Made by a program: the position numbers and the translations under genes
Shown: positions 1 through 64,000 of the stretch, in pieces
Numbering within the stretch: position 1 is the stretch's first letter
Layout: each line of letters starts with the position of its first letter
The notes under the pieces: model-generated
Seen by the model: only the letters and a program-made list of their open reading frames with translations
Told to the model about the DNA's origin: nothing
The model's database searches: none
DNA from: Rhodospirillaceae bacterium
GTDB taxonomy: Bacteria > Pseudomonadota > Alphaproteobacteria > UBA8366
Reading direction: 5' to 3'
NCBI GenBank assembly: GCA_002724395.1
Contig: PBOR01000040.1
Span: 1 to 64,000 of the forward strand
DNA: 64,000 nucleotides

Positions 1-3
1 AGT

Positions 4-80
4 CGGGGAGTAGCTCAGCCTGGTAGAGCACTACGTTCGGGACGTAGGGGCCGGAGGTTCGAATCCTCTCTCCCCGACCA
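4..80 (+). tRNA. tRNA-Pro (anticodon CGG)
   Basis: Cloverleaf: acceptor CGGGGAG/CTCCCCG, anticodon stem CTACG/CGTAG with loop TTCGGGA, T-arm GGTTCGAATCC, encoded CCA end. Confidence 0.96.
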
Positions 81-156
81 GTTAATCTCCGCAATTTTCC
101 AGATCCAGTCATCGCAAATGTGGAGTAGATTTGGGACATAGATAAGGAGGAACAAG

Positions 157-1419
157 ATGACTGCGGCTTCTATCGAATTGAATGGAAAGTCCTATCTACC
201 GCCAAGTGAACCGCTAGTCGTGGTTTGTATCGATGGCGGCGACCCGGAATATATGAAACAGGGTATCAAAGACGGGATAATCCCTACTATTGAAGGCTTT
301 ATGAAAGATGGGTTTTACGACATTGCTCAGGGCTCTATGCCGAGTTTTACCTGTCCAAATAATATGTCCATCGTCACTGGCACGGAACCAGAAACCCACG
401 GTATTTCTGGTAATTTCTTCTTGGATCGAGAAACCGGTGAGCCGGTTGTTATGACCGGCCCGGAACTGCTTCGGGCGCGCTCACTCATGAGCGAATTTTC
501 GCGCCACGGCATTACCGTTGCTTCGGTGACCGCTAAGGATAAGCTTCGGACTCAGCTACAAAAAGGGATGGATATGTCAAATGGCTCGGTGAGCTTTTCT
601 TCCCAATATTCTGATCGTTGCTCAATGCAAGAAAACGGTATTGAGAATGTACTCGGTTTTGTAGATCAACCATTGCCGGACATGTATTCAGCAGAACTTT
701 CATTGTTTGCGCTTGATGCAGGAATAAAGTTGTTGGAGGAACGCCGTCCCAGCATCCTCTACCTATCCCTGACAGATTTTATCCAGCACTCGCACGCGCC
801 CGGCACGCCTGTGGCAGATCAATTTTACAAGGATATGGATGCACGATTTGCACGTATGCTGGAGTTGGGTGCAAATGTTGCGCTCACAGCTGATCATGGT
901 ATGGGAGACAAAGCGGATGAGCAGGGCGAGCCAAATGTGATTTGGCTTCAAGATGTCTTAGACGAAGTGTTGGGGAGCAATGCCGCTAAGGTGATCTGCC
1001 CGATCACGGATGCTTTTGTAGGCCACCATGGCGCATTAGGTGGCTTTGTCCGGGTTTATATCAACGGCAATACCCAGTCTGACGAAGTTATTGAAGTCGT
1101 AAGAAATATACCTGGCATTGAGAAATGTTGGACTGCGGAAGGTGCCGCTAAGGAATTGGAACAACCGCTGGACCGCGAGGGCGATGTTGCACTTGTGGGC
1201 GATAAGAAGACTGTAATCGGTGGTCGTGCTGTCGATCATGATTTGTCCGCATTGAAGGGTCATCGACTTAGAACCCATGGTAGTTTGCACGAAGCGGATG
1301 TACCGTTCGTTTTATCAAGGCCGTTGAAAGACGAGTATGCAAGACGCTGCGAGAATGGGCTGCGTAGTCACAACCTTTTTGAATTTGCCCTTAATGGCAC
1401 AGAGGAAGCAAACAAATGA
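157..1419 (+). CDS. phnA: Phosphonoacetate hydrolase (alkaline phosphatase superfamily)
   Basis: 420 aa [41 protein letters not shown] motifs typical of PhnA; adjacent to phnW. Confidence 0.88.
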
Positions 1420-1616
1420 TTACAAACAACTTAGACAGCATTTGTTACTATCTATGATGCACCGAGCACCCTATCTATCATTCTGGATTACTCGCTTTGT
1501 GATGTTAAGGTTGATGAGGTTATCAATTGTTGTGCGATTGCGAAAATTTTCTGGACCTAGATTCATTACGAGGCTACTGGCTTACATCCGTTACCGCCTG
1601 ACAACCTGGTTGTGGT

Positions 1617-2762
1617 TTATGAGGCTATTGCCGCATTCCCCTCCAAAGGATTGAGGTTTGTGATCCCCATGTCAGTCAAGACAGTTTCTATTGCGGCCAA
1701 CGCTTCTTTAATGACCTGGCTGTCTAGTTTGCCGATACATCCGATGCGAAAGGATTCAACTTTCGTAAGCTTCCCTGGGTAAACAGAAAAACCTTTGTCG
1801 TTTAAGCGATCATAGAATTCGCCGAACTCAAAGTTTGGGTCGCCCGGCGTTAGTATGGTTACAATTATGGGCGCCTGAAGCGCGTCAGGTAGTAACGTTT
1901 GGAAACCAATTGCCCGTAATCCGGCAAGCAAAGTGCTGCAATTCGATTGATAGCGTGAATATCGGCCTGCTATTCCCCCTGCATCTTCAAATTCGTCGAG
2001 TGCTTGGTCAAAGGCGGCAATGACATGGGTTGGTGGCGTAAATCGCCATTGCCCGTTAGATTCCAGTGCCTGCCATTGGTCGTAAAGATCAAGGCTAAGG
2101 GAATGCGCATTCCCTTTACAAGTGGCCAAGAGAGATTCTCGTATTATGGCAAAGCCCATGCCCGGAACGCCTTCGAGGCATTTGTTTGCTGACGCGATAA
2201 CCGCATCGTATGGCACGCGCTCAGGGGCTAGATCGATGGCCCCAAAACTACTCATTGCATCGATTAATAAATACCTTCCACGGTCTGCTACGGTCCGTGC
2301 AATTTCTTCAATTGGGTTTAGAATTCCAGCCGTAGTCTCGCAATGGACCGCGACGACGTATTTAATATCGGACGATTCTGATAATTTAGCGGCAAGCGCC
2401 TCAACATTTACTGGCACATGTTCCGGCGTCTCGAGACATTCATGTGCTCGGCCAAGGTAATCGAGAATTTTAGCGATACGTGATCCATATGCGCCATTGA
2501 TTAAAACTAACGTCTTCTGATTTTTCGGAATTAGGGTGCCTAAAGTCGCCTCCACGGCAAATGTACCGCTTCCTTGAACCGGAACACAAACATGACTGTT
2601 TGCAACCCTCGCTATCTTCAGAAGTCGTCCACGGATGCGTGAATTCATTTCAACAAACGCGCTATCGCGTGATCCATAATCTCTTAGCATAGCTTCTTTT
2701 GTTTCAGCGGATGTTGTTAACGGGCCCGGGGTCAGGAGCCATGGATCTTGTCTTTCTGTCAT
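1617..2762 (-). CDS. phnW: 2-aminoethylphosphonate--pyruvate transaminase
   Basis: 381 aa; WLLTPGPLTTS, QGSGTFAVEATLGT, DAMSSFGAI, SANKCLEGVPGMGF (PLP lysine) motifs. Confidence 0.9.
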   Translation of the reverse strand: MTERQDPWLLTPGPLTTSAETKEAMLRDYGSRDSAFVEMNSRIRGRLLKIARVANSHVCVPVQGSGTFAVEATLGTLIPKNQKTLVLINGAYGSRIAKILDYLGRAHECLETPEHVPVNVEALAAKLSESSDIKYVVAVHCETTAGILNPIEEIARTVADRGRYLLIDAMSSFGAIDLAPERVPYDAVIASANKCLEGVPGMGFAIIRESLLATCKGNAHSLSLDLYDQWQALESNGQWRFTPPTHVIAAFDQALDEFEDAGGIAGRYSRYQSNCSTLLAGLRAIGFQTLLPDALQAPIIVTILTPGDPNFEFGEFYDRLNDKGFSVYPGKLTKVESFRIGCIGKLDSQVIKEALAAIETVLTDMGITNLNPLEGNAAIAS

Positions 2763-3161
2763 TATTTAAGCCGTTCGGTTGGGTTTAAAGTTTTGCTAAT
2801 AGTAAAATGGTGACTAGATTTAGCAGCGTGCGAAACCGTACTTTCTATCCGATTTGTAGAGAAAAATAATGTGTTATAGGGAATTATTATCCTTTTATCT
2901 CCTACTAATATATGGTGGTTCCTATGGTGCGACAACGCAACTAGGTTCACCTAACACAGAATTAGGGCAAGCGGGTGCATTTGACTTTCGTACACTTACC
3001 AAGTCGGGAAAGGGATACTAAACCTTATGGCGATATTGCGGCTGCTGGAAGTTTGACTTTGAATCAAACCATTGCGGAAAGATAATTGATTTGGCCGAAC
3101 ATATTTATGGTCGAGCTGGTTAATATCCATTTTTCACGGGTATTAATAAAGGGATTTTATA

Positions 3162-3626
3162 ATGCCCCTCGGTATTGGTGATACGCTTCTTGACATGACA
3201 TTCTTAGCAGATGGTGGACGTGAGGTTTCAACAGCATCACTACAAGGGCAAAAGCTGGTCCTTTATTTTTACCCGAAGGATAATACGTCGGGTTGCACAG
3301 CTGAAGCTTGCGACTTTCGTGATAGTTTAAAAGATTTTAATAATGCGAACACCACAGTTATTGGAGTATCCAGAGATAGCGTTCGCAAGCATGATAATTT
3401 TAAAGCAAAGAATAATCTGCCATTTCAACTCATCGCCGATGAAGGCGGCGCGCTCTGCGATTTGTTCGGTGTATGGAAGGAAAAAAAACTTTATGGCCGT
3501 ACCTATATGGGTATTGAACGATCGACCTTCTTGATAAATGAGACAGGGGTGGTATGTGAAGCCTGGCGGAAAGTGCGCATCAAAGGCCATGTGGCGTCGG
3601 TTTTAGCGGCTTCGCAGGCGCTCTAA
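3162..3626 (+). CDS. bcp: Peroxiredoxin, Bcp/PrxQ type
   Basis: YFYPKDNTSGCTAEACDFRD motif with peroxidatic and resolving Cys; 154 aa. Confidence 0.9.
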   Translation: MPLGIGDTLLDMTFLADGGREVSTASLQGQKLVLYFYPKDNTSGCTAEACDFRDSLKDFNNANTTVIGVSRDSVRKHDNFKAKNNLPFQLIADEGGALCDLFGVWKEKKLYGRTYMGIERSTFLINETGVVCEAWRKVRIKGHVASVLAASQAL

Positions 3627-3724
3627 TTTCTGTCGGTTAGTTCCTTATGTCGACGACTAAGCGCTGAAAGGCTAGACATTGCGGACAAACATAATGTTTC
3701 CGTCCTTTACGCGAGTAGATTTCT

Positions 3725-4627
3725 ATGGCACCGCTTACATCCCAGCTTAAAGGGATTCTCTTTCTTATTATTTCTGGTGCTATCCTATCCTTTACCGACG
3801 GGCTCGCGAAATATCTGACTGGGCGACTGGTTATTGGTGAGATTATTTTTTTTCGTGCGTGTTTTGTATTTGTCCCGGTTGTCATAATGATTTGGTGGCG
3901 TGGTGGGTTGTCATCGCTAAGGGTTAATAGTTGGCGCTTCCAAGGTGCTCGCGCCGTCTGTGTCGTCGTCACAACTTTTATGTTCTTGGGAGCAACTAGA
4001 TATTTACCATTGGCCGATGCAATTGCGATCCTTTTTGCATCGCCGATTTTTATCACAGCAATGGCGCCCTTTGCGCTGGGTGAACAAGTTGGTTGGCGAC
4101 GTTGGACCGCTGTCTTAGTTGGGTTTGGTGGTGTACTTTTGATGATTCGGCCCGGAAGCAATCCATTAGTTTGGTCGGCGATGTTGGTTTTGGGTGCGAC
4201 ATTTGTGCTTTCTATCCGCGATATCATTACGCGACGGATGTCGGGAACAGAGTCTACAAGTGCTATTATGGCGGTGTCGACCGGGTCTATCTTGCTCTGT
4301 GGCTTGATTACTTTGCCACTTAGCTACCTTACAACAGGTATTGGGGCGTGGCGAATGCCAACACTAGAGGAATTCGGCCTCTTGGCGCTGACTGGCACTC
4401 TGCAAGGTGTAGGTCAGTATTTTATGGTCACAGCATTTCTTCTTGCGGAAGCGGTGGTGGTTGTTCCGTTCCGATATTTTTCGCTGATATTCGCGGTGCT
4501 TTTCGGTTATCTACTATTCGGCGATGTGCCGGATCCTATGATGTTTTCCGGTGCAGCCGTAGTCGTTGGCAGTGGGCTCTATATTTTTCAGCGAGAAGTG
4601 CGTATGGCTAAGCTGTCAAAAACCTAA
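3725..4627 (+). CDS. DMT superfamily (EamA) transporter
   Basis: 300 aa multi-TM protein with two EamA-like repeats. Confidence 0.85.
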   Translation: MAPLTSQLKGILFLIISGAILSFTDGLAKYLTGRLVIGEIIFFRACFVFVPVVIMIWWRGGLSSLRVNSWRFQGARAVCVVVTTFMFLGATRYLPLADAIAILFASPIFITAMAPFALGEQVGWRRWTAVLVGFGGVLLMIRPGSNPLVWSAMLVLGATFVLSIRDIITRRMSGTESTSAIMAVSTGSILLCGLITLPLSYLTTGIGAWRMPTLEEFGLLALTGTLQGVGQYFMVTAFLLAEAVVVVPFRYFSLIFAVLFGYLLFGDVPDPMMFSGAAVVVGSGLYIFQREVRMAKLSKT

Positions 4628-4629
4628 CT

Positions 4630-5655
4630 CTAATAAGCCCGTTCAATAGCGAAATCGATGGCTTCCAGCATGGCATCCTTCATCGGACAATCACGGAACA
4701 GCCCAAGTGCATCTCGGGCGATGGAACCGTAGTGGCGTGCACGATCGACCGTATCATGCAAAGCATTGTATTTATCCATAAGTGCCATGGCATGCAGCAA
4801 GTCGCCGTCGTTCTGATCTAAATCTTCGAGTGTGCGACACCAGAAAACTCGCTCCTCGTCATTGCCGCGGCGCCAGGCAAGTACGACGGGCAGGCTGATT
4901 TTACCTTCCCGAAAATCGTCACCCACCGTCTTACCAAGGGCTTTTTCGTCTGCAGAATAATCGAGCACATCATCTATCAGTTGAAAGGCGATGCCGAGAT
5001 TCATGCCGTAACTTTCAAGTGCCTGTTCTTCAGCCTGCGGGCGCTCTGCAACTACAGCACCAACGCTCGCGGCGGCAGCAAACAGGGTCGCAGTCTTGGC
5101 CCTGATAACATCTAGATAGGCTTCTTCGCTAGTCTTGGTGTCGTTTGTGGTTAGCAACTGCATGACCTCACCTTCAGCAATTAATGCAGAAGCATCTGAT
5201 AGGATTTTCAGAATGCGTAATGAGCCGTCGGCGACCATAATTTGAAAGGCTCGCGAAAACAAAAAGTCACCAACCAGCACTGAGGCTTGATTTCCCCAAA
5301 CCGCATTGGCGCTGTCCTTGCCGCGACGCAACATCGATTCATCCACTACATCGTCATGCAGAAGCGTTGCTGTGTGGATGAACTCAACACAGGTCGCAAG
5401 TCCAATATGTCGATCACCCTCATAACCACATAGTTTAGCTGCAGCGAGTGTCAGAAGAGGGCGCAGGCGTTTCCCGCCTGATGCTACAATATGCCCTGCC
5501 AATTGCGGAATTAGAGAGACTGGGCTGTTCATGCTTTCCACGATAAGTCGATTGACCCGATGCAAGTCCTTGCCGGCAAGAGCTAGCATGTTGTCTAATG
5601 ATGGCTCGGTCGATTGTCTACGCCGAGAACTCTCGAGATTGACGATGGTACCCAC
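4630..5655 (-). CDS. ispB: Polyprenyl (octaprenyl/decaprenyl) diphosphate synthase
   Basis: GGKRLRPLL, LLHDDVVDES, GNQASVLVGDFLFSRAF, LIDDVLDYSAD motifs. Confidence 0.88.
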   Translation of the reverse strand: MGTIVNLESSRRRQSTEPSLDNMLALAGKDLHRVNRLIVESMNSPVSLIPQLAGHIVASGGKRLRPLLTLAAAKLCGYEGDRHIGLATCVEFIHTATLLHDDVVDESMLRRGKDSANAVWGNQASVLVGDFLFSRAFQIMVADGSLRILKILSDASALIAEGEVMQLLTTNDTKTSEEAYLDVIRAKTATLFAAAASVGAVVAERPQAEEQALESYGMNLGIAFQLIDDVLDYSADEKALGKTVGDDFREGKISLPVVLAWRRGNDEERVFWCRTLEDLDQNDGDLLHAMALMDKYNALHDTVDRARHYGSIARDALGLFRDCPMKDAMLEAIDFAIERAY

Positions 5656-5758
5656 CCGGTTGCGCCTTTCTTCTAACTAGCACACTTCGTGATTATGAGC
5701 ATAAAGTACGGCGGTGGCCGGTCAAGTCCGGCAAATTGCCTCACTGGTTAGGAGTTGT

Positions 5759-6712
5759 ATGCGAGAAATTTTACGTAGTAACGATGTAGTCTACCTGTCT
5801 TGGGTTTCCGCGCTATTAGCGGATTCTGGCATAGAGGCGGTTATTCTGGATTTACATATGAGCGTTATGGAGGGTTCGATTTCGGCAATCCCGCGCCGCA
5901 TGATGGTAAATGACGACCAGTATGAGGAAGCAATGACGCTGGTTAAAGCTGCGGAGCGAGAGTTTTCCAGAAAGCCTGACTTCTTGCTAAATGGCCGTGT
6001 TGTACTTCATCAGCCCAAAACCGGGTACCGTTCGGCTATCGACCCAGTTATGTTGGCCGCAGCGGTGTGCGAGAAGCCGGTGGGGAAAGTCTTGGATATA
6101 GGTTGCGGTGTTGGGACTGCAGCGCTGTGTTACGCCTATCGCGTTCCCGGTAATCGCGTTATGGCATTGGAGGAGCAACCAAAGATGGCGGCACTAGCGC
6201 GAGAAAATGTTGCTGCCAACGGTTTGGACAACCGGATTACTATTGTCGAAGGTGATCTTCTGGACGCACCGAAAGTGCTAGAACCTGGTTCGTTCCAGCA
6301 TGTAATGGCGAACCCGCCCTATGTCGCCGCTGCGCAGGCCGATCCGTCCATGGATCTCGTGCGCGCAGCAAGCCACGTAGAAGGGCATGCCGGACTTGCC
6401 GATTGGATATCATTCGCCCACGCTCGGTTAGTACACAAGGGCTCCCTAACATTAATCTATGACCCGCGGCGGTTAGACGAACTGATGGAGGCTCTTAGGG
6501 GAAGTTTCGGCGGCGTGATAGTATTTCCACTTTGGCCATCAATAGGTCCGGAACAGAGTGGTAAAGATGCAAAACGAATTATCGTACAAGCTCGAAAAGG
6601 CGTGCGGACACCGGCACGGATATGCACCGGGCTTGTTTTGCATGAGGCCGATGGTTCTTATACCTCTGCAGCTGAACGGATTTTACGTAATGGAGAGGCC
6701 CTTAGGCTATGA
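5759..6712 (+). CDS. DUF2007-domain / TrmN6-like methyltransferase fusion
   Basis: Start moved to ATG 5759 (preceded by AGGAG). N-terminal about 70 aa match DUF2007 style (NDVVYLSWVSALLADSGIEAVILD..MSVMEGSI..IPRRMMV); then class I SAM motif VLDIGCGVGTAAL and catalytic ANPPYV. Confidence 0.85.
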   Translation: MREILRSNDVVYLSWVSALLADSGIEAVILDLHMSVMEGSISAIPRRMMVNDDQYEEAMTLVKAAEREFSRKPDFLLNGRVVLHQPKTGYRSAIDPVMLAAAVCEKPVGKVLDIGCGVGTAALCYAYRVPGNRVMALEEQPKMAALARENVAANGLDNRITIVEGDLLDAPKVLEPGSFQHVMANPPYVAAAQADPSMDLVRAASHVEGHAGLADWISFAHARLVHKGSLTLIYDPRRLDELMEALRGSFGGVIVFPLWPSIGPEQSGKDAKRIIVQARKGVRTPARICTGLVLHEADGSYTSAAERILRNGEALRL

Positions 6713-6825
6713 TAGGCTAACGCGCTTGAAGTTAGAGAGAGTGGCATGAGTATTTGTAAAATATATCGTCCAGTCATCTGAAGGAAAGTAGGGCTGTAGG
6801 TGATGGTGCAAATTTAATTTATATT

Positions 6826-7119
6826 ATGTATTTAGTTGTAAGAGCGGTGCGAATAAGCGTTCTCGTCGGGGTGATTGAGGGCTATGTCAAAAAAGGCGAT
6901 GTACCGGTATGGCTTGACTCCCACTCACGGTTCCAAATTCGGGTTTTTAAGAAGGCAATCCTTTGAATGATCATCGGTTTCGTAACCACCTTTTTACTTA
7001 TTAGGTTTGTCATACTTTTATTCATAATAATTTGGTGGATTGTACGTTGCGTGAAGGGTATGCAAGCTTTCAATAGAGGCGAGCCGCATCCGAACCCGAT
7101 GTCTCGGATGTTAATCTAA
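6826..7119 (+). pseudogene. DUF4870-like small membrane protein ORF interrupted by one in-frame TGA (6964..6966)
   Basis: My translation: MYLVVRAVRISVLVGVIEGYVKKGDVPVWLDSHSRFQIRVFKKAIL[TGA]MIIGFVTTFLLIRFVILLFIIIWWIVRCVKGMQAFNRGEPHPNPMSRMLI*; halves are in one frame and resemble one family (WL.SH.RFQIR.F ... WWIVRCVKGMQA..RGEPHPNP). Neither half passes the track's length cutoff. Confidence 0.7.
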
Positions 7120-7175
7120 AAAATTAAGTAAGTTTCCTCTTGGAGTGTAATGTTTGTCGCACTACATAAGATGCC

Positions 7176-8048
7176 ATGATAAAAAAACAAAAATCCAGTT
7201 GGCTTGCGAAAGTTCCGTTTATAGGTTCGCGTCTCAGTAGATTGAGAAAGAAGCCCCGCGTTGCGGTGCTGCAGCTTTCTGGCGTCATCGGCGAAGCGGG
7301 AATAATGCGGCGTGGTGGATTAAACCTCGCTGATCTTGAGGATAACATTGAGCAGGCTTTTGACATTCCGAGGCTTAAAGCCGTAGCTATTTGTATTAAT
7401 TCGCCCGGCGGGTCACCCGTGCAATCTGCACTGATTGCCGGACGTATACGTGAATTGGCCAAAGAAAAGAAAGTACGCGTTTACGCATTTTGTGACGATG
7501 TGGCGGCTTCCGGTGGTTATTGGCTCGCATGCGCGGCAGATGAAATTTATGCAAATGGAGCTTCCATAGTTGGCTCAATCGGTGTTATTTCGGCCAGTTT
7601 CGGATTTCCTGAGTTGATGAAACGATTGGGGGTGGAGCGGCGCGTTTATACGGCAGGGGAGAATAAGCGTCGACTTGACCCTTTTTTGCCTGAAAATAGG
7701 AAGGACGTGACCCATCTGAAATCGTTGCAAAAGGATTTGCACGCACAGTTTAAATCCTATGTACAGGAGCGGCGAGGGAAACGCCTGAAAGGGCCAGATA
7801 AGGTTCTATTTAGTGGTGATTTTTGGAGCGGCACAAAGGGTTTAGAGCTTGGTTTGGTGGATGGTCTTGGCGATTTTCGTTCCGTTATGCGCAAGAAGTT
7901 TGGCAATGATGTCCGATTTTATCCAATTGAAGAAAAAAAGGGATTCCTGGCCAAGCGTCTGGGTATGTCGGTCAAGTCAGAGCATTGGGCTGATGATTTG
8001 GTAGGTGCTATCGAAGAACGTGCTTTTTGGAATCGTTACGGACTTTAG
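7176..8048 (+). CDS. sppA: S49 family signal peptide peptidase (SppA-like)
   Basis: INSPGGSPVQSALI, AASGGYWLACAADEIYANGASIVGSIGV (Ser) and GENKRRLDPF (Lys) motifs. Confidence 0.88.
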   Translation: MIKKQKSSWLAKVPFIGSRLSRLRKKPRVAVLQLSGVIGEAGIMRRGGLNLADLEDNIEQAFDIPRLKAVAICINSPGGSPVQSALIAGRIRELAKEKKVRVYAFCDDVAASGGYWLACAADEIYANGASIVGSIGVISASFGFPELMKRLGVERRVYTAGENKRRLDPFLPENRKDVTHLKSLQKDLHAQFKSYVQERRGKRLKGPDKVLFSGDFWSGTKGLELGLVDGLGDFRSVMRKKFGNDVRFYPIEEKKGFLAKRLGMSVKSEHWADDLVGAIEERAFWNRYGL

Positions 8049-8075
8049 GCATTATCTGGTACCATCTTTCTCAAT

Positions 8076-8273
8076 ATGATTAGTGTCGGTAAACTTGCTC
8101 TCCTCATCGCAATTATATTGGTTGTGTTGATTGGGTTGCGACTATTTGGTCGCCGCAAAACAAGCTCAAAGGCGGAGGGCCGTATTGCGGATACCGTTCG
8201 ATGCAAAATTTGCGGTATATATATTCCTAAATCCGGTGTAAGCCCTTGTGATCGTATTGGTTGCCCTTATTGA
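8076..8273 (+). CDS. Small membrane-anchored protein with Cys-rich (possible zinc ribbon) tail
   Basis: 65 aa; one N-terminal TM, CKICGIYIPKSGVSPCDRIGCPY; lies between sppA and glyQ. Confidence 0.65.
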   Translation: MISVGKLALLIAIILVVLIGLRLFGRRKTSSKAEGRIADTVRCKICGIYIPKSGVSPCDRIGCPY

Positions 8274-8353
8274 CCGGGATTAGGGTGACCCCTAATTTGT
8301 CCTGAATAATGCACTGCACCATTTGCGCATTGCTTTGATGATTGGTCTTTAGC

Positions 8354-9226
8354 ATGCCTGCCGAAAATAATTTCCAAAAACTGATTCTGAAACTGCACCA
8401 ATTTTGGTCGGATCAAGGTTGCGTAATTTTACAGCCCTATGACATGGAAGTGGGCGCAGGTACTTTCCATCCGGCAACCACACTGCGCTCGCTAGGGCCA
8501 GAGCCATGGAAGACTGCTTATGTGCAGCCGTCGCGTCGCCCGACTGATGGTCGTTATGGTGAAAATCCAAACCGTTTGCAGCACTATTATCAGTATCAGG
8601 TCATTTTGAAACCATCTCCGTTGGAGAGCCAGGAACTATATTTGGAAAGTCTTGTGGCCATCGGTATCGATCCGATGGGCCATGATATTCGTTTTGTTGA
8701 AGATGACTGGGAGAGCCCCACCTTGGGTGCTTGGGGCCTTGGCTGGGAAGTTTGGTGTGATGGCATGGAAGTGAGTCAGTTCACTTACTTCCAGCAAGTT
8801 GGAGGCTTCGATTGCAACCCCGTGAGCACGGAATTGACTTATGGGCTCGAACGGCTCGCGATGTACGTGCAGGGAATCGAGAATGTGTATGATCTTGATT
8901 TGAATGGCCAAGGCGTAGTTTACGGCGATGTATTCTTAAAGCAGGAGCAACAATATTCTGCCTATAATTTTGAATATGCGAATACAGACATGCTTTTGCA
9001 GCATTTCCGAGATTCAGAACAAGAGTGCCAGGCGTTAGTCGGAAAGAATTTACCGTTGCCAGCATACGATCATTGTTTGAAAGCCAGCCATACATTTAAT
9101 TTGCTTGATGCGCGTGGCGTGATCAGTGTGACTGAACGACAGTCTTATATTTTGCGGGTCCGCGAGCTTGCCAAAGCATGTTGCGAGTCCTGGCTCAGAA
9201 CCGAAGGACATTTAGCCGATGGCTGA
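8354..9226 (+). CDS. glyQ: Glycyl-tRNA synthetase alpha subunit
   Basis: [35 protein letters not shown]; start moved to ATG 8354. Confidence 0.97.
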
Positions 9227-11297
9227 GTTATTATTCGAAATTTTAAGTCAGGAAATACCGGCCCGCATGCAGCGCCGTGCGTCGGACGATCTCCGAATTT
9301 TGGTGGCGGAAGGGCTGAAAAAGGCTGGTCTTGCATTTGATAAGGCGCATGCATTCTCCACACCGCGGCGGCTGGCGTTGGTTGTTGATGGTTTGGCAAA
9401 GAAGCAACCGGACGTGTGTGAGGAGCGCCGCGGCCCTCGCGCGGATGCACCTGATAAAGCAATTAAAGGATTTCTTAGCAGTGTTGGCTTGAATTCTATC
9501 GACGAATGTGAACAGCGCGAAACCGATAAGGGTACTTTCCTGTTTGTTGTGGTTGAAAAAAAAGGCGTCCCAACGATTGATGTGTTGCCGTCGATACTGA
9601 TCGATGCGGTAGAGAAGATGTCATGGCCGAAATCCATGCGGTGGGGCCACAATGGATTTCGTTGGGTGCGACCTATTCATTCAATTTTGGCGATCTTTAA
9701 TGGTGACGTGCTAAAGGGTGCACTTAATATTAAGGGAGAACAAATCCCATTTGGGCGCACGACAGTTGGTCACAGGTTCCTTGCGCCTGAGACTTTTTCC
9801 GTTGCCAGCTTCTCGGATTATCAAAATCAACTCCGAAGGGCATCGGTAATCCTAGACCCTGATGAACGTCAGGCGTTGATAGAGAAGGATCTTTCTGCTC
9901 TAGCAACAAAAGAAGATTTATCTATAAAGGATGACCCGCTTCTTGTTGCGGAAGTCGCAGGGTTAGTCGAATGGCCGGAAATACTGTTGGGTGAAATTGA
10001 TGAAGCTTTCATGGATGTACCCGCGGAAGTCTTGATTACGTCGATCCGGACTCATCTAAAGTATTTTGTGCTGGAGGACCACAGTGGCAAGTTAGTGCCG
10101 CGTTTTGCGGTGGTATCTAATATGGCTACTGAAGATAATGGTAAGGCTATTGTTATCGGTAACGAACGCGTCCTACGAGCTCGTTTGGCGGATGCTAAAT
10201 TTTTCTGGGATCAAGACCGTAAGAATCCTTTGTCGAGCTGGACGCCGATGCTAGCGGATATCACGTTTCATGAAAAACTTGGAACTCTTGATGCAAAAAT
10301 TGATCGAATGCAGGCGTTAGCGACTGAACTTTGTATCGTTCTCGAAGGTGTGTGTCGGGATCGCGTCCTGTCTGCTGTTCGTTTGTGTAAAGCTGATTTG
10401 GTATCGGGTATGGTTGCGGAATTGCCTGAGTTACAAGGAATAATGGGGCGTTACTATGCACTTCATGATGGTGAGCATCCGGATGTCGCAGATGCGATTG
10501 CTGACCACTATAGCCCTCAAGGTCCCAAGGATAGATGTCCGTCAGCACTGGTCTCCGTTGTCGTGGCGCTAGCCGATAAAATCGATACTTTGGCTGGCTT
10601 CTGGGCTATTGGTGAAAAACCGACCGGATCAAAAGACCCTTATGCCCTACGCCGCGCTGCACTGGGTGTCATTCGCTTGATTGTGGAGAATGATTTGCGG
10701 ATCCCTTTAGGGCCAATATTTAAGTTTGCTCTAGATGCACAGCCGGCAAAAAACGATTCTGGGCAAGCTACTGAGAGCTTACTTGGCTTTTTTTCTGATA
10801 GGCTCAAGGTTCATTTGCGTGAGAGGGGTGTTCGCCATGATCTGATTTCTGCTGTTTTCGCATTAGGTGGCGAAGATGATCTTGTGCGTCTGTTGATGCG
10901 TGTAGATGCTCTGTCGGCCTTTCTTGACAGCGAAGATGGTGCAAATTTGTTGACCGCTTATAGTCGGGCAGCAAACATATTGCGCATAGAAGAGGACAAG
11001 GATGATACTCGGTTCAATGGTGAGCCGGACCAGTCTCAGTTGGAGCAACCGGAAGAAAGCGAATTGGCATCGGCACTGAAGCAGGCAGCGGTCAACGCTA
11101 AGAGCGCTCTTGAAAAAGAGGACTATAAAAGCGCTATGCAGACTATGGCCGCATTGCGGGGACCAGTTGACGGGTTTTTTGAGAAGGTAACCGTCAATGC
11201 TGAAGAACCAGCTCTGCGGGTTAACCGCTTAAAATTGTTGTCGGGTATTCGGGAAACGATGCGAACGGTTGCAGATTTCAACCAAATTGAGGGTTAG
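9219..11297 (+). CDS. glyS: Glycyl-tRNA synthetase beta subunit
   Basis: [18 protein letters not shown].., overlaps glyQ by 8 nt; [14 protein letters not shown] motif; 692 aa. Confidence 0.97.
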
Positions 11298-11303
11298 GAT
11301 TAT

Positions 11304-11474
11304 ATGCATAAATGGGTCTATGCATTCGGCGATGGTAAATCCGACGGGGGTGCCACGATGCAAAATCTGCTGGGCTGCAAGACCAAGCCGGATTTAAAGC
11401 TTGGTATTTGCGGGGAGCATGGCGGTGATCAAGCATCGATAGGATTTTGCTCAACCCGTTTCCTGGCGAACTAA
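11304..11474 (+). pseudogene. ppdK: Internally deleted pyruvate phosphate dikinase remnant (N-terminus joined in frame to C-terminal segment)
   Basis: ATG at 11304: [56 protein letters not shown]. First about 25 aa match PPDK N-terminus (..KWVY.FGDG......NLLG.K), next part matches PPDK C-terminal [17 protein letters not shown]; 56 aa so absent from the ORF track. Confidence 0.85.
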
Positions 11475-11665
11475 TCTTTGTTTTTAGTCCGAATAAAACT
11501 CCAACTAATATACCTTTTGAAATTAATTAAACGTAAACTTCTTTTACTGCGAGTTTTGGTAGGTGCAGACGGAACTGCTTTGTAAATATTAGCAAATAAT
11601 TACATGTACTTTCTTGATGTTAATTTTGCATTTGATTTGAGTGTTATTTGGGTTTATTTATTTAT

Positions 11666-11683
11666 CGAAATATCGATATTTCG
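11666..11683. promoter_or_regulatory. Perfect 18-bp palindrome CGAAATATCGATATTTCG upstream of receiver-domain gene
   Basis: Exact self-complementarity read from sequence; ends 10 nt before ATG 11694. Confidence 0.6.
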
Positions 11684-11693
11684 GCATTGATAA

Positions 11694-12653
11694 ATGAAAA
11701 ATGATAATCGTGATCGCGTATTAATTTTTTTCGGCGACCCTGATGCGCCTATTCGCCAAGTTATTCGGACTACGATGGCTAGCGAGAATTATCGTAATAT
11801 TGAGGTTTTTAATAAACTTCAGACGTTACGCGATAGTATCCGCAATCTAGACCCTCATCTCATTATTATAGATTCGGGGTTACCAGAAGGAGATGCGATT
11901 AAGCTTATTTCTGATGTGCGATTGGGGAAGGTCGGGCGTAATCCATTTGTTCCTATTATTACAACAACCTGGGATCCTGATCGAAATACGGTTCGTAAAA
12001 TCGTTGATAGTGGTACCGATGACCTTTTAGTGAAACCGTTATCACCGGCGCAATTGATGACGCGGATTAGTGTCCTTGCGGATAACAGAAAGCCGTTCGT
12101 GGTTACCAGTGACTATATTGGGCCTGATCGCCGTGATGATAGCGCCCGAAAGCCAGATATGCCCTGTTTTGATGTGCCGAATACTTTAGAGATGGCGCTG
12201 AGCGGCGAGGATATTGATCAGACCAAATTGGATGGCTTGATTAAGGAAGCGATGGCTGAAGTAAATGAACAACGGTTAAAGCGACATTCCTATCAGATTG
12301 AATTTTTAGTGCGGCTCATTATTCCGGCTGTTAAGGAAGGAAAAATCACCGTTGATACGACCGCGCAAATTGAGAAACTATGTGAAATTAGTGAAGATAT
12401 GGAACGTAGGGTAGATGATCCTCAATTCGAGAATGTGGTGGAGCTTAGTGAGTCCTTTACCGAAATTGCAAGCTCCGTCCGAAAGAAATTGCCTGAGCCC
12501 GACCCAATGGACGTCCAAGTGCTTGCGGAGGTTTCCCAGGCAATATTGTTGGCACTTAATCCGGATCTGACACAAGACAGTGCAGTAACTGAGATCACCG
12601 ACATGGTGCGTCAGTTTTCCGATCGTGCAACGGCAGCGGAACTGCGAAGGTAG
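11694..12653 (+). CDS. Response regulator receiver-domain protein without recognisable output domain
   Basis: LIIIDSGLPEGDAI (Asp) and DDLLVKPLSPAQL (Lys) in a REC-like N-terminus; helical C-terminus, no HTH recognised. Confidence 0.75.
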   Translation: MKNDNRDRVLIFFGDPDAPIRQVIRTTMASENYRNIEVFNKLQTLRDSIRNLDPHLIIIDSGLPEGDAIKLISDVRLGKVGRNPFVPIITTTWDPDRNTVRKIVDSGTDDLLVKPLSPAQLMTRISVLADNRKPFVVTSDYIGPDRRDDSARKPDMPCFDVPNTLEMALSGEDIDQTKLDGLIKEAMAEVNEQRLKRHSYQIEFLVRLIIPAVKEGKITVDTTAQIEKLCEISEDMERRVDDPQFENVVELSESFTEIASSVRKKLPEPDPMDVQVLAEVSQAILLALNPDLTQDSAVTEITDMVRQFSDRATAAELRR

Positions 12654-12715
12654 GTTTTTAATTGGGCGTTAGTTGTCAGCCAGACTGTTTTAATCTGTAA
12701 ATCAGATAGTAGGCA

Positions 12716-14479
12716 TTAGTGCCTCGTTGAAAGTACGTCGAATACGTCACCATCTGCTATAATTCCTTCCATATGGCGCCGATGCCAAAGGGCAAAAAAC
12801 AGTAGTGTCCAGGCAGCAAATCCCGCTCTTTTGTCATTCGACTTAAAAATGCGTTCTACAGAATCAGGCTGACAGATGCGAGATATTGCAGGAAGGGCAG
12901 AAACCATTGGCCCAAGTTGGTTTCCTCGTTCGCTAATCCATTGGCCCACCGGAACGGTAAAGCCGCGTTTGCGAGAAAAAGGTTTAGCTTGCGGTATTGC
13001 TTTGTTTAACCATTGGCGAAGGATCCACTTTCCCTGACCCTCATTAATTTTTAGGTCATCGGGCAACAAAAAGACTTTAGCGGCCACATCACGGTCTAGA
13101 AATGGAGTTCTGCCTTCGAGACCGTGTGCCATGAGGCATCGATCAAGTTTCATTAACAAATCGTTGGGAAGCCAGTCTCGACAATCAGTTGTTTGAGCGA
13201 TTTGGAGCTTGGTACGCGCGCCCCAGCCACCGCTTGCCTCTAAGGACGCAATAGAATCGCGCCATGCATGGGGAAGTTTGCGCAAAACTTTGAGTTGATC
13301 GAAGGTGCCTCGCGATCGAATGGTACGCCCACCACGCCACCAAGGCCGCAAAAGGCGTCGATATCTGCCGTAACCGGCAAACAACTCGTCGCCGCCTTCA
13401 CCAGACAGGATAACTTTAACACTTTTTGCTGCTTCGCGTGCTAGTTTCCAAGTAGGCAAAATTGCATAGTCCGCCGCCGGGTCATCCATCGCTGCGGCAA
13501 TTTTTGGCAGGGTGGACCAGAAATCACTTTCGCCAAATTCCACCTCCACATGTTCGGCACCGACCGATGCCGCGAGGTCACGCGCATGAGCGCGTTCGTC
13601 TGATACGCCTTGATGAGTGAAGCCAATGGTGAAAGCCTGGACTGGTTTTTCATTAAGGCGCGCCATGACCGAGAGTATTGCCGATGAGTCAATTCCACCA
13701 GAGAGGAATAAGCCATATGGTACGTCCGACCGTTGATGGATCGCAACACTATCGAGTAGTGTTTTATCTAACATTTTGATCGCATCATCAGCTGAAAGTT
13801 CTTCGCCTGCAGCATTCGGCAGGGCTGGTAAGCGCGTGCGTTCAATTATCCTTCCTTGACGAATTAAAAGCGTCTCGCCCGGTTTAACGCGCTCTATACC
13901 TTTGAAAATGGTGGTGTCGCCACAGGTGAACTGCATTTGCAATAATTCATCAAGCCGGTCATCGTCCAGGGTTGGTTCTAGCAGACCAGCAGCAAATATT
14001 GCTTGCGGTTCAGAGGCGAATGCAAAGCCATATGTTGTTTCAGCAAAATAAAGCGGCTTAATGCCGAACGGATCACGAGCTAAAATTAGCTGCTCTTGCA
14101 CAGGGTCATGGATTGCGATGGAGTACATGCCACGGAGCGATGCGGCAAAGTCCATTCCGTCTCGTCGGTAAAGTGCAAGAGGGGGCTCGCAATCCGATTG
14201 AGTGGAAAAAGAATGCTCAGTCATGGTGGATCGGAGTTCGAGATAATTATAGATTTCCCCATTGGCAATCAAGGCATTGCCGGTTGAATCGTAAAGGGGC
14301 TGGTCACCAGTTTCTAGGTCAATGATCGCAAGGCGTCTCTGTACCATGCCAACATTGCCCGATATATGGCGTCCTTCACCATCGGGACCTCTATGGACAA
14401 GGGAATCAGCGAAAGCATCTAGCACTTTTTGCGAGGGTGCTTTCCCATCAAATGTCATCAAACCGGCAATGCCACACAT
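12716..14479 (-). CDS. asnB: Asparagine synthase (glutamine-hydrolysing) family
   Basis: MCGIAGLMTFDG N-terminal nucleophile Cys2, LIANGEIYNY, FLSGGIDSSAI, LSGEGGDELFAGYGRY. Confidence 0.92.
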   Translation of the reverse strand: MCGIAGLMTFDGKAPSQKVLDAFADSLVHRGPDGEGRHISGNVGMVQRRLAIIDLETGDQPLYDSTGNALIANGEIYNYLELRSTMTEHSFSTQSDCEPPLALYRRDGMDFAASLRGMYSIAIHDPVQEQLILARDPFGIKPLYFAETTYGFAFASEPQAIFAAGLLEPTLDDDRLDELLQMQFTCGDTTIFKGIERVKPGETLLIRQGRIIERTRLPALPNAAGEELSADDAIKMLDKTLLDSVAIHQRSDVPYGLFLSGGIDSSAILSVMARLNEKPVQAFTIGFTHQGVSDERAHARDLAASVGAEHVEVEFGESDFWSTLPKIAAAMDDPAADYAILPTWKLAREAAKSVKVILSGEGGDELFAGYGRYRRLLRPWWRGGRTIRSRGTFDQLKVLRKLPHAWRDSIASLEASGGWGARTKLQIAQTTDCRDWLPNDLLMKLDRCLMAHGLEGRTPFLDRDVAAKVFLLPDDLKINEGQGKWILRQWLNKAIPQAKPFSRKRGFTVPVGQWISERGNQLGPMVSALPAISRICQPDSVERIFKSNDKRAGFAAWTLLFFALWHRRHMEGIIADGDVFDVLSTRH

Positions 14480-15504
14480 TAACTTCTGACCGTTTCGAAA
14501 AATTCGTGATAGAGGGCAACAACCCGTGCCTTGGTGAAGTGTTTCTGATAAGCGTTGAAGCCATTATAGGCAAGGGTCGTTCTCAAATCTTCAGATGCTA
14601 TCACTTGAAGAATGGCATCACTGGCAGCTTTCGCGTTATCAATGGGGAATAGCAACCCATTAAGATAAGGGGTGATCAATGATGTGGGTCCCTGGGCAGC
14701 AGCGGCAATGACAGGTTTGCGTTGTGCCCACGCTTCAATCACCACATTGCCAAGGGGTTCATGACGAGATGGACACAAGAATATATCGCAGGTGGCTAAT
14801 AGGTTTGCCGTATCTTGTCGCCAGCCGAGGAATCTAACACGTTCTTCAATGCCAAGCTGTTTGCTTTGTTTGGAAAGTGATTGTCGCAAAGCTCCGTCAC
14901 CAGCGATCCAAAGGTGGCAACCAGGCGCTAATGCAACTGCATTCAACAATAAGTCGAACGCTTTGTTTTCATGTAACCGGCCCATTGCGAGGAGCAATGG
15001 GGTGTCATTGGGTGTGTTGAAAATTGATCGATCAATTGGTATGCCAGGAGTCCCATCTACAAAGTTTGGCAGGTAATGGCAATTCTCCATCGGCCAACCC
15101 GCACCAATAATATAATCGCAAATATTCTGTGTATTACCGATTAGGTGATTGCAGGTGCTATAATATTTTAGATCATAATAACCACCAAGACGTCCAACGA
15201 TTGTATGGTTTCCGGTTGGACAAAAACGCGCGGCGCGGTTCATCCAGGCCACTAGGATATTTGGGGCAAACGTTTCAATGCAACTTTTCAATCGCCCACG
15301 AGTGCGAAAATCAAATCTTCCGCCAAAGGTTAGTTTATGGGTCGGAATATTCGCGTGTTCTAATATTTTAAGGCGTCTTTCATAAGGTCTAATAGCGGTT
15401 TCCTGTTTCAATCCGGCATCCGCAAGCGCAGGGACAAGGCGACAAAAAAATGCCTCTGCACCTCCGTGTTCAGCACCCGCCATAGCATGGAACACACGGA
15501 TCAA
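14479..15504 (-). CDS. Glycosyltransferase family 4
   Basis: GT-B fold; LLAMGRLHENKAFDLLLNA, FLCPSRHEPLGNVVIEAWA. Confidence 0.88.
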   Translation of the reverse strand: MIRVFHAMAGAEHGGAEAFFCRLVPALADAGLKQETAIRPYERRLKILEHANIPTHKLTFGGRFDFRTRGRLKSCIETFAPNILVAWMNRAARFCPTGNHTIVGRLGGYYDLKYYSTCNHLIGNTQNICDYIIGAGWPMENCHYLPNFVDGTPGIPIDRSIFNTPNDTPLLLAMGRLHENKAFDLLLNAVALAPGCHLWIAGDGALRQSLSKQSKQLGIEERVRFLGWRQDTANLLATCDIFLCPSRHEPLGNVVIEAWAQRKPVIAAAAQGPTSLITPYLNGLLFPIDNAKAASDAILQVIASEDLRTTLAYNGFNAYQKHFTKARVVALYHEFFETVRS

Positions 15505-16265
15505 TCTTTTTCCAATCTAGCTTTTAAATATGAGAGTACGGGATAAAGTGAGGCAAAAAGGGCAATTAGAAACCCATAGACCCCCTCCCGGTATCCGCTC
15601 CGCGCTACGTAGCATTTCCAGAATCGGGAGAAAATTCTGCGCACGTTATGGCCGAAACTTCCTATATCACCAGAAGCACGAAGGTCTGCGGCCTTGGCTG
15701 TTGTATAGCGGTCGAGTCTGGTTATCATGTCAGAAATATCACGATCTACGTAATGGACCATACGATTTTTCAATTCGCCTTTTGGTCCTTTGAGTTCTAA
15801 TGCGGGATGAATACGCTGGTCGCCCCACCGTTTGTGACCTTTATAAAATAATCGGGGGGCCGCACTGACACCCCACGACGCACCCCATCCGTAGCGAACT
15901 CGTTTGTCGCCGATATAATTATCAAAGGGAATTAAAAAATATCCAGATTTTGATTTCTCTATGGTTTGCCTAATTTCGTCGCCTAGCGCCGAGGATACAC
16001 GTTCGTCACTATCTACTTCGACAATCCACTCTCCACTGCAAGCTTCTATGCCGGTATTGCGGCGCTCTCCTTCGATTTCCCAACTTCCCTCTATGAGGTG
16101 GTCGGTGTAATTCGCGGCGACGGCCTTGGAGCCATCTGTACATTTGTCCAGCACTACAACGATTTCATCAGCGAATTTCAAGCATTCGAGGCAATCACAA
16201 AGTTGCTTCTCTTCATTATGAGTGACGACGAGTGCGGATAATTTCTTGAGTGCACCTTCGTTCAT
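15501..16265 (-). CDS. Glycosyltransferase family 2 (WaaE/LPS core-like)
   Basis: LSALVVTHNEEKQLCDCLECLKFADEIVVVLDKCTDGS, WIVEVDSDERV; start at ATG 16265 gives an ATGA overlap with the upstream gene. Confidence 0.85.
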   Translation of the reverse strand: MNEGALKKLSALVVTHNEEKQLCDCLECLKFADEIVVVLDKCTDGSKAVAANYTDHLIEGSWEIEGERRNTGIEACSGEWIVEVDSDERVSSALGDEIRQTIEKSKSGYFLIPFDNYIGDKRVRYGWGASWGVSAAPRLFYKGHKRWGDQRIHPALELKGPKGELKNRMVHYVDRDISDMITRLDRYTTAKAADLRASGDIGSFGHNVRRIFSRFWKCYVARSGYREGVYGFLIALFASLYPVLSYLKARLEKD

Positions 16266-17227
16266 GCCGTGCCTTTCTTTATCCCCTGCCAAAATTGGCG
16301 TGTCGCATCTTCAACCATATCTACCGTAAGTCCGTCCATCAAAGTGCCCGTGGTGCGATGATCGTAATCCAGCGCGCCGGTTAATGTCTCGAAAGATTCT
16401 GGTGTGCGCACCCAATGCGTGCGTCTACCCCATGGCGCATAAAGTGTTTCCTTGCTTGGGCCGAAGAGGCCTAATGTGGGTATACCGGTTGCCGCTGCCA
16501 TATGCATAAGTCCTGAGTCGTTGCCTACGAAAAAACTGCATCGGCTGAGACAGGCACCAAGGGTTCCCAAGTCAACGGTGCCCACGAGGTCTATCCGCCT
16601 TCCAGGAGGAATAGCGTCCAAAAGCGGAACGGCTTGATTGCGTTCGCTTTTTGCCGCAATCACCGCGACTAAGGCATCTGGGAAAAGGCCACCTGTAACG
16701 GTTAGGTTCTTCATCAAGTCTGCAAAATTTGCAGCGCGCCATTGTTTCCCAAGCCAATTTGCCGCGGGCGCGATGGCGATTACTCGTTGGTCTTCGGGAA
16801 TAATATTCTGAGCATGTTTTATTTGGTTGTCAGTATGCCAGAGCCTTGGTGCGGGAGGGCAATCTTCAAGTCCTACGATACGACTGATCAAGCGTACTCG
16901 ATGGCAGCTAGGATCTGGTGCTGGCATAGTTCGGCGTTCTTTTGCCGACAATAGCCAGCCGATTATGGATCGACGGAGGTCAATAACTAAATCCCAACGA
17001 ACGAAAATGGTTTGTTGCCAGAGCGATAGCCAGTGTTTTGCGTAAGGTTTCTTTTCCATTCTTATAATATGCTCTAAACCCGGAGCAGCCTCAAAGATTG
17101 GAGATGATAAAGGGCCAGCTACTACAGTGAACTTAGCAGACGGGTATTGCTCGGCCAAATGGCCTAATAGGCCGGTCGATAAGACGGCGTCGCCTAGGCG
17201 ATTAGCGGTTATGAACAAAATGCGCAT
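16262..17227 (-). CDS. Glycosyltransferase family 9 (heptosyltransferase-like)
   Basis: NRLGDAVLSTGLLGHL, FFVGNDSGLMHMAAATGIPTLGLFGPS. Confidence 0.88.
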   Translation of the reverse strand: MRILFITANRLGDAVLSTGLLGHLAEQYPSAKFTVVAGPLSSPIFEAAPGLEHIIRMEKKPYAKHWLSLWQQTIFVRWDLVIDLRRSIIGWLLSAKERRTMPAPDPSCHRVRLISRIVGLEDCPPAPRLWHTDNQIKHAQNIIPEDQRVIAIAPAANWLGKQWRAANFADLMKNLTVTGGLFPDALVAVIAAKSERNQAVPLLDAIPPGRRIDLVGTVDLGTLGACLSRCSFFVGNDSGLMHMAAATGIPTLGLFGPSKETLYAPWGRRTHWVRTPESFETLTGALDYDHRTTGTLMDGLTVDMVEDATRQFWQGIKKGTA

Positions 17228-17322
17228 TGCGTATGATTATAGTAATGCTAAGAGACGGGACATAGCTTGCCTTTTAAAGTATTGCTACCAATTGAATGCG
17301 TGTTTTTAGCAAGGAAATGGAC

Positions 17323-18225
17323 ATGGTTGGTGATAAAGCCTTGTTTGTGATTTTGAAGTCTAGAGGATTACTCACAGTTGGTGGGAAAGATCGAGTAGAA
17401 TTTCTGCAAGGATTGGTCTCGAACGATGTCCGACATGTTTCGGACGCGCGGTGTATCTGGGCGGCCTTATTGACACCACAGGGAAAATATTTGCACGATT
17501 TTTTTATAAGTGAAAATGATGATAAATTCTTCTTGGATTGCGAAGCTGACCGCTTGGTGGATTTGGGGCAAAGGTTGAGCCGCTACAAACTCCGGGCCAA
17601 TGTGGATTTAGGCATGTCTGAAAAGCAATCTGTAGCAGTAGTTTTCGGAAATGACGTCGCCGACGGCCTTGGCTTGGGCGATGAAGTAGGCGCTACAAAA
17701 ACCATTGATGGCGCCATTTTTTATAAGGATCCAAGGCTTTCCGCACTTGGTTTACGCGCGATTTTAGATGACACGAAAGCGGGTGAGATTTTGACGAACC
17801 GCGGTTTCAAAGAGGGAACACTTGATGACTATGAACGATGGCGGCTTGAGGCAGGGGTCCCCGACGGTAGCCGAGACATGATAGTCGAGAAATCCATCCT
17901 TCTTGAAAGTAATTTTGACGAATTGAATGGTATCGACTGGGATAAGGGCTGTTTTATGGGCCAAGAATTGACCGCACGAACCAAATACCGGGGACTGATC
18001 AAGAAACGTTTAGTGCCAGTCCGAATCGAAGGGGAACCTCCTGTACCGGGTGCCGATATTTTATTCGACGGAAAGAATGCTGGCGAAATGCGGACCTCTT
18101 GTGGAAGAGCTGGTATCGCTCTTTTGCGACTGGAGCATTTGGAGCGCGCTTTGGCGGGCGAGGGTTCTTTGTCGGTAGAGGGTAGGATAATCCTTCCACG
18201 AAAACCGGATTGGGCGGATTTTTAA
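17323..18225 (+). CDS. ygfZ: YgfZ/GcvT-like folate-binding protein
   Basis: KGCFMGQELTARTKYRG signature; start ATG 17323 favoured by AAGGA spacing. Confidence 0.88.
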   Translation: MVGDKALFVILKSRGLLTVGGKDRVEFLQGLVSNDVRHVSDARCIWAALLTPQGKYLHDFFISENDDKFFLDCEADRLVDLGQRLSRYKLRANVDLGMSEKQSVAVVFGNDVADGLGLGDEVGATKTIDGAIFYKDPRLSALGLRAILDDTKAGEILTNRGFKEGTLDDYERWRLEAGVPDGSRDMIVEKSILLESNFDELNGIDWDKGCFMGQELTARTKYRGLIKKRLVPVRIEGEPPVPGADILFDGKNAGEMRTSCGRAGIALLRLEHLERALAGEGSLSVEGRIILPRKPDWADF

Positions 18226-18421
18226 CCAGTGGTTGCAATAGCTGAGCATCAGAACTGTTAAAGCTCTTGTACCTAAATACTAGTGATAATAAGTGCTCCG
18301 AAGAACGTATAGCTTGGTGTTCTACTTGATGCAGGTCAAAGGACTTACGTTGGTTGAAATACACGATTTTGGATTTAAGGGATCTAAGGAACTAGTGCTA
18401 GTTTATAAATTGATTGAAGCT

Positions 18422-19537
18422 TTAGTCACAGATATTCTGAATCGCTTGCCAGTCGTCTTCACTGATAGGCGTTCCCCTCGGCGGCTTTGGTTTAGCTTGA
18501 ATGGCATCGATACGTTCTCGAAGCGTTGGATGGGAAGCGAGATACTTAAGAACTAAATCATCGTCATTGCGCGTTCCTTCGGCTTTGCCTTCATTCAATA
18601 ACTTTTTAAAGAAGTTCACTAGCCCTGTATTATTAATTTTGGCGAGGGTAAGTATTTCAATAGCGGTCTCATCGGCTTCTGCTTCGTTGCTGCGGGAATA
18701 GGAGGCATTAGCTAAATGTAAGGCGAAGCCAGAAGCTAAATCACCGGATGAGCCGGATACGCCTGTTAGAGCCGTAATAAGCATCGACCAGCCATAGGCG
18801 TGGATCAGCGCTTTAGCGGGATGACGTTTGATGACATGGCCCATCTCATGGGCGAGGACGCCGGCTACTTCTTCCAGTGTGTCCGCTTTTTCAATCAATC
18901 CACTTAGTATAACGATATGGCCACCGGGGGCTGCAAAAGCGTTTACCACCTTGCTTTTGGCGACCCGTACTTTGAACCGGTAGGGCGTATCGACGGTTGC
19001 TGCTAGCCGATCCGTTAGATGCTGCAAAGCAAGTAAACCTTTAGGGTTTTCACACTTACTCTCATTAGCACTAAAGATTTTGGTGACAGTCTTAACGACT
19101 CCTGCGCCGATCTCTTCTTCCCATTCCATGGGGATGCTTTCGGCGAGCGGGCCGGCAATACGCGGTAGCCCGTATATTACAAATAGGGCAAAACACAAAA
19201 ATAGAGCGCCGATAATGGTGAATTTTTGGACACCGGCCCGGCTCACTGGGTCTCGCTTTAGATAGGGTGCTAATTGCTCTAATTGGCTCAAAATCGATTG
19301 GTCTGGAATGGCCAGACGCTCGCCTTCCAAAGAACGGTTTTGCAGACGGATAGGTCGATCTGCGGTGAGAGCTTCCGCAAGTTTCACATCTTTCCAGTCC
19401 CATTCGGCGATGGGTTGGCTTTTCGTGTTCTCGATAATGAGACCCTGTATGGCACAGAGCACCGCAACGTCGTGTTGCTCGGCGGATTGGCCATTGCTGT
19501 AGCGCGCTTCAAACCGTACTGATATGTCACTTGTCAT
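18422..19537 (-). CDS. M48 family metallopeptidase (membrane-anchored)
   Basis: GVLAHEMGHVIKRHPAKAL, NEAEADETAIEILT; one TM after a soluble N-terminus. Confidence 0.88.
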   Translation of the reverse strand: MTSDISVRFEARYSNGQSAEQHDVAVLCAIQGLIIENTKSQPIAEWDWKDVKLAEALTADRPIRLQNRSLEGERLAIPDQSILSQLEQLAPYLKRDPVSRAGVQKFTIIGALFLCFALFVIYGLPRIAGPLAESIPMEWEEEIGAGVVKTVTKIFSANESKCENPKGLLALQHLTDRLAATVDTPYRFKVRVAKSKVVNAFAAPGGHIVILSGLIEKADTLEEVAGVLAHEMGHVIKRHPAKALIHAYGWSMLITALTGVSGSSGDLASGFALHLANASYSRSNEAEADETAIEILTLAKINNTGLVNFFKKLLNEGKAEGTRNDDDLVLKYLASHPTLRERIDAIQAKPKPPRGTPISEDDWQAIQNICD

Positions 19538-19568
19538 TTAGTTTCGGATTCCGCATTGCAGATTTGCA

Positions 19569-20795
19569 TTAGAGTGCATCGACTTCTAGTGCTTCCGCCA
19601 ATCCCTCACCATAACCAGGCTTGTCTTGCTGGTTTTGCAGCAGACGCGCCGCCGAGAAAGCGCCGGTAATTGTCATATTGGCACAGAATGCGGAGATAAA
19701 ACGATTGAAGATGATAATAGGAATAAGAGTGCCAAATATCGCGAGGGCAATGATCAGTAATATTAGGAATGTTGTTGCATCATTGCCGCCAGATGTCATT
19801 GCGATGGTTAGTGCAAACAGCACCACCAATCCGCCATAAACTAAATAAGCGGGTATATAGACATTGAAAAGTTGTCCGACCGTCATTGTTGAGGTGGCTG
19901 ACAGGTTTTCGAATTTGGTTGCCGAGACAAAATGACGAATGACGACGGCGCTGTACCAAACCATTGCGACAGCGGTCAGGATACCAATCAGTGTCAATGC
20001 GATGAGGACCCCGACAACCAGTTGAAACATTTCAGCTTGGCTAGGTTTGGTTTCAATGGCCTCAAAGAATTTGTAGGAGAAATACCCCATCACGCCATAA
20101 AGGATGAGAAGGCAGACTAGACTGAACAACCACGATTTCATCAATGGGGCGAGCGGCGCATCGAATTTTAGATTCACATCGCCAAACACACTATTTTCGA
20201 TTCGATATTTCTGCAGGGCAAGCTGCATTTTTGGATACATGACACCGAGTGTGACAATTGTCAGCAACGTGTAGAGAAACGCTTTATTTGCAAATGTGAT
20301 CGCCGAGCCACTCATGCCGCCGCGTATACCGCACCACGAGGTACGGGTCAGCCGATATCGCTGAGCGCGATATGAGGCGATATGAATAAGGTAAAAGAAG
20401 CCTAGCCCATATAGGATTTGGACCACGATAAAGATATAAGGCTTGCTTTGTAGCGCAATTTGGAGAAATGAGTTGAGCAGTAAGACGGGAATGAGAATGA
20501 GCATCACCACCAAAAAACCAAGGAACAGCTCGGTACCGGTGCCGGTATATTCCAACGGCTCGCCCCGAAATGAAACTTGGCTCCAAAGGTAACGGCGGAT
20601 TTTGGTTTTGCCCCAAAAGCGGTAAATGCCCAGCGTTATTATCGATAGGAGTATGTTTCTAAGGACAATGGGGATAAGTTTGCGAAGACGGCCTGTATAG
20701 AGCGGTTGTTCATTCACCGCATCGTATGTCGTATCACTTGGAGGCGGCGATTCTTTGTTCGGGGTACCGTCCCGAATTTCGACAAACTCGGACAT
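19569..20795 (-). CDS. DUF898 (YjgN family) multi-TM protein
   Basis: NILLSIITLGIYRFWGKTKIRRYLWSQVSFRGEPLEYTGTG; start moved to ATG 20795 (MSEFVEIRDG). Confidence 0.82.
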   Translation of the reverse strand: MSEFVEIRDGTPNKESPPPSDTTYDAVNEQPLYTGRLRKLIPIVLRNILLSIITLGIYRFWGKTKIRRYLWSQVSFRGEPLEYTGTGTELFLGFLVVMLILIPVLLLNSFLQIALQSKPYIFIVVQILYGLGFFYLIHIASYRAQRYRLTRTSWCGIRGGMSGSAITFANKAFLYTLLTIVTLGVMYPKMQLALQKYRIENSVFGDVNLKFDAPLAPLMKSWLFSLVCLLILYGVMGYFSYKFFEAIETKPSQAEMFQLVVGVLIALTLIGILTAVAMVWYSAVVIRHFVSATKFENLSATSTMTVGQLFNVYIPAYLVYGGLVVLFALTIAMTSGGNDATTFLILLIIALAIFGTLIPIIIFNRFISAFCANMTITGAFSAARLLQNQQDKPGYGEGLAEALEVDAL

Positions 20796-20947
20796 GATAA
20801 ATAACCTCTCTTCTGGACACCTTCGGTACCCTGTTATTATCTCTCTTCGCAAGTGTTTGGGCAATGGAGATGGACCCAGGGCTGGACGATTTGTTATATG
20901 ATAGGCTCTTGGTTAAAGAGCCAATTATAATTTAGGAGAAGCCGTTT

Positions 20948-21946
20948 ATGGCCAGTCAAACTTTTCCCGCGCTAGTGCTAAACGAAGATAACCGCAAAGT
21001 ATCCCACGAATTAAAACAGCTGAACGTTGATGATTTGCCCGACGGTGATGTTTGCGTTGCGGTAGAGTATTCCACCGTTAATTATAAAGACGGCATGGTA
21101 ATGAACGGTATTGGGCGATTAGTGCGAGATTACCCGCACGTTGCGGGAATTGATTTAGCGGGTGAGGTGGAAGTCTCTGATGATGATCGTTACAAACCAG
21201 GTGATAAGGTTGTCTTAACCGGCTGGCACGTCGGTGAGCGTCACTGGGGCGGCTACGCGGCAAAGGCGCGTGTTAAGGCGGACTGGTTGGTTCCGTTGCC
21301 TGATGGTCTTTCTACTCGTCAGGCCATGGCGGTAGGCACGGCAGGGTTTACTTCAATGCTGGCTATCATGGCTTTAGAAGAGTGCGGACTTGTTCTCGAT
21401 ACGGGCCCTGTGGTCGTAACTGGGGCTGCTGGTGGTGTAGGTTCAATAGCCGTCGCGATACTCGCCAACCTTGGTTATAGTGTTACTGCCTCAACAGGCA
21501 GGCGGTCTGAGTCAGGTTTCCTGGAATCATTGGGGGCATCTGAGATTATCGATAGAACAGTATTATCCGAAACATCTGGTAAGCCACTTGATGCAGAGCG
21601 TTGGGCCGGTGCTGTGGATACCGTAGGGTCAACCACGCTCGCTTCAGTGCTTGCACAAATGATGTACGGGAGTTCGGTAGCTACTTGCGGGCTGGCAGGT
21701 GGAGCCGATTTGCAAACCACTGTCATCCCATTCTTATTGCGTGGCATTAACTTACTTGGAATCGATTCTGTTGTTCAGCCGTTCGATAACCGTTTAGCAA
21801 CATGGCAACGTATTGCTGAAGATTTGCCATTAGAGAAACTGGACGCGTTGACTGAAACGGTCGGCATTGCCGCCGTACCAGATGCTGCCAGCGCTATCAT
21901 TAAAGGTGAAATTCGTGGTCGGTTAGTAGTCGATGTCAACGTTTAG
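20948..21946 (+). CDS. acuI: MDR family quinone oxidoreductase / acrylyl-CoA reductase-like (YhdH/AcuI)
   Basis: VEYSTVNYKDGMVMNGIGR..., HVAGIDLAGEV, GWHVGERHWGGYA, VTGAAGGVGSIAV. Confidence 0.83.
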   Translation: MASQTFPALVLNEDNRKVSHELKQLNVDDLPDGDVCVAVEYSTVNYKDGMVMNGIGRLVRDYPHVAGIDLAGEVEVSDDDRYKPGDKVVLTGWHVGERHWGGYAAKARVKADWLVPLPDGLSTRQAMAVGTAGFTSMLAIMALEECGLVLDTGPVVVTGAAGGVGSIAVAILANLGYSVTASTGRRSESGFLESLGASEIIDRTVLSETSGKPLDAERWAGAVDTVGSTTLASVLAQMMYGSSVATCGLAGGADLQTTVIPFLLRGINLLGIDSVVQPFDNRLATWQRIAEDLPLEKLDALTETVGIAAVPDAASAIIKGEIRGRLVVDVNV

Positions 21947-21954
21947 AGAAACGA

Positions 21955-22908
21955 TTACACCGCATTTAGGATGCGGATTGGATCACCATCCATAAATTTG
22001 GTGATGTTTTCAATAATATCTGAATAGTGCTTTGCGTGATTTTCAATCGTTACATAACCGAGGTGTGGCGTAAGAAGGACATTGTCAAGTTTACGGAACC
22101 GGTCATCTGCGGGCAGTGGTTCGACGGTGAAGACGTCCAAAGCCGCGCCCGCTATCAAATTAGTTGTAAGCGCTTTGTATAGCGCCTCTTGATCGATTAT
22201 CGGCGAACGAGATGTGTTGACGATGTAAGCGTTTTCTTTCATCTGCAGAAATTCTGTTTCGCCAATCATGCCTCTGCTGCGATCGCTCATGCCGTAATGA
22301 ATAGTGATGACATCAGAATTGGCGAAGAGCTCTTCCTTATTCACTTTTTTTACACCGACTTCTGCCGCGCGTTCATCGGTAAGATTTTGGCTCCATGCAA
22401 TAACGTTCATTTCGAATGCCAAGCCGACTTTTGCCACGCGCGAGCCTAGATTGCCGAGGCCTACGATACCGAGAGTTTTGCCGCTTAAGTTTTGTCCCGG
22501 TTTGGTTTGCCAGCCGCCTTCTTGCATGGAGCGATATTGCCCGGGAATATCGCGCATAAGGCTGATGATTAGGCCCCAAGTATGTTCTGATGTAGGCGAG
22601 CCTGCACCACCCGTATAACAAACGGTGATACCGTGTTCGGTGGCAGCTTCAAGATCGAAGGACTTATTTCGCCCGCCTGTCGTTATTAGTAATTTTAGAT
22701 TAGGCAATTGCTCGATTGTTGATCGAGGGAAAGGCGTACGCTCGCGCATGCCGACAATAATATCAAACTCTCTAAGCGCGGTGATGACATTATTTTCATC
22801 GCCTAAATGTTCATTAAAAACCTTAACGTCGGCACGCCCATTCACTGGTGACCAATTGGCAACGCTAAGCGCTATATTGAAATAATCATCGAGTACAGCG
22901 ACGCGCAT
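21955..22908 (-). CDS. D-2-hydroxyacid dehydrogenase family
   Basis: GKTLGIVGLGNLGSRVA Rossmann motif, NTSRSPIIDQEAL, LLTPHLGY. Confidence 0.87.
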   Translation of the reverse strand: MRVAVLDDYFNIALSVANWSPVNGRADVKVFNEHLGDENNVITALREFDIIVGMRERTPFPRSTIEQLPNLKLLITTGGRNKSFDLEAATEHGITVCYTGGAGSPTSEHTWGLIISLMRDIPGQYRSMQEGGWQTKPGQNLSGKTLGIVGLGNLGSRVAKVGLAFEMNVIAWSQNLTDERAAEVGVKKVNKEELFANSDVITIHYGMSDRSRGMIGETEFLQMKENAYIVNTSRSPIIDQEALYKALTTNLIAGAALDVFTVEPLPADDRFRKLDNVLLTPHLGYVTIENHAKHYSDIIENITKFMDGDPIRILNAV

Positions 22909-23020
22909 TTACAATTTTCCTTATTATTTCGACCATTCGAATTTAGTGCCACTGTAATGAGAGGCTCCAAAGTGTACATGCAGAAATTCTGTGTGCGATT
23001 GTCGACTTCAAGGTGGAGCG

Positions 23021-23608
23021 CTAGACGATGATATCTAGAACGGCCCCCCGCGGTGGACCGCCCGTACCGCCCGTCGTTATTCTACCATCTGGTAATGTGA
23101 TTTCAATGTTCGGTGGATTGTTGCTGACACCGGCACTATCAGTCTTTGGGGCTTCGGCTTCAAGTAAGGGCGTTGAGCCAACTGAATCCGGCGCATCAAT
23201 TTGTACCGGCTCTGTTGAGTTGGATTCTGGAGCTCTTACAGCAGGCGCATTGCTGTCGTCTTGTGAGATGGATTCTGCACCTCTTACAGCAGGCGCATTG
23301 TTGTCGTCTTGAACTTCTTGCAGGGAAATGAGGACTCGTGAAGCCGCTTGTGACCGTCGAATATTTAATAATTCCGGAATATCTGCGCTTTCAATCGCCG
23401 CAAGCTCTTCGCGTCGGACGATACGGAGGCCTGTTTCCCTATCAGTCTCGTTGTATTTAGCCGTAAAGGCTAATGCTCGGCTATTTGATTGTTGACCGTC
23501 GGACTCGGTTGATTCCGCGCGCGTACGTGTTCTCTGCACATCGCTGTTTTGCGTTATGCCAGCGGGTCCAGTATTAGATAGCGCCTGCGCTGAACTAATG
23601 TCAGTCAT
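23021..23608 (-). CDS. Hypothetical low-complexity protein with internal repeat
   Basis: 195 aa; two near-identical 16-aa units containing DD[NS]NAPAVR; acidic, Gly-rich C-terminus. Confidence 0.55.
   Translation of the reverse strand: MTDISSAQALSNTGPAGITQNSDVQRTRTRAESTESDGQQSNSRALAFTAKYNETDRETGLRIVRREELAAIESADIPELLNIRRSQAASRVLISLQEVQDDNNAPAVRGAESISQDDSNAPAVRAPESNSTEPVQIDAPDSVGSTPLLEAEAPKTDSAGVSNNPPNIEITLPDGRITTGGTGGPPRGAVLDIIV
23221..23316. repeat. Two-copy 48-bp tandem repeat inside hypothetical CDS
   Basis: 23221-23268 vs 23269-23316 (tggattctg..cctcttacagcaggcgcattg.tgtcgtcttg). Confidence 0.9.
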
Positions 23609-23640
23609 ATTAGTAAAATGAGCCTATTTTATAAAATTTT

Positions 23641-23820
23641 CAAGTTTTATTGTATAAAGATGTTAGTAGATCTAGTATTTTCAGTAAAATAATATAAAAA
23701 GCATGGAGTAGTATTTGTAAATATTAGAGAAAAATCATTCTAATATTAAATAAAAATCGGAATAAAGAATCTAAAATAGATATATTTATTTATTATATAT
23801 AATAAAAATATTATTTTTAC
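23641..23820. other. Extremely AT-rich intergenic segment
   Basis: Hand count: 29 G+C of 180 nt (about 16%); last 60 nt has 4 G+C. Confidence 0.9.
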
Positions 23821-23846
23821 TATTCTGATGTTATACAATAATCATC

Positions 23847-24767
23847 TTATTGCTGTAATTTCTGAGGCTCTTGTTCGGTTCTCGAACGTTCTCTGACAGC
23901 AACATAGGTAGCGCTGGCAACAATCATTACTGCGCCTAGGAATACAAAAATATCTGGAACTTCTTGAAATAGCAAAAAGCCTAATAAGGCTGTCCACAAT
24001 AGTCGCATAAAATCTAGAGGCATTACTACCTGTGCATCAGCACCGCTAAGTGCTTCGACCAGGGTGTATTGTCCGAGCGTACCCGTTATCGCTATCAAGG
24101 TCAGTAATAGAAATTGCGCGAATGTAGGAGTTTGCCAATAAAAAAGTGCAACGGGTAGTGATAAAACAGCCAAGAGTAGGGCCATATACGCGGTGATCGT
24201 TAGACTAGAATCGGTTCGACTGAGAACTTTGATGACGATTAATGTGCCGCTCCAAATGATAGCCGATGATAATACTGCCAATGCGCCGACTTCCACTGCT
24301 TCAAGGCCAGGCCGCAAGATGATGAGTGCGCCGGCAAACCCAATAGCAATCGCTGTCCATCTGCGAAGGCCGACTTTCTCGCCGAGAAAGCAAATAGCAA
24401 GTAGAACTGCGAATAAGGGGGCAGTGAAGGCAAGCGCGGTTGCTTCTGCGAGTGGTGTTAGGCTAAGGCCAATATAAAATGCCGCCATAGCGAACAAATT
24501 AAGGCCCGCGCGTACCCAATGTAGACCAATTCTTTCGGTTCTCAGGGGGGCGAGGCCATGGCGAATGAAAAACGGTGCTAATACGATAAGGCCTAGAAAG
24601 TTTCGGAAAAAAACGACCATCATGGGTTCTAGCTCCTGTGCCACATGGCGGATGCTGGCGTTCATGATGGCGAAGCTGATCGTCGAGATGATCATTAAGA
24701 GGATGCTACGAAAGCGACTGGATAGGAGTTGGGTAGGGCGTAGCATGAGTTGAAGTGCGTCTTTCAA
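23847..24767 (-). CDS. DMT superfamily (EamA) transporter
   Basis: 306 aa, ten-TM-like hydrophobicity, EamA repeats. Confidence 0.85.
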   Translation of the reverse strand: MKDALQLMLRPTQLLSSRFRSILLMIISTISFAIMNASIRHVAQELEPMMVVFFRNFLGLIVLAPFFIRHGLAPLRTERIGLHWVRAGLNLFAMAAFYIGLSLTPLAEATALAFTAPLFAVLLAICFLGEKVGLRRWTAIAIGFAGALIILRPGLEAVEVGALAVLSSAIIWSGTLIVIKVLSRTDSSLTITAYMALLLAVLSLPVALFYWQTPTFAQFLLLTLIAITGTLGQYTLVEALSGADAQVVMPLDFMRLLWTALLGFLLFQEVPDIFVFLGAVMIVASATYVAVRERSRTEQEPQKLQQ

Positions 24768-24939
24768 ATAAATTGGCGCTCGTTTTATCGCATGTCTTAG
24801 GCCTATAAAAAATAACGGTTATAGCAGGTGGATACATAATGGGCATACTCTGATTGACGGCTAAGCATAGGTGTTAGATATTCTCCAGGCTTAAGCAGGC
24901 TTAACATTAAGTAAAAATAAATTATGGGATTGTTTGAAA

Positions 24940-25680
24940 GTGTCCGCAGTAGAAGAAGAGACTGATCGGCAGATCACACTGGAAATTTGGCGTGGGCAGA
25001 AGGAAGGCTTCTATCAGTCCTATTCGGTTCCTGCCCAGGAGAGCCAAACTATCCTTGATGTTGTTACCTATGTGCAACGACGTATAGACCCAACACTTAG
25101 CTATAGATTTGCTTGCCGGATTGGTATGTGTGGTTCGTGCGCAATGATGGTAAACGGTCAGCCCCGCTGGACATGTCGTACCCATGCGTCGAAAGTATTG
25201 AAGGACGGTAAGATCCGTTTAAGCCCACTCCGCAACTTACCGGTTATCAAAGATTTAGCGACTGATATGACCGAGTTTTTTGAAAAATGGCAAGCAGCCA
25301 AGGGGTGTTTCGTACCGACGGATGGGCAGTCCCAAGAATTTGCCGCTGTCGAGCCTAAATCGAAAGAGCGCAAGGAGGCTGACGCGGGTATAGAATGTCT
25401 TGGATGTGGTGTTTGTTATGCTGCCTGTGATGTTGTTGCGTGGAATAAAGATTATCTTGGACCCGCAGCACTCAATAGAGCGTGGACTCTTGTAAACGAC
25501 GAACGGGATAGTGATAAGATGGGACACTTGGCTGCCGTTGCTGTGGATGCGGGCTGTCACGCGTGTCATAGCCATCAGCAATGCGCCACGTATTGCCCTA
25601 ACAATTTAAACCCGACACGCGCGATTGCTGGTTTGAAACGTATGAGCGTGGCTGCCGTTTTAAAGGGCGAGTTAAAATGA
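24940..25680 (+). CDS. Succinate dehydrogenase/fumarate reductase iron-sulfur subunit-like
   Basis: 2Fe-2S CRIGMCGSCAMMVNGQPRWTC; CLGCGVCYAAC; CHACHSHQQCATYCPNNLNP. GTG 24940 or TTG 24934 start. Confidence 0.88.
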   Translation: MSAVEEETDRQITLEIWRGQKEGFYQSYSVPAQESQTILDVVTYVQRRIDPTLSYRFACRIGMCGSCAMMVNGQPRWTCRTHASKVLKDGKIRLSPLRNLPVIKDLATDMTEFFEKWQAAKGCFVPTDGQSQEFAAVEPKSKERKEADAGIECLGCGVCYAACDVVAWNKDYLGPAALNRAWTLVNDERDSDKMGHLAAVAVDAGCHACHSHQQCATYCPNNLNPTRAIAGLKRMSVAAVLKGELK

Positions 25681-26009
25681 ACCGCGTCGATCTTTGGCTT
25701 TATGTCGCCCAACGCGTTAGTGCGATGATTCTTGCGCCGCTAGTGATCGTTCACTTGTTAACTATAATTTATGCGATACAAGGCGGCTTGACGGCAGACG
25801 AAATTCTTCAGCGTACACAGGGCAATTTGCTTTGGGGCTCACTTTATAGTCTTTTTGTAATCGCGGTTGCGGTGCATGGATCAATTGGGCTCCGTGCGAT
25901 CATTCAAGAAATGTCCACCTGGCATGGCCGTTCGCTGGATTTATCTATTGGGCTTTTCGGTTGTTCGCTCCTCTATTTAGGCATACAGGCCGTTAGGGCA
26001 GTAGTGTAA
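25677..26009 (+). CDS. SdhC/FrdC-like membrane anchor
   Basis: 110 aa, three TM segments; ATGA overlap with Fe-S gene. Confidence 0.75.
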   Translation: MNRVDLWLYVAQRVSAMILAPLVIVHLLTIIYAIQGGLTADEILQRTQGNLLWGSLYSLFVIAVAVHGSIGLRAIIQEMSTWHGRSLDLSIGLFGCSLLYLGIQAVRAVV

Positions 26010-26335
26010 TGAGGAACCAGCCTTCTTATTGGGCATTCATTGTTCATCGTATTTCAGGTCTTGGCTTGGCTCTATTCTTACCGTTCCATTTCTATGTTTT
26101 ATCGATGGCGTTAGAAGAAGCGCGGCTGAATAATTTTCTACAATGGACGGACGCTCTATCTGTTAAGTTGGCTGAAGGCGGATTAGTTTTGTTATTAGCC
26201 GCACACATGGCCGGCGGCCTGCGGCTATTAGTATTGGAATTCTTTACCTGGCATAATTGGCAGAAAACGATAATGGCGCTGGGTGCTGCTGTAGCTTTTG
26301 CCTTTGGCGTCTTATTTCTCATGAGGGCGATATAG
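26009..26335 (+). CDS. SdhD/FrdD-like membrane anchor
   Basis: 108 aa, VHRISGLGLALFLPFHFYVLS, three TM; overlaps previous stop. Confidence 0.75.
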   Translation: MRNQPSYWAFIVHRISGLGLALFLPFHFYVLSMALEEARLNNFLQWTDALSVKLAEGGLVLLLAAHMAGGLRLLVLEFFTWHNWQKTIMALGAAVAFAFGVLFLMRAI

Positions 26336-26347
26336 AAGGAGTTGGTT

Positions 26348-28084
26348 GTGGGTCTTGAAAAGATAGAACGTCTGCAAACGGATATTCTCATACTGGGCTC
26401 TGGTGGTGCAGGATTGTTCGCGGCTCTGCATGCCCATAATGCTAACCCCAATTTAGATATTACGGTTGCAGTCAAAGGGTTACTTGGTAAGTGCGGTTGC
26501 ACGCGGATGGTGCAGGGGGGCTACAATGTAGCTATCGCTGATGGCGATTCCGTTGAACGGCATTTTATGGACACGATTGAGGGTGGCAAATGGCTTAACA
26601 ACCAGGACCTCGCTTGGGACCTGGTAAATTTGTCTATCGAGCGTATTCATGAGCTTGAGAATGAAATAGGGTGTTTCTTCGACCGAAACCCGGACGGTAC
26701 AATTCATCAAAAAGCGTTTGCAGGCCAAACCTTTGATAGGACGGTTCATAAGGGTAGTTTGACCGGGATCGAGATTATTAGTCGCCTTGCCGAGCAAGTC
26801 TGGGCACGTAATATCAATAGACTCGAAGAGCATCGTGCAGTGGAGTTGGTTCCGTCGAAGGATGGCTCGCATTTAGCCGGTGTGCTTATGATCGACATGC
26901 AGGCTGGCGACTTTAAATTTGTTCAAGCGAAGGCAGTGATGCTTGGCACTGGTGGCGGCCCGACGATGTATAAATATCATACGCCATCTGGTGATAAGTC
27001 TTGCGATGGTATGGCGATGTCACTTCGCGCAGGTTTGCCCTTGCTCGACATGGAAATGGTACAGTTCCATCCGACAGGCCTAGTCGCCGGTGAAGACACG
27101 CGGATTACCGGTACGATCATTGAAGAAGGCCTGCGTGGCGCGGGTGGGTATCTTCTCGATGGCGAAGAAAGACGTTTCATGGAGGAGTTTGATGAACGGG
27201 GCGAGCGGGCTACTCGCGATATCGTTAGCCGCTCAATGTACGAAATGATGCGCCGCGGACGGGCTGCGCCAAATGGCGGACTGTATATTACGATGGCGCA
27301 CCTCGACCCAGAAATGGTGGTACAACAGTTCAAAGGGATGGTGGATAGGTGCCGTGATGTGGGTTTCGATTTAGTAGGCGGTTTGGTGGAAGTCGTTCCC
27401 ACAGCCCATTACATGATGGGTGGTGTAAAATTCGGCCGCGATTGCCGAACTGATTTACCAGGTTTATTTGCTGCTGGAGAGGATTGTGGTGGCGTGCATG
27501 GTGCGAACAGGCTGGGAGGTAATGGCGTAGCGAATTCTACTGTTTTCGGCGGTGTCGCTGGCGACCACATGCCGCCGTGGATTGCTAAAGAGTGCGAGTT
27601 GGTTGATCCGGATGAAAGCTTAATAGATGGTGCTGTTGAACGTAGTATGACGCCGTTTAGCAATTCGGGTGGGAATTTAAATGACGTTCGCCTAAAGCTG
27701 TATGACGTCATGTGGGATGATGTGGGAATCACACGAACCAAAGAGGGCATAGAACGGGGACTTAAATCTTTAGGTGCGTTGCGTAAAGAGCTTTACAATA
27801 TTGGTTTACCCGATAATAGCCGCACTTTTAATCTCTCCTGGCAGGACTGGATCAATCTAGACAGTCAAATCCTGGTTAGTGAGGCGATTGCCAAAGCTGC
27901 TCTGGCTCGTGAGGATTCTCGTGGAGCGCATTTCCGTGAGGACTTTCCGGAAACTAGCGATCTAACTGGTTCGGCAAATACCGTCGTGCGGCAAGCAAAC
28001 GGTGAGCTTGTCGTTGAAAATGTACCCGTTGATTTCACGCGCGTAAAACCGGGTGAAACTCTTATCGTTGAAGAAGCTGCGTGA
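26348..28084 (+). CDS. SDH/FRD-like FAD-binding flavoprotein with Cys at the usual FAD-linking His position
   Basis: DILILGSGGAGLFAALHA; MEMVQFHPTGL; RATRDIVSRSM; VVPTAHYMMGG; HGANRLGGNGVANSTVFG; GKCGCTRMVQGG in place of ..RSHT...GG. GTG 26348 start with GAAGGAG. Confidence 0.85.
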   Translation: MGLEKIERLQTDILILGSGGAGLFAALHAHNANPNLDITVAVKGLLGKCGCTRMVQGGYNVAIADGDSVERHFMDTIEGGKWLNNQDLAWDLVNLSIERIHELENEIGCFFDRNPDGTIHQKAFAGQTFDRTVHKGSLTGIEIISRLAEQVWARNINRLEEHRAVELVPSKDGSHLAGVLMIDMQAGDFKFVQAKAVMLGTGGGPTMYKYHTPSGDKSCDGMAMSLRAGLPLLDMEMVQFHPTGLVAGEDTRITGTIIEEGLRGAGGYLLDGEERRFMEEFDERGERATRDIVSRSMYEMMRRGRAAPNGGLYITMAHLDPEMVVQQFKGMVDRCRDVGFDLVGGLVEVVPTAHYMMGGVKFGRDCRTDLPGLFAAGEDCGGVHGANRLGGNGVANSTVFGGVAGDHMPPWIAKECELVDPDESLIDGAVERSMTPFSNSGGNLNDVRLKLYDVMWDDVGITRTKEGIERGLKSLGALRKELYNIGLPDNSRTFNLSWQDWINLDSQILVSEAIAKAALAREDSRGAHFREDFPETSDLTGSANTVVRQANGELVVENVPVDFTRVKPGETLIVEEAA

Positions 28085-28107
28085 GTGCCGTTAGAAGGAA
28101 AGAGGCG

Positions 28108-29070
28108 ATGATAAGACAAGAAGATATTTTGACGGCTGGTAGGGAAATAATGAGTCGGGCGGCCATTGATATACCGCTTGATTATAAGGATGGCATTCGA
28201 AAAATGGTCGATGAAGAGGAAGAGGAGCTTAGTCGATTTGTTCTCGAATCTATGCTGGAGAATTGGGAGGCTGCGGAAAGTGATCGTCGGGCTATGTGTG
28301 CGGATACTGGTGTCCCCCGTTATTTCGTCAAGGCAGGTAATGAAGTGATTATTGAGGGCGGGTTTGTTGCTTTAGAAGAAAACCTTCGCCGGGCGACCGC
28401 GGAAGCCACACAAAATATTCCGTTGCGGCCTAATCGAGTTCATCCGCTTAGCCGCAAAGACAATGACAATAATGTTGGAATCAATGCACCAGAGATCGAA
28501 TATTCTTTTGAGCCCGGTGGTTCTTGGATTGATATTACGACTGTCCATAAGGGCGGTCTTTTTGGTTCTGACTACCGTATGTTATTTCCAGGTGATGGAG
28601 TGGACGGTATCAAGAAATTCTTTTTAGATGTGATGTATGAATTTGGCCGTCGCGGATTGGCTTGCCAACCAGCGATTGTGGGTATTGGGCTTGGTGGCTC
28701 CAAGGATGTGTGTATGTCGCTTGGCAAACAGGCTGCCTGTCTTCGGACCGTAGGGGAGGCTAACCCAGATCCGGAAATTGCCGCGCTTGAGCAAGAAATG
28801 AAAGATCTCGGGAATAATATCGGCATGGGTCCCATGGGTTTTGTCGGTAAATCTATGGTGATAGATTGTCATATCGAAGTCGGTTATTGCCATACCGGTG
28901 CGATGCCGGTCAGCGTTCATAGCTTTTGCTTGTCATCACGACGGGCAACAGCACGACTTCATGCTAATGGGGAAATCGATTACAGGACCGACCCCAATTG
29001 GTTTACCCCTTATATGAGACGGGACACGGTGACATGGGAAACGACGAACTTGGCCAAGGCGGCCGGCTAA
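28108..29070 (+). CDS. Class I fumarase / L-tartrate dehydratase-like alpha subunit (divergent)
   Basis: AMCADTGVPRYFVKAG, GLACQPAIVGIGLGGSKD, HSFCLSSRRATARL hold the expected Fe-S Cys positions. Confidence 0.8.
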   Translation: MIRQEDILTAGREIMSRAAIDIPLDYKDGIRKMVDEEEEELSRFVLESMLENWEAAESDRRAMCADTGVPRYFVKAGNEVIIEGGFVALEENLRRATAEATQNIPLRPNRVHPLSRKDNDNNVGINAPEIEYSFEPGGSWIDITTVHKGGLFGSDYRMLFPGDGVDGIKKFFLDVMYEFGRRGLACQPAIVGIGLGGSKDVCMSLGKQAACLRTVGEANPDPEIAALEQEMKDLGNNIGMGPMGFVGKSMVIDCHIEVGYCHTGAMPVSVHSFCLSSRRATARLHANGEIDYRTDPNWFTPYMRRDTVTWETTNLAKAAG

Positions 29071-29726
29071 AAAAAGTTAGATTGAAAACACCTGTTACGC
29101 AGGAGGACTTGCAGGGCCTTGAGCTCGGCAACGTGGTCTATCTTGATGGTATTGTGTATACGGGTCGAGAAGGCCTTTACAACCGTATTATCAGCGAAGG
29201 TGTTGAACCGCCGGTTGATTTGAAGAAGCTAACGAATGTTACATTCCATTGTTCGCCTGCGGCTTCGGTCAATGATGATGGTAGCTTCAACATGGGTGCT
29301 GTTACGGCGACAGCTAGTTTCCGATTTGCGAAATGGTTGACCCAATGGTTTGAGATATCGGGTGTAAAAATCATTATAGGTAAAGGCGGAATGTCCGAAG
29401 AGGACTACAAAAAGTACTTCGTTCCCAATGATGCTATCTATCTTACGACTGTTGGTTATGGAACCGGTGCATTATTGGGGCGCGGTATCAAGGGCGTTCA
29501 GGCGGCCCATTGGCTAGAAGATCTGGGTATTGCTCAAGCAATGTGGGTCTTGGAAGTAGAGAATTTTGGACCTTTCTTGGTGGAAAGTGATCTTAAGGGG
29601 AATTCGCTATTCGAGCAGGAAAATCGAGCCGTTAATGAGAACCTCGGCAAAGTATATGAGGGATTGCGAGAGCCGGCGCTTAAGCGGTATGGCGAGACCA
29701 CTTCTCGGTCAGACGAGGTGGTTTGA
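29034..29726 (+). CDS. Class I fumarase / L-tartrate dehydratase-like beta subunit
   Basis: LELGNVVYLDGIVYTGREGLYNRI, IIGKGGMSEEDYKKYF; start set to ATG 29034. Confidence 0.85.
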   Translation: MGNDELGQGGRLKKVRLKTPVTQEDLQGLELGNVVYLDGIVYTGREGLYNRIISEGVEPPVDLKKLTNVTFHCSPAASVNDDGSFNMGAVTATASFRFAKWLTQWFEISGVKIIIGKGGMSEEDYKKYFVPNDAIYLTTVGYGTGALLGRGIKGVQAAHWLEDLGIAQAMWVLEVENFGPFLVESDLKGNSLFEQENRAVNENLGKVYEGLREPALKRYGETTSRSDEVV

Positions 29727-29780
29727 TATTTTCACTTGTGCCTAAAAGCCCTAGGTGCTTTTGCCTTCTTTTAATAAAGC

Positions 29781-29849
29781 TTGGGAACCAACCCCGACCT
29801 AAATTAGCTGGGTCTGCTGGGGTGATGTTAAGTCGACGCTGGTTCCCAA
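29781..29849. other. Candidate structured element: 10-bp inverted repeat TTGGGAACCA/TGGTTCCCAA with nested CCCC/GGGG
   Basis: Arms 29781-29790 and 29840-29849 are perfect complements; between convergent genes. Confidence 0.5.
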
Positions 29850-29886
29850 TTCAGCTGCGCACAGAATGTGCGTTTCCAAGCACTAA

Positions 29887-30660
29887 CTAAAAGGATTTAG
29901 AAATCGATACTATTCCACGGGCGTCACAATTATTGATTCCACCGCAATCTGTGTCGTCGTCCATATCGTTATCAATATATGCCGCGCTAACTCCAAACCC
30001 TCGAATTTCTCGGCTTATCCCGATAGACCAATCGGTAAATTCCACGCCTTCATCGCGCTCAAACCACCCAGTGCCGACAGCTGCATCAAGTGTAAACTTT
30101 AGAGGCAGTGGTACGCTGAGAGAAGCGTTGAAATAATAGAACTCCCCGGCATTTACTGTATAATCAGGAGAATAGGTAAATGTGGTGCCTACTGACGCGA
30201 GTCCAAAGTCGTAGCCCAGACCACCAGCATACTCGACATAGTCATTACCAGTGCCGCTAGTGTCCGGATAGGTGTACCAAATTGCAAAGAAGTCGGCTGA
30301 AACACCCGCCAGTTCTGTATTTATGCCAATAGTCCAGTCAAGTTCTAGATAAGAGGGGTCGGCTGGACCAAAATTTACGTTTGAGCCCCAAACGCTGCCA
30401 TAAATGTTGACCGGAACTGGAGCGCTAAACGTTTCTTGTAGGCCGAGCGAATACCCGAATGTTCCTTGAAGAGCAGGATTCCCGCCGGTTTGAGAAACGC
30501 CACGGAACGTATAATCATTTACAAGCGTCACATCTGCTGAAAATTCGCCAGGTATAAGATCGAAAGCCTCATCAATACCATCCTTTTTGTCTGCGGCGCT
30601 CACTGCGCTGCAGAAAGCCAACATGGCGGAAAATGAAAACGCCACTATTCGTTTAAACAT
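29887..30660 (-). CDS. TorF family putative porin (outer membrane beta-barrel)
   Basis: Signal peptide MFKRIVAFSFSAMLAFCSAVSA; DVTLVNDYTFRGVSQTGGNPALQG; C-terminal aromatic SKSF. Confidence 0.83.
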   Translation of the reverse strand: MFKRIVAFSFSAMLAFCSAVSAADKKDGIDEAFDLIPGEFSADVTLVNDYTFRGVSQTGGNPALQGTFGYSLGLQETFSAPVPVNIYGSVWGSNVNFGPADPSYLELDWTIGINTELAGVSADFFAIWYTYPDTSGTGNDYVEYAGGLGYDFGLASVGTTFTYSPDYTVNAGEFYYFNASLSVPLPLKFTLDAAVGTGWFERDEGVEFTDWSIGISREIRGFGVSAAYIDNDMDDDTDCGGINNCDARGIVSISKSF

Positions 30661-30937
30661 AATGCTGATCCTTTATAACTAAGTGCTTATTTTTGTTAGC
30701 TGCTCAACAAGAGCTGAAAGAAACATAAACATGCGACTATTCATTGCCAATAGCCTATCATACTGTAATCATGCGATTATATATGATGTTGCAATTTAGC
30801 AACTTGCGCGGATTTTGTTTATTTTGAGACAAAATGAGTAATAATTAGGCAAAGTTAGATATGGCGCCAATTTGAACAGACGTGAAAGTAGGAATAACAT
30901 TTGCTTCACGCGTCTGGATTTCTTGCATAGGGTGATA

Positions 30938-31015
30938 ATGATTAATTTTTATGCATTAACTGCAGTTCTTGCGATCTTTCTTAGGACCTTTGCTACTGGC
31001 TGTGTAGAGAGCTAA
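30938..31015 (+). other. Possible 25-aa micro-ORF upstream of selA
   Basis: MINFYALTAVLAIFLRTFATGCVES* with AGGGTG before ATG; hydrophobic stretch then Cys. Confidence 0.25.
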
Positions 31016-31038
31016 ATTCAGGTTTGGGAGGAAGTTTT

Positions 31039-32457
31039 ATGGCACATGAAGGGTCTTTTTTTGATTTGCGGCCGCCGTCCGTCGATAAATTGCTTCAGAC
31101 AGACCGAATCGAGTCAGCCTGCCTTCGCTATGGGCGTTCGCTTGTTACCGACGCAGTACGCGATGTTCTAGCTAGCTTTAGGGAGGCAAGAAACTCTGGT
31201 TCGGCCATAGGTCAAGATCATTCAATCAAGCTGATCGTTGATGAAGTTGAACGTCTCTTATCCAATCAGGCTCAACCGTCATTACGGGCGGTCTTTAATT
31301 TAACTGGGACGGTACTTCACACTAATCTGGGCCGGGCGCCAATGCCTGAGGAAGCTATTCGGGCGGTAGCCATGGTTACCCGCGGCGCATCGAATTTGGA
31401 ATTCGATCTTGAAAAGGGAAGGCGTGGTGACAGGGATAGTCACATAGAGAGCCTGATTTGTAAGCTCACCGGCGCGGAGGCGGCGACTGTTGTTAATAAT
31501 AATGCCGCTGCTGTATTGTTGGTGCTTAATGCATTGGCCCTGCGCAAGGAAGTCCAGGTCTCAAGGGGCGAGTTAGTAGAAATCGGTGGATCCTTTCGAA
31601 TTCCGGATATTATGGCGCGAGCCGGTTGCAAGCTTCGTGAGGTAGGTACAACAAACCGCACACATCTAAAAGACTATGCAGAGGCCGTAACCGCGAGAAC
31701 CGCACTCCTGATGTCCGTTCATACAAGTAACTATGAGGTGACCGGGTTTACTGCATCGGTGCCGCAGGCCGAGCTGGCGGAATTGGCGCACCAGCATGAT
31801 CTTCCCTATGTGGTCGATTTAGGAAGTGGAATGCTGGTTGAAACGAAGCAATTCGGCTTGCCACACGAGCCGACGCCGCAAGAAGCGATAGCTGATGGTG
31901 CGGATCTGGTTACCTTCAGCGGTGATAAATTATTAGGGGGGCCTCAAGCAGGCTTAATCGTGGGGCGTGCTGACCTAATTGCAAAAATTAAGAAAAATCC
32001 TCTTAAGCGGGCCTTGCGGCTGGACAAAATGACAATTGCCGCGCTAGAAGCGGTGTTGCGGCTGTATCTTGATCCGGACCGCTTGGCTGAGAAACTACCT
32101 TCTTTGAGAGCATTGATGCGGACGCGCTCGGAGATTTGTGATCTTGCAAATGCCATCCTTCCCAAGGTGGCTGCCGCTTTAGGTGCAGCTGCATCAGTTC
32201 GTATTATTGAACTAGATAGTCAAATCGGCAGCGGTGCGCAGCCGACTGAGATTTTACCGAGTGCAGGACTGGCTATAGAACCCGTGGGTGGTAAGCGAGG
32301 ACGCGGTGCGCGATTAAAGTCACTAACATCCGCCTTCCGATCATTGCCTATTCCCGTCATTGGTCGTGTAAAAGACAATGCATTCATTCTTGATTTGAGA
32401 TGCCTCGAGGCGTGCGAGGATTTTCTAGATCAACTGGAAAGGCTGACGGTTCCTTGA
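31039..32457 (+). CDS. selA: L-seryl-tRNA(Sec) selenium transferase
   Basis: FNLTGTVLHTNLGRAPMPEEAI, TFSGDKLLGGPQAGLIVG; followed by selB and tRNA-Sec. Confidence 0.95.
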   Translation: MAHEGSFFDLRPPSVDKLLQTDRIESACLRYGRSLVTDAVRDVLASFREARNSGSAIGQDHSIKLIVDEVERLLSNQAQPSLRAVFNLTGTVLHTNLGRAPMPEEAIRAVAMVTRGASNLEFDLEKGRRGDRDSHIESLICKLTGAEAATVVNNNAAAVLLVLNALALRKEVQVSRGELVEIGGSFRIPDIMARAGCKLREVGTTNRTHLKDYAEAVTARTALLMSVHTSNYEVTGFTASVPQAELAELAHQHDLPYVVDLGSGMLVETKQFGLPHEPTPQEAIADGADLVTFSGDKLLGGPQAGLIVGRADLIAKIKKNPLKRALRLDKMTIAALEAVLRLYLDPDRLAEKLPSLRALMRTRSEICDLANAILPKVAAALGAAASVRIIELDSQIGSGAQPTEILPSAGLAIEPVGGKRGRGARLKSLTSAFRSLPIPVIGRVKDNAFILDLRCLEACEDFLDQLERLTVP

Positions 32458-32461
32458 TTCA

Positions 32462-34384
32462 ATGATTATCGCAACTGCTGGACATATTGATCATGGCAAA
32501 ACCGTATTAGTACGCGCACTAACAGGTGTGGATACGGACCGATTGCCAGAGGAGAAAGTGCGCGGGCTTTCTATTGATTTAGGGTTCGCCTATCAACCGC
32601 TTGATAATGGTGCAACGTTAGGGTTCATAGATGTGCCGGGCCATGAAAAATTCGTACGCAACATGCTGGCTGGCGTCACGGGTATCGATTTTGCTCTTTT
32701 GGTAATCGCTGCCGATGATGGTCCGATGCCTCAGACTGAGGAGCACTTAGCAATCCTTGACCTGTTAGGTATCGAATTCGGAGCTATCGCGCTTACTAAA
32801 ATTGACCGGGTGGATAAAAATAGGCTGTCTGAAGTACAAGAAGAGATTGGTGTATTGGTTGCAGATACAATCATGGAGGATGCGCCGTTATTCCCGTGTT
32901 CTGGCCAAACTGGCGAAGGCATTTCGCCACTAAAAGCCTACTTGCACGAGGCCGCTAATCGTTCCGCTGGGCAATCAGCGCATGGTCAGTTCCGGCTCGC
33001 AGTGGATCGAACTTTCAATTTAACTGGGGCTGGACTGATTGTTACAGGTACTGTGTTTTCCGGTTCTGCAGAAGTTGGTGACCGTTTAGTCATTTCTCCA
33101 AAAGGCTTACCGGCACGCATTCGCTCAATTCATGCACAAGATCAGGAAAGTCAAACAGGGTCTGTCGGGCAGCGGTGTGCGCTTAATTTGACTGGCACTG
33201 GAGTAGATAGAGCGGCGGTAAAGCGAGGCGATTGGGTTTTGGATGGCGGCGTGCATGCACCGACAAATCGATTTGACGGATTGGTCCGAGTGTTAGCATC
33301 CGAACAGCGGCCGTTGAGGCATTGGACTTCGGTTCATCTGCATGTAGGCGCAAAAGATGTGACTGGCCGAGTGGCAATGCTTGAAGATTGGCATATTGAT
33401 CCCCGCCAGGAAGGTTTAGTTCAGCTCGTATTGGATGAGCAAATAGGTGCTGTGCGGGGGGATCGTCTGATTTTACGTGATCAATCGGCACGGCGAACTG
33501 TCGCTGGTGGTATTGTTCTTGATCCATTTTCACCACAACAAGGACGCCGCAAGCCGGAGCGAATTGAATTCTTAAGAGCCCTTATGTTGGATGATTCCGG
33601 GGATGCTCTAAGGGCGTTGTTGGACGCACAACCTGGAGGGGTCGACCTTGGAAGATTCCAGCAGACCAGAAATCTGAATGCTGGCGAGGCTGAGGAAATT
33701 TGGCGGAGTGTTGACATGATCAAGATTGGAAAATCTGATCAGATAATGGGCGTCGCCGAGCAGGCTTGGTCTAAAATAAAAGACAGTATTCTAGCAGAGC
33801 TCCGAAATTGGCACACAAAATGGCCGGAGCGTCCCGGCCCTGAGGATGAGCGACTTCGCCGCAGCCTGCCACTTGCAATTAAATCGGACATCCTTAACGC
33901 GGCCTTACTAGAAATGATCAAGAATGGGGAGGTGCAACGTGACGGTCCGAGTATCGCACTGCCCGGTCACCGACCTGAATTTGAAGGTAAGGATGCTGCC
34001 CTATGGCAACAAATTGGTCGGTTACTTGTCACCAAGGAGTTGCGTCCACCGCGAACTCGTGAGTTAGCCGCAGAAATTGGTGTGGCACTGAAGCAGATCG
34101 AGAACCTTCTTAATCGAGCGGCAAGTATGGGTTTAGTCTATAGGGTTGCCGATAACCGTTATTTTCTGCCTGAGACCTTATTGGAACTTGCAGAGATAGC
34201 GGAAAGGGTCGCGGCCAAATCCGCTGACGGAATGTTTGATGCAAAAAAATATCGTGATGCGACGACTATTGGTCGAAATGTAGCTATCGAAGTTCTAGAA
34301 TTTTTTGATAAGCAAAAATTCTGCAAACGCCTTGGTGACCAACGTACGATTGAAAGACCGGCTCGAGAAATTTTTATCGTATAG
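32462..34384 (+). CDS. selB: Selenocysteine-specific translation elongation factor
   Basis: MIIATAGHIDHGKTVLVRALTGVDTDRLPEEKVRGLSIDLGFA; C-terminal winged-helix region. Confidence 0.95.
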   Translation: MIIATAGHIDHGKTVLVRALTGVDTDRLPEEKVRGLSIDLGFAYQPLDNGATLGFIDVPGHEKFVRNMLAGVTGIDFALLVIAADDGPMPQTEEHLAILDLLGIEFGAIALTKIDRVDKNRLSEVQEEIGVLVADTIMEDAPLFPCSGQTGEGISPLKAYLHEAANRSAGQSAHGQFRLAVDRTFNLTGAGLIVTGTVFSGSAEVGDRLVISPKGLPARIRSIHAQDQESQTGSVGQRCALNLTGTGVDRAAVKRGDWVLDGGVHAPTNRFDGLVRVLASEQRPLRHWTSVHLHVGAKDVTGRVAMLEDWHIDPRQEGLVQLVLDEQIGAVRGDRLILRDQSARRTVAGGIVLDPFSPQQGRRKPERIEFLRALMLDDSGDALRALLDAQPGGVDLGRFQQTRNLNAGEAEEIWRSVDMIKIGKSDQIMGVAEQAWSKIKDSILAELRNWHTKWPERPGPEDERLRRSLPLAIKSDILNAALLEMIKNGEVQRDGPSIALPGHRPEFEGKDAALWQQIGRLLVTKELRPPRTRELAAEIGVALKQIENLLNRAASMGLVYRVADNRYFLPETLLELAEIAERVAAKSADGMFDAKKYRDATTIGRNVAIEVLEFFDKQKFCKRLGDQRTIERPAREIFIV

Positions 34385-34426
34385 AAGCCGTTGTCAAATG
34401 CTTTGTCGGGCCCTAAGGTCGGACGT

Positions 34427-34523
34427 GGAGGCGTAACGTTACCCGGTGGTGCGCTCGGTCTTCAAAACCGGTGAGGGATGTTAAGCCGTTCCTGGTGGGT
34501 TCGACTCCCACACGCTTCCGCCA
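34427..34523 (+). tRNA. selC: tRNA-Sec (anticodon TCA)
   Basis: 8-bp acceptor GGAGGCGT/ACGCTTCC, anticodon loop TCTTCAAAA, long variable arm, GGTGGGTTCGACTCCCAC T-arm, encoded CCA; directly after selAB. Confidence 0.93.
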
Positions 34524-34593
34524 ACGCTTTTCGATTGTGAAGTTCCGAATTAGGTTCGGAAGCTCGCCCACTGATTTCTTAGGAATGTATAGT

Positions 34594-35148
34594 ATGGCTC
34601 GCATCCCCTATCCCGATTTGTCCAATGCTTCTAAAGATGTCCGCGATTTAGCTGAGCGGATTGAGCCGATGCTCAATATTTTTCGTATGTTGCCGCATGC
34701 GGAAAGTGCCTTTTACGGGTTCATGAAATTTGGTAATTCGCTGCTCTTGAAAACGCAGATAGATCCCATTTTACGCGAGATTATGATTTTGCGTGTTGGT
34801 CACTTATCCCGTGCGAATTATGAAATTCATCAGCATGAAAAGATTGCGGCACATGTAGGAATGTCCTTAGCTAAAATAGCGGCAATAGCAGGAGATAGGG
34901 AATCTGAAGTGTTTAGTGAAGTGGAGCGCTTGGTGCTTCGTTTTGTCGATGAAGTGGTGGAAGGTGTAAAAGCGACAAATGAGACATTCGATGCCCTATC
35001 TATACATTTTAATCATCGTCAGTTGAACGAAGCGGTCCTAACGATCGGTTTTTATATGATGGTTTGTAGATATCTCGAGAATTTCGAGATTGAGTTAGAA
35101 GACGAAGGGAACGTCGATCCAACATTGAATATCGACGGCTGGAAATAG
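34594..35148 (+). CDS. Carboxymuconolactone decarboxylase / AhpD-like family protein
   Basis: LREIMILRVGHLSRANYEIHQHEKIA; FYMMVCRYLENFEIELED; AGGA before ATG 34594; no CxxC motif. Confidence 0.75.
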   Translation: MARIPYPDLSNASKDVRDLAERIEPMLNIFRMLPHAESAFYGFMKFGNSLLLKTQIDPILREIMILRVGHLSRANYEIHQHEKIAAHVGMSLAKIAAIAGDRESEVFSEVERLVLRFVDEVVEGVKATNETFDALSIHFNHRQLNEAVLTIGFYMMVCRYLENFEIELEDEGNVDPTLNIDGWK

Positions 35149-35150
35149 CC

Positions 35151-36395
35151 GTGACCAACAGAGATGATCACAGAATTCTGCAAGATATTCGTGTCCTAGA
35201 CCTCACCCAATATTTCTCTGGGCCGTTGGCGACGCTTTACCTTTCTGGTCTGGGTGCTGAGGTTATCCGCGTGGATCCGCCTACCGGTGATTTATCCTCA
35301 GATACACCTCTCTATGCTGGGCCTGAAGGCGTCTCAGTGGAGCGGAAAACGGAAGACGATATGGGAGCGGTATTTCTAAAAAGGTGCCGTGCAAAGAAAG
35401 CTATTACTCTCAATCTCAAGAGCGAAGAAGGTAAATTACTTTTTTATCGGCTGGTAGAAAAATCCGATGTTGTGGTGGATAATTTCAGTGTTGGGGTGAC
35501 CAAACGCCTGGGGGTCTCATATGAGACACTTAGAGAAATTAATTCACAGATCGTTCAATGCGCCATTACAGGCTTTGGTTTAACGGGCCCGGACGCGGCT
35601 AAACGTTCTTACGACGTTATTGCCCAGGCCATGTCGGGCCTAATGAGTATTACCGGCGAACCTGGCGGTAAAGCAATGAAAGCCGGGTCACCGCTTGCTG
35701 ATTCGATCAGTGCAAGTTTTGCACTGTCGGGTATTCTAGCAGCATTATTTCATCGCATAAGGACGGGTCACGGACAGCTTGTCGATATCTCTATGGTCGA
35801 TTGCCTGTTTTCATTAATCTATGACGACCCATTGGAGGCTTATGATCAGTTGGGTATGACAATGCGACAGGGAAATCGAATTCCGCGATTTTCACCATTT
35901 AATGTTTATGAAACCCAGGATGGTGAGATTGTTATTGGTACTAGCAATAATGAAATGTGGCGTAAATTGACGGAGGTTATGGGCTGTCAAGAGTTGGCGA
36001 CCGACAATGATTTTGGCCGTACCGCGTGGCGTTTAGAGAATAATGACATAGTAGATGGGGTGGTTGAGGCGTGGTCAAAAACATGCTCAACCCAGGAAGC
36101 ACTTGCTAAGCTTGAAACGGCTGGGATTCCATCGAGTGCGATACCTGATATTCATGCGATTAAAGGATCGCGGCAAATGCAAGCGCGCGGGATGGTTACA
36201 CCGCTTTTACATCCAACAATTGGGCCGTTACCAGGCTTAGCTGCAGCTGGTTTTCCGATCAAATTTAGCGATTCTGAGACAGGCTATGACGGCCCAGCCG
36301 TAAGAGCAGGCCAACACAATAACGAAATTTTTGGCAAGCTGCTTGGCATAATTGATGAGGACATTAATCGACTTAAAGATGCCGGCACCATTTAG
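35151..36395 (+). CDS. CaiB/BaiF family CoA-transferase
   Basis: DIRVLDLTQYFSGPLATLYLSGLGAEVIRVDPP; SYDVIAQAMSGLMSITGEPGG. Confidence 0.9.
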   Translation: MTNRDDHRILQDIRVLDLTQYFSGPLATLYLSGLGAEVIRVDPPTGDLSSDTPLYAGPEGVSVERKTEDDMGAVFLKRCRAKKAITLNLKSEEGKLLFYRLVEKSDVVVDNFSVGVTKRLGVSYETLREINSQIVQCAITGFGLTGPDAAKRSYDVIAQAMSGLMSITGEPGGKAMKAGSPLADSISASFALSGILAALFHRIRTGHGQLVDISMVDCLFSLIYDDPLEAYDQLGMTMRQGNRIPRFSPFNVYETQDGEIVIGTSNNEMWRKLTEVMGCQELATDNDFGRTAWRLENNDIVDGVVEAWSKTCSTQEALAKLETAGIPSSAIPDIHAIKGSRQMQARGMVTPLLHPTIGPLPGLAAAGFPIKFSDSETGYDGPAVRAGQHNNEIFGKLLGIIDEDINRLKDAGTI

Positions 36396-36534
36396 CCAGG
36401 TTTACAAACCGGGTGATAATGATGCCGTCTCCGTATTTTTAGGTAGCAATAATAAAATGCCTGATGAGGGATTTTTCAGCGCTTTTGTAAAGCATCTAAT
36501 TGCTGTTCAATTCGTCAAGGTTGTATGACAAAAA

Positions 36535-36566
36535 AAGAGACCGCCATAGTTGAGGCGGCCTCTTTT
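36535..36566. terminator. Bidirectional rho-independent terminator between CoA-transferase and tctA
   Basis: AAAGAGaCCGCC-atagttga-GGCGGcCTCTTTT with flanking A and T runs. Confidence 0.8.
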
Positions 36567-36590
36567 CTAGAAATTATTCCATAGCATCGC

Positions 36591-38123
36591 TTATTGCTTT
36601 CCTGACGGCCCTACAGAAAGTGGGTCTGGTTTCGACCGGGTTGTTTGCCATATGCGGATTGATATCACCAAAATTGCGAGCGACATGAAAAACATGGCCA
36701 GCGGTCGTTCGAGAAAGATCATCGGTCCATCGTTATGAAGCAATAGCGCTTGGCGTAATGCTCTTTCCGCACCTGGCCCTAAGATAAAAGCAATGATGAA
36801 AGCCGGTAGGCTGTAATCAAATTTTTTAAAGAAATACCCTACGAAGCCAAAAAGAAACATCATTGCGACGTCGAATAATGTATTGCGCAGTGCGTAAACT
36901 GCTACAACCGACGTCAAGAAGATGAATGGATAAATGACACGCATGGGTAGTTTTGCCATCGCTCTACCAATAATGCCACTACCCCAATATCCCATTATGA
37001 AGTAGGTCACTATACAAAGAAGGCCCGATGCGAACAGACCATAAATTGTATCTCGTTCTTCAACGAATATGCGCGGCCCAATATGCATTCCGTGAATTAG
37101 AAAAACACCCCCTAGGAGGGCTGCTGCGACGCTACCGGGAATGCCAAGCGTTAAGAGGGGGATAATATTAGCACCCGAAACCGAGTTGTTTGCAGCCTCC
37201 GCGGCTGCAACACCTTTTATTTCTCCTTTACCCCAATTGTCGTCGGGAGCTGCTGACCGTCGTGCCTCGGCGTAGGCCACGAAGCATGCCGCCGATGCAC
37301 CGACACCAGGTAGCATGCCGATGATGGTGCCCATGCCGGTTGATTTGGCCATGACGGGGAAGCAGTACAGGAGTTCCCTCAATGTCACATAATTATCTTC
37401 AGGTTTCTTTGATCGCTTGGACATCATTCGCTCTGAGCCAAGAGACCCACGGTCGGCAATTTGAACGAAAACCTCTGAGCAAACAAAGACGCCAAGAAGG
37501 ACGGGCACGAGGCCAATACCTGTCTCTAAGTAATTTACATCGAAAGTAAGCCGGGGCAATGAACTGATCGGATCCAGCCCGATAATGGCCAGCATAATGC
37601 CCAAAACCGTGCTGATTAAACCGCGCATTACTGACGAGCCTATAACGCTGCCGATGATCACGAAGGCGGTGCAGTAAACCGCAAAAACCTCGGGCGGCCC
37701 CATACGTGCGGTGTAGATTGCAATGAACGCTGCGCCAAAAATCAATAGGCATTCGGAGAATAGATCACCGGCGGCAGACGCGATTACCGCCATCTTAAGG
37801 GCTTTACCTTGTTTACCCTGCCGTGTGAGCGGATACCCTTCTATTTGTGTAGCAGACGCCTGCGGCGTGCCCGGCGTATTGAAAAGGATCGCTGGAATGG
37901 AGCCGCCAAAACTGGCTGATTTACCTATGGTATAGACGAAAATCAGCGCAGATAGTGGTTCAAGGTAGAAAGAAAGTGGTATAATCATCGAGATAGCTGC
38001 GGAAGCTGTTAAGCCGGGTGTGGCGCCTGCAAGGAGGCCAACAGTCGTGCCCAGAATGGCATAGAATATTGCCCAACCACTGCTAAACAGTGTCACAATT
38101 CCATCGAAAATGGGGTGATCCAT
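36591..38123 (-). CDS. tctA: Tripartite tricarboxylate transporter large permease (TctA)
   Basis: GATPGLTASAAISMIIPLSFYL, GSIPAILFNTPGTPQASATQIEGYPL. Confidence 0.92.
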   Translation of the reverse strand: MDHPIFDGIVTLFSSGWAIFYAILGTTVGLLAGATPGLTASAAISMIIPLSFYLEPLSALIFVYTIGKSASFGGSIPAILFNTPGTPQASATQIEGYPLTRQGKQGKALKMAVIASAAGDLFSECLLIFGAAFIAIYTARMGPPEVFAVYCTAFVIIGSVIGSSVMRGLISTVLGIMLAIIGLDPISSLPRLTFDVNYLETGIGLVPVLLGVFVCSEVFVQIADRGSLGSERMMSKRSKKPEDNYVTLRELLYCFPVMAKSTGMGTIIGMLPGVGASAACFVAYAEARRSAAPDDNWGKGEIKGVAAAEAANNSVSGANIIPLLTLGIPGSVAAALLGGVFLIHGMHIGPRIFVEERDTIYGLFASGLLCIVTYFIMGYWGSGIIGRAMAKLPMRVIYPFIFLTSVVAVYALRNTLFDVAMMFLFGFVGYFFKKFDYSLPAFIIAFILGPGAERALRQALLLHNDGPMIFLERPLAMFFMSLAILVISIRIWQTTRSKPDPLSVGPSGKQ

Positions 38124-38145
38124 GACTTGCTATGTCCTTTATGAT

Positions 38146-38706
38146 TTATACGCCCATGAGTTTTCGCAACGTACCGAATATGTAAAAATTGTCATATTCC
38201 CATAAAGCGCCGCGTGGCTCGGATAAGCGTAGGATGCCAAAAAAGATGATGTAATAAATTGTCATCGAAACAGTCGGGATGATGACTAGCCATTTTACGC
38301 CCCTGTTCCCAAACAAAGCTAAAGTTGCCGATAAACACAGAATTGACGGTATTAAATATTGAAACAAATTCATAAGGCCCAAGTAAGCAAATGCTATCAT
38401 TGACATAGGCAATACCCATCCGACGAACAGGTTTAGTTCGTGGGGTAGATTTGCAATTTGGCGGCCTAGAACGGTTAGAGCTTCCAGTTGCATTGGTTCG
38501 GAATTCTCCTTCCGCATTACGAAGAAAGATGAAATTACGAACCCTACAGTGAGCGCCAACAACGTGATGCAAACGCTGAGTGGAAATGTATCGGGGTCCA
38601 TTCCGTGGCCGAATGGGTCTTCCTCAATCCTAAAAACTTGGATGAAGAAAACTAGCGTTACCACCAGCATAACGAGACCCGAAATAAAATTATTACGTGC
38701 CGACAT
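38146..38706 (-). CDS. tctB: Tripartite tricarboxylate transporter small permease (TctB)
   Basis: Four-TM 186 aa protein between tctA and tctC. Confidence 0.82.
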   Translation of the reverse strand: MSARNNFISGLVMLVVTLVFFIQVFRIEEDPFGHGMDPDTFPLSVCITLLALTVGFVISSFFVMRKENSEPMQLEALTVLGRQIANLPHELNLFVGWVLPMSMIAFAYLGLMNLFQYLIPSILCLSATLALFGNRGVKWLVIIPTVSMTIYYIIFFGILRLSEPRGALWEYDNFYIFGTLRKLMGV

Positions 38707-38801
38707 ACTCTGATCCTGCCGAAATCAAATGTCTAAAATTTAGTGCTGCAAAGAAAAGCGGGATGATTGCTACGCAACCACCCCGTATCTCGATTAGAAA
38801 C

Positions 38802-39770
38802 CTATTTTTTATTTTTCTTGCTAGCGGCTTTTAGCTCATTAATTAAGGGATCCCAGCTCTTGGCGAGACCTTTGTAGTAGGTTGACGTTGCCGGACCAGC
38901 TTTGTACTTCGCAGGCAGACCAGCCTTTTTAAGCAATTTTCCGTATGCTTTATGGCTCGTCATTTTTTTGCAAGATGCGTCTAGAGCAGCAACTCGCTTA
39001 TCGGACACACCCTTTGGTGCCATGATGATCATCGGCGTAAACACTTCAAGTAGCTTGAGTCCTTGCTCTTTAACCGTCGGAATTTTTTTATTGTTGGGGT
39101 CGCGCTCGGGGTAGATAAGCCCAAGGGCTTTGACTTGATCCTGGAAGCCATTGATCAGATGAACACCGATTACAGAAAAATCAACTTGTTTGCCGATCAA
39201 AAGGCCACGTGCGGGGGAGCCACCTTTTGCCGGGACATCAACGGCTTTCATGCCATTACGTTGAGTAAAGGCTAGGCCGGCGATACCCCAAGTGCTGGTT
39301 CGACCTGGTGTGGAATAACGCATTTTGCCTGGATTGGCTTTCACATGATCTACCAGTTCCTTGGCAGTTTTGAACTTGCTATCTTTATGAACAAAAACCG
39401 CAGGTAGTAGGCGGCCGACCATGCAAACGATTTTAAAATCTTTAAATGGGTCAACAGGCGCTTTGCGGAACTGGGTTGAGAAATAGAATGAACCGCCTGA
39501 TGCAAGATAGAGCGTGTAACCATCAGGCTTGGAATCAGCTACATATTTGGCGGCAGGGACACCAGAACCACCAGCCTTGTTGACAATAATCATCGGTTGA
39601 CGACCAATATATTCAGGCGCCACACTAGCAAGAGCGCGAGCATAAGAATCTGTACCACCACCCGCTCCAAAGCCTACAACAAGTGTGATGGGTTTCTCCG
39701 GAAATGCTGCGAATGCGGGCGATGCTAATGTTGCAATCGCGCCAGCAGCGATAAGCTTTTTGAAATTCAT
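38802..39770 (-). CDS. tctC: TTT transporter substrate-binding protein (Bug/TctC)
   Basis: Signal peptide MNFKKLIAAGAIATLASPAFAAFPEKPITLVVGFGAGGGTDSYAR. Confidence 0.88.
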   Translation of the reverse strand: MNFKKLIAAGAIATLASPAFAAFPEKPITLVVGFGAGGGTDSYARALASVAPEYIGRQPMIIVNKAGGSGVPAAKYVADSKPDGYTLYLASGGSFYFSTQFRKAPVDPFKDFKIVCMVGRLLPAVFVHKDSKFKTAKELVDHVKANPGKMRYSTPGRTSTWGIAGLAFTQRNGMKAVDVPAKGGSPARGLLIGKQVDFSVIGVHLINGFQDQVKALGLIYPERDPNNKKIPTVKEQGLKLLEVFTPMIIMAPKGVSDKRVAALDASCKKMTSHKAYGKLLKKAGLPAKYKAGPATSTYYKGLAKSWDPLINELKAASKKNKK

Positions 39771-39971
39771 AATATTCTCCCTGTACCAATACGAAATAAA
39801 AAAAGTATTTTTATGCGGCAACGGCATTCGTAACCCCTTGACCGCTTGCCGAAGATCCTAGCATAGAGGCTTGATGGTTTGCTAGGGGAAGATTCTAGCT
39901 ATGATAGGGCCAATTTGGCAGCAAACCAGCCGATGGCGATTAACAGTTTGAACGAATGAAGGGAACCAAAA

Positions 39972-40883
39972 ATGGCGATTAAGACAGTGGCAGTGATGAG
40001 CCCCGGCGATATGGGGCACAACTATGGTATTACGTTAAAAACAGCGGGATTTAGAATTATCACCTGTTTGGCTGATAGGAGCAAGCGCACTAAATCTTTG
40101 GCCGCTAAAGCTGAATTTGAGGAAGTCCCGAGTTTGGATGACTTGGTCCGCGAAGCGGATTTAGTTCTATCAATTATGCCGCCGGCAAATGCGGTTGGGT
40201 TTGCCGAAGCGGTCGCGGCGGCGATGAAACGAACTAGTGAAACGCCGCATTATGTCGATTGCAATGCCATTTCGCCTGATACAAGTAAACAAGCAAGCGA
40301 TCCGATCATCGATGCTGGCGCAACTTATGTCGATGGCGGAATTGTAGGTCCGGGCCCGGGTACACGGGAGCGTGCTACTAGCATGTATGTCAGTGGGCCC
40401 AATGCGACGGTGATTGAGGAAATTTCCAATCCCCATATTGACGTTATTAACCTGGGCCTAGAAATCGGTAAAGCCTCCGCTGCTAAAATGTGTTATGCGG
40501 CAATTACGAAGGGAAGTTGGACTTTATATACGACCGCTCTGGTGGCCGCTGAAGCGCTGGGGGTCAGTGACCCCGTTCATACGGCGTTAAAGGACAGCAG
40601 GCCGGGTATTTGGTCTGACATTGAGAAAATGCTGCCAAGATTGCCGCTGGATGCAGGCCGGTGGATCGGTGAAATGGAAGAAATCGCTCAAGCCATGGGC
40701 AGTGTAGGCGCATCCTCTCATTTTCATCAGGGAGCCGCTGAAACTATGGAATTGCTTGATTCCACGCCGATCGGACGTGAAACCCGAGAAAACTATGATA
40801 AAGATCGAACACTCGAGCAATGTTTGAAAATATTTTCAGATCACTTGCCGGTAAGGAGCGAACGCGCTAAAGCAGCTGAATAA
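39972..40883 (+). CDS. NAD(P)-dependent oxidoreductase, 6PGDH-like with DUF1932 C-terminus
   Basis: VAVMSPGDMGHNYG, DLVLSIMPPANA, YVDGGIVGPGP; KMCYAAITKGSWTLYTTAL. Confidence 0.78.
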   Translation: MAIKTVAVMSPGDMGHNYGITLKTAGFRIITCLADRSKRTKSLAAKAEFEEVPSLDDLVREADLVLSIMPPANAVGFAEAVAAAMKRTSETPHYVDCNAISPDTSKQASDPIIDAGATYVDGGIVGPGPGTRERATSMYVSGPNATVIEEISNPHIDVINLGLEIGKASAAKMCYAAITKGSWTLYTTALVAAEALGVSDPVHTALKDSRPGIWSDIEKMLPRLPLDAGRWIGEMEEIAQAMGSVGASSHFHQGAAETMELLDSTPIGRETRENYDKDRTLEQCLKIFSDHLPVRSERAKAAE

Positions 40884-40953
40884 TAGCGTTTCTAATGCAA
40901 TAGAAACGTCGTTCCATTATCTGGGCGACGTACATACCGGGCGTCTACACAGT

Positions 40954-41856
40954 ATGCATATAGATAAATCCGCCATCGCTTTTGAAGCCGCTCTGTTGGA
41001 TGAGGCATTGGTGCATCATACGCCTTGCGGCGATGGGTACATGGTTTGGCATCAGTGGGGCGAGGGACCACCACTAATTATGTTACACGGAGGATCCGGA
41101 TCATGGCGCCATTGGGCGCTCAATATCCGTTTCTTAGCACAGTATTATACTTTATATGTAGGTGATTTGCCCGGTTTGGGTGATTCTGCCGATCCGCCGA
41201 TCCCCTTTAGCGTGGACGATTTTCCGGGATCGGTTGATCACCTAGCCGAAATAACCTGTGTGGGCATTGAAACGCTCTTACCCTCAGGGTCATCCTTTAA
41301 AATATTAGGGTTTTCTTTTGGTTCTATTACTGGCGGGTATGTGGCGGCACGTATGCAAGATCGCACTGAACATTTGGCATTAGTGGGGCCAGCGTCGCTT
41401 GGTTTGCCTTGGGGTGGGCTTAAAGGACATCGTAAATCACCGAAATATGCAAAAAATGAAACAGAGTTAAAGGAATTTCACCGTCATAATCTGCATCTTG
41501 TAATGTTTGGTGATTCGGCAAATATTGATGATCTTGCGCTGCATTTGCAAATTCAGTGCGTTACCCGAGCTCGCCTCCGAAGTCACCGCATATCTGGAAC
41601 CGATACATTGCTTCTGGCTCTAAAGCGCCTGGAGGTGCCGTTCAGCGCGGTTTGGGGTGCCGAGGACGTCTATTCCTTGCCGAATATCAAATCCCGGTCA
41701 GTCCTGATGCAGACAATACGCCCGGAGGCGGACTGCCGGATAATTGACGGAGCGGGCCATTGGGTGATGTATGAGGCTGCTGACGAATTCAATGCCACAA
41801 TTTTGGAGCAATTAGGCGGAATAGAACTGAAGAAGGCCCATAAAGAGATCAGTTGA
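40954..41856 (+). CDS. Alpha/beta hydrolase, tandem paralogue 1
   Basis: MLHGGSGSWRHWALNI; nucleophile GFSFG; VWGAEDVYS; GAGHWVMYE. Confidence 0.88.
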   Translation: MHIDKSAIAFEAALLDEALVHHTPCGDGYMVWHQWGEGPPLIMLHGGSGSWRHWALNIRFLAQYYTLYVGDLPGLGDSADPPIPFSVDDFPGSVDHLAEITCVGIETLLPSGSSFKILGFSFGSITGGYVAARMQDRTEHLALVGPASLGLPWGGLKGHRKSPKYAKNETELKEFHRHNLHLVMFGDSANIDDLALHLQIQCVTRARLRSHRISGTDTLLLALKRLEVPFSAVWGAEDVYSLPNIKSRSVLMQTIRPEADCRIIDGAGHWVMYEAADEFNATILEQLGGIELKKAHKEIS

Positions 41857-41863
41857 GGAAAAG

Positions 41864-42697
41864 ATGGAAGCCGAAGAATATTTAAAAATGGTTGAAGCGA
41901 AGGCGGAGGTTAGAACATCGTCTTGCGGTGATGGTGAAATGATCTGGCATGTTTGGGGCGACGGCGAGCCTTTGGTGTTCTTCCATGGTGGTTTTGGTAG
42001 CTGGCTGCACTGGATAAATAACATCGAATATTTCGCAAAACATTTTCAGGTGATTTGCCCGGACATCCCTTGCCATGGCGATTCAGCCCTAGCGCCTGAG
42101 CCCCATGATGCGCCAAATATTAGTAAAATTCTCTCTGATGGGTTGGACCACATTCTAACGCCATCTGCAAAACTCAGGCTTTGTGGTTTTTCATTTGGCG
42201 GTATCATGGCGGGCAATGTGGCCGTCTGGCAGGGTGATCGCGTTCACAAATTAATAGTAGTTGGTTCCAACGGTTTAAATTGCACCAAAGGTCCGGTTTC
42301 GGGCCTCAAGGACTGGCGTAAGGCGGAGAATGAGGAAGATCGTTTGGCCTGTCACCGTCGCAACCTAGAAGTCATTATGTTCGCCGACGCAGACCGGGTA
42401 GATGATGTCGCGATTTGTTTGCAAGATAAGAACACCCGCCGGTCGCGAATGAAATCGCGCCAAATCGCTAGTACTCCTGCCTTGCTAAATGCTTTGCCAA
42501 AGTTAAAAGGTAGGCTTTACGGCATTTGGGGTGAAAAGGACGTTTATGCAGAATTGTATATGGAAGAGCGTCAGAAAATTTTCCAAGAAATCCAGCCGGG
42601 TTGCGATTTCCGGGTAATCAATAATGCGGGTCATTGGGTACCTTATGAATCGCCTAACGAATTCAATCCAATGGCCCTGGAAATGTTGAAGGGTTGA
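41864..42697 (+). CDS. Alpha/beta hydrolase, tandem paralogue 2
   Basis: FFHGGFGSWLHWINNIEYF; GFSFGG; IWGEKDVYAE; NAGHWVPYE. Confidence 0.88.
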   Translation: MEAEEYLKMVEAKAEVRTSSCGDGEMIWHVWGDGEPLVFFHGGFGSWLHWINNIEYFAKHFQVICPDIPCHGDSALAPEPHDAPNISKILSDGLDHILTPSAKLRLCGFSFGGIMAGNVAVWQGDRVHKLIVVGSNGLNCTKGPVSGLKDWRKAENEEDRLACHRRNLEVIMFADADRVDDVAICLQDKNTRRSRMKSRQIASTPALLNALPKLKGRLYGIWGEKDVYAELYMEERQKIFQEIQPGCDFRVINNAGHWVPYESPNEFNPMALEMLKG

Positions 42698-42704
42698 GCC
42701 CCAT

Positions 42705-43601
42705 ATGCTGACGGATAAGCAACAAAAACTATTGTCCGGGGGCGCTCCGCGCCTCGGTGAATCGGCCGAAAATTGCGTGAAGCGCTTTGAAGAATCGGCC
42801 GAAGTGTTTGAAACTCCCTGCGGTGACGGTAATCTAATTTGGCATAAATGGGGCGAAGGTGAGCCAATCCTCATGTTCCATGGCAATCATGGCTCGTGGT
42901 CGCATTGGATCCGCAATATCCCCGTATTATCTCAGCATTACGCGGTCTATTGTTCTGACGCACCGGGGCTTGGGGACTCAGCGCTGCCACCGGAACCTTA
43001 TAGTCTAGACGGTATTATCGATGCGCTCGCGCTTGGTATTAAGCAGATTGTACCAGCCGATGCGAAAATGCATGTGGTCGGTTTCTCCTATGGTAGTGCC
43101 ACGGCGGCAAACACCGCTTGGCGATTTGTTGATCGCGTTAAGACGCTCACGATGTGCGCATCAGCCCGCCTTACCGCGACAGCAGAGGTGAAACGTGACC
43201 TTCGCAGTTGGCGTCGTTTGGAAACACAGGAAGAACGCTGGGAAGCCCATAAGCATAATTTGAAGCAAATGATGATCTGTAAGCCGGAAATAGTCGATGA
43301 TTTGGCGGTGTATTTACAGAATTGGAATGCCCCACGTGCCCGTATCCGGACAAAGGAATTCATTCCTCGCGACTCTCTTTTAAAAGCATTGATTGCCATC
43401 AAACATATCCCGATCCGCAATATTTGGGGAACCGGTGACGCGTTCTATCCTCATTTCCTTAATAGCAAGGAGGAGCTGATCGACGGAAATAATATTAATC
43501 TCGATTTGAAAATCATTGACCAGGTTGGCCATTGGTCGCCATACGAAGCTTCCGAGCAAGTTAATGAATGGTTACTCGAGTGGTTCCGGTTATATGATTA
43601 A
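42705..43601 (+). CDS. Alpha/beta hydrolase, tandem paralogue 3
   Basis: MFHGNHGSWSHWIRNI; GFSYGS; IWGTGDAFYP; QVGHWSPYE. Confidence 0.88.
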   Translation: MLTDKQQKLLSGGAPRLGESAENCVKRFEESAEVFETPCGDGNLIWHKWGEGEPILMFHGNHGSWSHWIRNIPVLSQHYAVYCSDAPGLGDSALPPEPYSLDGIIDALALGIKQIVPADAKMHVVGFSYGSATAANTAWRFVDRVKTLTMCASARLTATAEVKRDLRSWRRLETQEERWEAHKHNLKQMMICKPEIVDDLAVYLQNWNAPRARIRTKEFIPRDSLLKALIAIKHIPIRNIWGTGDAFYPHFLNSKEELIDGNNINLDLKIIDQVGHWSPYEASEQVNEWLLEWFRLYD

Positions 43602-43610
43602 GGATATTTT

Positions 43611-44495
43611 GTGGGCGCTTTATACAAGGAATTAGAAGGCGGCGTTCCCCGCCCAGGAGAATCTCCAGAAGAGTGCGTGGCACGCATTCAAAATGCGGCT
43701 GAGAAAATCATTACACCGTGCGGCGATGGCGACCTCATTTGGCATGTGTGGGGCGAAGGCGAACCGTTGGTATTATTGCACGGCAACCACGGCAGTTGGA
43801 CCCATTGGATTAAGAATATACCGTTTTTTGCCGAGCGTTATCGGGTGCTTGTGCCTGATGCTCCGGGTCTTGGCAATTCGGCCGTACCGCCCGAACCGCA
43901 TACTATGGATGAGATGGCAGCAATCGTGAATGCGGGGCTTGATGTCATAATTCCACGCAAGGCTTTCCATATGGCGGGCTTTTCCTATGGCAGCACGCTG
44001 GGTGGCTATATGGCTATCAAACTAACTGGTCGGCTTAAGAGCTTCGGTATGATTGGATCTGCGCGCTTGACCGGCCAACGGACTATGGTTGAAGGGCTGA
44101 TCAATTGGAAACGTCTTGAGACGGAAGCAGAGAGAATTGAAGCCCATCGCCATAATCTCGGGGTCGTTATGCTGAGCGATAAATCTAAGGTGGATGATTT
44201 GGCCCTATATCTGCAGTGCAACAACGCCCCTCGGGCGCGGGTTAAATCTCATAAATTTGTGCGCCGTCTTACTTTGCCTGAGATCGTAAAAGAAATTGAA
44301 GCGCCGATTTGCGTTTATTGGGGTACGAAGGATCAATATTACCCTTTTTATCTATCGGCTTATGAAGAACAAATCACCGCTCGGCATATCAGCGTCGAGA
44401 CCGATACCATTGAAGGCGCAGGCCATTGGGCGAATTATGAAAGTACTGATGAGATGAACGCGAAACTAGCAGCCTTTTTTGAATCCAATGATTAA
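43611..44495 (+). CDS. Alpha/beta hydrolase, tandem paralogue 4
   Basis: LLHGNHGSWTHWIKNI; GFSYGS; YWGTKDQYYP; GAGHWANYE. Confidence 0.88.
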   Translation: MGALYKELEGGVPRPGESPEECVARIQNAAEKIITPCGDGDLIWHVWGEGEPLVLLHGNHGSWTHWIKNIPFFAERYRVLVPDAPGLGNSAVPPEPHTMDEMAAIVNAGLDVIIPRKAFHMAGFSYGSTLGGYMAIKLTGRLKSFGMIGSARLTGQRTMVEGLINWKRLETEAERIEAHRHNLGVVMLSDKSKVDDLALYLQCNNAPRARVKSHKFVRRLTLPEIVKEIEAPICVYWGTKDQYYPFYLSAYEEQITARHISVETDTIEGAGHWANYESTDEMNAKLAAFFESND

Positions 44496-44522
44496 TGCGT
44501 CCATGCGCACTATACTAATCTA

Positions 44523-47500
44523 ATGTATTTCGACCCGAAACTTTGGCCATTCACAAAAGGTGTGCGTTTGCGCATTGCCTCAGCGGTGTTAGTGGGCCTT
44601 CTGGCAGCCGCTGTCGGTATTGGTCGATTAGCGTTGTTGGGCTGGTTGTTGGGTCAGGTGTGGCGCGGCACATCCTTCGATCAATTGATTCTGCCCTTTG
44701 GCATTGTGGCTGCCATTATGCTGCTGCGCGGCTGGCTGGAATATTGGCGCAACATGGTTGCCCATAAAACAGCCTCTATTGTGCAGCTCCATATTAGAGA
44801 ATTGCTCTACAACAAGGTCGTCGAATTGGGGCCGGCTCATTTTAGTCATGAGCGAACCGGCGCAGTGATCGTCGCAATGATCGACGGCGTCGAGCAGTTG
44901 GAAACCTATTTTGGCCAATATATTCCGCAGCTCTGTATTGCGACGTTAACACCCATCGGCATTTTCGCCTTTGTTGCATTTCTCGATTTGCCGGTGGCCA
45001 GTGTCATGCTAGCCGCAGCCTTGGTGACATTGCTGGGGCCGCAAGTTTTTCATCGCATGGAGGGCGGCAATGCGCGTACGCGTTCAATAGCGTTCAAAGC
45101 GTTTGCTGCAGAGTTCCTCGATGCGGTGCAAGGCTTGGGTACGTTGAAAGCTTTTGGTCAAGCCAAGGCGCGGGCCAATGTGTTGGCGGTCAAGGCGCGA
45201 GACCTTTTGCGGAGTACCATGTGGGTACTGGCGACGAACCAGATTGCGCGTGGGTTGACCGATGCGGGCATCACTATCGGTGTGGCGGCCACATTGTCGC
45301 TCGGCGCTTACCGTTTGGTCGACGGTCAGATGTCCCTCACGGCGCTCCTGATGATCCTGATGATGGGTACCGAAGCCTATCGTCCGCTGCGGGAAATGCG
45401 TTCCATGCTCCATGCGGGCATGAACGGGCGTTCGGCTGCCGAAACCATGATGGGCTTGTTAGATGCGGAGCCGGTAGTGAAAGAGATGCCTGCCGTCACA
45501 TCGGCAGGTCCTCTGGAGCCGACCATTCAGTTCGATAATGTGAGTTTTGCCTATCCAGGCGCTCGGCGGCGGGCCCATGAGGGGCTCGATTTCACGGTGA
45601 AAAAAGGCGAACGCATTGGCGTTGTCGGGCCGTCTGGTTGCGGTAAGTCGACGGTGGTGAAGCTCTTACTGCGCCAGTACGACCCCACGTCGGGCACAAT
45701 CCGGCTGGGCGGTAAGGATCTACGGGATCTCAGTTTTGCCGATCTTCGCAGTCAGATGGCAGTGGTTAATCAGGACACCTATCTCTTTCACGGCACCGTT
45801 GAGGACAATATTCGTCTTGGCAAACCGTGCGCGACGGATGACGAGTTGCAGGCGGCAGCGAAATCCGCAAATGCCCACGAATTTATTGATCGCTTGCCGC
45901 AAGGGTATGAAACCGTCATCGGCGAACGCGGTATTCGGCTTTCAGGTGGCCAACGCCAACGTATCGCGATCGCCCGGGCACTGCTGCGTGATTCGCCGAT
46001 ACTCGTGCTGGATGAAGCGTTGTCGTCGGTTGATGCAGAGAATGAAGCGGTGATCCAAGATGCACTCGACCGATTGATGAAGGGCAGAACAGTACTGATT
46101 TTTGCCCACCGGCTTTCAAGTGTCATCGATGCTGACCGAATTTTGGTGTTGGAAGATGGCTGTGTCGCCGAAGAAGGCGCCCATCATAGTTTGCTTGCCT
46201 CAGCCGGCACCTATCATAAACTTATGGCGGACCAGGCGAATGAGTGGTCTGGTGGCGCTGCAGGTATCACTGATACACTTATCGAAGATAGCAAGGGCAG
46301 GCCGGCGGTCCTGGCGTCGGATGATGCTATTCGGTTGGCTGAAGGGGAAGCCGAACGCGAGCCGACCGACGCGATTTTACGCGCCGATAGTATGGGCTGG
46401 GCCGCGGTGTTTCGTGAACTGCTCAAGTTTTCTGGGCCGTGGCGTACGCAATTGACGGCGACCTTTATTTTGGGTGTCGCGCGGGTTTGCGCCTTTATCG
46501 GCGTGGGCGCTGTCGGGGCTTTGGCCGTTGGCGCGGTAAAGCGCGGCGAGCCGTTTGAAAATCTCTTGATTTGGCTGGCCGTTCTGGCGCCCGCGGCAGG
46601 AATTCTTCATTGGTTGGAAAGCTGGCTTGCCCATGATTTTGCGTATCGCATGCTGGCAGAAATGCGCATTCAGTTGTTTGAAAAACTGGAAGCACTCGCC
46701 CCGTCTTATTTACTGCGGCGGCGAACTGGTGACCTTGTGGGGATGGCGACCCAAGATGTGGAGACAGTAGAGTATTTCTTCGCCCACACCATCGCGCCTG
46801 CTTTTGTTGCCATCCTCGTACCGTCGGTGGTGTTCACCCTGTTGTTGGCTGAAGGGTGGTCATTGGCGTTGGCTTTGAGCCCGTTTCTTGTCTGGGTGGC
46901 GCTTAGCCCGTTCTTGATGCGAAAGCGGATCGATCGGTTGGCGTCTCGGGCGCGTGAAGTGTTGGGCAATCTTAATGCACACGCGGTGGATACGGTGCAG
47001 GGGTTAGCAGAAGTGGCGGCTTTCCAGGACGAGCGGCGACGGGGTCAGGATTTTCTTGCTAAAGTGCGCGAGCATCATTCGGTGCGGCTGCCGTTTTTCA
47101 GTGATATGACCGGTCAAATGGCGATGCTGGAGACGGCGACCGGCTTGGGTGGTCTCGCAGTGGTTATCACAGGTGCACATTTGGTCACCACGGGTCAGCT
47201 TGAGGCAACGACATTGCCGTTGCTGACGATCCTTGCCATGGCGTCGTTTCTGCCCATTTCCGAGATCGCCAATATTGGTCGCCAATTGGCTGACACGCTG
47301 GGCTCGACGCGCCGTCTTTATGCGGTGCATGGCGAGCCGGTGGACGTCACCGATGGCATCGGGGTGAACGCCCGCGCGAAACCCGGTGGCGTTACGTTGG
47401 CAATGGAGAATGTGTCTTTCCGTTATTACGGGCGCGCCGCCAGTGCGCTCCATAATGTGACGCTTGAAGTGCCCGCTGGCCAAACGGCAGCATTGGTTGG

Positions 47501-48137
47501 ACCCTCCGGTGCGGGGAAGAGCACGACCGCCCATCTGTTTATGCGGTTTTGGGACCCCGAAGCGGGTTCCGTCTCGCTGGATGGGCAGGATTTGCGCGAT
47601 TTTGAATTGGATGATCTACGCCAACGCATCGCCTTGGTTGCGCAGGATACGTATCTTTTCAATGACACGCTCAAAGCCAATATTTTGATCGCCAAGCCTG
47701 ATGCTACAGCTGAGGAAGTTGATGCAGCGGTGCAGCGCGCTGCATTATCAGATTTTGTCGCAACGCTGCCCGACGGTCTTGACGCGCCGGTCGGCGAACG
47801 CGGCATGCAACTTTCTGGTGGTCAACGCCAACGCGTCGCCATTGCTCGTGCGTTCCTGAAGGATGCCCCGGTGTTGGTGTTGGACGAAGCCACAAGCCAT
47901 TTGGATGCGGTTAGTGAGGCTGCGGTGCGTTCCGCGCTAGAGGACTTAATGGCTGACCGCACAACGCTAGTCATTGCCCACCGGCTTTCGACGATCCGCA
48001 ACGCGGATGTCATTGTTGTTTTGAAAGACGGCCAAGTGGCGGAAACAGGCACACATGAAGCGCTGGTCGCCAAAGGCGGCCTTTACGCGAAGCTGGTATC
48101 TCGTCAAATGTCCGGTGCGGAGAAGGTTGCAGAGTGA
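44523..48137 (+). CDS. Double-length ABC exporter (TMD-NBD-TMD-NBD, CydDC-like layout)
   Basis: 1204 aa; two Walker A (GPSGCGKST, GPSGAGKST), two signatures (SGGQRQRIAIARALL, SGGQRQRVAIARAFL), two Walker B/H-loop sets. Confidence 0.9.
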   Translation: MYFDPKLWPFTKGVRLRIASAVLVGLLAAAVGIGRLALLGWLLGQVWRGTSFDQLILPFGIVAAIMLLRGWLEYWRNMVAHKTASIVQLHIRELLYNKVVELGPAHFSHERTGAVIVAMIDGVEQLETYFGQYIPQLCIATLTPIGIFAFVAFLDLPVASVMLAAALVTLLGPQVFHRMEGGNARTRSIAFKAFAAEFLDAVQGLGTLKAFGQAKARANVLAVKARDLLRSTMWVLATNQIARGLTDAGITIGVAATLSLGAYRLVDGQMSLTALLMILMMGTEAYRPLREMRSMLHAGMNGRSAAETMMGLLDAEPVVKEMPAVTSAGPLEPTIQFDNVSFAYPGARRRAHEGLDFTVKKGERIGVVGPSGCGKSTVVKLLLRQYDPTSGTIRLGGKDLRDLSFADLRSQMAVVNQDTYLFHGTVEDNIRLGKPCATDDELQAAAKSANAHEFIDRLPQGYETVIGERGIRLSGGQRQRIAIARALLRDSPILVLDEALSSVDAENEAVIQDALDRLMKGRTVLIFAHRLSSVIDADRILVLEDGCVAEEGAHHSLLASAGTYHKLMADQANEWSGGAAGITDTLIEDSKGRPAVLASDDAIRLAEGEAEREPTDAILRADSMGWAAVFRELLKFSGPWRTQLTATFILGVARVCAFIGVGAVGALAVGAVKRGEPFENLLIWLAVLAPAAGILHWLESWLAHDFAYRMLAEMRIQLFEKLEALAPSYLLRRRTGDLVGMATQDVETVEYFFAHTIAPAFVAILVPSVVFTLLLAEGWSLALALSPFLVWVALSPFLMRKRIDRLASRAREVLGNLNAHAVDTVQGLAEVAAFQDERRRGQDFLAKVREHHSVRLPFFSDMTGQMAMLETATGLGGLAVVITGAHLVTTGQLEATTLPLLTILAMASFLPISEIANIGRQLADTLGSTRRLYAVHGEPVDVTDGIGVNARAKPGGVTLAMENVSFRYYGRAASALHNVTLEVPAGQTAALVGPSGAGKSTTAHLFMRFWDPEAGSVSLDGQDLRDFELDDLRQRIALVAQDTYLFNDTLKANILIAKPDATAEEVDAAVQRAALSDFVATLPDGLDAPVGERGMQLSGGQRQRVAIARAFLKDAPVLVLDEATSHLDAVSEAAVRSALEDLMADRTTLVIAHRLSTIRNADVIVVLKDGQVAETGTHEALVAKGGLYAKLVSRQMSGAEKVAE

Positions 48138-48344
48138 TTAGCCCTGAAGCATTGCTGCCATGAGGCGGTGAATGATCACCGGGATCGTGATCCAGTAGAC
48201 AACGAGAAAAATCTTCTCGCCCCGTTCATGTTTAAGGCCGAGTTTCTGAGCGAGCAAATTTGGGACGTTAGGTTTCCAAAAGCAAAAGCCGATGATGGTG
48301 GCTATGGCGAGAAGATAGGGGAGCGTTATCCAGGTGAAGGTCAT
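48138..48344 (-). CDS. Small membrane protein, unknown function
   Basis: 68 aa, two hydrophobic segments. Confidence 0.5.
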   Translation of the reverse strand: MTFTWITLPYLLAIATIIGFCFWKPNVPNLLAQKLGLKHERGEKIFLVVYWITIPVIIHRLMAAMLQG

Positions 48345-48474
48345 AGGCGCGATTTAGCAAGAACCGTCTTCCGGAACAAGTGACCGATTTGGATCAAAAT
48401 ACCGGTCTTGCGCCCAAGCCCAACTCCGGGTGTAATCAAGCCTTGTAAACAAAGATAAAAATTGGGAGGTGTTA

Positions 48475-49962
<1,488 letters not shown>

Positions 49963-50028
49963 CGCAAATCTCGCGCGGCGTCGCCGCGACAGCATATTTG
50001 CCTAATGATAATCAGAAGAGAGGAAAAA

Positions 50029-51408
50029 ATGGCTCAACTCGCATTCGAACAACCAGAAGCCCAAGGGCTGACAGCGAAATTGGCAAGGCATGCCGCTGAT
50101 TTGAATTTCAAGGACTTACCCGACGACGTGATTTCCATCGCGCGGTGTTGTTTTATCGATTGGCTTGGGGTGACGCTTGCGGCGCATGATGACCCGATTA
50201 CCGACATGTTGGTGACGGAGGCCAAAGAGCAGGGGGGTAATCGTCAAGCAACGGTCATTGGTAATGGTTTGCAAACATCGGTTTCGCAAGCCGCCTTGAT
50301 TAACGGCACTGTTAGCCACGCGCTAGATTACGACGATGTTAACCTCAACATGATCGGCCATCCATCCGTGATCACCTTTGCGGCCATGCTCGGTGTCGCC
50401 GAACGTGATGGTTGTTCCGGTGAAGATTTCATTACAGCCTTTGTAGCGGGAACCGAAATCGGGTGCCGCATCGGGAAACAATTAATGGGTGAATCCCACT
50501 ATCAAAAAGGCTGGCATATGACCGGCACCGCAGGCACTTTTGCCGCTACCGCATCGGCGGGCAATCTCATGGGGCTGGATAGGGATACCATGACAACCGC
50601 CTTCGGTATTGCCGCCAGCCAGGCAGCGGGGCTCAAGAGCAATTTCGGTACCATGTGCAAGCCCATGCATGCGGGTAAGGCGTGCCAGAACGGTTTATTT
50701 GCGGCTTCTATGGCCAAGCGTGGCTGGACGAGTAATCCGGAAATTCTTGAATGTGTGCAAGGGTTTGGGGATACGCAAACCGGTGCTTTTACACCGGACT
50801 TAGCGCTTGATGGGCTGGGTGAGCGCTTCATGACTCGTGGAATGTTGTTCAAGTATCATGCGGCTTGTTACGGCACCCATGCGGCGATTGAAGCGACCCG
50901 TGAACTCCGGGAAAACCATGGCGTGACTCCCGATGACATTGAAGCGGTCGAACTGCACGTGCCGTCCAGTTACTTTAAAATGTGCAACATTCAAGAGCCG
51001 AAGAACGGACTGGAAGGTAAATTCAGTCTGCGCTTTACGACGGCGATGGGATTACTTGGCGAGGATACCGGCCGCATGGATAGTTATTCCAAGGCTAAAT
51101 GCGAACACCCCGCGCTCGTTGCGATGCGTGACCGTATCCAGGTGGTCGCGAATGACGATCTAGAGCACGATCATGCGGTTGCCGATATCTGGCTCACCAG
51201 GAAAGACGGTGTGGTCATTCAACAGGGTGGCAATGTTCACGACCCCGAAAGCGACCAGGGCCGACAATGGTCGCGTTTGGTTGAGAAATTCCAGGGATTG
51301 GCCGATCCAGTCATCGGCGCTGACAAGGCCGGTCAGATCATCGAACAGGTTGCTAAGTTGGAGACGTTGGATAAGGTCGGTCCAATCGCTGAATTGGCTG
51401 TGAAATAG
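50029..51408 (+). CDS. MmgE/PrpD family protein
   Basis: DWLGVTLAAHDDPITDML, NGTVSHALDYDDVN, GTEIGCRIG, KPMHAGKACQNG. Confidence 0.9.
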   Translation: MAQLAFEQPEAQGLTAKLARHAADLNFKDLPDDVISIARCCFIDWLGVTLAAHDDPITDMLVTEAKEQGGNRQATVIGNGLQTSVSQAALINGTVSHALDYDDVNLNMIGHPSVITFAAMLGVAERDGCSGEDFITAFVAGTEIGCRIGKQLMGESHYQKGWHMTGTAGTFAATASAGNLMGLDRDTMTTAFGIAASQAAGLKSNFGTMCKPMHAGKACQNGLFAASMAKRGWTSNPEILECVQGFGDTQTGAFTPDLALDGLGERFMTRGMLFKYHAACYGTHAAIEATRELRENHGVTPDDIEAVELHVPSSYFKMCNIQEPKNGLEGKFSLRFTTAMGLLGEDTGRMDSYSKAKCEHPALVAMRDRIQVVANDDLEHDHAVADIWLTRKDGVVIQQGGNVHDPESDQGRQWSRLVEKFQGLADPVIGADKAGQIIEQVAKLETLDKVGPIAELAVK

Positions 51409-51441
51409 GTCCGTACAAAGGCCTTAAAACAGGAGAGAGAC

Positions 51442-53166
51442 ATGCCCGCACCACATCGAGCCCGCGCGCTATCAAACCGCTACATGGTGGCGGCTGGAAA
51501 CTACCATGCTGCTTTAGTCGGTATGAATATTCTGGAAGCGGGCGGTAACGCCGTGGATGCGGGGGTGGCCGCGGGCATTGTGCTTGGCGTGACGAACTGT
51601 GATCAAGTGAATTTCGGCGGGGTCGCGCCGATTATGATCCGCATGTCGGAAACCGGCAAAGTAATGACCATCAGCGGTCTGGGTTGGTGGCCGAAGGCAG
51701 CGAATATCGAATATTTCCATGAAAATTTTGACGGCAAGATGCCGCCGGGTCTGATGCGGACGGTGATGCCTGCAGCGCCCGATGCGTGGATTAAAGCGCT
51801 TGAACTCTATGGCACCATGACATTCGGTGAAGTGGTTGCTGGCGCGAAGCGTTTGGCCGGCGATGGCTATCCGGCGACCACACTAAACGGCGAGTTGATG
51901 GCAGCGAACGCCAAGGGGTACGCATCATGGCCATCGAATGCAGAAATATTCTTGCCCGGCGGCAAGCCAACCAAAGCTGGCGATGTCCTCTATCAGCGTG
52001 ATCTGGCAAAGACGATGCAGTACATGGTGGACGAAGAGGCGGCGGCAAAAGGCGGCCGGTTGGAGGGGCTCAAAGCCGCACACGATGCTTTTTATAAGGG
52101 GGATATTGCCGCCACGATTGCGGACTATCATAAGGAAAATGGTGGCTGGGTCACCCGCGAAGATTTAGCGGAGTATGAGTCCGGCCATGAGGAGCCGTAT
52201 ACGGTCGATTTTATGGGCTTTACGGTCTATGGCTGCGGGCCTTGGTGCCAAGGACCAATCATTTTGGAGACGCTTAATATATTGAATGGCGTTGACCTGA
52301 AGTCGATGGGTCATAATTCGCCGGAATATCTTCATACGATCATTGAAGCGCTCAATCTTTCCTATTCGGACCGCCATGTTTATCAGGGTGACCCGCGTTT
52401 TATTGATGTGCCGATGGATGAGCTGCTGGACCAAGCCTATGGCGCGAAACGACGGGCCTTGATCAATCCGAATAAGGCGTTTGGCGAGATGCCACCTGCT
52501 GGAACCCCCGAAGAGCTTGGTATTGCCGGGCGCGGCGGGGTACCGATAGGTTATAAAGCCGAAGGCTATAAGGAAATGGCGGTGGACACGGCCTATGTTT
52601 GCGCGGTCGATAAAGACGGCAATACATTCTCCGCAACGCCGAGCGATGGACAGCATAGTTCTCCAATAATTCCGGGCCTAGGCTTTGTGCCGTCCAATCG
52701 GGGGACTCAGTCCTGGACCGATCCGAATAATCCTGCCTGTCTAGCGCCGGGTAAACGGCCCCGTTTGACTCCGAACCCAGCAATTGCAGTCAAAGAAGGT
52801 GAATGGGTGATGCCGTTCGGATCGCCGGGTAATGATGTTCAGCCACAAGCTATGTTGCAGGTTTTGCTCAATCATCACCTATGGGGCATGGCTCCGTTGG
52901 AGGCGGTTGAAGCGCCTCGGGTTGCCAGCACTAACTTCCCGCGTTCATCGGAGCCACATGACTATTTCGCTGGCCGGTTAAACGCAGAAAGCCGTATCGA
53001 TAGTGCTACATGCGAGGCATTAAATGCTAAAGGCCACGACGTTCAGATGTGGCAGGACTGGGAATGGCGTGCCGGTGCTGTCAGCATGATAAAGTATGAT
53101 CTGACGACTGGTGTTATGGAAGGCGCGGCCGATCCACGTCGGCCCGGACTTGCCTTAGGGGCGTAA
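51442..53166 (+). CDS. Gamma-glutamyltransferase family protein (divergent)
   Basis: NILEAGGNAVDAGVAAGIVLGV; MAVDTAYVCAVDKDGNTFSAT around candidate Thr nucleophile; PFGSPGNDVQPQAMLQ. Confidence 0.87.
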   Translation: MPAPHRARALSNRYMVAAGNYHAALVGMNILEAGGNAVDAGVAAGIVLGVTNCDQVNFGGVAPIMIRMSETGKVMTISGLGWWPKAANIEYFHENFDGKMPPGLMRTVMPAAPDAWIKALELYGTMTFGEVVAGAKRLAGDGYPATTLNGELMAANAKGYASWPSNAEIFLPGGKPTKAGDVLYQRDLAKTMQYMVDEEAAAKGGRLEGLKAAHDAFYKGDIAATIADYHKENGGWVTREDLAEYESGHEEPYTVDFMGFTVYGCGPWCQGPIILETLNILNGVDLKSMGHNSPEYLHTIIEALNLSYSDRHVYQGDPRFIDVPMDELLDQAYGAKRRALINPNKAFGEMPPAGTPEELGIAGRGGVPIGYKAEGYKEMAVDTAYVCAVDKDGNTFSATPSDGQHSSPIIPGLGFVPSNRGTQSWTDPNNPACLAPGKRPRLTPNPAIAVKEGEWVMPFGSPGNDVQPQAMLQVLLNHHLWGMAPLEAVEAPRVASTNFPRSSEPHDYFAGRLNAESRIDSATCEALNAKGHDVQMWQDWEWRAGAVSMIKYDLTTGVMEGAADPRRPGLALGA

Positions 53167-53264
53167 TTCAAACATTAGGTGGCAGCCGAATTAGCTATCG
53201 CTTATTTGTCGATGGGATTGTGGGCAAGTATATCAAGGCCCGACACTACGGAGCGGAATGCGGT

Positions 53265-54134
53265 CTACCCCGCTGCGTGTCTATCCAATGGACGTGGCGG
53301 CAAACTGGTCGTCGAGCCAAACTGCTTTTGCCAATTACTGACGTCGTAATTGACGAATAGCGGCGGCTGGACAAGTTCGTGGGTAAACTTCCTTCCCTCA
53401 AACGTATAGCGGATGAAGCCTAGTTTTCGCGTCATTCTGAGGCCCCAATTGCCTTTCGATGGGTTAATGAAGGCTGACGATGGAGCCCAGATGAGCCTCG
53501 TACCTTTATGTCGGCTCGAGCGATAGGTGTGCAGGTGTCCGCTCATAAATAATTTCACTTTATGATGGTCGCAAAGATGCATCAGATACTTTCGGCTCTT
53601 GGGCCATATAGCACTGAGCGATTTGCCTTTTTCAGCGGGACCCAACCTATAGAGTGGCTTATGGCTAGCGATGGCAATAGGACACCTATCCGCAGTTTTA
53701 AGAGCCTCTTCTAGCATTTTAATTTGTGCATCTTCGCCTTTTAGTCCGCTTTCCATTAGTTGTGCATTTAGCCCGATAAATCGCCAGCCGGCCCAGTCCT
53801 CAACCCAAAAATCATTGCCAAAGTATTTAATCCAATTATTTCGACCTTTAGGCGTGATCGGTTTTCCGAGGCGCGTGTCTGGCGGTGTCTCGCCTGCATC
53901 ATGATTACCGGGGATCGCTCTCCAGGGTACAGACAGACGGTCCATTTGTTCACGGGCAAAGACGAAATCATCCGGCTGTTTAGGTCCATTGATGCATAGG
54001 TCCCCGGTGATTAGCACCATGTCAGGCATTTCTTCCTTCATTAGGTCGACAAAGACATCCCAATTGTCCTGGAAATATGCATGGCTGCGACTGAGATGAG
54101 TGTCGGAGACTTGGATGAGGCGAAAAGTCGACAT
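53265..54134 (-). CDS. Calcineurin-like metallophosphoesterase 1
   Basis: FRLIQVSDTHLS, LITGDLCINGP, IPGNHDAGE, MSGHLHTYRS; start moved to ATG 54134. Confidence 0.88.
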   Translation of the reverse strand: MSTFRLIQVSDTHLSRSHAYFQDNWDVFVDLMKEEMPDMVLITGDLCINGPKQPDDFVFAREQMDRLSVPWRAIPGNHDAGETPPDTRLGKPITPKGRNNWIKYFGNDFWVEDWAGWRFIGLNAQLMESGLKGEDAQIKMLEEALKTADRCPIAIASHKPLYRLGPAEKGKSLSAIWPKSRKYLMHLCDHHKVKLFMSGHLHTYRSSRHKGTRLIWAPSSAFINPSKGNWGLRMTRKLGFIRYTFEGRKFTHELVQPPLFVNYDVSNWQKQFGSTTSLPPRPLDRHAAG

Positions 54135-54246
54135 TCGATTGATCCTTAGTGGCGAAAGGTTTTCATTTTTAACACGCTCTAGGGCTTTTCCAATTGGCAA
54201 TAAATTAGTTTATGATAAGGAAGATTAATTTTATAAGGGAGAACTA

Positions 54247-54774
54247 GTGATGGGGCATACGATCGAGAGTTTTAGCACGGCGTGTCACGACATTCTGAAG
54301 GCGGAGCCTAACCCCGCAGGACGTGAAAAAGTTCGTAGTCTGTTAAGCGAAGTTTTGAAAGATGACGAGTTTATTGCCGCGCATTTTGGTCCGGAAAATG
54401 AAGATCCACGTAAGTGCTTGTATGAAGACGAAGAATTGGGATTTTGTATCTTCGCCCATGTTCACACCGGTGCAAAACAAAGCCCGCCCCACGATCATGG
54501 TCCGCAATGGGCAATCTATGGTCAGGCTGAAGGTATTACCGATATGAATGAGTGGGATCTGGTGTCAGCACCGGCTGGTGACACTCCGGGTAAAGTCAAA
54601 CTCAATCGGTCCTATCGTATGGAACGTGGTGATGCATATGTTTATAACGAGCATGATTTGCATTCACCAAAGCGCGAGGCTGCGACCAAGCTAATCAGAA
54701 TTGAAGGGTCTAACCTCGATTTTGTGAAGCGTGACCGGTTTGAGCCAATTGAAGAAGAAGCTGCAGCCAAATAA
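54247..54774 (+). CDS. Cupin-like protein
   Basis: SPPHDHGPQWAIYGQAEG and later H in YVYNEHDLHSP, cupin motif spacing. Confidence 0.65.
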   Translation: MMGHTIESFSTACHDILKAEPNPAGREKVRSLLSEVLKDDEFIAAHFGPENEDPRKCLYEDEELGFCIFAHVHTGAKQSPPHDHGPQWAIYGQAEGITDMNEWDLVSAPAGDTPGKVKLNRSYRMERGDAYVYNEHDLHSPKREAATKLIRIEGSNLDFVKRDRFEPIEEEAAAK

Positions 54775-54808
54775 ACCTCAGAATCCTAAGAATTAAAAAG
54801 GTGTGTGG

Positions 54809-56842
54809 ATGACCGTTAGCGGCAACCCGTTATTTTCGTTCGCGGTCGTCGCGGACACTCATATACGGCCGGAAGAAGGTGATGATTCATCGCCTTTTCC
54901 GGTCAATGAAATGGCAAATGACCGCGCCCGTTATGTGGTTTCGTTACTCAATAACCTAAAGCCAGATTTCATCATTCATCTTGGCGATATCGTGCACCCG
55001 GTGCCCGTATTACCGACATATGACCCAGCCTGTGAAGCGGCAAAAGCTGTTTTGGATAGCCTGGATGCACCGATCTATTATCTGCCAGGCAACCACGATG
55101 TGGGTGATAAACCTAACCCTCAAATGCCAGCGGCTGGTGTTTCTGATGCTAATTTAGATGCCTATGAGGCACAGTTTGGAGAAAGTTGGCAGTCGTTCGA
55201 CAAGGACGATTGTCATTTCACACTAATCAACGCGCAGGTCATGAATTCAGGACTCGCCCGCGAGAAAAAGCAGGCGGAATGGCTAGAAGAAGATTTGGCG
55301 TTAGCGGGGCATAAACGCAAATTCTTGTTTATTCATTATCCGCCATGTATCCGCTCTGAGGATGAAGCGCAAAACTATGACAATATTGATGAGCCCGCCC
55401 GAGCGTGGCTTTTAGAATTGATAAGAGAATATTGGGTCGAGGCGATTTTTTGCGGCCATGTGCACGGGTTTTTCTATAATCTCCATGGGGATGCGGAGAG
55501 CTATATTCTGCCCTCTACCTCTTTCTTCCGACAAGATTACAGTGAGCTATTTCGTGTCGAGGCGGCGGATCAGCATGGGCGGAATGATGCGGAGAAACTT
55601 GGGTTCTTTATGGTAACTGTTTATGCGGATGGCCATGTTGCGCGCCTTATTCGCACCAATGGCGAAAGACTTTCGCTTGGGGCACCCGAGCCAAACTGGC
55701 CGCCACGTGTACCGGCGCTCCATACAAAGGAAGCTGAGAAGGCTGCTATTGGTGTGCACCTTCGCCATCCTTGGGCTGAAGAGACGGAGCTTCCCTATAA
55801 CGGGCCAATGGATGAGTTCCACAGGAAATCTGTGCGAAACGATTATACGTTAATGGCGCTTTGGGAACTTGGCATTTCTCAAGTTCGCGTGCCGTTGTCG
55901 GAACTCATGGTGCCTCGCATCCGTGATCGTATGATTGCGCTCAGTCGTATTGGTCATAGGTTCGGCGCATTTTGTTTCGGGGTACCGGAGGGTGCTTATC
56001 GGGACGCGCTGGTGACGAACCGGGAGGTGATTGAATCTATCGAGATCGTTGTACCTTGGGCTGATTCTGAATATGCGGTGCCTGAACTCAAAGCGTTGAA
56101 AGAAGAAACTCGTCTTGACATCGTGTTAACCAAAATCGAAACGTCGGCGGATAAGAAGGCAGCAGGGTCTCGCTTTAGCCATTTCGTAGCCCACGGATTT
56201 AGAGTTTCAGAAATAGACCAGATCGATGGTTTTCTAAAGAATGCGCCTGACGCGAAGCAGACAGTGGATGCTTATGTATTCCGAATTTCACTTGATTGTT
56301 CTCCTTGGGAAGATGTGCAGGAGTTACACCGGCTAATGAGTGAACGAAATACAACAGCGATAGTAAATATTCGCTTAGCTTCCGAGAACCCGGCGGAATA
56401 TATTACCGATGATCAAAAGTTAGCTAATCAAGTCGCCGAAGCGGTTTTGGTTGGCTATGCTTACGATGATGTTTCGGTCTTCATCGACACGTTTATGGAC
56501 TTGGATCGCGGTTATTTTCCACGGCACGGCTTGTTCGATAGACGCTTTAATCCGCGTCCGGCAAGCTTTGTCTTCAAGTATTTGCAAAGTACCATTTTGG
56601 GCGTTGGTTCTGACGTTAAACTTGGCGAACGGTATAAAGCTGCGGGCGGTTTGGTTTGTGCGTTCGAAATGGCAGGGAGAGACTGTTGGTTATTGCTGCC
56701 TGACACTGGGGCCATGGCCATAAGCGGCATTGATGTGCCACGTCCAGTGACGGTGATTGATCTATTGACTGGTATTGTAGGACCGGAAAGCAACGTGGCT
56801 GGAAATGAAATTAAAGGACCGGCATTGTTGATTTCTAATTAG
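54809..56842 (+). CDS. Metallophosphoesterase 2 with large C-terminal region (possible TIM-barrel plus beta domain)
   Basis: N-term VVADTHIRPEEGDD, IIHLGDIVHP, YLPGNHDVGD, FCGHVHGFF; C-term about 370 aa unlike MPE, ends in RGYFPRHGLFDRRFNPRPASFVFKYL ... beta-rich tail. Confidence 0.8.
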   Translation: MTVSGNPLFSFAVVADTHIRPEEGDDSSPFPVNEMANDRARYVVSLLNNLKPDFIIHLGDIVHPVPVLPTYDPACEAAKAVLDSLDAPIYYLPGNHDVGDKPNPQMPAAGVSDANLDAYEAQFGESWQSFDKDDCHFTLINAQVMNSGLAREKKQAEWLEEDLALAGHKRKFLFIHYPPCIRSEDEAQNYDNIDEPARAWLLELIREYWVEAIFCGHVHGFFYNLHGDAESYILPSTSFFRQDYSELFRVEAADQHGRNDAEKLGFFMVTVYADGHVARLIRTNGERLSLGAPEPNWPPRVPALHTKEAEKAAIGVHLRHPWAEETELPYNGPMDEFHRKSVRNDYTLMALWELGISQVRVPLSELMVPRIRDRMIALSRIGHRFGAFCFGVPEGAYRDALVTNREVIESIEIVVPWADSEYAVPELKALKEETRLDIVLTKIETSADKKAAGSRFSHFVAHGFRVSEIDQIDGFLKNAPDAKQTVDAYVFRISLDCSPWEDVQELHRLMSERNTTAIVNIRLASENPAEYITDDQKLANQVAEAVLVGYAYDDVSVFIDTFMDLDRGYFPRHGLFDRRFNPRPASFVFKYLQSTILGVGSDVKLGERYKAAGGLVCAFEMAGRDCWLLLPDTGAMAISGIDVPRPVTVIDLLTGIVGPESNVAGNEIKGPALLISN

Positions 56843-56866
56843 TGCCTTTTCAACGAGGGTTGGTTT

Positions 56867-57946
56867 ATGGACGAACCAAAAACGCTGAAGCTTTGGGCGC
56901 AAGGGGATGCCCATGTCGGACGCGACCTGGAATTTGGCCGTGCCAGCTTGTCCGATGCGCTTTTGCAATCGGAGCAGGGTGGTGATCTAGGCGGTCCGCC
57001 CTTCGCATGGGATTTAGCTGTTAATGTTGGCGATTATTGTGGTTTTCGGTCCCTGCCGGTTGATGAAGAGGGCGCGGAAATCATCAAGCAATTCTCAGTC
57101 TTGAAGAAGCATAAACGAGAGCAAATTTATTCGCTGGCAGGGAATCATGACCGCGGCGGTCTTGAGCAACCTGAAGGCTGGTGGTTTCAGAAATGGATTG
57201 ACCCCATGGGTAAGCATACCGAATTTTCTAAGGTAGATGTGTCGCGCTATCCCTATCCGGTCGAGGGCACGTGGGAGCGCTATTCTTTTCAGGCAGGCAA
57301 CATCGTTTTCTTGATGATGAGCGATGTGAACGAACGTAGCATGACAGTGGGGCGCGGTGACCTGGGCGGTAATCCAGGCGGCGTCGTCACCCAAGAAACG
57401 TTCGATTGGTGGAAGGATCAGGTCCAAAAACATAAAGGGAAGATTATCATTACGGCACATCATTACGTGCTGAAAGATACCACTTTTGCCTCCGGCCTTT
57501 GGGAGGGGATGCGCAAGGATGAGGATGACAATTGGATGCCTGATTATCACCAGTATTACGAAGAGGGATCGCCGTCGGGCGCGTCTTTTTTGTGTTGGGT
57601 CGGCGGACAATTCGATTCTGGCCAGTTCGAAAGTTTCCTTGAGGATAATCCCGATGCCGTCGATATGTGGTTTGGCGGGCATACTCATTCAAACCCGGAT
57701 GACCGCAAGGGTGGCCGTGGCTGCTTTGAGCGGAAATACGGTGGCACCATGTTCATGAATATTTGTGCGCTAACGCGCTACCATGTCCCGGACCACGCAA
57801 TCCCCCACAGTTGGCTACTTACCTTCACTGAAGGTTCTGACGTTGTGCGAGCACAATGCTACATGCACACCGACGAATACAAGCCCCAGGGCTGGTACAA
57901 TGAAGCGGAACAGACTATCAAGCTAACGACGACATTCAAATTTTAA
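56867..57946 (+). CDS. Metallophosphoesterase 3
   Basis: WAQGDAHVGRDL, VNVGDYCGF, SLAGNHDRGG, TAHHYVLKDT, WFGGHTHSNP. Confidence 0.83.
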   Translation: MDEPKTLKLWAQGDAHVGRDLEFGRASLSDALLQSEQGGDLGGPPFAWDLAVNVGDYCGFRSLPVDEEGAEIIKQFSVLKKHKREQIYSLAGNHDRGGLEQPEGWWFQKWIDPMGKHTEFSKVDVSRYPYPVEGTWERYSFQAGNIVFLMMSDVNERSMTVGRGDLGGNPGGVVTQETFDWWKDQVQKHKGKIIITAHHYVLKDTTFASGLWEGMRKDEDDNWMPDYHQYYEEGSPSGASFLCWVGGQFDSGQFESFLEDNPDAVDMWFGGHTHSNPDDRKGGRGCFERKYGGTMFMNICALTRYHVPDHAIPHSWLLTFTEGSDVVRAQCYMHTDEYKPQGWYNEAEQTIKLTTTFKF

Positions 57947-57964
57947 GGAAGGTTGAGCGTTTTT

Positions 57965-59533
57965 TTATGGCCTGACGCCAAACTTGGCTTTCTGTCCAAT
58001 CTGTTCCTTAAGACGAGCCTGCATTGCTTCATAAAAAGTACAGAGGTATTGCCTGGTCTCGCGGGGGTCGATGATATCTTCCACAGAAAAAGCCTCGGCG
58101 GTTTGGAACGGGTTGGCGTAAGAGCGTATTTCGTCTTCCAGTTCCTTGCGTCGGGCTTCCGGGTCTGGGGCTTCGGCGATCTCGCGGCGGAAGGCTGCCG
58201 TTACGCCCCCTTCGATGGGCAGCGAACCCCATTCGGCGGACGGCCAGGCGATCTTGAAATCAAGCACGTTCTTATCGAGCGCGGTACCACCCGCCATGCC
58301 GAAGCAGCGGCGAATCACCAGTGACATTTGCGGCACGGTGGATTGCAGGCGCGCATGGAGCTGGCGCATTCCTTCCAACAGTGTGCCGTCTTCCTCGGCG
58401 ACAGTGCCAATGGCGTAGCCGGGCACATCTATGAGGAACAACAGCGGAATGTGGAAGCAGTCGCAAAGATCGATGAAATGCGCCTGCTTGCGGCCCGATT
58501 TCACATCTACCACACCGCCATACATGGGATTGTTGGCAATGATACCAACCGGGTAGCCGTTGAGGCGGGCGAGCGTCGTGATGGCGGCACGGCCATAGCG
58601 CGGCTGAATTTCGAAAGTGCTGTCCTTGTCCATGACGAGGCGGATCAGCTTATGCATGTCGTAGGGTTTGCGGCGGTCGCGGGGAACGATATCCAGCAGT
58701 TCTTCCTCGCGCCGGTCTACCGAATCGTCGGTGCGAACGATAGGCGGCATTTCCCAAACGTTTTGCGGCATGTAGGAGAGGAACTGTTTGATTTGCCGGA
58801 AACAGTCTTCCTCGTCCTTGGCCACATTGTGGATGACGCCTGCCTTTTCCACGGCGATTTTCCAGCCGCCCAATTCTTCGCGGGTGACAGTTTCCCCGGT
58901 GCCGCGTTCTACTAGGGGCGGGCCGCCAGCGAATATTTGGCTTTTACCTTTGATCATGATGGAAAAATGCGACATCAGTGTTTTGCCCGCCGGCGCGCCG
59001 GCAGCAACGCCCATGACGGCGGAGACCACGGGCACGGAACCCAACAAAATAGCTGAATTGTCCCGCGGGTGGACCGCATGGCCAGGTAGGACCGTATAAC
59101 CCTTCTTTTTGCCGGTGGCGGCGCTGCCCCCAAACCCGTCAATGAAACGCACCAAAGGGAGGCGGTATTGTTCGGCCAGGTCATCAACGAAACCACCTTG
59201 GCCACCTTTGCGGCGAATGTCTCCCCAGTTCGTACCGCCGCCGATAGTGGAATCTTCTCCGCCAATGGCAACCAGCCGTCCGCCAATGCGGCCCAGGCCC
59301 ATGACATAGGGCGCGGGCTTAACGTTTATGAGATTGCCGTCCTCGTCATAACTGCCGGTTCCGGAAAGCTTGCCCACTTCCTGGAAGGAACCCGGGTCTA
59401 TGGTGCCCGCGATCCTGTCGCGAATAGTGAAATAACCGCGTTCTCGATGTTTCGTGACACGTTCCGCGCCGCCCATTTCTTCAGCCATTGCGCGTCGGCG
59501 GATAATTTCATCGGCTTCTTCTTTCCAAGACAT
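57965..59533 (-). CDS. Acyl-CoA carboxylase carboxyltransferase subunit
   Basis: GGAERVTKHRERGYFTIRDRIAGTIDPGSFQEVG; GVAAGAPAGKTLMSHFSIMIKG; 522 aa. Confidence 0.88.
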   Translation of the reverse strand: MSWKEEADEIIRRRAMAEEMGGAERVTKHRERGYFTIRDRIAGTIDPGSFQEVGKLSGTGSYDEDGNLINVKPAPYVMGLGRIGGRLVAIGGEDSTIGGGTNWGDIRRKGGQGGFVDDLAEQYRLPLVRFIDGFGGSAATGKKKGYTVLPGHAVHPRDNSAILLGSVPVVSAVMGVAAGAPAGKTLMSHFSIMIKGKSQIFAGGPPLVERGTGETVTREELGGWKIAVEKAGVIHNVAKDEEDCFRQIKQFLSYMPQNVWEMPPIVRTDDSVDRREEELLDIVPRDRRKPYDMHKLIRLVMDKDSTFEIQPRYGRAAITTLARLNGYPVGIIANNPMYGGVVDVKSGRKQAHFIDLCDCFHIPLLFLIDVPGYAIGTVAEEDGTLLEGMRQLHARLQSTVPQMSLVIRRCFGMAGGTALDKNVLDFKIAWPSAEWGSLPIEGGVTAAFRREIAEAPDPEARRKELEDEIRSYANPFQTAEAFSVEDIIDPRETRQYLCTFYEAMQARLKEQIGQKAKFGVRP

Positions 59534-59542
59534 GCTATTTGT

Positions 59543-60439
59543 TTACGCGCGCAAGGCCGCACGGACAAGGGCTGGAATATCGGCCAAGGTGTCCGCTACC
59601 GAAGCGCCCGCCCCCAGCAGCAATTTCCGCTTTTGCGCGGGAGAGCCCACATCATGTTCGATGATGGAGCCCGTATGGCCGAAGCTGAGGCCTTTCGGTA
59701 AACGCGCGACGGAGTCGCCAACGATGAGTGCAATAAGCGGTTTGGTAAATTGTTTATCCTTAATCATGCGGGCAGCCGCTTCTTCCTGGCCGGTGCCCGC
59801 TTCGCCGAAAATGACGACTGCTTTGGTGTCTGAGTCTTTTTCAAAGAGTTCGAGCAGCGGGACGAAGGAAGTACCTACAAGAAAATCACCCCCGATGGGT
59901 ACAAATGTGGATTGGCCGATACCGTTTCGTGTCAGAATATTCGCGATTTCACCGCCCATGCCGCCACTGCGCGCAATGATTCCGACAGGTCCTTCTGAAT
60001 AAATCCGTGATGGCACCGGCCCGCCGGTGCCGCCAATTTTCGCTTTGCCAACACTGATGATGCCTTGGCTGTTGGGGCCGACCACGCGAATACCCTTGGC
60101 GGTCGCGGTTTCAATTATGAGGGACGCATCATGATGTGGCACGCCTTCAGCCAGGATATGGACATGGGGTATACCTGCCTCAATGGCTTCCATCCCCGCG
60201 CTCTTGACGGCAATGCCCGGGATAAACAGGACGGTGATATCAATCCGGTGATGCGCGAGCGCCTCGCCAACGCTGTTATAGACCGGCACGTCATTGACGA
60301 TTTCGCCACCATGACCCGGTGAGACGCCGGCCACTACGTTGGTGCCGTACTCCTGCATATAGCTCACATGCAGGCGCGCCTGCCGCCCAGTGATCCCCTG
60401 AATAAGAACCCGCGTTGTTTCGTCAAGGAGAATGCTCAT
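59543..60439 (-). CDS. Succinyl-CoA synthetase alpha-like (NDP-forming acyl-CoA ligase)
   Basis: TRVLIQGITGRQARLHVSYMQEYGTNVVAGVSPG; RIVGPNSQGIISVG-type motif; SFGHTGSIIEHDVGSPAQK phospho-His. Confidence 0.88.
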   Translation of the reverse strand: MSILLDETTRVLIQGITGRQARLHVSYMQEYGTNVVAGVSPGHGGEIVNDVPVYNSVGEALAHHRIDITVLFIPGIAVKSAGMEAIEAGIPHVHILAEGVPHHDASLIIETATAKGIRVVGPNSQGIISVGKAKIGGTGGPVPSRIYSEGPVGIIARSGGMGGEIANILTRNGIGQSTFVPIGGDFLVGTSFVPLLELFEKDSDTKAVVIFGEAGTGQEEAAARMIKDKQFTKPLIALIVGDSVARLPKGLSFGHTGSIIEHDVGSPAQKRKLLLGAGASVADTLADIPALVRAALRA

Positions 60440-61650
60440 AGGGCATCGATTCCATAAGTGCGTTTGACGATTTCTACCGCTGCCTCTTCCATCGGCGTGG
60501 CGGCATCAAGGAAGCAGATGCCTGGCAGGGCGGCGGCGCATTCCTTCGCGACATCGATGTTGGGACCGTCGAACCGAAAGACGATGGGAAACTTCGTCGG
60601 GTCAATTTTTAGCTCTTCGAGCGCCCGCATGGTACCGCGTACTTTAATGTCGACCGGGATGAAATTGATGAAGGGGCTACCCGCTAGAAGTCCTTTGACG
60701 TTCGGGCGCGACACGATGGCCTTGGTTGCCAAATAGGTCTTCTCTTCGATTTGACCGGGCGTGATATCCATGGTGCAGGCTGGCCGTCCCCCAGCTTTAT
60801 AAATCGCATCAAGTGCAGACATGCCGGTGCCACCACCGCTCACCATGAGGGCAATGTCGCCTTCTGGAAACTCATTGAATCGAATAGAAGAGCCAATATC
60901 CGTGGCGTCGATTTCGCGCATTTCCAATTCGAGTTCTGTGAGGGGCCGCCAGCCATTGGTACGGATACGGTTTGTAGCAACTGAAAGGTCGTCATGGCGG
61001 GCCATCGCTTGTTCGTCCATGTTGAGGACGGCGGTGGGTGCCGTGACCAAACTGTCAGGCGCCAAGACTAGTGGATTTACCTCCAGTAATTCCGCTTCGC
61101 GTTCGATGAAAACCTGCCATAGCACTACTAAAACCTTGGCGACGTTTTTTGCCGCCGTTTTGCTCAGTCCGGCGGCTTCAGTAAGCGCACGCGCGTCTGT
61201 CTTGGAGAACCCGGTCAGCAGACTCAATGGTTGGCGAATGAGCGAGGCGGGATGTTTGTCGAGAATGGTCTCGATGTCGACGCCACCATTTGCTGAAAAT
61301 AGTAAAACCGGCTTCTTTGTCTCGCTATCGAATGCGAAGGAAACGAAAACTTCTCGCGCGATATCAACCGGTGCGCTCACCAGTAGCTCAGTTACGGGGT
61401 AGTGCAGAATTTCTTGGCCGAGGAGTAATGCCGCAAAGGCGCCCGCTTCATTAGGGCTTTCCACAAGACGCACCGCGCCCGCTTTGCCGCGTCCACCTGC
61501 TGGAATAAGCGCTTTAAGGACAGCCCGTCCGCCAAGCCATTGCGTTGCGTCGACAGCGGCGTCTACCGTTTTAACGGTTTCAAAGTCTGGGACTGATATT
61601 CCCGCCTTGCGTAACAGGCGAAGCGCGTCGTCCTCAAGCAATCTAGTCAC
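60436..61650 (-). CDS. Succinyl-CoA synthetase beta-like (ATP-grasp)
   Basis: GISVPDFETV, LKALIPAGGRGKAGAVRLV, EVNPLVLAPD; 4-nt overlap with the alpha gene. Confidence 0.87.
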   Translation of the reverse strand: MTRLLEDDALRLLRKAGISVPDFETVKTVDAAVDATQWLGGRAVLKALIPAGGRGKAGAVRLVESPNEAGAFAALLLGQEILHYPVTELLVSAPVDIAREVFVSFAFDSETKKPVLLFSANGGVDIETILDKHPASLIRQPLSLLTGFSKTDARALTEAAGLSKTAAKNVAKVLVVLWQVFIEREAELLEVNPLVLAPDSLVTAPTAVLNMDEQAMARHDDLSVATNRIRTNGWRPLTELELEMREIDATDIGSSIRFNEFPEGDIALMVSGGGTGMSALDAIYKAGGRPACTMDITPGQIEEKTYLATKAIVSRPNVKGLLAGSPFINFIPVDIKVRGTMRALEELKIDPTKFPIVFRFDGPNIDVAKECAAALPGICFLDAATPMEEAAVEIVKRTYGIDAL

Positions 61651-61665
61651 TGGCGTGGTAAAGCG

Positions 61666-62361
61666 TTATTCGGCAGCAGCGGCATTTTTAACCAAACTGC
61701 CAAGCCAGCGGCCACGGGCAATCAGGTTTTGCTGCCACTCGATCTCGAAGTTAGCGACGGTAGAGCTGTGCGTAGATTCTCGGGCCATCATCGCTTCGCG
61801 CCATTTGGTTAGCAATGGATATTGCTCGATAACACCGAGTGGATAGAGATTGTCCACAAATGTATAGCGCTGCAGAAACGGTGCGTAGCCGCAATCGACC
61901 AAGGAATAATCCGGGCCGTTAAAATAAGGGCCGTCATTGCCGCGTTTTTCAAGCGCACCTTCGAGTTTTTCGAACCCCTTCGGAAGAACTTTGGCGTTTT
62001 CTTTTAAGGCCTCTTCGTTATCCGAATAAGCCACTCGCGAAATGGCGTTGGCAAAACCCGGCAGAAAATCTGTCCAAGCGCGGTTTTTAGCTTTTGCTAT
62101 TAGATCCTGGGGATGCAATTGCGGTTCTGCTACCTCATCGAGATATTCTGCGATGGCGCAGCTTTCGAACAGGGACTCATTGCCGCAGACCCTGAGTACC
62201 GGTACTTTTGAGTGAGGTGAAATTGCGAGGAACCAGTCAGGCCGATTATTGCGGTCGATATATTCGATGTCGTAATCGATATTTTTTTCGCGCAATGCAA
62301 TTGCCGCGCGCTGAACCCATGGGCAGGTTTTAAAACTTACGAGTTTGAAGTCGTTGGCCAT
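61666..62361 (-). CDS. Glutathione S-transferase family protein
   Basis: FKTCPWVQRAAIALREKNIDYDIEYID; ISPHSKVPVL; ESCAIAEYLDE. Confidence 0.87.
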   Translation of the reverse strand: MANDFKLVSFKTCPWVQRAAIALREKNIDYDIEYIDRNNRPDWFLAISPHSKVPVLRVCGNESLFESCAIAEYLDEVAEPQLHPQDLIAKAKNRAWTDFLPGFANAISRVAYSDNEEALKENAKVLPKGFEKLEGALEKRGNDGPYFNGPDYSLVDCGYAPFLQRYTFVDNLYPLGVIEQYPLLTKWREAMMARESTHSSTVANFEIEWQQNLIARGRWLGSLVKNAAAAE

Positions 62362-62474
62362 GCTGTCCTCCCGATTTGTTTGGTTGCTCCTAGGTTATGA
62401 GGCTGATCCATACAGTCGCATAAGGAATGTCTGCTTTCAACGTCCTTGGGGTTTGGGCTAATCTGCTGATAGCC

Positions 62475-63452
62475 ATGAAAAGTAACCCTGGGAGCGAAGC
62501 TGTGAAACCGGAAATTGTACTGAATGCGAACTTGAACGAACCCAGTGTGGCGTTGCTGGAAGAGCATTACACGTGCCATAAGTTATATGATGCGGACGAC
62601 CCTGTAGGGTTCCTGGCAGGTGTGAAAGACAATGTTCGGGCGTTGGTGACGAGTGGGTTTCGGGGGTTTGACCGAGCACTGGTGGAAGCGTTGCCTAATT
62701 TGGAAATGATTTCTATTTGGGGTGCCGGTTTGCAGGCGGCGGACCTTGATGTGGTGAAAGAGAAAGGCATCATACTCTCTAATACTCCCGATGATTCTCG
62801 GATCGCGGTCGCGGATCTTGCGATGGCGCTTTTGATATCGGTGGCACGGCAATGTGCTGAAGGGGACAAGTTCGTTAAATCCGGACGTTGGGCAACCGAG
62901 GCTTTCGATGAGCAAGGAATCGGCCTCTATAAGAAAACCTGCGGCATCATTGCACTTGGTACCATCGGACGCGCGGTGGCGCAGCGAGCGGCGGCATTCG
63001 ATATGAATATTGCCTATTTCGGGCCGAACAAGAAGGCCGATGTGGATTACCGCTATTACGATGACCTCTTAGCGATGGCGACAGACAGTGATTTTCTTAT
63101 GGTGTGTTGCCCGGAAATGCCGGAGACGATTGGCCTTGTCACAGGTGAGGTGATTCGCGCGCTTGGGCCAGACGGGATTGTGGTCAATGTGGGTCGCGGT
63201 ATCTGCATGGATGAAGCAGCACTGATCGAGGCATTACAGGACAAGGCGATTGCGGGCGCTGGTCTCGATGTGTATCAGACCGAGCCGGATATTCCTAATG
63301 CTCTGCGGAAATGCGAAAACGCGGTTTTGGTGCCCCATGTGGGAACGGCGACGCGGGATATTCGCAATATTCGACGAGACATGTGTCTCAAAAATCTTCA
63401 GGCGTTTTTTGCTGGCGAGCCGGTTTTAGCGCCGGTTTATGTACCTGAATAG
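62475..63452 (+). CDS. 2-hydroxyacid dehydrogenase family
   Basis: GIIALGTIGRAVAQRAAAF, NVGRGICMDEAALIEAL, LVPHVGTAT; ATG 62475 preferred, 62427 possible. Confidence 0.85.
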   Translation: MKSNPGSEAVKPEIVLNANLNEPSVALLEEHYTCHKLYDADDPVGFLAGVKDNVRALVTSGFRGFDRALVEALPNLEMISIWGAGLQAADLDVVKEKGIILSNTPDDSRIAVADLAMALLISVARQCAEGDKFVKSGRWATEAFDEQGIGLYKKTCGIIALGTIGRAVAQRAAAFDMNIAYFGPNKKADVDYRYYDDLLAMATDSDFLMVCCPEMPETIGLVTGEVIRALGPDGIVVNVGRGICMDEAALIEALQDKAIAGAGLDVYQTEPDIPNALRKCENAVLVPHVGTATRDIRNIRRDMCLKNLQAFFAGEPVLAPVYVPE

Positions 63453-63461
63453 GCCCCTTTC

Positions 63462-64000
63462 TCAAGTGTCTGATTCATTGATTTTTTGTAGAAAGGGTTC
63501 CGCAAATTCGCGTAGTTTCGCGGCACCAACACCATTTACCTGAGCGAATTCGGTTTGGTCGCGGGGTTGGCGGCGTGCCATGTCAATGAGCGAGCGGTCG
63601 GGAAAAATTACATAAGCTGGAATATTGCGGTCCTTGGCGAGGCGCAGGCGGAGTTGTTTTAGTTTGCCGAATAAATCTGATTGTGGTTCTGTTAGGGGGT
63701 CGCCCTCATCTATCGGCCTTGATTTTTTTGATTTAGCAGGCGCACGTTTTAAGGTGTCCTTGTAATATTGGAATGTTTCGTGCCCGTTCTCAAGTGCGTT
63801 GCCTTTTTCGGTAATTTTGATCCCACCATATCCTTCAATATCGATCTTGAGAAAACCCACCGCGACAAGCTGGCGTATGATTGATCGCCATTCTTGGACT
63901 TTGTGACTTGCACCTTGACCAAAAGTGGTTAGCTGATCATGTTTGGCTTTGAGTATTTTCTCTGTTTTCCTGCCGCGTATCACATTAATGATGTGGGCTG
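63462..64000 (-). CDS. recQ: RecQ helicase C-terminal part (RQC plus HRDC), truncated by window edge
   Basis: HRDC-like LRLRLAKDRNIPAYVIFPDRSLIDMARRQPRDQTEFAQVNGVG; RQC-like WRSIIRQLVAVGFLKID; frame open at the edge. Confidence 0.8.
   Translation of the reverse strand, partial: AHIINVIRGRKTEKILKAKHDQLTTFGQGASHKVQEWRSIIRQLVAVGFLKIDIEGYGGIKITEKGNALENGHETFQYYKDTLKRAPAKSKKSRPIDEGDPLTEPQSDLFGKLKQLRLRLAKDRNIPAYVIFPDRSLIDMARRQPRDQTEFAQVNGVGAAKLREFAEPFLQKINESDT

Follow-up and report, generated by a model that had tools for sequence, protein, structure and literature searches.

Four tandem serine-hydrolase paralogues conserved in three genera of one bacterial family

Why are four alpha/beta-hydrolase genes kept one behind the other, and what might they do together? 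The question was raised by positions 40954-44495 of a 64,000-nt stretch of DNA (the window, meaning the whole stretch analysed), for which an initial annotation had described four consecutive hydrolase ORFs. All four were present with the lengths and spacers given there:

40954..41856, + strand: AB1, alpha/beta-hydrolase copy 1, 300 aa
41864..42697, + strand: AB2, alpha/beta-hydrolase copy 2, 277 aa
42705..43601, + strand: AB3, alpha/beta-hydrolase copy 3, 298 aa, HGN at the oxyanion-hole position
43611..44495, + strand: AB4, alpha/beta-hydrolase copy 4, 294 aa, GTG start, sister of AB3

The gaps AB1-AB2, AB2-AB3 and AB3-AB4 measure 7, 7 and 9 nt, respectively, and the products share 36-47% pairwise identity. 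Each of AB1-AB4 scored higher than the gathering thresholds of Abhydrolase_1 and Abhydrolase_6 and carries the catalytic triad; the four proteins are thus members of the alpha/beta-hydrolase superfamily and serine hydrolases, and are probably cytoplasmic. The closest non-array relative in the window's own genome was much weaker (28% identity). G+C content of the array (0.491) equals that of the window (0.496) and thus gives no hint that the genes were imported recently. The shared motifs described earlier were recovered overall, except that copy 2 reads SSCGDG instead of TPCGDG and copy 1 reads HWALNI instead of HWI.NI. Of the N-terminal pattern ascribed to copies 3 and 4, the part E[S/T]P.E...R also occurs in the third array-bearing genus (g2, see below) and, more loosely, in single-copy relatives, and is therefore probably ancestral. 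The part GG.PR was found in 0 of 93 non-array sequences, a weak negative because many of these start at the edge of the profile match.

The triads were intact in all four copies, as had been claimed, with invariant Ser (GFSFG or GFSYG), Asp (WGxxD) and His (GHW). In copy 4 numbering, Ser125, Asp241 and His272 were invariant in 117 of 117 sequences compared, as were Phe124, Trp273 and Glu277; Trp63, His65, Asn182, Gln202 and Arg210 were invariant or nearly so in the same set. The Asp nucleophile of haloalkane dehalogenases and epoxide hydrolases was absent from these sequences, all 117 of which have Ser. At the oxyanion-hole position, Asn replaces Gly (HGN) in copies 3 and 4, and the same exchange was seen in 4 of 93 non-array sequences. 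An AlphaFold model of copy 4, computed from a 64-row alignment, had a pLDDT of 94.1. In this model Ser125 stands directly after strand 119-124 and is followed by a helix, as expected of a nucleophile elbow, and Asp241 and His272 are placed after later strands, as the fold requires. Foldseek matches of the model reached E of about 1e-16. The four proteins are predicted to work, probably, as serine hydrolases shaped like HsaD, BphD and CumD.

Conservation of the array was followed with a profile of the four proteins. Four-copy arrays were found in six genomes of three genera, all of family f1: G000 (the window's genome) and G001 in genus g1, G009 and G010 in g5, and G002 and G003 in g2. The array is therefore not an oddity of one genome, and the survey proposed for conserved multi-copy arrays in other genomes had a positive outcome. 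Single-copy homologues, which would have spoken against a conserved array, were met only outside g1, g5 and g2. Completeness is below 90% in every other f1 genome, and these carry one close copy or none; in families f3 and f4 of the same order there is one copy, or in some cases a pair that lies on separate contigs. One copy was present at 79 of the 80 best loci of named genomes, and the remaining locus (L078) is itself an f1 record. Across a sample of the class, the strict cut-off was passed by 27 genomes in addition to the window's own, with 1-4 copies that were never in tandem (the best six candidates per genome were scored). The hydrolase family as such is widespread, with at least 582 candidate loci in Alpha- and Betaproteobacteria. 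Seemingly fused or multidomain relatives in G037 and G038 (frames of 577-1304 aa) were discarded, as the match is confined to the C-terminal end; the rest of these frames is probably non-coding read-through in GC-rich DNA. A literature search for similar arrays returned nothing relevant.

In a maximum-likelihood tree of 73 sequences, AB1 of g1, g5 and g2 clustered together (support 98/92), AB3 and AB4 were sisters (100/99), and each of the four g1 copies paired with its g5 counterpart. It follows that two copies or more, AB1 among them, already existed when the three genera diverged, and that AB3 and AB4 had separated before g1 and g5 did. The stepwise duplication suggested by the initial annotation is borne out by these groupings. 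The array genes form one side of a branch with weak support (36/81). Copies of g2 other than AB1 had no clear one-to-one orthologues, and a single clade of all eight g2 copies was neither rejected nor favoured (p-AU 0.096).

All four active-looking copies have been retained under selection. Between close genomes, dN/dS was 0.06-0.19 in 12 of 12 ortholog pairs, which indicates purifying selection, and the ranges by genus, over every copy, were 0.06-0.15 (g1), 0.07-0.19 (g5) and 0.09-0.16 (g2); neighbouring genes in g1 gave 0.03-0.10. Relaxed selection, which would have argued against retention, was thus not observed. Tandem arrays arise easily, and a recent neutral duplication in which not all copies are functional was weighed as an explanation; it is contradicted by these dN/dS values and by the 36-47% identity of copies that are kept in three genera, and we regard it as very improbable. 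Tight spacing, constant gene order in g1 and g5 and the joint conservation of all copies would also suit one hetero-oligomeric hydrolase whose subunits are held together for stoichiometry. Single-copy relatives, however, evidently work alone, and the lack of clear one-to-one orthologues in g2 beyond AB1 points the same way, so that such an assembly seems quite unlikely. If the copies diverged in specificity instead, this is not directly visible in the cap domain: the positions that are constant inside each of the four ortholog groups but distinguish one group from another show no enrichment there (4 of 79 cap positions versus 10 of 215 others).

The surroundings of the array in the window, from the upstream side, comprise the following features:

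34427-34523: tRNA-Sec, between selB and the CMD/AhpD-like gene
34594..35148, + strand: carboxymuconolactone-decarboxylase (CMD)/AhpD-like protein, candidate member of the locus
35151..36395, + strand: class III (CaiB-type) CoA-transferase, candidate member of the locus
36591-38123, - strand: tctA, tripartite tricarboxylate transporter, named from sequence, place and synteny
38146-38706, - strand: tctB, tripartite tricarboxylate transporter, named from sequence, place and synteny
38802-39827, - strand: tctC, tripartite tricarboxylate transporter, PF03401
39972..40883, + strand: NAD-binding dehydrogenase with DUF1932 C-terminal domain, 70 nt upstream of the array
44523-48137: fused CydDC/MsbA-like ABC exporter, 1204 aa, two membrane and two ATPase domains, matching CydD, CydC and MsbA models

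The listed start of the CMD/AhpD-like ORF (34471) overlaps the tRNA-Sec, and the real start is probably 34594. Farther upstream follow the tRNA-Sec, selB and selA. The DUF1932 dehydrogenase was the most constant neighbour, on the same strand and 0.1-3.7 kb upstream of the array in 6 of 6 array genomes. The tctABC operon (36591..39827, - strand) is divergent from the array and conserved in g1 and g5; no TctABC was recognised in the g2 stretch read, which leaves g1 and g5 as the basis for linking the transporter to the array. Downstream of the array lie the ABC protein, an aldehyde dehydrogenase, an MmgE/PrpD protein and a gamma-glutamyltransferase. The ABC protein was dropped as a candidate partner: it is present in genus g4, in which the array was not found, and is therefore probably just a neighbour. 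The g4 dehydrogenase lies together with a sugar-acid-dehydratase-like gene of the enolase superfamily and, in G006, also with MmgE/PrpD and PrpF genes.

Gene order in g5 is that of g1, except that a UGSC selenoprotein gene and its partner replace the CoA-transferase gene. Read towards the array, the g2 locus runs partner, UGSC, PAS_5 protein, SMP-30 protein (opposite strand), DUF1932 dehydrogenase and glycosyltransferase-family-20 gene, the last of which stands between the dehydrogenase and the array; farther past the array come the ABC, aldehyde dehydrogenase and MmgE genes. Neighbourhoods of single-copy relatives vary. Class III (CaiB) CoA-transferases were near 17 of 80 loci and TctC-type receptors near 17 of 80, both as raw counts over clusters named by eye from sequence; such genes are typical catabolic partners. 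A scan for promoters and terminators gave no signal above shuffles.

A UGSC selenoprotein module thus stands at the array locus in two of the three genera (g5 and g2). In all nine loci read, UGSC-family selenoprotein genes (in-frame TGA) adjoin a gene for a partner of about 330-376 aa:

L061:4666-6354: UGSC and partner
L062:1832-3520: UGSC and partner
L059:556-2254: UGSC and partner
L060:17699-19405: UGSC and partner
L192:8465-10095: UGSC and partner
L193:9753-11307: UGSC and partner
L194:1622-3318: UGSC and partner
L195:7903-9510: UGSC and partner
L196:9465-11044: UGSC and partner

Scanning was confined to the partner of L061, which matched nothing in Pfam or NCBIfam at the thresholds used; the partner may be the second subunit of a selenoenzyme. 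Fusion of UGSC to an unknown domain has been noted before (PMC2398784), and a 2026 review lists UGSC among families with largely uncharacterised functions (PMC13188914). The CoA-transferase gene of g1 (35151-36395) and the UGSC pair of g5 (L061:4666-6354) take the same place in the gene order, and a swap of modules is possible. The window's genome has nine UGSC-family genes with one in-frame TGA each, and such genes were present in 11 of 11 f1 genomes versus 0 of 14 control genomes. Over 142 genomes, hydrolase family and UGSC co-occurred in 8, among 12 and 14 positives (p about 4e-7, a value that assumes the smaller sample to be contained in the larger and ignores relatedness). The coordinates compared for these genomes showed no close physical linkage, and neither UGSC nor partner stood at any of 79 single-copy hydrolase loci; an association outside family f1 was accordingly rejected. 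Within f1, the link gives a genomic context to selenoproteins of long-standing obscure function (PMC13188914).

Which bond the four enzymes cleave was approached by comparison with known hydrolases. By sequence, the closest solved structures were HsaD and BphD (1e-30, profile A3), and the top structural match of the copy 4 model was CumD (22-24% identity in the structural alignment). The array proteins share with all three the alpha/beta-hydrolase fold with cap, the Ser-His-Asp triad and the GHW motif, including the Trp after the catalytic His of meta-cleavage-product hydrolases (117 of 117). These likenesses favour C-C hydrolases of the meta-cleavage-product type, whose substrates would be vinylogous diketones produced by ring cleavage, either consecutive or related ones; successive C-C cleavages had been one of the examples given in the initial annotation. 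C-C hydrolases are marked by an Asn before the nucleophilic Ser (BphD Asn111) and a cap Arg that binds the substrate carboxylate (BphD Arg190). Both marks are missing from the array proteins, which are therefore not filed as C-C hydrolases: Phe precedes the nucleophile in 117 of 117 sequences (HsaD has GNSLGG), and VDQRFAL of HsaD aligns to VDD-LAL, with no Arg there, although it is in the cap that the alignment is least certain. All scores were far below the NCBIfam cut-offs for BphD and HsaD, and no ring-cleavage dioxygenase was seen among the scanned neighbours. C-C cleavage is accordingly considered unlikely. Enol-lactone hydrolysis in a scheme like that of PcaC/PcaD, with the upstream CMD protein and CoA-transferase, has in its favour those two genes in the window, CMD-like neighbours (recognised by eye from sequence) near some single-copy relatives, and the best NCBIfam match of copy 4, which is PcaDC of the same superfamily. 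Yet this match is far under its cut-off (70 versus 390 bits), as is the best score for the 3-oxoadipate enol-lactonase PcaD (TIGR02427; 54.8 versus 255.85 bits). The CMD protein adjoins selA, selB and tRNA-Sec and may be part of that group, g5 lacks the CoA-transferase at this position, and the class III enzyme of the window is presumably not of the PcaIJ type, which also counts against the scheme; it is held to be improbable.

A precedent, by analogy, for ester chemistry on an acid substrate may be offered by the monoalkyl phthalate hydrolases MphG1, MehpH and PatE, which cut monoesters of a dicarboxylic acid (PMC6164851). Like the array proteins, they are alpha/beta hydrolases with a Ser-His-Asp triad and no signal peptide. 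Compared by description, they differ in the motif around the nucleophile (GHSRG, in which the Arg that follows Ser binds the substrate, versus G-F-S-[FY]-G in the array), and they are not described as an array. In SAR202, expansions of enolase-superfamily and FMNO paralogues have been read as widening the range of organic substrates (PMC6946804); phylum and enzyme families are different there, and the four copies described here stand in one tandem array.

We favour, as somewhat more probable than all other readings together, a lineage-specific tandem expansion of serine hydrolases that diverged in substrate and serve a catabolic locus with TctABC. Most simply, the locus would serve the breakdown of organic acids or of the esters of such acids. 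Acids would enter through the divergent TctABC transporter and be processed in the cell by the DUF1932 dehydrogenase and the four hydrolases. Each hydrolase would attack an ester, lactone or activated carbonyl bond, with Ser as nucleophile, His-Asp as general base and an acyl-enzyme intermediate. One ancestral gene would have been duplicated stepwise, and the copies, diverging in substrate preference and not in chemistry, were presumably kept for different but related substrates. Such expansion of a catabolic hydrolase is of a known kind; this conserved array is unstudied, and its chemistry would be ordinary. The family appears uncharacterised, because no curated specific family fits above its cut-off. 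The "pathway core" of the initial annotation was drawn from context, and four paralogues acting on related substrates explain the data as well. A bolder reading makes the array the hydrolytic centre of a catabolic pathway not yet described, which ancestrally would also use a two-gene selenoenzyme (UGSC plus the partner, about 370 aa) and in which the four hydrolases would free related acids from conjugates imported by a dedicated transporter; it is considered unlikely. Assignment of one substrate would help to annotate the whole hydrolase family, and four natural paralogues are a ready-made set with which the division of specificity after tandem duplication can be tested.

At a separate locus of genus g2, two-copy arrays of more distant alpha/beta-hydrolase relatives were observed (G002:C30:79397-80962 and G003:C39:145890-147454).
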